DNA of 33,570 bases, from positions 1 to 33,570 of IMG/VR virus record IMGVR_UViG_3300037502_001929. One strand, 5' to 3'. This DNA comes from a virus. The notes beneath the pieces are model-generated. The model did no database searches and was not told the DNA's origin. It saw only the letters and a program-made list of their open reading frames with translations. Below are positions 1-33,570 of the stretch, one piece after another; the first letter of the stretch is position 1, and each line of letters opens with the position of its first letter. The translations under genes and the position numbers were made by a program.

Positions 1-1
1 A

Positions 2-250
2 AAAGATAACCCAAAAGAAATTGTAATTTATAGTAGAAATGTAAAATCAAATCCTGAGTTAAGACATATTGTGGTAAAATTTAACAATGGTGAAGAAACT
101 AAGATTATTCATAAATTTGATGGATATGGAAGTTGGTTTTTCAATATACTACCTAATAATGTTGAAAAAATGGTAGTGTATGACGAAAAAGCAAATTTTT
201 TATATGAAGAGTATTTTGAAGGAACAATGAACGTTATTGAATTTTATTAA
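2..250 (+). CDS. C-terminal fragment of a glycan-cluster protein (5' end outside window)
   Basis: The frame is open from the left edge and ends in TAA overlapping the ATG of the next gene (TAATG), which is typical translational coupling. About 82 residues are visible. They are strand-rich, with a pattern of hydrophobic strands around an NNGEET turn and a KMVVYDEKA segment. The pattern resembles the C-terminal ~70 residues of the two glycosyltransferase-like proteins at 1469-2455 and 4502-5461, so this may be the end of a third member with the same appended domain. No catalytic motif is visible. The function is inferred only from position in the sugar operon. Confidence 0.75.
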   Translation, partial: KDNPKEIVIYSRNVKSNPELRHIVVKFNNGEETKIIHKFDGYGSWFFNILPNNVEKMVVYDEKANFLYEEYFEGTMNVIEFY

Positions 251-894
251 TGGCACAAGGAGTACATAAGATTACCGAAGATTTTGAGAAAGCATTGTGT
301 GATTACACAGGTGCACCTCACGCAATTGCTTTAGATAATATGAGTAATGCTTTATTTTTGGCGTTGTATTATGAAAAAAATGTGAAAAAAAGTTTGTCAT
401 CAGACAAGGTAGACTGCCCATCAAAGACGTATCCTTCTGTTCCTTGTGAGATTATTCACGCAGGACTAAAAGTGAATTTTACACCTGTTGAAGGTAACAT
501 GATCAAAGGGGCGTATCAATTATCACCAAGTAATGTTTGGGATTCTGCCTTGAGTTTTACTGCCGATATGTACATTCCAAAAAGTCATATGTGTCTTTCT
601 TTTACTGGTCCATATAAGACATTAAAGTTGAGTAAGGGTGGTGCGATTTTAACAGATGACTATCAAGCGATGTTATGGTTTAAAAGAGCAAGATTTAGTG
701 GAAGGCGTGAGTGTTCATATCACGATGATAATTTTGATATGTTGGGTTGGAACTTTTATATGATGCCAGAACTTGCAGCAAGAGGATTACTAATGATGAG
801 TCAATTTTACAACTTAGACGGATCTAAAAAACATAATGAAGATTTGGAATTACCTTATCCTGATCTTTCTAAATTTGATATATACAAACAATGA
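250..894 (+). CDS. Short DegT/DnrJ/EryC1/StrS-type PLP-dependent sugar aminotransferase
   Basis: The N-terminal segment FEKALCDYTGAPHAIALDN matches the start of the DegT/AHBA family, where nucleotide-linked keto-sugars are aminated. A DSA motif at residues 98-100 sits where the family has its PLP-contacting Asp. SFTGPYKTLKLSKGG (117-131) fits the Schiff-base lysine region, with K123 as the candidate. LGWNFYMMPELAARG matches the conserved segment that follows the active site. The protein is 214 residues, whereas family members are usually about 360-400, so the small C-terminal domain is absent. It may be a minimal enzyme or may have lost activity. Its ATG overlaps the previous stop and its stop overlaps the acetyltransferase start. 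Together with that neighbour it could make an N-acylated amino sugar. Confidence 0.75.
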   Translation: MAQGVHKITEDFEKALCDYTGAPHAIALDNMSNALFLALYYEKNVKKSLSSDKVDCPSKTYPSVPCEIIHAGLKVNFTPVEGNMIKGAYQLSPSNVWDSALSFTADMYIPKSHMCLSFTGPYKTLKLSKGGAILTDDYQAMLWFKRARFSGRRECSYHDDNFDMLGWNFYMMPELAARGLLMMSQFYNLDGSKKHNEDLELPYPDLSKFDIYKQ

Positions 895-1472
895 AAAGAG
901 CTTTAGTTGGTTATGGTGGTCACGCTAGAGAAGTATTATCACAGATGGGTGAAAAACTAACTTGTTTCGTAGATGATGAATATGTTGTGGAAGGAACTCA
1001 ACCACTATCTAAGTTTGACCCTCAAGAATATGAATTGATGATTGCGGTTGCAAACTCAAGAGATAGATATGATATCATACAAAGATTACCAAAAGAAACA
1101 AAGTATTTTACTTGGGTTCATCCGACAGCTTTAATTATGGACAACAACGTTGAAATTGGTGAGGGTAGTTTTATTGGTGCGTATTCAATTCTAACTACAA
1201 ATATAAAAATAGGTAAACACGCAATCCTAAATAGGGGAAATCATATTGGTCACGATTGTGAAATAGGAGATTATTTTAGTATGATGCCGGGATCAATAGT
1301 TTCTGGTAATGTTAAAATTTATGACTTAGTTTATATGGGTACAAACTCATCAATAAGAGAAAAAGTGTCGATACATAGTTTGGTAACTATTGGTATGAAT
1401 TCCGCTGTTGTTGATAACATTAACGAACTCGGTATATTTGGAGGAGTTCCAACAAAAGAAATTAAAAAATGA
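891..1472 (+). CDS. PglD/NeuD-type sugar O/N-acetyltransferase (left-handed beta-helix)
   Basis: The 193-residue protein begins with a Rossmann-like sugar-binding segment (ALVGYGGHAREVL) typical of PglD/NeuD. From about residue 78 it continues with hexapeptide repeats ((I/V)G-x4 pattern) that form a left-handed beta-helix. The NHIGHDCEIGDY segment carries the expected catalytic base, H121, in the HDC context, followed by a PGSIVSGNVKI coil. Full length matches the family (about 195-215). PglD homologues acetylate an amino group on UDP-linked sugars, and NeuD homologues O-acetylate sialic acids. The adjacent DegT-like aminotransferase favours the amino-sugar role. It overlaps both neighbours through ATGA junctions, so it is translated as part of the operon. 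Confidence 0.88.
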   Translation: MKRALVGYGGHAREVLSQMGEKLTCFVDDEYVVEGTQPLSKFDPQEYELMIAVANSRDRYDIIQRLPKETKYFTWVHPTALIMDNNVEIGEGSFIGAYSILTTNIKIGKHAILNRGNHIGHDCEIGDYFSMMPGSIVSGNVKIYDLVYMGTNSSIREKVSIHSLVTIGMNSAVVDNINELGIFGGVPTKEIKK

Positions 1473-2455
1473 AAGATTTAATTTTAGTAACTGCATACTG
1501 TCCAGATGATTACCGCGAGAATATATTAAGGGATCTAATTAACTCATTACACCAATTAAAAGAAAATTACGATGTAATGATTGTGAGTCATACGACTATC
1601 CCAACAGACATACAAAAAAAAGTTAATTATTGTTTCTATGATAGTAAAAATGAAATTTTAACAGATTGGGACTTATTGAATCAGCCATGGTTTAGTCCAG
1701 GAAACAATAGATTAATACAATCGTCTTTCCTTAGTAAAAAAAACACCCATTTGGCAATTTGGAGAATGATGATCTTAGGTTTTTCATTATCAAAAAACAT
1801 GGGGTACGAAAAAGTTCATCATATTGAATATGATTGTAAAATTACAAACGATTTAGAATTTAATGAAAATTCTAAACTACTTGATGAATATAACGCCATT
1901 ATTTACATAGATAAGAAAGAAAATGTTGATGAGATATTATTTGGAAGCTTCCAATCTTACTTTATACCAAACATAAATAAATTTTTAATTGATCTTGACG
2001 AAAATAAAATCAAAGATATGATTAGAAATTCTGTATCCAAGTCACCAGAATTAATGCTTCAAAAATTAATAGAAGAAAGTGGTAAAGTTTTCAGAAAAAA
2101 CAGAAGTGATTTAGAAAATCACGGAAATTTTTTTGGGATTGTTGATGGTCAAATTACTAATAATTTTATATCCTGGGCAGTACCATTTTATGACAGGTTA
2201 GATAATACTGTTGGTTTTATAGTATGGAATACAAATAATGTAAACGGTGTGAAACATACTATTATTGTAAACAATGAAAGAATTACACAGATAAATGAAA
2301 CACATTTAGGTCATTGGAGAATGATTAATTTGGGTAGTTTTGATGAGATTAGTAATATAATTGTTATCGAAAATGATGAAATTAGAGATAAATTTTCTTT
2401 AGTAACTGACGAAGAAAAACAAATATTCAAATTAAGTAGTTTCAGACATGAATAA
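1469..2455 (+). CDS. Glycosyltransferase-like protein with appended C-terminal domain (paralogue A)
   Basis: The 328-residue protein starts with LILVTAYC and has an SHTTIP segment followed by NYCFYDSKNEIL. The same order occurs in the protein at 4502-5461 (LISTYC, SPIVLP, DYTFFTKENPVL), so the two are paralogues. HHIEYD at 117-122 aligns with YHLIYDLD in the paralogue and could be the acidic nucleotide-sugar/metal site of a GT-A fold. Residues ~240-328 form a separate strand-rich tail similar in pattern to the gene fragment at the left edge. The acceptor and donor cannot be read from the sequence. The gene overlaps the acetyltransferase by 4 nt and lies 12 nt before the next acetyltransferase. 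Confidence 0.7.
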   Translation: MKDLILVTAYCPDDYRENILRDLINSLHQLKENYDVMIVSHTTIPTDIQKKVNYCFYDSKNEILTDWDLLNQPWFSPGNNRLIQSSFLSKKNTHLAIWRMMILGFSLSKNMGYEKVHHIEYDCKITNDLEFNENSKLLDEYNAIIYIDKKENVDEILFGSFQSYFIPNINKFLIDLDENKIKDMIRNSVSKSPELMLQKLIEESGKVFRKNRSDLENHGNFFGIVDGQITNNFISWAVPFYDRLDNTVGFIVWNTNNVNGVKHTIIVNNERITQINETHLGHWRMINLGSFDEISNIIVIENDEIRDKFSLVTDEEKQIFKLSSFRHE

Positions 2456-2467
2456 AATTTTTAACAT

Positions 2468-3022
2468 ATGAGTATAGAAAACATACATCTTTGGCATGCG
2501 GACAGAGGAACATACTTTGACCGACATGTGAATATAATTTCTTGGAGCGATCAATATCACGTAAAGATTGGTAAGTACAATTCAATTGGTCGTGATTGTA
2601 ATTTTTTTTTACATGCAAACCATAGGCATGATTGGGTAACTACCTCATCTCAATTATGGGGGCCTGTAACACATGAGATTGCACAAATGCACATGGATAT
2701 GGGTCATCCATCTTGTAAGGGTGACATAGTAATTGAAAATGATGTTTGGATTGGTGCAACCTCAACAATAATGTCAGGGGTTAGGATTGGGAACGGAGCT
2801 GTTGTTGCCGCAGGTTCTGTGGTTAGTAAAGATGTCCCACCTTACGCAATTGTTGCGGGTAATCCTGCAAAAGTCATTAAGTATCGTTTTACCGAAGAAC
2901 AAATTGAAAAACTACTTTCTATATCTTGGTGGGATTGGGACGAACAAAAAATCAAAGATAATGCAATGACCATGTGGTCCGATGATATAAATGGATTTAT
3001 AGATAAATTTTATGGAAATTAA
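2468..3022 (+). CDS. CatB/XAT-type hexapeptide acetyltransferase
   Basis: The protein has 184 residues. HANHRHDW (49-56) matches the xenobiotic/sugar acetyltransferase active-site segment (usual form GGNHRTDW), with H52 as the likely catalytic His. The beta-helix coils [19 protein letters not shown] and [19 protein letters not shown] follow. The hallmark end [17 protein letters not shown] precedes a short helical tail. The family O-acetylates sugars or antibiotics using acetyl-CoA; here sugar acetylation is favoured by context. It overlaps the next gene by 11 nt. It is the second acetyltransferase of the operon and is structurally distinct from the PglD-like one, so the glycan may carry two acetyl groups. 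Confidence 0.88.
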
Positions 3023-4505
3023 AAAAATAATTTTCGCAAGTGATAATTCTTATTTCTTAGAATTTTGGCCAGTACAGGCAAAATTAGTTAAAGAGTTATT
3101 TGGTTGGGATCCGGTTTTATTTAAGATAGATGATGAGGATAGTGATTTTTATGACGATGGTAATGGATTGGTTAAAAAAGTCAAAGGTGTTGAGGGGATA
3201 CATTCCGCAATACAAGCTTGTAGTGTAAGAATGTATGGTACGAAATATTTTCCAGATGACGTTTGTGTTTGTGGTGATTTAGATATGTTAATGATTAATA
3301 AAAATTATTTTATTGATCAGCTAAAACACTATTCCGAAGATGCTTTGGTTATAATGTCAAGTGATGCTTACGATTTTACACGACCTGAATCCCAAAAATT
3401 ATTTCAAGACGAACCATTACCATTCAAACAGGAAATGTATGGTTACGTTTATAATGTTGGTAAGGGAAAGACATTTACTAAAATATTAAATTCAGACTGT
3501 TCTTTTGAGGAGTTTATGATTAGACACTCAAATTACAAAGATGGATATAAAATTATGTGGTTGATTGATGAGTTCTATTTTTCAGATTGTGTTAACCATA
3601 ATAATCATGGTGTAGAAATTGTTAAACTTAAGAGAGGGCATTATAGTGAATTTTTAACTCCTAGAAGAATTGAGAGACATAACTTTCCTGTCGAATTAAT
3701 TTGGGATGGTGAAATACAAAATCAAAAAAAATATGGTGTCTATGATATCGATAAACTTAAAAATGGTTATTACATTGATGTAAACTGTGTAAGACCTTAT
3801 AAAGACTATAAAGAAGAAATCGATAAACTGATTGATATTGTTTTGAGTGATGAAATTAAAAGTGATATGTACGGATTAGGTCTCAAATACAATACTGACA
3901 AAATCTTGACACATAGATTTGATCGTATTTATGAAAAATTTTTAGAACCATTAAGAAATAAAAATATAAAATTATTTGAAATTGGATGTGGTTCTGAGGC
4001 TGCCTCTTTTAATATGTGGATTGATTACTTTAAAAACGGATCAATCTACAGTATGGATATTTTTGAAGAGAGAAACCAAGAAAGAGGTGTAGTTTATAGG
4101 GGTGATCAATCAAAGTTAAAGGATCTACAAAAAATGATAGATCTTATAGGTGAATGCGATGTAATTATTGATGATGGCAGTCACCAACCACAACACCAAA
4201 TTGAAACCTTCAACTTCTTATTTAGAAATATGTTAAAAAATGGTGGGACTTATATTATTGAGGACATTGAGTGTAATTATTGGAATCCTAAAAATACCAT
4301 ATACAATTATGAAATAGGTGATTATAATGTAGTCGACTATTTTTCATCAACACCTCATAAAATTAATTCAGATTTTAGCGGATTAAAAAATCATTTAGAT
4401 ATTGAGTCGATTACCCATTACAAAAATTGTATAATAATCACAAAAAAAACATCCGAAGAAATTTTAGGTGCAAAAAATAATTACAGATTTCAAAATATGT
4501 TATGA
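3012..4505 (+). CDS. Fusion: glycosyltransferase-like domain plus MycE/CmcI-type SAM methyltransferase
   Basis: The 497-residue protein has two parts. Residues 1-~280 look like a GT-A-type nucleotide-sugar transferase: [10 protein letters not shown] start and a GDLDM motif at 88-92 in the place of a DxD metal site. Residues ~284-497 form a class I methyltransferase: KYNTDK and [15 protein letters not shown], the SAM loop FEIGCG at 322-327, an acidic IYSMDIFEE strand, IIDDGSH at 385-391, and [10 protein letters not shown]. The DDGSH plus IIED combination is typical of metal-dependent sugar O-methyltransferases such as MycE and of CmcI. One polypeptide could therefore add a sugar and O-methylate it. 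It overlaps both neighbours in the operon. Confidence 0.8.
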
Positions 4506-5461
4506 AAAAAATAGCTTTGATAAGTACCTACTGTGACACTGAACACAAAATTGATGTTTTATTAGATAATATTAAAATTTTGAAAAGTTTGGGCGTTGAC
4601 GTTTTAATTATTAGCCCAATAGTTTTACCTGATAGTGTAATTAAAGAATGTGATTATACTTTTTTCACAAAAGAAAATCCAGTTTTAGGTTGGCCTGATA
4701 GAGCATTCACTTTTTGGAAATCAATATATTATCAAGAGAACTTTGTGGTTATGCACAAAAATGTTTCCGACTATGGTTGGGCGGCATTGAATCAAGTTAA
4801 AAGATTATCACAAATTGCTTTGGATTACGACTACGATATTTTCTACCATTTGATTTATGACTTAGACATAGATAATAAAATCATAGATGAAATAAATACA
4901 AATCAAGTAAATTTTATCCACCCAAGAATAAATCCTAATGATGATAGTGATATATGGGAGGCTACTTTACATTTTATGGTTTTTGATCGACAAATGATGG
5001 TAAAAGTTTTGGATTTAATCACTTATGAAAATTATACTAATGGTAATGGATTTGCTGAAGGTCAGGCACTTATGTGGACGAAGTTATTACCGATAGAGAT
5101 TAAATCTGAACCAATTAAAGATAAAATCTATTATTGGGATAACTACGATTTTTTTGATTACTCTAAAGAAAAAAATTATAAACTTTTTATAAATAAACAT
5201 GAGGAGTGTGAGACATTTAAGAATAATTCACAGACTCTTGAAATACAAGATTCTAAATTAAGATTATTCTTCTATGATTTACAAGAACAACAAGATCTTA
5301 ACATTATCTGTGACGACAATATATACAATTACACAATTAGTGAAAATTCATTTATAACACTTGATAATGACTCTACAAAAGTTAAAAAACTAATAATAAA
5401 CGACCACGACTTTTCAGAAATACTCCAAAATATTGATAGGAACATAATGTACATAGACTAA
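4502..5461 (+). CDS. Glycosyltransferase-like protein with appended C-terminal domain (paralogue B)
   Basis: The 319-residue protein is related to the one at 1469-2455. It shares the LISTYC start, the SPIVLP/DYTFFTKEN segment and the central YHLIYDLD motif (115-122), the probable acidic active site. The distal third, from about residue 245 (SKLRLFFYDL onward), is a strand-rich module with the same order of features as the tails of the other two operon proteins. It starts 4 nt inside the preceding gene and ends 2 nt before the SET-domain gene, so it is co-translated. Sugar specificity cannot be determined. Confidence 0.68.
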   Translation: MKKIALISTYCDTEHKIDVLLDNIKILKSLGVDVLIISPIVLPDSVIKECDYTFFTKENPVLGWPDRAFTFWKSIYYQENFVVMHKNVSDYGWAALNQVKRLSQIALDYDYDIFYHLIYDLDIDNKIIDEINTNQVNFIHPRINPNDDSDIWEATLHFMVFDRQMMVKVLDLITYENYTNGNGFAEGQALMWTKLLPIEIKSEPIKDKIYYWDNYDFFDYSKEKNYKLFINKHEECETFKNNSQTLEIQDSKLRLFFYDLQEQQDLNIICDDNIYNYTISENSFITLDNDSTKVKKLIINDHDFSEILQNIDRNIMYID

Positions 5462-5463
5462 TA

Positions 5464-5856
5464 ATGATTTACAACTCAAAAGTTTATATAGATAAAAGCC
5501 CGATTCATGGTTGGGGCGTTTTTGCCAAAGAAGATATCATGGAAGGTGAAGTATTTGAGGAATGTCCTGTACTAACACTTCCATTAACATATGGTGAAGT
5601 AAGTTCATTACTAATAGATTATAGATTTAATTGGCCCTCAGGTGTTGATCCTTGGCAAGAACAAGTAGTTGCCTTAGGTTTTGGTAGTTTATATAATCAC
5701 AGTGAAACACCAAACGCTTATTGGTATTCAGATAACGAAAACAAAACATTCAAGTTCACGTCTAATAGAGTGATCAAACAAGGTGAGGAAATATTTGTTT
5801 GGTATGGTGATGTGAATTATTGGAATGACGGAAGAACTCATACAGAAGTTATCTAA
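5464..5856 (+). CDS. Small SET-domain protein (putative protein lysine methyltransferase)
   Basis: The 130-residue protein consists of a bare SET domain. HGWGVFA at 15-21 is the N-terminal SET motif. GSLYNHSETPNAYW (74-87) carries the NHS motif that binds the SAM adenine region and forms the pseudoknot. NRVIKQGEEIFVWYGD (101-116) is the GEE(I/L)xxxYG motif that supplies the catalytic tyrosine (Y114). The size is close to the chlorella virus enzyme vSET (119 residues). No pre- or post-SET cysteine cluster is present. The substrate is unknown and could be a host or virion protein. It is the last gene of the first operon, 2 nt after the glycosyltransferase-like gene, and a TATTTAT promoter for the next unit follows directly. 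Confidence 0.85.
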   Translation: MIYNSKVYIDKSPIHGWGVFAKEDIMEGEVFEECPVLTLPLTYGEVSSLLIDYRFNWPSGVDPWQEQVVALGFGSLYNHSETPNAYWYSDNENKTFKFTSNRVIKQGEEIFVWYGDVNYWNDGRTHTEVI

Positions 5857-5870
5857 ATCAATTTAATTGG

Positions 5871-5878
5871 TATTTATT
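5871..5878 (+). promoter_or_regulatory. TATTTAT late-type promoter for the adhesin unit
   Basis: TATTTATT lies with its first T 21 nt before the ATG at 5892, in the gap after the SET-domain gene. It has the same spacing and orientation as the sites before 12437, 13551, 21739, 29427 and 31306. Confidence 0.65.
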
Positions 5879-5891
5879 ATAATAATATAGT

Positions 5892-7628
5892 ATGCCAAAT
5901 TCATTCAAATATAGTACCGGTTCTGAAACATTAACCCTTAAGAAAGGTAATTTTTATATTGGTACTGGTGATGTTGATAAAGGACCTACAAGCACTACGG
6001 GTTATTGGAATGGAATCACACCACTAAGAGGTGGGTATACAGTATATCTAAATAAATCATCCAACGGACCATCAATATATCTTGTCAGTAACGATTCGGA
6101 ACTCATTTCTTTAACTAACAAAATAGCCAGTGCATCGTACTCAACGGTAAATGAATGTTTTAATTATTATTCAGGTCAGAGTGACAAAGTTGTTGTAAAT
6201 AGAGATTACTTATCAATAGTTACTAATGGTTTATTATTTAATCTTAATGCTAATTTTACACCTTCTTACCCAAGAAATGGGACAACGTGGTATGATATAA
6301 GTCTAAACGGATATAATGGAACTTTAGTAAATGGACCGACGTATATCTCAAATTATGACGGTACAATATCGTTTGATGGTTCAGATGATAACGTAAGTAT
6401 ATCTAATGATATTACATCCAACTTCTCGACAAATGGGATTACGGTTGAAGCGTGGGTCTACCATAATAATTTCACAGGGTCACAAGCGTATATTAATAAT
6501 TGGTTTAATTTTACATCACCACAAAAAGGATTTATTTTAAGGACATTCAATGGACAGACATATCCTTCATTTTGGTGGTGTTGGGGTTCGGTATCAAGTA
6601 CGAATTCATACAGCACTGTCTATGCTTCTAACTCACCCTTTAGTGTTAATACTTGGTATCATGTTGTCGGTGTATATGAAAAAAATGTTTCAGCGAGAAT
6701 TTACGTAAATGGTGTATTAGAAGGTACTAACACATCGGTACCATATGATATTGTTTATGATACCACCAACGGTGTATCAGTAGGTACCAGTAATATTAAC
6801 ACAAGTAGAATGAATGGTAATATATCAGAAGCTAGAATTTATAATAGAGTTTTATCACCGTCTGAAATATTACAAAATTTTAGATATTCGGGTCCACAAT
6901 CATTTTCATCGTGTAAAACTTGTAAAGAGATAATAGATAATTACCCTCAACTTGCAGGATATGATGGATTGTATTGGGTTTATCCTGGTGGACCTACCTC
7001 ATCACCATATCAAGTTTATTGTGATATGACAACCGATGGTGGTGGGTGGATGTTAGTCGCAAGAAGTCACCCAACAACAGTAAATTATAATGGTGAGAAT
7101 TGGGGATGGAAAGGTGGATCAATCGGTAGTATCAATGACTTTTCTCAAGCATATCAATTAGGATGGGGTGAAATATGGGATGGCAATGCGACATTTACAT
7201 CATATATATATGGTAACCAAAGAACAAATGTAGATAATACTTGGGGACCATTCGTTTTCAAAGCATCATCAATTAATTACTCAACTTTTTTTGGTTCTGA
7301 TACTCAACAATCATACACATACTCAACATTGAAAAGTAATACCTCTGTTTATGGTAGTTCTTCCTTTCCCGGTATGCAAGGGGCAATAGGGTTTACCACA
7401 ACAGGTACAAATAACAACATTTATTATATGAGGGATTGTTGTGGTTTTGCGGGATATGGAGGGACAGCAACAAGTATGGTTACAACATATTGTGGTGCGA
7501 ATTTTTACTATTCAGGGCCTTGGTGTGGTGGATCAACCAGTACTGGAAGTATTTATGATTATAATACTTACGTTTCAAACGGATTAACTTATGGTGGTAC
7601 TAATCAATATATGATAATGGTAAAATGA
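5892..7628 (+). CDS. Tail fibre/adhesin with LamG-like and fibrinogen/intelectin-like domains
   Basis: The protein has 578 residues. An N-terminal region (1-105), with FYIGTGDVDKGP and a repeated aromatic pattern, probably attaches to the virion. Residues ~110-330 are a concanavalin/LamG-like sandwich: NGLLFNLNA, TTWYDISLNGYNGTL, VEAWVYHNN, WYHVVGVYE, IYVNGVLEG, ARIYNRVLSPSEI. From 341 to the end is a fibrinogen-related/intelectin-like domain: CKTCKEIIDNYP, YDGLYWVYPGG, YQVYCDMTTDGGGWMLVARS, and Cys-rich later loops. Intelectins and ficolins bind carbohydrates through this fold, so receptor or glycan binding is likely. The next gene starts at its stop (ATGA), and a TATTTAT promoter sits 21 nt upstream. 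No signal peptide is seen, as expected for a virion protein. Confidence 0.85.
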   Translation: MPNSFKYSTGSETLTLKKGNFYIGTGDVDKGPTSTTGYWNGITPLRGGYTVYLNKSSNGPSIYLVSNDSELISLTNKIASASYSTVNECFNYYSGQSDKVVVNRDYLSIVTNGLLFNLNANFTPSYPRNGTTWYDISLNGYNGTLVNGPTYISNYDGTISFDGSDDNVSISNDITSNFSTNGITVEAWVYHNNFTGSQAYINNWFNFTSPQKGFILRTFNGQTYPSFWWCWGSVSSTNSYSTVYASNSPFSVNTWYHVVGVYEKNVSARIYVNGVLEGTNTSVPYDIVYDTTNGVSVGTSNINTSRMNGNISEARIYNRVLSPSEILQNFRYSGPQSFSSCKTCKEIIDNYPQLAGYDGLYWVYPGGPTSSPYQVYCDMTTDGGGWMLVARSHPTTVNYNGENWGWKGGSIGSINDFSQAYQLGWGEIWDGNATFTSYIYGNQRTNVDNTWGPFVFKASSINYSTFFGSDTQQSYTYSTLKSNTSVYGSSSFPGMQGAIGFTTTGTNNNIYYMRDCCGFAGYGGTATSMVTTYCGANFYYSGPWCGGSTSTGSIYDYNTYVSNGLTYGGTNQYMIMVK

Positions 7629-7879
7629 GACAAGTTATTTTAAAAACAAATGATGACCAAAGAATTGAATTTACGACTAATCTAAACTCTTTTACTTTAA
7701 GTCAAGAACAACCGTATGGTATTGGGTATAGATTACAGTGTTCATCCACACTAACAGAAAGTGAAATAAATGATTGGTGGGATTATGTTGATCAGCTACT
7801 AAATGAAACACCGACACCCAATTTCAACTCTGTGTGGAAAATTTTTGATAACGGTGTGATTTATGGTTATGAAAATTAA
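7625..7879 (+). CDS. Small unknown protein downstream of adhesin
   Basis: The 84-residue acidic protein overlaps the adhesin stop by 4 nt (ATGA), which indicates coupled translation. It is soluble and mixed alpha/beta, with a central TESEINDWWDYVDQLL helix and an aromatic end (NGVIYGYEN). I do not recognise a family. Position suggests a fibre accessory, assembly factor or small virion component. It is considered real because of the overlap and compact packing with both neighbours. Confidence 0.65.
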   Translation: MRQVILKTNDDQRIEFTTNLNSFTLSQEQPYGIGYRLQCSSTLTESEINDWWDYVDQLLNETPTPNFNSVWKIFDNGVIYGYEN

Positions 7880-7885
7880 AAAATT

Positions 7886-8155
7886 ATGGATAGTCAATTA
7901 CAAGAATACGACAATAGAGAATTTATGATATTTAGCGTATCAGAATTAAATCAAATAAACTTCACACAAGTATTAGAAACGTCAGCCGAAACAGTTAGAA
8001 AGTCGGTAGATGGTACAAAAACATTTGTTAAGTGGGATGGTGATACCCCTCAATGCGTCATTGATCTATCAACATCAGAAGGACCATATACATATGACGA
8101 AATATTACAAATATTAAACACACCAGAATGGACTAATCCTAACCCAATGATATAA
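7886..8155 (+). CDS. Small unknown protein in the adhesin unit
   Basis: The 89-residue acidic protein starts 6 nt after the previous stop; its stop codon shares its last base with the ATG of the next gene (TAATG). Visible features are a central TKTFVKWDGDTPQCVIDL strand pair, then a short helix (YTYDEILQILN) and a Pro/Asn-rich end. No family is recognised. Coupling to the genes either side suggests a role with the adhesin. Confidence 0.65.
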   Translation: MDSQLQEYDNREFMIFSVSELNQINFTQVLETSAETVRKSVDGTKTFVKWDGDTPQCVIDLSTSEGPYTYDEILQILNTPEWTNPNPMI

Positions 8156-8460
8156 TGCCAAACTACGTTCAAATAAATTCAATATCAGGTACATCGCCAT
8201 ATTCAATATATGTTTGTGATCAAACCTACACATATTGTTTTTTAGTAACGGGATCTACATCAATAACTACACCATACTTATTTATGGTTCCCCCTCCTCT
8301 CACAAACGTAACTGATATTATAGTTAAGATTGTTGATGCGTTAGGTTGTGAGTATTGGGTTGCACTTTCTTGTGGTACATATTATGGTAAAGAATTTGAG
8401 GACTTTGCAATCTTCATGTTCCAAGACTTCAACATTTATTTATTTGAAGGTCCTCCTTAA
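8155..8460 (+). CDS. Small beta-rich probable virion protein
   Basis: The 101-residue protein begins with QINSISGTSPYSIYVCD, followed by YCFLVTGSTSI, a Pro-rich turn (FMVPPPLTN) and IIVKIVDALGCEYWVALSC. The alternation of strands and turns, with three or four cysteines, suggests an Ig-like or fibre-type beta domain. It ends the adhesin unit; 52 nt of AT-rich sequence separate it from the following glycosyltransferase. Function is unknown; a structural or fibre-tip role is inferred from position. Confidence 0.62.
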   Translation: MPNYVQINSISGTSPYSIYVCDQTYTYCFLVTGSTSITTPYLFMVPPPLTNVTDIIVKIVDALGCEYWVALSCGTYYGKEFEDFAIFMFQDFNIYLFEGPP

Positions 8461-8512
8461 TTTTAATTGTTGTATCAATTTACAAGTAAATAATATTTAA
8501 TATTTTTTCTGT

Positions 8513-9757
8513 ATGAGAATATTTGTACAGATAGCATCCTATCGTGACCCACAACTTATTCCAACAATAAAATCAATGTTGGAGAATGCAAAAAAACCTG
8601 AGAATTTAAGACTTGGTATTGCAAGACAATTTCACCCTGAAGATGGTTTTGATGATTTATCAGAATTTGATGGCGATAGTCGTTTTCGCATTTTGAATAT
8701 TGATTATAGTGAATCGAAAGGTGTTTGTTGGGCAAGACACCTTACACAACAATTATATGAAGGTGAGGAATACACCCTTCAAATCGATTCACATATGAGG
8801 TTTGAAAAAAATTGGGATGATACCTTAATTAAGATGATTAAACAACTACAAAAGAAAGGACATAAAAAACCATTATTAACTGGTTATGTTTCATCTTTTG
8901 ATCCTGAAAATGATCCGAAAGGAAGAGTAACCGAACCTTGGCGAATGGCGTTTGATCGTTTTACTCCTGAAGGTGTTGTTTTCTTTTTACCTGAAGTTAT
9001 ACCTGGTTGGAAAGAACTTAAAGAACCAATTCCCGCAAGATTTTATTCAGCACACTTTTGTTTTACTTTAGGTCAATTTTCAACTGAGGTACAACACGAC
9101 CCTGAATTCTATTTTCACGGCGAAGAAATTTCAATTACGGTAAGGGCTTATACTCACGGATATGATCTGTTCCACCCACATAAAGTTGTTATTTGGCACG
9201 AGTATACAAGAAAAGGAAGAACAAAACAATGGGACGACGATAAAGAATGGTATAAAAAGAATACCGCTTGTCATATTAAAAACAGACAACTATTAGGTGT
9301 TGATGGTGAAAAATATAGTGGAGATACTTCTGAGTGGTTTGGTACAGAAAGAACAATCAGAGACTATGAAAAATATGCAGGTCTTTTATTTGAGGTAAGA
9401 GGAATCCAACAAGAAACAATAGATAAAAAATATCCACCAAACACATATAACTTTGAGACCGAAGAAGAATGGAAAAAATCATTCTCAAGTATATTCAAAC
9501 ATTGTATTGATTTAGATCTTAATCAAGTACCAGAAACTGATTATGATTTTTGGGTAGTTGCATTCCACGATAAAGATCATAACACATTATTCAGACAAGA
9601 TGCAGATGCTAACGAAATTGTTAGAATTAAATCAGATCCTGATGGCTATGGTAAGATATGGAGAGAGTTCCATTCAACACAGGTACCGGCTTATTGGGTG
9701 GTTTGGCCTCACTCAACATCTAAAGATTGGTGCGAAAGAATTGTAGGAAATTTATAA
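8513..9757 (+). CDS. GT60-type (Skp1 GlcNAc-transferase-like) glycosyltransferase
   Basis: The 414-residue protein opens with IFVQIASYRDPQLIPTIKSML, then PENLRLGIARQF, GVCWARHLTQQLYEGEEYTLQ and IDSHMRFEKNWDD. These are the diagnostic segments of the GlcNAc family (CAZy GT60), whose known eukaryotic member transfers GlcNAc to hydroxyproline of Skp1. DSH at residues 92-94 is the DxD-like metal site. HGEEISITVRAYTHGYDLFHP and the WHEY segment are also family-typical. After about residue 270 there is an extra acidic/aromatic C-terminal region of unknown role. The protein-glycosylating character of the family is relevant to the Thr/Pro-rich virion proteins nearby. No strong promoter motif is seen, only a weak TATTTAA 19 nt upstream. 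Confidence 0.85.
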   Translation: MRIFVQIASYRDPQLIPTIKSMLENAKKPENLRLGIARQFHPEDGFDDLSEFDGDSRFRILNIDYSESKGVCWARHLTQQLYEGEEYTLQIDSHMRFEKNWDDTLIKMIKQLQKKGHKKPLLTGYVSSFDPENDPKGRVTEPWRMAFDRFTPEGVVFFLPEVIPGWKELKEPIPARFYSAHFCFTLGQFSTEVQHDPEFYFHGEEISITVRAYTHGYDLFHPHKVVIWHEYTRKGRTKQWDDDKEWYKKNTACHIKNRQLLGVDGEKYSGDTSEWFGTERTIRDYEKYAGLLFEVRGIQQETIDKKYPPNTYNFETEEEWKKSFSSIFKHCIDLDLNQVPETDYDFWVVAFHDKDHNTLFRQDADANEIVRIKSDPDGYGKIWREFHSTQVPAYWVVWPHSTSKDWCERIVGNL

Positions 9758-9760
9758 GAT

Positions 9761-9841
9761 ATGGTTTTATTTAATAATAAAAAAATTGCGGATGTTGGGT
9801 ATTATATCAATTTAGATAAAAGAAGTGACAGAAAAAAATAA
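9761..9841 (+). pseudogene. 5' remnant of a GT25-type glycosyltransferase gene
   Basis: A 26-codon frame begins with ATG 3 nt after the preceding stop and reads MVLFNNKKIADVGYYINLD followed by KRSDRKK and TAA. The YINLDKRSDRK string is the hallmark N-terminus of LPS-type GT25 transferases, which continue for 200 or more residues. Here it ends at once in an A-rich run and the next gene starts 20 nt later, so nearly the whole gene is missing. It could alternatively be a short coupling peptide. Seen directly: the motif and the stop. Inferred: the deletion. Confidence 0.6.
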
Positions 9842-9861
9842 ACAACACAAAGAATTTACAT

Positions 9862-10743
9862 ATGTCAGTTAAATTTATTACATCAATATATAGTGATTTA
9901 CATGGAACAGAATTTGGTGGTAGAGTAGGTAGAGTTGGTCATTATAGATATAGTCTTCTTTCATTATTAAAGATGACCGACGCAGATTTCCTATGTTATA
10001 CATCAGACCGAGAAATAGAATCACTAAAACAATTTTTTTACGAAGAAAACTCAATCTCACCTGAAAAACTAAAGTTCCAAATATTTGATATTTCTGAAAC
10101 AAAATTCAGAGATTTAATTAAATTAAGAAAAAATGTTGACCAAATTAAACAAGGTGATAGATGTATTGAAATTCAATACTCTAAATTCCATTGGTGGTGG
10201 AACGAAGATAAATCTTATGATTATTATTATTGGATTGATGCGGGTCTTTCACATTGTGGTTTAATACCAAACAAATATCTTACAGATACTCACCCACAAG
10301 GAAGATATTATGAAAGTAGTTTATTCAATAATGATTTTCTTAAAAATGTTATTGAAGATACTAACGATAAGTTTTTACTTCTTGGTAAAGAAAATGACCG
10401 AAACTATTGGTCAAAAACTGTTGACCCAAAATGGTACAAAGAATTTGATAGAAGTATTCATATTATTGGTGGTATGTTTGGTGGTCACCGAGACAAATGG
10501 GATGAAGTTGTGACTTTGTTTGAAAAATATGTTAGTGATATTTTAACTGAAGATGAAGGTCTTCCACACGAAGAACAAGTTATGAGTCTTATGTATGTAA
10601 ATCACCGTGAATTATTTGAACGTAAACATTTTGACATTTGGTGGTGTAGGGATAATGCACCTACAGGAGTGACAGATGAAATGTTCACAGTAAATAAAAG
10701 CTTTTTTAGAATATTAGAAGAATTTAACAGAATCTATGAGTAA
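9862..10743 (+). CDS. HtrL/YibB-like putative glycosyltransferase
   Basis: The 293-residue protein has YYWIDAGLSHCG at 122-133 and IIGGMFGGHRDKW at 201-213. The WIDAG and GGxFGG pair is also in the N-terminal half of the next gene product and is characteristic of the WlaTC/HtrL-YibB group (putative GT-A transferases of surface glycan loci). It begins with VKFITSIYSDLHG, a typical first strand. WNEDKSYD precedes the acidic motif. It overlaps the following gene by 8 nt, suggesting the two act on the same glycan. Donor and acceptor are unknown. Confidence 0.68.
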   Translation: MSVKFITSIYSDLHGTEFGGRVGRVGHYRYSLLSLLKMTDADFLCYTSDREIESLKQFFYEENSISPEKLKFQIFDISETKFRDLIKLRKNVDQIKQGDRCIEIQYSKFHWWWNEDKSYDYYYWIDAGLSHCGLIPNKYLTDTHPQGRYYESSLFNNDFLKNVIEDTNDKFLLLGKENDRNYWSKTVDPKWYKEFDRSIHIIGGMFGGHRDKWDEVVTLFEKYVSDILTEDEGLPHEEQVMSLMYVNHRELFERKHFDIWWCRDNAPTGVTDEMFTVNKSFFRILEEFNRIYE

Positions 10744-12409
10744 TATAACATTAGTAACAGGAATTTGGGACATCGGTAGAGGTGAACTATCAGAAGGATG
10801 GTCAAGATCATTTGATTATTATCTTAAGAAATTTGATCAATTACTTAAGGTTGATTGTAATATGATTATTTTTGGTGATAAAGAGTTAGAACAATTTGTA
10901 TCACAAAGAAGAAATGAAACTAACACTCAATTTATATTGCGTGATTTAGAATGGTTTAGAAATGGAGAATTCTATGGTCAAATACAACAAATAAGAAATA
11001 ATCCAAAATGGTATAACCTTGCGGGTTGGCTGAAGGACTCAACTCAAGCAAGGTTAGATATGTATAACCCATTGGTAATGTCCAAAATGTTTATTTTACA
11101 CGACGCACTTATTTTGGATAAATTTGATTCTGAAAAATTATATTGGATTGACGCTGGTCTTGCAAATACAGTAAACATGGGTTACTTTACTCACGATCAC
11201 GTATTACCAAAAATCGATAAGTTATTTGATAATTTTACTTTTATATGTTTTCCTTATCAAGCCGATCGTGAAATACACGGGTTTGACATTGATAGAATGA
11301 CTCAAATCACAAATGTTAGACCAGACAAAGTTGCTCGTGGTGGTTTCTTTGGTGGGACAAGAGAGTCAATCAGTCAAATGAATACTCTGTATTATAATTT
11401 GATTAAGTCCACCTTAAGTCAGGGTTTGATGGGTACCGAAGAAAGTTTATTTACAATTTTATTATACAACAACCCAACAATCACTGAATACGTAGAAATA
11501 AACTCTGATGGTTTAGTGTTTAAGTTTTTTGAGGACGTAAAAAATGACGTAGTACAAGTTAAAACTATGTCTAATACCAAAAAGGTTGAGGTAAAAACTA
11601 ATGGTGAGATAGGATTGTATGTGATTACATTTAATAGTCCAAAACAATTTGAGACATTAATTAATTCGATGAAGGATTATGACCTTGATTTTTTAACCCA
11701 AACCAAAAAGTTTTTATTAAACAACTCAACGGACCTATCTACAACACCTGAGTATGAAAGATTATGTAACGAATATGGTTTTGAGCATATCAAGAAAGAT
11801 AATATAGGTATAACAGGTGGTAGAGTTTTTATTGCCGAACATTTTGATAGGTCAGAGATGGATTATTATATTTTCTTTGAGGATGATATGTTATTCTATA
11901 ATGGTGTGAATGATGTCTGTAAAAATGGATTTAGTCGAAAAACAAAAAGATTATATAAAAAAGTTTTACAAATTGCAAGGAAGGAACAATTTGATTTTTT
12001 AAAGTTTAACTTCACTGAGTTTTATGGTAGTCATGAAAAACAATGGTCTTGGTTCAATGTCGATCAAGAGTTTAGAAAAAACCATTGGCCGTTTAATCAA
12101 AACTTGGCTCATCATGGAGAAAATCCAAACACACCAAATTTAGAGTTCAAACATATTAAATCACACGAAGGTATTTCATATGCCACAGGTGAGATTTATT
12201 TATCTAACTGGCCAATTTTATTATCAAGAGAGGGTAACTATAAATGTTATATTGAGACAAAATTCGATCACCCATATGAACAAACCCTTATGAGTTATTG
12301 TTATAAACAGACAGTAAAAGGTAGAATAAACTCAGGTGTCTTACTTATGACACCAACTGAACATAATCGTTTTGATCATTACGAAGGTCATTTGAGAAAA
12401 GAATGTTAA
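10736..12409 (+). CDS. Two-domain glycosyltransferase: HtrL/YibB-like plus GT-A domain
   Basis: The 557-residue protein is a fusion. Residues 1-~275 match HtrL/YibB: LVTGIWDIGRGE at the start, YNPLVMSKMFILHDA (110-124), YWIDAGLANTV (136-146) and RGGFFGG (201-207). Residues ~290-557 form a second GT-A-like domain: IGLYVITFNSP start, NIGITGGRVFIAEHF, and the acidic IFFEDDMLFY motif with EDD at 382-384, then a C-terminal part rich in His and Trp. Two transferase activities in one chain could build a disaccharide. It overlaps the previous gene, and the next promoter follows within 10 nt of its stop. Confidence 0.78.
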   Translation: MSNITLVTGIWDIGRGELSEGWSRSFDYYLKKFDQLLKVDCNMIIFGDKELEQFVSQRRNETNTQFILRDLEWFRNGEFYGQIQQIRNNPKWYNLAGWLKDSTQARLDMYNPLVMSKMFILHDALILDKFDSEKLYWIDAGLANTVNMGYFTHDHVLPKIDKLFDNFTFICFPYQADREIHGFDIDRMTQITNVRPDKVARGGFFGGTRESISQMNTLYYNLIKSTLSQGLMGTEESLFTILLYNNPTITEYVEINSDGLVFKFFEDVKNDVVQVKTMSNTKKVEVKTNGEIGLYVITFNSPKQFETLINSMKDYDLDFLTQTKKFLLNNSTDLSTTPEYERLCNEYGFEHIKKDNIGITGGRVFIAEHFDRSEMDYYIFFEDDMLFYNGVNDVCKNGFSRKTKRLYKKVLQIARKEQFDFLKFNFTEFYGSHEKQWSWFNVDQEFRKNHWPFNQNLAHHGENPNTPNLEFKHIKSHEGISYATGEIYLSNWPILLSREGNYKCYIETKFDHPYEQTLMSYCYKQTVKGRINSGVLLMTPTEHNRFDHYEGHLRKEC

Positions 12410-12415
12410 ACGGAG

Positions 12416-12423
12416 TATTTATT
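12416..12423 (+). promoter_or_regulatory. TATTTAT late-type promoter
   Basis: TATTTATT has its first T 21 nt before the ATG at 12437. The TTG at 12422, which could be read as an earlier start, overlaps this motif; the fit of the motif to 12437 argues against it. Confidence 0.65.
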
Positions 12424-12436
12424 GATAAAAGGTTTA

Positions 12437-13504
12437 ATGGAATTTTTTATCAAAAAAGGTGCGACACTTCCCATATTAAAAATTAATGTAATTAAAGACG
12501 GTAGGAGTGACTACAATAGATCCATGAAGTTTCTATCTGAAACTGACGTGTTCTTTTCTATGGTTGACACCGAAACTAACATTCCAAGAATTACAACAAG
12601 ACCTGCGGGTTTGATGTCAAAAATTGCACCTCTAACTGCATCTACCTCTGACTATTATGTTTATTATCAGTTTACACCTTTTGACACAAAAAAAGTTGGT
12701 AGATACAAAGGTCAATTTTTATTTAGAGATGATACAGGTATTTTAGTTTTACCATTAAACGAAGAGATTTATATTAATGTTACTGATAGCTTTATACTTG
12801 ATGATATGGAGTTTCAAAGTTGTTATGTTGTGGATTATCCTTGTTGTACAGGTTTTATACCAACTCCACCTGTACCTCCAAGTCCAACAACAACTAGCAC
12901 CACAATACCATTAACAAGCACAACCACAATACCTGTGACTACAACAACCTCTACAGGTTCACCTTGCATTATTTGCGTCTCAGGATCAACCTTACCACCA
13001 ATAGGTCAACAAAGAACTTATAACGGAATAGTTTTAACAGGTAATGGAAGTGGTTATGTTACAGGATCAACGGTATATACAATCCCAACTTGTTATTCAA
13101 ATTGGGAAAGTCCCCAATTAGGGACAACATTCTTAGGTAGATTAGGTACTAGTGTTGCATCACCTTTTAGTTATGAATTGTCGTTTAGTGAAAATGTAAA
13201 TAACATAGTTTTACGTTTCATAAATTATTCAGGATTTCCTCCACTATATAGAGAAACATTTACTATCACATTATTTTTAGATGATGTGGAAGTCCCTGTA
13301 ACAATAACACCATGTGAATATTGTTGTGCTATTGTGAGTGGTAATACAATATTAGCAACAGATGGTAGTGATTGTCAAAATGGTAGTGGTATTTTTAGAA
13401 TTGATAGTGAAATATTCTATAATAAAATAATAATAGAAGGTCCAGGTGGAGGAGGAGGTACGTTCTTAGATGTTTGTGAAGACTCTATAATATCAGCACC
13501 TTAA
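12437..13504 (+). CDS. Modular surface/virion protein with Thr/Pro linker (paralogue 1)
   Basis: The start at 12437 gives MEFFIKKGATLPILKINVIKDG, aligning residue for residue with the neighbouring paralogue at 13551; an in-frame TTG at 12422 would add five residues encoded within the promoter. Residues 1-~138 are the shared domain (SMVDTETNIP, YYVYYQFTPFDT, VGRYKGQFLF, LVLPLNEEIYINV, ending in CC). Residues 142-174 are a Pro/Thr/Ser linker. Residues ~176-355 are a different beta-rich head with several Cys pairs (CIICVSG, CEYCC) and a Gly-rich end (GPGGGGGTF). Function is not known. The layout (fixed base, flexible linker, variable head) suggests a virion decoration or fibre protein. The linker is a plausible O-glycosylation target. 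Confidence 0.8.
   Translation: MEFFIKKGATLPILKINVIKDGRSDYNRSMKFLSETDVFFSMVDTETNIPRITTRPAGLMSKIAPLTASTSDYYVYYQFTPFDTKKVGRYKGQFLFRDDTGILVLPLNEEIYINVTDSFILDDMEFQSCYVVDYPCCTGFIPTPPVPPSPTTTSTTIPLTSTTTIPVTTTTSTGSPCIICVSGSTLPPIGQQRTYNGIVLTGNGSGYVTGSTVYTIPTCYSNWESPQLGTTFLGRLGTSVASPFSYELSFSENVNNIVLRFINYSGFPPLYRETFTITLFLDDVEVPVTITPCEYCCAIVSGNTILATDGSDCQNGSGIFRIDSEIFYNKIIIEGPGGGGGTFLDVCEDSIISAP
12860..12958 (+). repeat. Pro/Thr/Ser-rich linker coding repeat
   Basis: This stretch encodes a low-complexity linker in which TTST and TTTIP units recur (residues 142-174 of the protein starting at 12437). It is protein-level low complexity made of ACA/ACC/ACT codons, not an exact DNA repeat. Confidence 0.75.
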
Positions 13505-13529
13505 TATCAACGAACTTTCACTTTTTAAG

Positions 13530-13537
13530 TATTTATA
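13530..13537 (+). promoter_or_regulatory. TATTTAT late-type promoter
   Basis: TATTTATA preceded by AAG has its first T 21 nt before the ATG at 13551. It gives the second paralogue its own transcription start. Confidence 0.68.
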
Positions 13538-13550
13538 ATTAAAAGAATCA

Positions 13551-14399
13551 ATGGAATTCACAATAGGTCAAAACGCTTCACTTCCAGTACTTAAAATGCA
13601 AGTAGTGAAAGATGGTACGCAAAACTTTGACGATATGATGGAATTTATTGAGAGGTCGTCAATTTTTTTCTCAATGGTTAGTACTGATACGGGTATACCA
13701 AAAGTATATACCAAGTCGGCGGGTTTTGTTGAGAAACTTGAGATGAATGAAAACGCGTCTCCTGAATATTATGTTTATTATAGATTTACACCACAAGATA
13801 CAAGTAGGATAGGTCGTTACGAAGGTCAATTCATGTTTATAAATGAAGATGGTACTTTAGTTTTACCAATCAGAGAACCTTTATTTATAAATGTTGTGGA
13901 AAGTTTTATTTCAGATAGTTTACCTTATAACCCTTGTTATACGTTAAATTATACTTGTTGTACAACTCCATTCCCATCACCGACACCAACACCAACTAAA
14001 GCACCTGTTATTAGTCCTACACCAGCACCATCAACAACACCAACACCTACGGTTACACCAACTCCGACACAGACACCAAACCAACCAATTTGTCCTCACC
14101 CTGTGATGAAAAATTTGGTATACGGAACCGATCAACGTGGACCATTTAATAATGTGAATGACCTATGTTATGCTTACTTATGTTTCTTACAAGGAAATTG
14201 TACAACATCTGATTACCTTGTAAGGTTCTTTAACTTACCAACACTTAATGTCGGATCATTGTTATTTGATAATGAGATATCATGTTATAAAACAAATGAT
14301 ACGGGATATTTTTTAACAAATTATGAAGGTGGTTATAGAATGTTCTATGTTAGTGATGGAGTAATTACAGAAATTATCGATTGTGACGATATTCATTGA
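13551..14399 (+). CDS. Modular surface/virion protein with Pro/Thr linker (paralogue 2)
   Basis: The 282-residue protein shares residues 1-~137 with the upstream protein (MEFTIGQNASLPVLKMQVVKDG aligned to MEFFIKKGATLPILKINVIKDG, then SMVSTDTGIP, YYVYYRFTPQDT, IGRYEGQF, LVLPIREPLFINV and a CC pair). Residues 140-178 are a PTPTPT-type linker. Residues 180-282 are an unrelated small Cys-containing domain beginning with CPHPVMKNLV and ending in a CDD acidic tail. The family cannot be named with certainty. Similar base domains with swapped tails suggest duplication followed by tail replacement. It has its own promoter and ends 85 nt before DNA polymerase. Confidence 0.8.
   Translation: MEFTIGQNASLPVLKMQVVKDGTQNFDDMMEFIERSSIFFSMVSTDTGIPKVYTKSAGFVEKLEMNENASPEYYVYYRFTPQDTSRIGRYEGQFMFINEDGTLVLPIREPLFINVVESFISDSLPYNPCYTLNYTCCTTPFPSPTPTPTKAPVISPTPAPSTTPTPTVTPTPTQTPNQPICPHPVMKNLVYGTDQRGPFNNVNDLCYAYLCFLQGNCTTSDYLVRFFNLPTLNVGSLLFDNEISCYKTNDTGYFLTNYEGGYRMFYVSDGVITEIIDCDDIH
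13968..14084 (+). repeat. PT-dipeptide linker coding repeat
   Basis: It encodes PSPTPTPTK and TTPTPTVTPTPTQTP type runs (residues 140-178 of the protein starting at 13551). Similar PT runs occur in the sheath gene at 24435-24551. Confidence 0.75.
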
Positions 14400-14420
14400 C
14401 GAGACGATTTTTTTATCCTA

Positions 14421-14428
14421 TATTTATT
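14421..14428 (+). promoter_or_regulatory. TATTTAT promoter with long leader before DNA polymerase
   Basis: TATTTATT lies 64 nt before the polymerase ATG, much farther than the usual 20-22 nt. The leader contains a hairpin at 14441-14458. Confidence 0.55.
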
Positions 14429-14440
14429 TACGAAGGTAAA

Positions 14441-14458
14441 TGCCGACCTAATTCGGTA
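14441..14458 (+). promoter_or_regulatory. Leader hairpin, candidate autogenous operator of DNA polymerase
   Basis: TGCCGA and TCGGTA pair as a 6-bp stem (one G-U) around the loop CCTAAT in the polymerase mRNA leader, ending 26 nt before the ATG. T4 gp43 represses its own translation by binding a small hairpin in the same relative place. The equivalence is an inference. Confidence 0.35.
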
Positions 14459-14484
14459 GCTAATACACCAAAAGTAAAAAATAT

Positions 14485-17346
14485 ATGATATCACAAGAAG
14501 AAATTGAAAACTTCCTTGTGGGTAATGACCCTGAGGAATATATCGTATCAGTAGAGTACGATTACGTATCTGACAAAATCTACAAAATCAAAGAAGTTCC
14601 TGGTAAAGGTAAACAGATCCAACGAGACACATTGATCTCATTTGCTTGGGTTGGTGATCTACGTGGTCAAAACTTTTACTCATCATCAAAAGCTTTACAG
14701 AAAGAGGCCATGTCAAAACATGGTATCATCATAGAAAAACTTCGTACAGACGGAAATGATCGTTTGGAACGAGGTCTTACCTTTATGGTTAAATCCATGA
14801 AGGGTTATAGAAACTTAATCCAATTCTTTAGAGAAGGTGGAGTAGATCCCTGGGGTGAAAAAACAAAAGACCTCATCATGGTTCTCCCTCCCGTTGAACA
14901 ATACCTCATCTCAAAAGAGAAACGACTATTCAAAGGATTTGAGGAATACAATGACATCACGAGGATGGTATTCGACTTGGAGACGACCGCGTTAGAACCC
15001 AAAGACGGTCGTATCTTCATGATTGGAGTAAAAACAAATAAGGGGTTCAGAAAGGTTATTGAGTGTGCAACACCTGACGATGAAAGAAGAGGACTCGTTG
15101 AGTTCTTCAACTTGATCGACGAACACAAACCATCAATCCTATCGGGATATAACTCATTCAACTTCGACTGGTATTGGATCTATGAAAGATGTAAGGCGTT
15201 AAACCTTGATATTAAAAAGATTGCCAAGTCATTAAATCCTGAGAAATCAATTTCACAAAAAGAGTCAATGTTGAAATTGGCAAACGAGGTTGAGAAGTTT
15301 AACCAAACTCAAATGTGGGGTTACAACATTATTGACATCCTACATTCAGTTCGTAGAGCTCAAGCGATCAACTCAAACATTAAGGAAGCGGGTTTGAAGT
15401 ATATTACCAAGTATATCGAGGCTGAAGCTCCTGATCGTATTTATGTTGACCATGATAAGATTGGACCAATGTATAGAGACAAAGAGGAGTATTGGTTAAA
15501 TGTTGAGAATGGTAAGTACAAAAAAGTCGGTCAAGATCCAAAGGTTGATGATGTTTGTGGAAGACATTCTAAGGTTTATCTTAAAACAACGGGGGACGAC
15601 ATTATTGAGCGTTATCTTGACGATGACTTGGAAGAAACTCTATTGGTTGATGAAGAATTCAATCAAGGTTCATTCTTGTTGGCATCATTACTTCCAACAA
15701 CATATGAAAGAGTTTCAACGATGGGTACCGCAACATTATGGAAAATGTTGATGTTAGCTTGGTCTTACAAACATAACTTAGCAATACCGGCTAAAAACGA
15801 CAAAGGGAACTTCGTAGGAGGACTTTCTCGATTGATCCGAACAGGATACTCAAAGAACGTATTAAAGCTCGACTACTCGTCTCTATATCCCTCCATTCAG
15901 TTGGTACACGATGTATTCCCTGAGTGTGATGTAACAGGTGCGATGAAAGGATTATTATCTTACTTCCGTAACACTCGTATCAAGTACAAACAACTTGCTG
16001 AAGAATATGCGAGTATTGATAAGAAGAAATCAACATCTTATGACCGTAAACAATTACCGATTAAGATCTTTATCAACTCGATGTTCGGTGCGTTATCCGC
16101 TCCACAGGTATTCCATTGGGGTGATATGGACAAAGGTGAGATGATTACTTGTACAGGTCGTCAGTATCTTCGTATGATGATTCACTTCTTTATGGATCGT
16201 GGGTATACACCATTGGTAATGGACACTGACGGTATTAACTTCTCGGTTCCTGAAGGTGTGGAGACAAGACGTTATGTTGGTAAAGGTCTGAACTGGAAAG
16301 TCATAGAAGGTAAGGAGTATATTGGTGAAGAAGCTGATGTTATGGAGTTTAACGATCTTGCGATGAGAGGTGAAATGGCACTCGATACTGATGGACAATG
16401 GCCAGCGTGTATCAACTTGGCTCGTAAGAACTACGCACTTATCACAGCAAAAGGTAAAATCAAACTTACAGGTAACTCAATCAAATCTAAGAAGATGCCA
16501 ATCTATATTGAAAAGTTCTTAGATAAAGGAATTAAGTTATTACTTGACGGTAAAGGACAAGAGTTTGTTGAGTGGTATTACGAATACGTACAAAAGATAT
16601 TCGATCAGAAAATTCCATTGATGGATATTGCAAACAAAGCAAAGATTAAACAAACGATTGATGATTATATTGTTCGTAGTAAAACAAGAACAAAGGCAGG
16701 AGCATTGATGTCACGTCAAGCACATATGGAGTTGGCAATCAAAGACAAACTAAATGCAAATCTTGGTGAAGTCATCTTTTATGTAAACAACGGTACAAAA
16801 GCATCTCACGGTGACGTTCAGAAAGTTAACAAACCAAAGAAAGGTTGGTCTCAAGAACATATTGATAATTACATGAGAGATTGGGGGACAACAATACCTG
16901 AAGATGTAGATTCGATTATTCAGTTAAATTGTTATCGAATTGATCCCTCCGATATTGAGAGTAACCCAACCATGACTGGTGAATATAACATCCAAAGAGC
17001 AATAGCGACTTTCAACAAACGAGTAGAACCATTATTAGTTGTATTCAAACAAGAAGTTAGAAATGGTTTGTTAGTTAAGAATCCAGAAGAAAGACCGTTC
17101 TTCACTAAAGATCAATGTGAGTTGATTAACGGGCAACCATTCGAGGAAGATGATCAAGATAAATTGGAAGATGTGATGGAGATTTCTCCTGAAGAAATGT
17201 CATTTTGGAATAGAGTTGGTGAAACACCATACCATATGTATAAAAATGCCGACCAATATATGTGGAGATATCTACCCGATGAAAACTTATTCCATCTTGA
17301 GACCGTCAGAGGAGAGGATATACCAAATACCGCCGACGTTTTGTAA
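14485..17346 (+). CDS. Family B DNA polymerase (T4 gp43-like)
   Basis: The 953-residue protein is a complete replicative polymerase with proofreading. Exo I is FDLETT at 163-168 (D164, E166). Exo II is YNSFNFD at 222-228 (D228). A YLDDD segment at 377-381 may be Exo III. Polymerase motif A is LDYSSLYPS at 462-470. Motif B is KIFINSMFG at 527-535. Motif C is MDTDG at 579-583. T4 gp43 has 898 residues, so the length is normal, and no intein or split is present at motif A or C. It lies between the modular surface proteins and the inverted neck/helicase block, has its own promoter and leader hairpin, and its last 60 nt are overlapped on the other strand. Codon use looks slightly less AT-biased than in the glycan genes. 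Confidence 0.97.
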   Translation: MISQEEIENFLVGNDPEEYIVSVEYDYVSDKIYKIKEVPGKGKQIQRDTLISFAWVGDLRGQNFYSSSKALQKEAMSKHGIIIEKLRTDGNDRLERGLTFMVKSMKGYRNLIQFFREGGVDPWGEKTKDLIMVLPPVEQYLISKEKRLFKGFEEYNDITRMVFDLETTALEPKDGRIFMIGVKTNKGFRKVIECATPDDERRGLVEFFNLIDEHKPSILSGYNSFNFDWYWIYERCKALNLDIKKIAKSLNPEKSISQKESMLKLANEVEKFNQTQMWGYNIIDILHSVRRAQAINSNIKEAGLKYITKYIEAEAPDRIYVDHDKIGPMYRDKEEYWLNVENGKYKKVGQDPKVDDVCGRHSKVYLKTTGDDIIERYLDDDLEETLLVDEEFNQGSFLLASLLPTTYERVSTMGTATLWKMLMLAWSYKHNLAIPAKNDKGNFVGGLSRLIRTGYSKNVLKLDYSSLYPSIQLVHDVFPECDVTGAMKGLLSYFRNTRIKYKQLAEEYASIDKKKSTSYDRKQLPIKIFINSMFGALSAPQVFHWGDMDKGEMITCTGRQYLRMMIHFFMDRGYTPLVMDTDGINFSVPEGVETRRYVGKGLNWKVIEGKEYIGEEADVMEFNDLAMRGEMALDTDGQWPACINLARKNYALITAKGKIKLTGNSIKSKKMPIYIEKFLDKGIKLLLDGKGQEFVEWYYEYVQKIFDQKIPLMDIANKAKIKQTIDDYIVRSKTRTKAGALMSRQAHMELAIKDKLNANLGEVIFYVNNGTKASHGDVQKVNKPKKGWSQEHIDNYMRDWGTTIPEDVDSIIQLNCYRIDPSDIESNPTMTGEYNIQRAIATFNKRVEPLLVVFKQEVRNGLLVKNPEERPFFTKDQCELINGQPFEEDDQDKLEDVMEISPEEMSFWNRVGETPYHMYKNADQYMWRYLPDENLFHLETVRGEDIPNTADVL

Positions 17347-17634
17347 TTCAACACAAGCACCACGACCAACAGAAATTTCATCCCAATCCTCATCAATTCT
17401 ATTGATATCAGGTACGATGATACAATCAGTTAGAGTTTTGATTTTTATTTTGTCAGTTGTTGTAGAATCTAATCTTATTTTACAATGACTGACATCTCTA
17501 ACAATAATAAGTAATTCACCATTGGTTGAATAAAATTCATCACTTATTATTGCAGTCTCAAACGTGTCAAGATTAATTGATCGTTCACCACGTATTATCG
17601 TTTTTCTATTTGGTTTTTGTTTTATAACTGACAT
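17287..17634 (-). CDS. Small unknown protein convergent with DNA polymerase
   Basis: The 115-residue protein starts 3 nt after the stop of the gp13-like gene, which suggests co-transcription, and its 3' end overlaps the polymerase gene tail to tail by 60 nt. It is beta-rich: ELLIIVRDVSHCKIRL, KIKIKTLTDCIIVPD and NVGGIWYILSSDGL suggest a strand-repeat fold of the kind seen in small virion or fibre proteins. No known family is recognised. Operon position after the neck protein favours a structural role, perhaps in the neck or head fibres. Confidence 0.7.
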   Translation of the reverse strand: MSVIKQKPNRKTIIRGERSINLDTFETAIISDEFYSTNGELLIIVRDVSHCKIRLDSTTTDKIKIKTLTDCIIVPDINRIDEDWDEISVGRGACVELQNVGGIWYILSSDGLKME

Positions 17635-17637
17635 ACA

Positions 17638-18762
17638 TTAAATCACATATATTTGACGAGGCATAGCCCTAAACTTAAGTTGTTTGTTTAAGTTCTCCGC
17701 AAGTAATGCTTCCCTCTCCATTATCTTTTCAGGACGTAGTCTTGTTAGCCTACCTTCAGGACCTATTAATTCATCTATTAGTTTTGTTTTTTCATCTTTC
17801 GCTTCTGTTGCTAAAGATGCGTAATCCATAGTTAAATCACCGTCAGGGGCTTTTAAGTTACCACTAAACTTACCACGTACTCTAGCCAATGTTTCTTTAC
17901 AATAAGCCGTAAACCATCTTCTTACCCATACTTGTGCAGGATTGTTTAATTTGTACCAACTTAATTTATTAAATGGTACGTCAGATGGTAATAATATGAT
18001 ATCAGGATTATCAGCTAAACACTTGTCTCTATCACCTTGACCAACATCATAATACCAATACCAAACTCTTTGTTGAGCCATTTCGGCATTACCAAAGTCA
18101 AATCTACCACCTGGTACATTTAGTAAGTGTAATGCTTTTTTACCATCAGGTAATGCGGTTATATAATAAGTTAAATCGGGAGAAATAATTCTTCTTTGGA
18201 TGTTAATCTCTTGCATTCTCAATAACATATCAAATGCCGGCATTAAGAAGTAACTACCAGCCATGTTACCCATTTGTGCGAATCCACCCGTACCACCGAT
18301 ACCTCCACCGGCAATACCACCAAATGACCAGGGATCAATGAACATATTATTCATTTCTGTTGGTGAGAACCAAAGTACTTCATTGATTTCTCTACCGGCA
18401 GGAATTTCATATATTTGTTGGTTAGGTACTAATTGTACGTAATCTCTTTTAATTACCCAGTCACCACCCGCTTGTAGACCAACAATTTTCGAATAAGCAT
18501 ATGTGTATCTCGTTTCAAAATCTAAACTTTTGGTAACAAAGGCTCTTGCTAATGATTGTGTATCGAGATTTAAATTGTATAGTGAAGTCCATTGAGATTC
18601 AATCAACCAATCTTGTACATATTGAGAATAATCATCAATAGAATACTCTAAAAGAGTATCCATCATTTCATCCTCTAATTCCACCGATCTTAAAGGCGCA
18701 CCTAAAAGATGCCTTACTTTTTGGTAGAATTCACTTCTTTCTGGTTCGTTGATAATTGCCAT
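17638..18762 (-). CDS. Neck/head-completion protein (T4 gp13-like)
   Basis: The 374-residue protein begins with EFYQKVRHLLGAP and an acidic helical segment (DDYSQYVQDWLIES), then a long middle with a Gly-rich insertion (GGIAGGGIGGTGG). It ends with LARVRGKFSGNLKAPDGDLTMDYASL and KTKLIDELIGPEGRLTRLRP. This closing pattern is familiar from gp13-type neck proteins of T4-like phages (T4 gp13 is 309 residues), which close the head after packaging and join the tail. The gene is inverted relative to the gp14/gp15-like genes at 21739-23285. A TATTTATA site sits 20 nt upstream on its strand. Confidence 0.62.
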   Translation of the reverse strand: MAIINEPERSEFYQKVRHLLGAPLRSVELEDEMMDTLLEYSIDDYSQYVQDWLIESQWTSLYNLNLDTQSLARAFVTKSLDFETRYTYAYSKIVGLQAGGDWVIKRDYVQLVPNQQIYEIPAGREINEVLWFSPTEMNNMFIDPWSFGGIAGGGIGGTGGFAQMGNMAGSYFLMPAFDMLLRMQEINIQRRIISPDLTYYITALPDGKKALHLLNVPGGRFDFGNAEMAQQRVWYWYYDVGQGDRDKCLADNPDIILLPSDVPFNKLSWYKLNNPAQVWVRRWFTAYCKETLARVRGKFSGNLKAPDGDLTMDYASLATEAKDEKTKLIDELIGPEGRLTRLRPEKIMEREALLAENLNKQLKFRAMPRQIYVI

Positions 18763-18774
18763 AGAGTTTTTCTC

Positions 18775-18782
18775 TATAAATA
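18775..18782 (-). promoter_or_regulatory. TATTTAT late-type promoter (minus strand)
   Basis: On the - strand this reads TATTTATA, with the first T 20 nt before the ATG of the gp13-like gene. Its orientation follows the gene, showing the motif is used directionally. Confidence 0.66.
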
Positions 18783-18797
18783 TAAGGATAGATAACT

Positions 18798-19883
18798 TTA
18801 TTTAGATTTTTTACTTAAGTATAAATCATTAACAAATTCCCAATTTACGACATCCCAAAACTTATTAATATATTCATCACGTTTGTTTTGGTACTTTAAA
18901 TAATAAGCGTGTTCCCAAACATCAAGACCCAACAAAGGATATCCACCACCTTTAACGATGTTCATAAGTGGATTATCTTGATTTGGTGTGGACATAATTT
19001 TTAACTTACCGTTTTTATCTAAATACAACCAAGCCCAACCTGATCCAAAACGATCTTTAGCCGCCAGATTAAACTCATCTTTCATTTTTTTGATGTTACC
19101 AAAATCTTCTTTAATCTTTTTTAAAATCTCACCTTTTGGTAATTGTTTCTTTGGCGACAACATTTTCCAAAATAAAGCGTGATTAAACGCTCCACCTGCG
19201 TTGTTTCTAACTTTTTCATCAAACTTACTTATGGATTTTACAATTTCTTCCAAATCCATATCACCTTCTTTATCTTTGATTGCTTTGTTCAGTTTATCAA
19301 CATAACCTTTATAGTGTTTGTTGTAATGAACGTTCATTGTCTTTGAATCGATAAATCTTTGTAATGCAGAGTATGAGTAAGGTAACTCTTCAATACCTAC
19401 TTTTTTCATTTCAACCAATAAATTTTCTTTAATTGTTTGTTTTTCTGTTAATAAGATTTGTTCTGACAAAATATTAACCCTACCCTCAATACCTTTGTTT
19501 TCATACATAAGTTGCTCCAAGTCAGGATGTCTCTCTTCAAATTGTTTAACTAAACGACCTGCAAATGCGTTGGCTTCATCTTCATTTCTACCACCAATGT
19601 TTGGTCCTGGTTCTCTTCCCAATATAGTCATTTGATGTTCGTGAACCCACTCGTGAGCAAGGGTCCTCATAATATCACGATTCAATCTACCTTTGGCTAA
19701 AACTTTAATAAGATTATCACCACGTCTACTTCCTGTAGACATCTCACCTCTTCTACCATCCATAAAGATAATTTTCAAATCTTTCTTCAATGGATATTCT
19801 TCTTGTAAAAGTTTTATAAACTCATTAACAAGGTTTTTGTGTTTTTTTAAATCAGGATTTTCGTATTTGATTGAAACTTTCAT
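18798..19883 (-). CDS. Fusion: HExxH metallopeptidase-like domain plus Mn-type superoxide dismutase
   Basis: The 361-residue protein has two domains. Residues 1-~130 carry HEWVHEH at 77-83 (zinc motif H77-E78-x2-H81) followed by DEANAFAGRLV at 102-112, resembling the third-ligand Glu region of ImmA/IrrE-type peptidases. Residues ~165-361 are a full Fe/Mn superoxide dismutase. Ligands are H186 (NVHYNKH), H235 (FNHALFW), D321 and H325 (LGLDVWEHAYYLKYQNKRD). NNAGGAFNH and STPNQDNPLM carry the Gly/Gln pair typical of the manganese form, and the ending closely resembles bacterial SodA. SOD converts superoxide to peroxide and oxygen. The N-terminal partner's substrate is unknown. A TATTTATC site lies only 12 nt before the ATG, so the leader is very short or the true start is internal. 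Confidence 0.88.
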   Translation of the reverse strand: MKVSIKYENPDLKKHKNLVNEFIKLLQEEYPLKKDLKIIFMDGRRGEMSTGSRRGDNLIKVLAKGRLNRDIMRTLAHEWVHEHQMTILGREPGPNIGGRNEDEANAFAGRLVKQFEERHPDLEQLMYENKGIEGRVNILSEQILLTEKQTIKENLLVEMKKVGIEELPYSYSALQRFIDSKTMNVHYNKHYKGYVDKLNKAIKDKEGDMDLEEIVKSISKFDEKVRNNAGGAFNHALFWKMLSPKKQLPKGEILKKIKEDFGNIKKMKDEFNLAAKDRFGSGWAWLYLDKNGKLKIMSTPNQDNPLMNIVKGGGYPLLGLDVWEHAYYLKYQNKRDEYINKFWDVVNWEFVNDLYLSKKSK

Positions 19884-19887
19884 CTTT

Positions 19888-19895
19888 GATAAATA
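19888..19895 (-). promoter_or_regulatory. TATTTAT promoter candidate (minus strand)
   Basis: On the - strand this reads TATTTATC, with the first T 12 nt before the annotated ATG at 19883. The short distance implies a leaderless transcript or a later start. Confidence 0.45.
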
Positions 19896-19912
19896 TTCAT
19901 TTAATCAAAAGA

Positions 19913-21682
19913 TTATCGTTGCTTATTAATTAGGGTTAAGATTTCCTCAACTATATCACCCGTATTTTCAGGTTGCTGATCACCCATTACAGTTCGAATG
20001 ATTTCTTTTTTACGATTAAGAATATCATATATCGCACCCTCAATTGTATTTTCAAATAGTGGATAATAAACTAGTACGTTAGATTTTTGACCATAACGAT
20101 ACGCCCTATCTTCTGCTTGTGCGTGTTCGGCAGGTACAAATGATAGGTCATTCATAATCACAACCTCAGCTGAAGTTAAAGTTAAACCAACACCCGCAGC
20201 TTTCAGGTTCCCAACAAATACCCTAATCTTTTCATCATTTTGAAAAGAGTCAACCGCTTGTTGTCTCATTGCATTAGAACAACTACCATCAAGATAAACT
20301 GCTTGTTTTCCGAAATGTTGATAGATTGTTTGGAGGGTGTCTGTAAAGTTGGTGAATATAATAACTTTCTTACCTTGTTCTAAAATGTTCTCGGCAAAAT
20401 CTATTGTTTGTTTTGTTTTTTCATTTGCAATAACTTTTCTAACCTTCATTAGTTTTGAAAACTGAACAGTAAGAGATGATGACTCATCAGGGTTTTTATC
20501 ATACCAATCATAGTATTCACCCATCAAATCTTCATACTCTTTTGATTTTAATCTCAAATAAACCGGTGTAATAATTTTGTCAGGAAGATCTAACACATCT
20601 TCTTTTAACCTACGAAGAATTTGTTTTGATGTTCTATCTCTTAATTCCTCAAGATTTGATGCCCCCATTACATTCCACACTTTTCTTTTACCCGCAGTGA
20701 ATTGGAACCCTTGACAATATCTAATCGCGTAGGCTTTCCAATTCTGAGCAACTGGACTTTCGATGAGGTTTAATAAATTATAGTAGTTCATAGGACGAGA
20801 GGTCATTGGTGTTCCCGTTAATAACCAAACTCTCTCAACTTTCTTTGCAAAACTATTAATGATCTTTGTTCTTTGTGCTTGAACATTTGAAATCATGTGT
20901 GCCTCATCTAAGATCACCAAGTCAAACTTACTCTGTAGTAATAACGATTCGTCTTTTTTCTTTGGGTCTGAATCATGAAAGTTTTTAAGAATGTCGTAAT
21001 TCACAATAACAAAATCATGTTCGGAGGAAAATTTCTTTCCTTCAGCAATGAACACTGGACGATCAGAATAATTTTCAATCTCCCTTTGCCAGTTAATCTT
21101 TAGAGAAGCGGGACACACAATGAGAACTTTTTTAGAACCCGTTTCTAACGCCGCGATAATTGTGGATGTTGTTTTACCAAGACCCATATCATCAGCAAGA
21201 ATAAATCTTTTTGAACCTGCCAACTTTTCAATTGCAATTTTTTGATGTTCTAACGGTGGTCGGTGAGAATACTTTGAATAATCAATATTAACGGACTCAA
21301 CTTTATGGGTCTTGATGAGTGCCGATTTTGGTACCCAAAACTCACTTAATTTGTCTGAATCAAAAAACTTTCCCCAAACATGATATGATTTTTCTTTTTC
21401 AACCAAAAGTTTTTCAATGTAAATTTGTTCGGGAACTTGTAACAGATATCTTTCTTCAGCAAACTTTTTAGCGAAGTATGTATCTAACTCGACCCATTTA
21501 CGAGCAACTTTAGGTGTGGTGTTATAATATGTTGTAATATATTCTGACTGACTTCTTGTAGGAAAGAACTTACTTGAAACTTCTTTCTTATGTTTTAGAT
21601 ATAGGATATAGTTATTTGCACCACTATACGTCTCAAGCAGATCCAAAGCCTTATGTTCAATAAGTGATTTAGTACTATCCAA
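19913..21682 (-). CDS. SNF2-family helicase/translocase (SMARCAL1-like)
   Basis: The 589-residue protein contains a full SNF2 motor. Motif I is DDMGLGKT (164-171), motif Ia VLIVCPASLKINWQRE, motif II DEAH (259-262) and motif III LLTGTP. Motif V is AAGVGLTLTSAEVVI and motif VI QAEDRAYRYGQ. The arrangement is like the SMARCAL1/ZRANB3 group, which remodels forks and anneals strands. T4-like phages use UvsW for a related branch-migration role, so this may replace it. The ~135 N-terminal residues are unrecognised. The only in-frame starts are TTG at 21682 or ATT just upstream; no ATG is available. An ATG in the neighbouring frame (about 21705) would join if the TTTT run had one more T. Confidence 0.92.
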   Translation of the reverse strand: MDSTKSLIEHKALDLLETYSGANNYILYLKHKKEVSSKFFPTRSQSEYITTYYNTTPKVARKWVELDTYFAKKFAEERYLLQVPEQIYIEKLLVEKEKSYHVWGKFFDSDKLSEFWVPKSALIKTHKVESVNIDYSKYSHRPPLEHQKIAIEKLAGSKRFILADDMGLGKTTSTIIAALETGSKKVLIVCPASLKINWQREIENYSDRPVFIAEGKKFSSEHDFVIVNYDILKNFHDSDPKKKDESLLLQSKFDLVILDEAHMISNVQAQRTKIINSFAKKVERVWLLTGTPMTSRPMNYYNLLNLIESPVAQNWKAYAIRYCQGFQFTAGKRKVWNVMGASNLEELRDRTSKQILRRLKEDVLDLPDKIITPVYLRLKSKEYEDLMGEYYDWYDKNPDESSSLTVQFSKLMKVRKVIANEKTKQTIDFAENILEQGKKVIIFTNFTDTLQTIYQHFGKQAVYLDGSCSNAMRQQAVDSFQNDEKIRVFVGNLKAAGVGLTLTSAEVVIMNDLSFVPAEHAQAEDRAYRYGQKSNVLVYYPLFENTIEGAIYDILNRKKEIIRTVMGDQQPENTGDIVEEILTLINKQR

Positions 21683-21716
21683 AATTTGTTTTTAATAAAA
21701 ATAATCATAAAAAGAA

Positions 21717-21724
21717 TATTTATC
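21717..21724 (+). promoter_or_regulatory. TATTTAT late-type promoter for neck/tail completion genes
   Basis: TATTTATC has its first T 22 nt before the ATG at 21739, within the 56-nt divergent gap. No matching site is seen in the gap for the helicase on the other strand. Confidence 0.65.
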
Positions 21725-21738
21725 AATAAAACGTCAAT

Positions 21739-22251
21739 ATGAATAGTAGTGTTCCTATTAGTAGATTAGGTAAATTTTTTGGTGAGAACGATTTTAACCT
21801 TGAGGTTGGGATGGGTCAAGAATGGTTAGTTGGGGACATGAACTTCACTTGTGTACTATACCGAGTAGACAAAAACAAAATCAAAACCGACGATGTATAC
21901 GGTGAAGCGGTTCAAGACGGTATCAAATATTTACCACCTGTTGAGTTCAATGCTTATGTGGGAATTGCAGCACCTGAAAACAAAATGTTGGGATCAACAA
22001 GAATAGATCAATTAGAACCAGGTAATATCACAATTTCAGTTTATATAAAAACATTGGATGACTTGGGGGTTGATATTGATTTCGGTGATTACATAGGATA
22101 TTACGATAGTGAAAACTTTGTTAGATATTATACGGTTGTTAATGATGGTCGTGTGGTGTCGGATTTAAAACATACTTATAAAGGATACAAACCTTTCTAT
22201 AAGACAATAATCGCGGCTCCTGTTGGACCAAATGAATTTAGAGGATTATAA
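21739..22251 (+). CDS. Neck protein candidate (T4 gp14-like)
   Basis: The 170-residue protein has TDDVYGEAVQDGIKYLPPVEFNAYVGI in its first half, matching the D-x-x-YGE context of gp14-type neck proteins, followed by beta segments (ISVYIKTLDDLGVDIDFGDYIGYY, YYTVVNDGRV) and a short C-terminal tail. T4 gp14 has 256 residues, so this is smaller. It directly precedes the gp15-like gene (TAATG overlap), the order seen in T4 (13-14-15). A head-to-tail connector role is inferred from motif and order. Confidence 0.55.
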   Translation: MNSSVPISRLGKFFGENDFNLEVGMGQEWLVGDMNFTCVLYRVDKNKIKTDDVYGEAVQDGIKYLPPVEFNAYVGIAAPENKMLGSTRIDQLEPGNITISVYIKTLDDLGVDIDFGDYIGYYDSENFVRYYTVVNDGRVVSDLKHTYKGYKPFYKTIIAAPVGPNEFRGL

Positions 22252-23285
22252 TGGCATTACCAAAAAAAGTTAAACCAACATTACCTTTAACATACCCCAA
22301 AACTCTTTTACCGAGAAGGGAACAAATAAAGGATATGATCACAAAGGATGGGACTTACCTTCCTAAATCGTTATTGCATGCTGATTTGGATCGTGGGTTT
22401 TTAGATTTTGTTAAAGAAAAGTTTAACATTACATCTGAAGGTAAAACAATTCCTGTTGTTGATATTTTGGTAACAACTCAAAACTGGTCTCAATTTGTTG
22501 AGACTTGGGATTTCCAAAACATCGATAAAAATGTTGAGCCACCATTTATTACTGTAATTAGAAATCCTGAAGTTAAGTACGGAAACAATCCTGCGGTTAT
22601 GTACAACATACCAAACAGAAGAATGTATTATTATATGGAAGTCCCAACTTGGGATGGTAATAGAGTTGGTGCTGACATATATAAAATACCTCAGCCAGTT
22701 CCTATTGATATTAAATTTACCGTTGCAATTATTTGTAATAGAATGAGAGAAGCGAACACTCTTAACCAAAGGGTTATGGAAACGTTTGCGTCAAGACAAG
22801 CATATCAAGTAATTAAAGGAAATTATATTCCGATTATAAATGACGGATTCTCTGACGAATCATCTATGGATTTAGAAAAGAGAAAATATTACATCCAAAA
22901 ATATGAATTTACTATGATGGGATTCTTAATGGATGAGAATGATTTTGAGGTAACACCCGCAATTTCAAGAACATTTCAAATGTATGAGGTTGATCAACGA
23001 CCAGTTAAAAGACCACAAAAAAGACAACAACCAACACAACTTGAGACAATTAAATTTACTTATCCGTCAGGTGATGAAACTCAAGAATACTTTTTTAGTT
23101 ACACTTGTAATTTATACTTTGAGCAATCAGACAATATCGAGTCTTATTCGGTCTACATTAACGACAATTACTACGGTGATAATGTTACCGAAATACAAAT
23201 CAACACAGATGATAATTTAAGAATAGATATTATTAGATCAGGTGATGGTGAGTCAACGTTGTCGTTCTCACAAAAATTGGTTTAA
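22251..23285 (+). CDS. Tail completion/sheath terminator protein (T4 gp15-like) with extra C-terminal domain
   Basis: The protein has 344 residues; T4 gp15 has 272. The conserved part runs to about residue 245: DILVTTQNWSQF, PRxEV-type PNRRMYYYMEVPTWDG, IDIKFTVAIICNRMREANTLNQRV, FASRQAYQVIKGNYIPI, and KYYIQKYEFTMMGFLMDENDFEV. A basic linker (RPVKRPQKRQQ, 250-260) then leads to an additional beta-rich domain of ~80 residues. gp15 caps the tail tube and stabilises the last sheath ring. It shares its first base with the stop of the gp14-like gene, and the sheath gene follows. The gene end overlaps the convergent small gene by 4 nt. Confidence 0.68.
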   Translation: MALPKKVKPTLPLTYPKTLLPRREQIKDMITKDGTYLPKSLLHADLDRGFLDFVKEKFNITSEGKTIPVVDILVTTQNWSQFVETWDFQNIDKNVEPPFITVIRNPEVKYGNNPAVMYNIPNRRMYYYMEVPTWDGNRVGADIYKIPQPVPIDIKFTVAIICNRMREANTLNQRVMETFASRQAYQVIKGNYIPIINDGFSDESSMDLEKRKYYIQKYEFTMMGFLMDENDFEVTPAISRTFQMYEVDQRPVKRPQKRQQPTQLETIKFTYPSGDETQEYFFSYTCNLYFEQSDNIESYSVYINDNYYGDNVTEIQINTDDNLRIDIIRSGDGESTLSFSQKLV

Positions 23286-23446
23286 TGTTCCCCATATATG
23301 TCTTTCTTTTCTTGACATTTTTCCATAATTAAGTTTTCTAAAAACCTATACATTTTAATACCGCGTTTGTCGCAATATTTCTTTAAGACCTCGTGAACGC
23401 TCACGTCAATCTTAAGGTTTTTTATCTTCTTATTATCTTTAGACAT
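23282..23446 (-). CDS. Ribbon-helix-helix-like small DNA-binding protein
   Basis: The 54-residue basic protein reads MSKDNKKIKNLKIDVSVHEV at the start, continues with an LKKYCDKRGIK turn and ends in MYRFLENLIMEKCQ helices. A short strand (LKIDVS) followed by two helices fits an RHH (Arc/CopG-type) fold. It lies on the - strand between the gp15-like and sheath genes. Its stop overlaps the gp15-like stop tail to tail, and its own TATTTATA site lies 45 nt before the ATG. A transcription regulator of the tail or late region is a reasonable guess; the target is unknown. Confidence 0.75.
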   Translation of the reverse strand: MSKDNKKIKNLKIDVSVHEVLKKYCDKRGIKMYRFLENLIMEKCQEKKDIYGEH

Positions 23447-23483
23447 AGGGGCAGAATTAAGGTAGAATAAAATCTTACCAAAA

Positions 23484-23491
23484 TATAAATA
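23484..23491 (-). promoter_or_regulatory. TATTTAT late-type promoter (minus strand)
   Basis: On the - strand this reads TATTTATA preceded by AG, with the first T 45 nt before the start of the small RHH-like gene. It diverges from the sheath promoter 37 nt away. Confidence 0.58.
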
Positions 23492-23527
23492 CTTTCTATA
23501 ATGTAAAGTTTTTCGTGTTTTGAGAAG

Positions 23528-23535
23528 TATTTATA
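23528..23535 (+). promoter_or_regulatory. TATTTAT late-type promoter for the tail sheath
   Basis: TATTTATA preceded by GAAG has its first T 40 nt before the sheath ATG at 23568. The leader contains AAATAAATAAATAAAAG, an A-rich stretch expected to be unstructured, suiting high translation. Confidence 0.65.
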
Positions 23536-23567
23536 GGAAAATAAATAAATAAAAGAAATTTTTTAGT

Positions 23568-26500
23568 ATGGCAACAAACAGTAAGGTTTTTGTTTCACCA
23601 GGTGTCTATACTTCAGAGGTTGACTTGAGCTTTGTAGCACAAAGTGTTGGGGTTACTACTTTGGGTATTGCTGGAGAAACTTTGATAGGACCAGCTTTTG
23701 AACCGATCTTTGTTACAAGTTTCGACGATTTCCAAACCATATTTGGCGGGACATCTCCAGAAAAATTTGTTAACACACAGATTCCAAAGTACGAAGCTGC
23801 GTATATCGCAAAGGCATATTTACAACAATCTAACCAATTGTTTGTAACTAGAATTCTTGGTTTATCAGGTTACGACGCTGGACCATCTTGGTCTATTACA
23901 ACCGTTGCAAATGTTAACCCAAGTACGATTGATGTGTGGTGTTTAAGTTCAGTAACTGACTACACTACTTGTGTGACAACTTGTGTTACACCAAAAGAAT
24001 TATCATTCAGTGTTGATTTCACAGGATGTACAAACAGCTCAACAACAGTTAGCTATCAAACATCATTCCCGGCAGAAATCGAGGAATTATTATTAAGTCA
24101 ATACGAGGAGTTCAATGGTGATACTTCAACATTAAACACTCAAATCCAAAACTTAGTATATAACGTAATTACAAGTACTAATCCTTATACTGCTGAGGAT
24201 GAACAAATTGCATACTTCGGTTCAATCGCAACTGATGATTATGATGTATTAAGTGGTTCAGGATTTAGTGCCGAAACTAATGTATTTGAGGTACCTTCAG
24301 TTTCATTTAATGATACTGATTTAAATTCGGCATTTAATGACTCTTGGTATTATGCGTTATTTAACAATAATGGTAATACAAATTATTCAGGGTTCTCATT
24401 CTTCACGTATGTGTCTGGTTTAACGGCTTATTACCCTAACCCAACACCTACACCAGGAGTTACCGCATCACCAACACCGACTCCGTCGTTTGTTAATCCT
24501 TGTATCACTCCTTCACCTTTCACATCACCAACACCTACACCAACACCTGTAAACATTGATTGTTATTCAGGTACTATCGTTGGTAAGATCTACTACTATA
24601 CAGGTACATCTTATGTTGATTACGATAATGTTGTTGTTGGTACATTAAGATCAAGAGGTATCTCAACTTACACAACTGATGTTAACCCTACTTATTCAGT
24701 AACGGGTACATCCGATGTGACATTAGATATGAGTGGTCAATATGCAGGAGTACTTAAAAACCCATATTTAACATTTGGTGTGAACGTTACCGACAAATTT
24801 GGTACGGCATTTAAGTTTGAAACATCTCTTACACAAAACGACCCTGAGTATTTTACTAAAGTATTTGGTATTACTAACTTCCAAAAACCAAGAATTGAGG
24901 TTCCTGTATTTGCCGAAGAAGTGTTCCAATCATTCTTAAATTACTCTTGGAGAAAAGGTTACATTAAAGGTTTAAATCCTAACTTAATAGCTTTAGACTC
25001 AGCACAAAGTGGTGACCCTGATTCAATTGGTTGGTACTTAGACAAATGGCAAACACCAGTTTCACCTTTTGTTGTGTCTGAATTAAGAGGTAATAAAGTT
25101 TATGACTTATTTAGATTCTACACAGTATCTGATGGTGATGCTGCCAACACATTAGTAAAAATTTCAATCATCAACCAAACATATAACAACTTAACGTTTG
25201 ATGTATTGATCCGTGATTATTTTGATACTGACGCAAATCCAGTTGTACTTGAGAAGTTCACAAACTGTACAATGAACCCAACTGAAAACAACTTCGTTGC
25301 CAATAAGATCGGTACATTAGATGGTGAGTACGCATTGAACTCAAGATATGTAATGATTGAAATGAGTGAGGACGCTCCAATCGACGCATTACCTTGTGGA
25401 TTTAACGGATTCAACTTTAGAAATTACGCAGGTGCTAATTCTCCGTTCCCAATTATCAAAGGTAAGTATGACTTCCCTGGTGAAGTAATTTATAACCCAC
25501 CATTTGGTTTATCTTCAGGTAACGATAACGCGTTAATTAGCCCGGGAGATAACGTAAGAAGAACTTACTTAGGTATATCTAACAGTTTAGGTTGGGATCC
25601 AGCTTACTTCGAATATGTTGGTAAGAGAAATCCAATCAATTCTTGTGATATCGATGGTCTACCATTTAATTACAGATCTGCAGGTTTCCACATGGACGTA
25701 AATGCAAGTGGTTTAACAATCGGACCTGAGTTCTCAACAAGTGGTGACCCAAGATTTATCTGTGGTAACTCACCGTTCATTACTGATCCTGAATTACCAA
25801 CAAACGCATACTATAGATTGTTCGCTCGTAAGTTTACATTCTTAGTACAAGGTGGTTTTGATGGATGGGATATCTACAGAGAGTGGAGAACAAACACAGA
25901 CCAATTCCAAATCGGCAGAAGCGGATTCTTAAGAGGAGCTTGTCCTTCTACAAGATACCCTAACGCCACAGGATGGGGAGCATTTAAAGAGATTTCTTTA
26001 GGTGATGGAACTCAAAACTTTGCAAACTCTGACTACTACGCATACTTGTTAGGTCAACAAACATTTGCAAACCCTGAAGCGGTAAACATCAACGTGTTTG
26101 TAACTCCGGGTATTGACTATGTTAATAATAGTAACTTAGTTGAGTCAGCAATTGAAATGATTGAATTTAACAGAGCGGATTCACTTTATGTATGTACAAC
26201 ACCTGACGTTGATATGTATGTACCATCTCTTAATGGTCAAGATTTCTTAATCTACCCAACTGAGGCGGTTGACAACTTAGACAACACAGGAATCGACTCT
26301 AACTATACTGCTACTTACTATCCGTGGGTATTAACAAGAGATAGTGTAAACAATACACAAATTTACATCCCACCGACAGCTGAAGTAACAAGAAACTTAG
26401 CGTTGACAGATAACATCGCATTCCCTTGGTTCGCTGCGGCGGGTTACACTCGTGGTATTGTTAACTGTATCAAGGCTCGTAAGAAGTTGACTCAAGAAGA

Positions 26501-26918
26501 TAGAGATATTCTTTACGTAGGTAGAATTAACCCAATCGCAACCTTCTCTGATGTTGGAACTGTAATTTGGGGTAACAAAACTTTACAAGTTAGAGAATCT
26601 GCTCTTGACAGAATCAACGTAAGAAGATTGTTATTACAAGCTCGTAAGTTGATTTCAGCAGTTTCAGTGAGACTATTGTTTGAACAAAACGACGCACAGG
26701 TAAGACAAGATTTCTTAAACGCGGTTAACCCAATCTTAGATGCGATCAGAAGAGATCGTGGTTTATATGACTTTAGAGTTACTGTATCCAACGATCCTGA
26801 AGATATCGATAGAAACCAATTGACAGGTAAGATTTACATCAAACCTACAAGATCACTTGAATTCATCGACATCACATTCTACATCACTCCGACAGGAGCA
26901 TCGTTTGAGAATATATAA
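23568..26918 (+). CDS. Tail sheath protein (T4 gp18-like), oversized with PT-rich insertion
   Basis: The 1116-residue protein carries the sheath N-terminus (FVSPGVYTSEVDLS, GETLIGPAFEPIFVTSFDDFQTIFGG, AYLQQSNQLFVTRI). It also has the sheath C-terminal core (PWFAAAGYTRG, LTQEDRDILYVGRINPIATF, GTVIWGNKTLQ, SALDRINVRRLLLQARKLI, LFEQNDAQVRQDF, LTGKIYIKPTRSLEFIDITFY). T4 gp18 has 659 residues. The extra length lies in the middle and includes a Pro/Thr linker at residues 290-328 with flanking Cys (ITPSPFTSPTPTPTP), probably on the outer surface. Asn, Asp and Phe codons often end in C, unlike the glycan genes, as expected for a highly expressed product. The gene has its own promoter and ends before a strong terminator. 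Confidence 0.95.
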   Translation: MATNSKVFVSPGVYTSEVDLSFVAQSVGVTTLGIAGETLIGPAFEPIFVTSFDDFQTIFGGTSPEKFVNTQIPKYEAAYIAKAYLQQSNQLFVTRILGLSGYDAGPSWSITTVANVNPSTIDVWCLSSVTDYTTCVTTCVTPKELSFSVDFTGCTNSSTTVSYQTSFPAEIEELLLSQYEEFNGDTSTLNTQIQNLVYNVITSTNPYTAEDEQIAYFGSIATDDYDVLSGSGFSAETNVFEVPSVSFNDTDLNSAFNDSWYYALFNNNGNTNYSGFSFFTYVSGLTAYYPNPTPTPGVTASPTPTPSFVNPCITPSPFTSPTPTPTPVNIDCYSGTIVGKIYYYTGTSYVDYDNVVVGTLRSRGISTYTTDVNPTYSVTGTSDVTLDMSGQYAGVLKNPYLTFGVNVTDKFGTAFKFETSLTQNDPEYFTKVFGITNFQKPRIEVPVFAEEVFQSFLNYSWRKGYIKGLNPNLIALDSAQSGDPDSIGWYLDKWQTPVSPFVVSELRGNKVYDLFRFYTVSDGDAANTLVKISIINQTYNNLTFDVLIRDYFDTDANPVVLEKFTNCTMNPTENNFVANKIGTLDGEYALNSRYVMIEMSEDAPIDALPCGFNGFNFRNYAGANSPFPIIKGKYDFPGEVIYNPPFGLSSGNDNALISPGDNVRRTYLGISNSLGWDPAYFEYVGKRNPINSCDIDGLPFNYRSAGFHMDVNASGLTIGPEFSTSGDPRFICGNSPFITDPELPTNAYYRLFARKFTFLVQGGFDGWDIYREWRTNTDQFQIGRSGFLRGACPSTRYPNATGWGAFKEISLGDGTQNFANSDYYAYLLGQQTFANPEAVNINVFVTPGIDYVNNSNLVESAIEMIEFNRADSLYVCTTPDVDMYVPSLNGQDFLIYPTEAVDNLDNTGIDSNYTATYYPWVLTRDSVNNTQIYIPPTAEVTRNLALTDNIAFPWFAAAGYTRGIVNCIKARKKLTQEDRDILYVGRINPIATFSDVGTVIWGNKTLQVRESALDRINVRRLLLQARKLISAVSVRLLFEQNDAQVRQDFLNAVNPILDAIRRDRGLYDFRVTVSNDPEDIDRNQLTGKIYIKPTRSLEFIDITFYITPTGASFENI
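24435..24551 (+). repeat. PT-dipeptide linker coding repeat within sheath gene
   Basis: It encodes NPTPTPGVTASPTPTPS and TSPTPTPTP runs (sheath residues ~290-328), similar to the linker of the surface protein at 13551-14399. Confidence 0.75.
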
Positions 26919-26937
26919 GTTGGTTTATATTCATATG

Positions 26938-26967
26938 AAAGGGGAGACGAAAGTTTCCCCTTTTTTA
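26938..26967 (+). terminator. Intrinsic terminator after sheath gene
   Basis: AAAGGGGAGAC and GTTTCCCCTTT form an 11-bp stem (one G-U) capped by a GAAA tetraloop, followed by a run of T. It lies 20 nt after the sheath stop. Confidence 0.92.
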
Positions 26968-26977
26968 TTTAATGAGA

Positions 26978-26988
26978 TATTTATTTAT
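26978..26988 (+). promoter_or_regulatory. Double TATTTAT promoter before HAD-like gene
   Basis: Two overlapping TATTTAT copies start at 26978 and 26982, directly against the ATG at 26989. This spacing would give a leaderless transcript, or point to the in-frame ATG at 27043 (65 nt from the first copy) as the true start. Confidence 0.5.
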
Positions 26989-27816
26989 ATGAATTATAAA
27001 AAAGTAGTAAGACAGATTATTTCTGAGATCATTCACGATCAAATGAAACCTACGATGAAGTATTATGCTTTTGACTGGGATGATAATCTTATGTATATGC
27101 CAACAAAGATTTATACTAAAGATGATAAAGGTAAGGTTGTTGGTATGTCAACAGAAGATTTTGCTGAGTACAGAACTGAAATTGGTAAAGAACCATTCGA
27201 ATATGAGGGACACACCATAGTAGGTTTTGATGAAAACCCCTTCAGAGACTTCAACGTACCAGGTGATAAAGGTTTCTTAAGAGATGCAATGAAAGCACCT
27301 ACAGGACCGGCGTGGGATGATTTTGTTGAGGCTGTCAATAATGGGTCTGTTTTTTCAATCATTACCGCAAGAGGACACACACCTTCAGTTCTTAAAAATG
27401 CGGTTTATAACCTTATTAAGAAAAACAAACACGGTTTAAGTGAAAAAGAACTGGTTAAAAATTTAAAAAAATATAGAGAGTTGGCGGATGAAGAAGATTT
27501 GTCTGACGACGAATTAGTGAGATCATATTTAGATATGAATAGATATCACCCTGTTAGTTTTGGTCAAGGTTCTGCTGCAAATCCTGAACAATTAAAAGTT
27601 GATGCTATGAAAGAATTTATGACTTATGTTAATAATCTATCTAGACAATTACAAGAAAAGGCATTTATGAAAAATAAAATTAGTAATTATTTTGTTCCTT
27701 ATATTGGTTTTTCAGATGATGACTTAAGAAACGTTCAAGCGATGAAGAAACATTTTGATGATGAATCTGGTTTAGAAATCTATCATACTGGAGGAGGAAA
27801 GAAAACTAAATATTAA
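26989..27816 (+). CDS. HAD-superfamily-like protein between sheath and tube genes
   Basis: From the ATG at 26989 the protein has 275 residues. A longer frame back to 26857 exists but would lie inside the sheath gene and run through its terminator, so it is rejected. HAD-like motifs are visible: YAFDWDDN at 26-33 (motif I, DxD), SIITARGH at 123-130 (motif II) and IGFSDDDLRNV at 239-249 (motif IV acidic pair). A Lys-rich helical segment (140-215) lies between. HAD enzymes act mostly as phosphatases, including nucleotidases and polynucleotide phosphatases. It has its own promoter, is isolated by an upstream terminator, and is not a T4 tail gene, so it looks like an inserted accessory gene. Confidence 0.75.
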   Translation: MNYKKVVRQIISEIIHDQMKPTMKYYAFDWDDNLMYMPTKIYTKDDKGKVVGMSTEDFAEYRTEIGKEPFEYEGHTIVGFDENPFRDFNVPGDKGFLRDAMKAPTGPAWDDFVEAVNNGSVFSIITARGHTPSVLKNAVYNLIKKNKHGLSEKELVKNLKKYRELADEEDLSDDELVRSYLDMNRYHPVSFGQGSAANPEQLKVDAMKEFMTYVNNLSRQLQEKAFMKNKISNYFVPYIGFSDDDLRNVQAMKKHFDDESGLEIYHTGGGKKTKY

Positions 27817-27886
27817 TATAAACTGGTCTAGTAGAGATATAATTTAAAAAATAATTGAAGTAAATAGAAAAATTTTTATTTCACAC

Positions 27887-27894
27887 TATTTATA
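27887..27894 (+). promoter_or_regulatory. TATTTAT late-type promoter for the tail tube
   Basis: TATTTATA has its first T 41 nt before the tube ATG, with an A-rich leader similar to that of the sheath gene. The rest of the 111-nt gap (27817-27927) is plain AT-rich sequence. Confidence 0.63.
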
Positions 27895-27927
27895 ATAAAA
27901 ATAAAAGAAAAATTTAAAAAATAAGAT

Positions 27928-28416
27928 ATGGCTGATTTGTTAATGAAAATGCCGATCCCTTACGAACCGAAAAGGGAGAACCGATGGATTTTAAGATTCC
28001 CATCATCACTTGGTATCAATGAGTGGTACGTTGAGACGACTTCTAGACCAAAACTACAAATTGGTTCAACAGAAATCCAATTCTTAAATACGTCAACATA
28101 TGTTGCTGGTCGTTTTACTTGGCAAGAACTTCCTGTGACTTTCCGTGACCCAATCGGTCCTTCTGCATCACAAGCAGTTATGGAATGGATCCGTTTATGT
28201 GCTGAGTCAGTAACAGGACGTATGGGTTATGCTGCAGGTTACAAAAAGAACGTTGACCTTGAGATGTTAGATCCAACAGGTGTTGTTGTTGAGAAATGGA
28301 TTTTAGAAGGTACATTCCTAACAGGGTATGACGGTGGATCGTTATCTTATTCAAGTGACGGTATTGCTAAAATATCTGCGAACATGAGAATGGACCGTTG
28401 TATCTTAGTATATTAA
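27928..28416 (+). CDS. Tail tube protein (T4 gp19-like)
   Basis: The protein has 162 residues, almost the length of T4 gp19 (163). It starts with MADLLMKMPIPYEPKRENRW, a common opening of T4-like tube proteins, and proceeds through ILRFPSSLGINEWYVE, PVTFRDPIGPSASQAVMEWIRLC, KKNVDLEMLDPTGVVVEKWILEGTFL and a final SYSSDGIAKISANMRMDRC strand pair. Hexameric rings of this protein stack to form the inner tube through which DNA passes. The gene has its own promoter and terminator, as expected for a product needed in large amounts. Confidence 0.95.
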   Translation: MADLLMKMPIPYEPKRENRWILRFPSSLGINEWYVETTSRPKLQIGSTEIQFLNTSTYVAGRFTWQELPVTFRDPIGPSASQAVMEWIRLCAESVTGRMGYAAGYKKNVDLEMLDPTGVVVEKWILEGTFLTGYDGGSLSYSSDGIAKISANMRMDRCILVY

Positions 28417-28437
28417 TAGTAAAAAAACATATATATT

Positions 28438-28475
28438 AAAGACCTATTCACTTTACTAGTGGTAGGTCTTTTTTA
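28438..28475 (+). terminator. Intrinsic terminator after tube gene
   Basis: AAAGACCTA and TAGGTCTTT pair as 9 bp with an inner CAC/GTG pairing, followed by a T-rich tail, 21 nt after the tube stop. Confidence 0.9.
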
Positions 28476-28498
28476 TTTTTAATTATAAAAAGAAGTTT

Positions 28499-29269
28499 AT
28501 GGAACAAGATGTATATAGTGCTGGACAAGCAGAATTTAATTTACCACACGACGTAATTCAGTTACCAACACAAGGTAAGTTTTACAAATCAAAAAAGAAA
28601 TCAATTAAAGTTGGTTACTTAACTGCTGCTGATGAAAATATCTTGGCTGAAGTTGATTATAGAAAAAACGTTAATGAAGGTATTATCTTACCTTTATTAA
28701 GAAATAAAATTTATGAAAGAGATATCAGACCTGAAGAACTTTTGGATGGTGATATTGAAGCGGTATTACTTTTCTTACGAAATACTTCTTTTGGTCCTGA
28801 ATATAGAGTTTCTGCGACTGACCCCGAAACTGAAGAAAGATTTAATACAAGTATAATGCTTGACGAATTAAATTATAAAAAAACAGAAGTAGAACCTGAC
28901 GAAAATGGGTATTTCCAAACCGTATTACCTGTATCTAAAAAAACGGTAACTTTAAAATTATTAAGTGTGTGGGATAAGATAGAGATTGATAGAATTGTTA
29001 AATCATATCCTTCTGAAAGAACTGCACCTGTTGTAACGACTAAATTATTAAAACACATTGTGGCGATTGACGGTGATGAAGATAGAAACAAAATCAGTAT
29101 CTTCGTTGAACAAATGCCAATCTCCGATTCTAAATTTATTAGAAGATTTATTTTGGATAATGAACCAAGATTAGACCTATCAAAAGAAGTTATAGCCCCG
29201 TCAGGAGAAAAAGTGGTAATTGATATCACTTTTGGGGTGGAATTTTTTCGGCCTTTCTTATCAATATAA
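28499..29269 (+). CDS. Baseplate hub assembly protein (T4 gp26-like)
   Basis: The 256-residue protein (T4 gp26: 208) has the family opening LPTQGKFY at 22-29, then IKVGYLTAADENILAEVDY, GIILPLLRNKI, LLDGDIEAVLLFLRNTSFGPEY, a VTLKLLSVWDKIEIDRIV segment and the C-terminal IDITFGVEFFRPFLSI. In T4, gp26 is part of the baseplate hub pathway. The 0-frame product ends only six residues after a TTT TTT CGG sequence from which the +1 frame continues into a gp51-like segment. No TATTTAT promoter precedes it; readthrough of the tube terminator is possible. Confidence 0.72.
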   Translation: MEQDVYSAGQAEFNLPHDVIQLPTQGKFYKSKKKSIKVGYLTAADENILAEVDYRKNVNEGIILPLLRNKIYERDIRPEELLDGDIEAVLLFLRNTSFGPEYRVSATDPETEERFNTSIMLDELNYKKTEVEPDENGYFQTVLPVSKKTVTLKLLSVWDKIEIDRIVKSYPSERTAPVVTTKLLKHIVAIDGDEDRNKISIFVEQMPISDSKFIRRFILDNEPRLDLSKEVIAPSGEKVVIDITFGVEFFRPFLSI

Positions 29270-29405
29270 GACCGTTCTATTAGACGAGTTTTATTATTTT
29301 TCAAGAATATTCAGAACACAATACTCTGAGTTTATGAATATGCCAACATATGTACGTAAATATTTAATCCAAAAACATATTGAAGAGACCAAAACCAATA
29401 ATTAA
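29220..29405 (+). CDS. gp51-like hub assembly segment, probably made by frameshift from gp26-like gene
   Basis: This reading frame is +1 to the gp26-like gene. Its only starts are a TTG inside that gene (29220) or a late ATG within MNMPTYV. The conserved part begins near GLSYQYKTVLLDEFYYF and continues with SRIFRTQYSEFMNMPTYVRK and a basic/acidic end (HIEETKTNN). The pattern of a helical segment followed by MPxxxRKYxIxKxIEE resembles the small gp51-type hub assembly catalyst found next to gp26 in several T4-like phages. Lack of a good start supports expression as a gp26 extension. Free translation from TTG is the alternative. Confidence 0.6.
   Translation: MISLLGWNFFGLSYQYKTVLLDEFYYFSRIFRTQYSEFMNMPTYVRKYLIQKHIEETKTNN
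29240..29251 (+). other. Candidate +1 programmed frameshift site
   Basis: In the gp26-like frame the codons are GAA TTT TTT CGG. A shift of +1 on the last TTT places tRNA-Phe on TTC, its preferred codon, next to the normally rare CGG. The UUU CGN context is the one used for +1 shifting in influenza PA-X. The shifted frame is open for 51 more codons, giving a product of about 301 residues. Confidence 0.55.
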
Positions 29406-29406
29406 A

Positions 29407-29414
29407 TATTTATC
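29407..29414 (+). promoter_or_regulatory. TATTTAT late-type promoter for the tape measure gene
   Basis: TATTTATC has its first T 20 nt before the ATG at 29427. It begins immediately after the preceding stop codon region. Confidence 0.65.
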
Positions 29415-29426
29415 TAAAAAAGTGTA

Positions 29427-31259
29427 ATGGCAAAAACTGCGGAAGAGCTTGCAAAAGAAAATGAAGAACTAAAAAAACAGGTTGAGTCGTATCAAAAACT
29501 AAACGACCAATCAAGTCGATTTGCAACAAATAGTAGAAGAACAGTTGATGATCAAGGTGCTTATCTAGGTCAATGGACTTTAGATATGAAAAAATTCAGT
29601 AATTCTGTTGAGGGAGCTTTAAAAGATTTAGCAAATGCTGCCGACCCAACTAATCTCTCCGCTTTCGAAAATCTAGATGAACAAGCAACCAAACTCCAAA
29701 GAGAATTTGGTACAACAAAAGGTAGTATAGACGGATTCAAACAAAGTATTGCTGATGCGGTTCCCGAATTGATAAAAATGGGGATTACAGAAGAACAGGC
29801 ATTACAGAACATGGCTAAGGTTATGTCAAGTATGGGTAGTTCTGCTACGTTAGGAACTGAAGCAATAACTGAATTATCCGCGGCTGCTGATGTTGCAAGA
29901 GTTGATATTGGTAAATTAGCAACTAATTTCAGAGACGTTGGTGTTTCTGTATATGATGTTGGTGACCAAATGAAAGAGGTTACTGATTACGCTCGTAGTG
30001 TTGGTGTATCAGTTGCTGGTGTTTCAGACAAAGTAGTTGGTAATCTTAGTAAAATGAATCTATATAATTTCGATAACGGAATTAAAGGACTAGCTAAAAT
30101 GGCGGCAACCTCAGAACGTATGGGTATCAGTATGGAACAGGTATTCACCTTCGCCGATAAAATTTATGATCCTGAAGGTGCTATTGAGATGGCTGCGGGA
30201 CTCCAAAGATTAGGGGTTACCGCAAGTGGATTACTTGACCCATTGAGGGCTATGGATTTAGCAGCAAATGACCCTGAAGGATTACAAAAGGAAATTATTA
30301 ACGTAACCAAAGAGTTTACCAAATTCAACGAAGCCAACGGTAAGTTTGAGATCATGCCAGGATCAAAAAGAAGATTAAGAGAAATTGCCAAAGAAATGGG
30401 TATACCTGCTGAAGAACTCGCTTCTATGTCAATTAAAGCCGCTGACTTTGATATGAAGATGAAACAAATTCAGTTCCCTTCTTTAGCGACTGATGATGAA
30501 ACTAAAGAAATGATTGCCGGTATGGCTCAATTGAAAGACGGTAAAGCGGTGATTAATGTTAAAAATGAGCAAACTGGAGAAGTTGAATTAAAACAAGTGG
30601 ATCAACTTACAGCATCTGATATTGAAAGTTTGAAAAAAACTCAAGAAGAGGATAGTATGTCAATCGAAGAAGTTGCTAGAGAACAATTAAGCGTATCAAA
30701 ACAAATTGAGTTGAATACCGCTGGTTACATTAAAACCGTTGAATACGGTAAAGCAACTGCTGAACCTTTGGAAAAATTATATACATCCATAATGGGTGCT
30801 CAAGTTGATGTTACTAGAAATTTAGCAAAACAAGCGACAACGAAAGATGTTAGAGGTACCTATGGTGCTATAGGTCAACCAATTGAAGATTATATTGTTG
30901 GTGGAATTGCTGGTGACGAAGGAAAACAACGATCAGCAGAAAAAGATTTTATGCAAGCATTAGTTGACACTGAAGCTAAAATTCAGAATAGTGCTCAACA
31001 GTTTTTAACCACTACAATGACAGACATCTCAAATAGATTTAAGGAGGCTTACATGCAACCACAGAAAGTTGAAACAAAATCTGAAATTAATGTTAATGTA
31101 AATATAACTGGTGATGAGAACACAAGAAATATGAATGCAACACAGATTGAGACTGTTGTAAAAGAATCTTTTGCGAAACCCGAATTTTCAAGTGCGATAA
31201 ATGGTCAACTTGCGGGAGGAAATCAACCAAGTGCGGTAACGGGTTCTAAAAACAAATAA
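29427..31259 (+). CDS. Tail tape measure protein (T4 gp29-like)
   Basis: The protein has 610 residues; T4 gp29 has 590. It begins with a coiled coil (EELAKENEELKKQVESYQKL) and is largely helical with Ala/Gly/Met-rich segments: ITELSAAADVARVDIGKLATNFRDVG, GVSDKVVGNLSKMN, GIKGLAKMAATSERMG, EMAAGLQRLGVTASG. The C-terminal third has a charged helix and a short NVNVNITGDENTR strand often seen near tape measure ends. The family sets tail length inside the tube. Placement after the tube and gp26/gp51-like genes fits. No peptidase or lysozyme domain is visible. Confidence 0.75.
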   Translation: MAKTAEELAKENEELKKQVESYQKLNDQSSRFATNSRRTVDDQGAYLGQWTLDMKKFSNSVEGALKDLANAADPTNLSAFENLDEQATKLQREFGTTKGSIDGFKQSIADAVPELIKMGITEEQALQNMAKVMSSMGSSATLGTEAITELSAAADVARVDIGKLATNFRDVGVSVYDVGDQMKEVTDYARSVGVSVAGVSDKVVGNLSKMNLYNFDNGIKGLAKMAATSERMGISMEQVFTFADKIYDPEGAIEMAAGLQRLGVTASGLLDPLRAMDLAANDPEGLQKEIINVTKEFTKFNEANGKFEIMPGSKRRLREIAKEMGIPAEELASMSIKAADFDMKMKQIQFPSLATDDETKEMIAGMAQLKDGKAVINVKNEQTGEVELKQVDQLTASDIESLKKTQEEDSMSIEEVAREQLSVSKQIELNTAGYIKTVEYGKATAEPLEKLYTSIMGAQVDVTRNLAKQATTKDVRGTYGAIGQPIEDYIVGGIAGDEGKQRSAEKDFMQALVDTEAKIQNSAQQFLTTTMTDISNRFKEAYMQPQKVETKSEINVNVNITGDENTRNMNATQIETVVKESFAKPEFSSAINGQLAGGNQPSAVTGSKNK

Positions 31260-31285
31260 TTGTGATAAAAAATATACCAAACCCC

Positions 31286-31293
31286 TATTTATA
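31286..31293 (+). promoter_or_regulatory. TATTTAT late-type promoter
   Basis: TATTTATA following CCCC has its first T 20 nt before the ATG at 31306, in the gap after the tape measure gene. Confidence 0.66.
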
Positions 31294-31305
31294 AAATAAA
31301 ACAAT

Positions 31306-33570
31306 ATGTCTGAAAGTTTTTTATCGTTTGGTAATTCTAATGCTTTTAGGAAACAATTATTAGTTAAGAATTTAACACCTTATAATGTTCCTGGAACTTA
31401 CACAGCACCTGGTAACCCTGTTGATTATGAAACAGTGCTTTCAGTCAATAATGTTATTGATTCACCAAACAATTACGTATCAACAAATATATTTGCTCAG
31501 GATTTATATCCTCTTAATGAATACGGTCCTGAAGGTGGTTTTAGTCAACCAATAGGTATTAATTCGGTTGCATCAACAAACAATCCTGAAGGAACCAATC
31601 AAGGACCTTACGATCCGAATGATACCGTTTTAGACGTAATAAATGAATTCTTTATTGAATCTGCTTATGTAACTAATAAATGGGGACCAAGTGGTGGTTA
31701 TAAAGATTTGGTAATCATTACAGACATACAAAATGCCGGTAATATTTACCAACCATATTGGGATCCAGGGTATTATAGTTATTCATCGTACCCAACATTT
31801 AACGTTGTATTCCAAGACGACCCGATAGGTTCAAACGGACCTTTATCTTCAGATAGTTTTTTAGCTAAGATTGGTGCCGCTCAATTAAAATTCGCGTTTG
31901 ATGAGAGAATTGCTCAAGAATTACAACAGGCAACGATTGGCGCAATTAACCTTGACACAATTAGCGATCCTTTTTCTGCGAGTTTATTGGCAACAGGACA
32001 ACAACCATTTTTTATTAAGAATTGGAAAATTACCGTTCCTGAAAATCCTGCATTGGCTGCCGTATCTTTGGCAAATAGATTAACAGGTACGTATTTTCCT
32101 GTTTCATTTATTCCTGGTGATTACTTTGATGATGATAACCCAATAAATGGACCACAAGCGGAAGCGGCACTTGGTGTTGCGAATAATTTAACGGGTGGTT
32201 TATTAGCTCCTATATTAAACAAATATAGAAACCCATCAGAGGTTTTTGTTGCAAACACAGGAAACGGACAAAGATCGGCATTGTTTTCAGCGTTAGATTA
32301 TAACCTTTATAGACCGGCATATAATCGTGGTCTTATTGGTGGTTTAATTGCGGGAGCATCGGCTGCCGTTAATAGATTATTTGACCAAGACAAATCACAA
32401 TCTTCAGGATATTACGTTGGTAGTGAAACTTCAGAACCGGCACAAATTGACGGACCACCAAACCAATTACCCGTTAATCAGTTTGGAGTCCAACAACAAA
32501 GTATTGTTTATGGACCTGACGCTCTTGGTATTCTGTATGAAGGTAATGAAGAGTCAATTAATTTTGGTTTAAAAGGTAGATCGTATAGTGATGGTGGTGG
32601 AACTTCAGGACAATTAATTTGGACATCACCAAAATATAAAGGTAATGCCGGATTTAGAGCAACCGAAGGTGGTGGTGCTGGTAGTTTAGATGACGATTTT
32701 AATCAAATATCTGCCGACTATTTAAGATATCAATCTGTTGACATACCATTCAGACCGGGGTCTATTCTTTATGAAACACAAAGATTAGTTGATTCTGCTG
32801 ATCAAGTACAAGGTCAAGCAAGATTAAAACACGTTGGTAACGCAATCAACCAAGTTTCCAAAGTATTCAACGACGGATATAAAGAAATGACTAAAGGTTC
32901 TATGGTTTTATCGTATGTAAACCAAGCAGATGGAACACAAGCTGGATTAGAGTATTGTAGAGTATTCCAAAAGGATACACCGTATTATACGTATGCTGAC
33001 TTACAAAAGTCGGATGGTATTACAACATCGGGTAGAAGAGTTGATTACTCAATTTTAGATAATACATATAACTTAAACATTGCTCCTTTAAGAAATCCTG
33101 GATCAACTAATATTGTTGATGGAAAGGTTAAGAAGTACATGTTCTCAATTGAAAACTTGGCGTGGAGAACTTCAGACAGACCTGGTTATACTTATGATGA
33201 CTTACCTGTTTGTGAAAAAGGACCTAACGGTGGTAGAATTATGTGGTTCCCACCTTACGATTTGAAATTCTCTGATGACTCAAAACCGGATTTTAACTCT
33301 ACCTTCTTCATGGGTAGACCTGAACCAATTTATACTTATAAAAACACAAGTAGATCAGGATCACTAAGTTGGACTATTATTGTGGATAATCCTGCTATGT
33401 TAAACACAATCATTGAAAAACAAATGAATGGGATTAACAAAAACAGAGTTCAAAGTGTGGTTGATTCATTTTTTGCGGGATGTACTAAATACGATTTATA
33501 TGAGTTAGGTATTAAATTTAATATGATCCCAACAAAGGATTTATTTACATACCAACAGATATTAAACAAC
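31306..33570 (+). CDS. Large virion structural protein, probable baseplate/tail component (3' end outside window)
   Basis: The frame from the ATG at 31306 is open for 755 codons to the right edge. The start reads MSESFLSFGNSNAFRKQLLV. The middle is Gly/Asn/Pro-rich and beta-like. There is a hydrophobic small-residue patch near residue 340 (GLIGGLIAGASAAV) and NFGLKGRSYSDGGG near 420. Near residues 670-700 it has GRPEPIYTYKNTSRSGSLSWTIIVDN followed by a helix. This last element resembles a segment I associate with large tail/baseplate proteins of T4-like and jumbo phages that can carry a C-terminal peptidoglycan-binding domain; the missing 3' end prevents checking that. Location after the tape measure gene supports a baseplate role. 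Confidence 0.72.
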   Translation, partial: MSESFLSFGNSNAFRKQLLVKNLTPYNVPGTYTAPGNPVDYETVLSVNNVIDSPNNYVSTNIFAQDLYPLNEYGPEGGFSQPIGINSVASTNNPEGTNQGPYDPNDTVLDVINEFFIESAYVTNKWGPSGGYKDLVIITDIQNAGNIYQPYWDPGYYSYSSYPTFNVVFQDDPIGSNGPLSSDSFLAKIGAAQLKFAFDERIAQELQQATIGAINLDTISDPFSASLLATGQQPFFIKNWKITVPENPALAAVSLANRLTGTYFPVSFIPGDYFDDDNPINGPQAEAALGVANNLTGGLLAPILNKYRNPSEVFVANTGNGQRSALFSALDYNLYRPAYNRGLIGGLIAGASAAVNRLFDQDKSQSSGYYVGSETSEPAQIDGPPNQLPVNQFGVQQQSIVYGPDALGILYEGNEESINFGLKGRSYSDGGGTSGQLIWTSPKYKGNAGFRATEGGGAGSLDDDFNQISADYLRYQSVDIPFRPGSILYETQRLVDSADQVQGQARLKHVGNAINQVSKVFNDGYKEMTKGSMVLSYVNQADGTQAGLEYCRVFQKDTPYYTYADLQKSDGITTSGRRVDYSILDNTYNLNIAPLRNPGSTNIVDGKVKKYMFSIENLAWRTSDRPGYTYDDLPVCEKGPNGGRIMWFPPYDLKFSDDSKPDFNSTFFMGRPEPIYTYKNTSRSGSLSWTIIVDNPAMLNTIIEKQMNGINKNRVQSVVDSFFAGCTKYDLYELGIKFNMIPTKDLFTYQQILNN

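Follow-up and report, generated by a model that had tools for sequence, protein, structure and literature searches.

Organization of the Locus

The gene under study lies on the minus strand of the window—the whole stretch of 33,570 nucleotides that was analyzed—and belongs to a T4-related phage. Its open reading frame has an ATG start, 361 codons, and no internal stop. The encoded protein features an N-terminal zincin-like domain with the motif HEWVH (residues 1–128), a linker (residues 129–158), and a complete Mn-type superoxide dismutase (SOD; residues 159–361). The features of the locus are as follows.

18798–19883, minus strand: whole gene, peptidase-like domain, LxE-rich linker, and Mn-type SOD, 361 aa (open reading frame, Pfam, relatives, dN/dS)
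19500–19883, minus strand: zincin-like (HExxH) domain, residues 1–128 (27-member alignment, AlphaFold model, structural alignments)
19641–19655, minus strand: HEWVH motif, H77–H81 (alignment)
19575–19583, minus strand: E101-D102-E103, candidate third zinc ligands (E101 and E103 invariant)
19410–19499, minus strand: inter-module linker, residues 129–158, with LSE141, LTE147, IKE153, and LVE158 as predicted prohead-protease sites
18801–19409, minus strand: Mn-type SOD module, residues 159–361 (Pfam, PDB match, ligands)
19326–19328, minus strand: metal ligand H186 (E. coli H26; residue mapping to E. coli MnSOD)
19179–19181, minus strand: metal ligand H235 (E. coli H81; residue mapping to E. coli MnSOD)
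18978–18980, minus strand: Mn-type Gln Q302 (E. coli Q146; residue mapping)
18909–18923, minus strand: metal ligands D321 and H325 (E. coli D167 and H171; residue mapping)
19889–19895, minus strand: TATTTAT, putative late promoter element of the clade, 5 bases before the ATG (enrichment in contig G004)
19913–21682, minus strand: SNF2-type helicase, upstream neighbor, conserved in relatives
17638–18762, minus strand: head-tail adaptor/neck-like protein, downstream neighbor, conserved (phrog_211, E 8e-10)
18763–18797, minus strand: short gap between the SOD gene and the neck gene; in most relatives, a third module (ctA, ctB, or ctC) follows an LxE linker here

Several further genes of the window stand out. 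A SET-domain protein with a lysine-methyltransferase fold (5464–5856, plus strand; PF00856, E 5e-15) is located in a glycan/structural region, and the sugar and glycan genes between 250 and 12409 comprise a DegT aminotransferase, a hexapeptide transferase, a GlcNAc-transferase, and HtrL/YibB. The tail sheath protein (23568–26918, plus strand) has 1116 aa, of which only the part from about residue 833 onward matches the sheath domains. Between the sheath and tube genes, the gene at 26989–27816 (plus strand) bears an internal-Met start, MNYKKVVRQIISE, which is like that of a relative in contig G004, MNYKTFVKDIITE, and is reminiscent of a T4 targeting leader; its DWDDN motif suggests a HAD-type hydrolase, and it has no Pfam match. 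Rfam and tRNA scans of the window gave no match.

Conservation of the Fusion

A scan of IMG/VR with the window protein yielded 285 related stretches, 80 loci of which were kept for comparison. All 80 carry the fusion between identical neighbors, so the two-domain order that the original prediction proposed to look for in viral metagenomes is present throughout. The match spans residue 1 to at least residue 346 in 77 loci, at 68–96% identity; in the remaining three it starts at residue 14 or 19 and ends at 355–361. The predicted position between helicase and neck genes recurs as well: wherever the contigs of the relatives extend far enough, they show the helicase on the upstream side and the neck gene on the downstream side, usually with sheath and polymerase B genes beyond. 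Compared with six relatives, dN/dS is 0.02–0.14 in peptidase, linker, and SOD, the exception being one linker pair at 0.24 that comprises very few changes; two comparisons were not computable because of saturated dS. As judged by these ratios, all three segments are under purifying selection. The fusion is real by each of these measures—recurrence, neighbors, and dN/dS—and they rule out an assembly error.

The Superoxide Dismutase Module

The C-terminal half matches Pfam Sod_Fe_N at residues 165–243 (E 1.4e-22, 80.4 bits, cut-off 27) and Sod_Fe_C at residues 249–353 (E 1.7e-41, 140.8 bits, cut-off 20.9). Its best PDB relatives are 6gsc (E 8e-69) and 5a9g (E 2e-68), both Sphingobacterium enzymes. 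Besides the four metal ligands H186, H235, D321, and H325 and the Mn-type pair G231 (E. coli MnSOD G77) and Q302, all of which had been expected, the gateway residues H190 and Y194 (E. coli H30 and Y34) are in place. On the basis of these matches and residues, the module is a complete Fe/Mn SOD of the Mn type. A loss of ligands in relatives was looked for: ligands, Mn-type Gly and Gln, and gateway residues do not vary in two alignments, of 16 and 9 members, which extend to SODs without a peptidase.

The original prediction regarded a phage SOD as uncommon, which does not hold. Relatives are encoded on at least 545 viral stretches. The gene is common, being present on hundreds of viral contigs, many from lakes, and freshwater phage SODs have already been published and interpreted as ROS-protection genes (PMC6802176). 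The cellular relatives of the module are mostly from Bacteroidota, at 46–55% identity. In a tree of phage SODs and 60 sampled cellular SODs, those of phages group together as a single clade, set apart by a long stem (0.98 changes per column, SH-aLRT 100), and a recent host origin found no support in this sampled set. Literature on viral SODs in virions or pathogenesis concerns eukaryotic viruses and does not describe the present architecture.

The Zincin-Like N-Terminal Domain

H77, E78, H81, E101, and E103 are invariant across 27 aligned relatives; the segment DEANAFA corresponds to D102–A108. The AlphaFold model of residues 1–128 has a pLDDT of 86.6. A Foldseek search with this model gave no match below E 0.001, the weak matches being M61, BepA, and thermolysin. 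VIA-align superposed it at Z 8–9.7 mostly on HExxH metallopeptidases (M1 aminopeptidases, Wss1), in addition to YbeY. The structural alignments are scattered over several zincin families and, as judged by the model, the domain is zincin-like.

The likeness to ImmA/IrrE peptidases suggested for this half stands as far as the HExxH motif, which is invariant in all 27 relatives, but membership in M78 (ImmA/IrrE) is not supported. The Peptidase_M78 profile (Pfam PF06114) matches 4 of the 27 members with a best E of 0.037 and does not match the window protein, and SprT-like and DUF6055 profiles fit the domain as well. Neither a PDB sequence search nor PHROGs gave a relative of the domain, and a scan of genome contigs gave none that could serve as a cellular source. 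No HTH regulator gene lies beside the fusion; the conserved neighbors in the relatives are the helicase and the neck gene.

Third Modules and Their Separate Copies

In most relatives, the protein continues past the SOD with another LxE linker and then a third module, namely ctA, ctB, or ctC. The protein of locus L001, for example, has 731 aa and is 96% identical to the window protein over the shared part. The original prediction captured the fusion and the intact SOD ligands but missed both this third C-terminal module and the motif-rich linkers. The third module changes at least 22 times on a tree built from the peptidase plus SOD part of 60 sequences; its presence was scored from open reading frames, and some "none" cases may be contig errors. 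The window protein (no third module), that of L001 (ctA), and that of L003 (ctB) fall in one tree group, with L001 nearest and L003 next, and L140 and L143 combine a near-identical first part with different third modules, pointing to rapid module exchange. The module orders are pep-sod, pep-sod-ctA/ctB/ctC, pep-sod-ctC-ctB, sod-X, sod-ctB-ctA, and sod. In sod-X, the SOD precedes a module of ~280 aa with no Pfam match (L428 and about 50 other loci).

Module ctB features an invariant GQD...QVK pattern in the alignment, and residues 158–295 of its model superpose on Hjc, DpnI, and I-Ssp6803I (Z 8.1–8.5). According to the model, ctB has a PD-(D/E)xK-like, restriction-endonuclease-like fold, and a nuclease role is predicted. 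Module ctA carries a KAD...FEVKK motif similar to the ctB pattern; the model search covered the ctA part poorly. An acyl-CoA dehydrogenase fold for ctA, suggested by the top Foldseek matches on a two-domain model, was discarded: TM-scores below 0.2 are not meaningful.

Free-standing genes for ctA and for ctC exist too, and these begin with leaders of the MKIIITExQ type (MKIIITEEQY, MKIIISESQY, and similar). Contig G010 has a separate ctC gene in its head cluster, close to gp21, that shares 64% identity with the ctC of L078. In L078 and L080 (7–11 kb), a peptidase–SOD–ctC fusion is flanked on both sides by tandem separate ctC genes that bear MKIIISESQYKLIKEN leaders. In L292, the leader motif ESKxLNIILTEDQYKKL recurs at two internal junctions; a HEIQH module between the repeated leaders (aa 150–615) is perhaps a second metallopeptidase-like cargo.

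Contig G004 (272 kb) contains the leader pattern 11 times, compared with 2.4 predicted anywhere by shuffles; nine instances start at residues 2–3 of an open reading frame and a tenth at an internal Met. Small genes of this contig (L107, L108, and others) share near-identical leaders, MKRIIRLTESDLARIVRRVINEE, with TATTTAT upstream—a second leader family and possibly head cargo. One protein (L108:16761-17675, minus strand) combines a phage lysozyme domain (E 1e-18) with a MKVLITEDQY leader, so it is either a packaged lysozyme or the leader is not specific to head cargo.

Linkers, Leaders, and the L/I-x-E Motif

The linker of the window protein, NKGIEGRVNILSEQILLTEKQTIKENLLVE, carries four L/I-x-E triplets, the fourth of which (E158) stands immediately before the SOD start. 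Across 28 sequences, the triplet has a density of 9.1 per 100 aa in the peptidase–SOD linker versus 0.5–0.6 in the flanking domains, with 97 linker triplets observed versus 47.6 ± 5.2 in residue shuffles. Since relatives are not independent, the alignment columns were also shuffled jointly. Chance occurrence is disfavored by the residue shuffles, and by the stricter joint shuffle only at p 0.013. The linker after the SOD contains 37 triplets versus 13.8 ± 3.2 in shuffles.

SODs without a peptidase bear the same stretch as an N-terminal leader, mostly ~30 aa long and ending in the motif at the SOD start, as in MKKIEKQIQQLETQILENHVTKERELLITE followed by the SOD start MKKIGIEKLPYS. All 27 distinct leaders and 45 of 48 distinct linkers have the L/I-x-E triplet at the SOD start; within the SOD, Leu or Ile stands two positions before Glu in 251 of 1637 cases (15%). 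In six leaders, the border Glu is followed by Ala or Thr, not Met, and the leader must therefore be translated, because the SOD cannot start there alone. The fusion has no N-terminal capsid-targeting leader before the peptidase; only the SOD-first relatives have a leader. In T4, gp21 cleaves after L/I-X-E, and the internal proteins are directed into the head by a short N-terminal capsid targeting sequence, which is removed (PMC9026906). The L/I-x-E triplets at the module borders look like such sites and are predicted prohead-protease cleavage sites.

Prohead Protease, Capsid Protein, Expression, and Host

A Peptidase_S77 prohead protease homologous to gp21 is encoded on 4 of 15 related contigs (E about 1e-23) and a gp23 homolog on 5 of the 15, which are mostly fragments. 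The window has neither gene, as it stops short of the head genes. Five capsid proteins read LINE/A (slash marking the position of the T4 cut) where the T4 site corresponds, which in T4 gp23 reads LTE/A.

The late-type promoter of the original prediction is plausible in a different form. A T4-type TATAAATA promoter on the coding strand was not found upstream of the gene; TATTTAT is located there instead. In G004, TATTTAT precedes 97 of 282 open reading frames—many of them structural genes—versus 32 for the reverse complement and 17 in shuffles. LxE occurs within the first 25 residues of 56 of the 97 frames with TATTTAT versus 66 of the 185 without it (p 6e-4). This pattern fits late expression, and a clade-specific late promoter is plausible from these counts. 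Among isolates, the closest capsid proteins are those of phages of Microcystis and Flavobacterium, and the host is likely a member of Bacteroidota. Flavobacterium phage immuto, a cultured relative found by its capsid protein, carries neither the SOD nor the leaders.

A Probable Head-Packaged Polyprotein

Packaging with the virion, raised in the original prediction as one role of the protein, is now the best-supported reading because of the prohead-protease-type sites at the module borders, a reason absent from that prediction. The protein is probably a polyprotein that is packaged in the head, processed by the prohead protease, and ejected together with the DNA. Produced late, it would be drawn into the prohead core, where a gp21-type protease would cut the linkers after L/I-x-E. 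Cleavage would release the zincin-like enzyme and the Mn-type SOD, the latter beginning at residue 159; from the proteins of most relatives, a swappable third enzyme would be released as well. Remaining in the head alongside the DNA, these products would then be ejected into the cell, where the SOD would remove superoxide as infection begins and the exchangeable modules would act on host or rival DNA. This reading is favored because border motifs, leaders, gp21 and gp23 homologs, module orders, module turnover, and the fold of ctB all agree with it. The wider version, for which belief and doubt are evenly balanced, is a phage delivery system of a kind yet to be described: a modular polyprotein with constant zincin and SOD, swappable effectors (at least one nuclease-like), and built-in prohead-protease sites that is packed in the head and ejected; with the same even balance, one gene would supply several injected enzymes and evolve by exchanging modules at the cleavage linkers.

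Several points count against packaging. L/I-x-E is short, and its linker enrichment under joint shuffling reaches only p 0.013; the fusion lacks a targeting leader of its own; and gp21 and gp23 come from related contigs, not from the window. The same leader type precedes the lysozyme-domain protein and may thus not mark head cargo only, and immuto lacks SOD and leaders. In addition, no virion proteomics for the clade was found in the literature.

The main competitor, which we consider unlikely, is an uncut two-domain enzyme of the infected cell: the SOD would be an auxiliary metabolic gene that shields the cell or replicating DNA from superoxide late in infection, and the linker a helical spacer. 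Intact SOD ligands and strong purifying selection agree with this, as do the published reading of freshwater phage SODs as ROS-protection genes (PMC6802176) and the frequent use of L, E, and K in helical linkers. However, a spacer leaves unexplained why the same stretch serves as a leader ending at the SOD start where no peptidase precedes it (27 of 27), why LxE linkers stand before other modules, and why separate module copies bear leaders. Less probable still is a protein that is packaged but uncut, or cut without separate function, its SOD fold being mainly a stable vehicle for getting the C-terminal module into the head. The constancy of the SOD amid quickly turning-over third modules would suit a carrier, which nevertheless would need neither the metal ligands and second-shell residues—all of them kept—nor LxE sites at its borders.

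The remaining two readings carry little weight. An ImmA/IrrE-like role for the peptidase half, which would then act on a stress regulator of the host in partnership with the SOD, is very improbable: HEWVH and EDEANAFA resemble the M78 pattern and four members match it weakly, but SprT-like and DUF6055 profiles do equally well against a best M78 E-value of 0.037, the structural alignments spread over several zincin families, and helicase and neck genes—not a regulator—adjoin the gene, against the suggested action on such a regulator. An assembly or annotation artefact joining two genes can practically be dismissed, as a frame break near residue 190 in L045, the sole such locus named, is all that speaks for it, against the fusion in the same place in 80 of 80 loci and dN/dS well below 1 across all three segments.

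Comparison with Known Systems

The closest parallel to the packaged polyprotein is the set of T4 internal head proteins (IPI–IPIII, Alt) and gp21 (PMC9026906). Shared features are L/I-x-E sites adjoining the cargo, separate cargo genes that carry short leaders, fast cargo turnover, and, in the relatives, a gp21 homolog with a matching gp23 site. Unlike in T4, several enzyme modules reside in one polypeptide with internal sites, the SOD is conserved, and no leader precedes the first module. The protein was not filed as a T4-type internal protein because it has no N-terminal targeting leader and we infer, from sequence, its presence in the virion. In phiKZ and SPN3US (PMC5694885), the head contains many inner-body proteins that are ejected along with the DNA, several of which the prohead protease cleaves after a short x-E motif. 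These phages belong to a different group, the motif in phiKZ is S/A-x-E (PMC9026906), and they are not known to have an SOD polyprotein.

With bacterial Fe/Mn SODs of the Bacteroidota Mn type, the phage module shares all ligands and Mn-type residues at up to 55% identity, yet the phage SODs form a separate long-stem clade and are preceded by a leader or linker. Other phage SODs (PA5oct group, Vibrio phage 2.275.O, and freshwater MW462191) belong to the same Fe/Mn family and match the SOD half only, at 27.7–43.7% identity. Polymorphic toxins combine a constant N-terminal part with exchangeable C-terminal effector domains; the fusion family may resemble them, ctB being nuclease-like. By analogy, the difference would be that the constant part here is enzymatic and the setting a phage head. 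Phage SODs were already known, whereas no account of the peptidase–SOD–third-module architecture was found in the open-access literature, most subscription papers lying outside the scope of the search.

Implications

A stronger finding than the fusion itself is a multi-module family whose borders carry what looks like the T4-type prohead-protease cleavage motif. Its leader and linker patterns offer a sequence handle for head cargo in uncultured phages. If the packaged-polyprotein reading is true, an antioxidant enzyme would be among the first proteins that these phages deliver, and superoxide would be a hazard or a defense at the moment of DNA entry. The phages would then pack several enzymes by means of one gene and swap them quickly.
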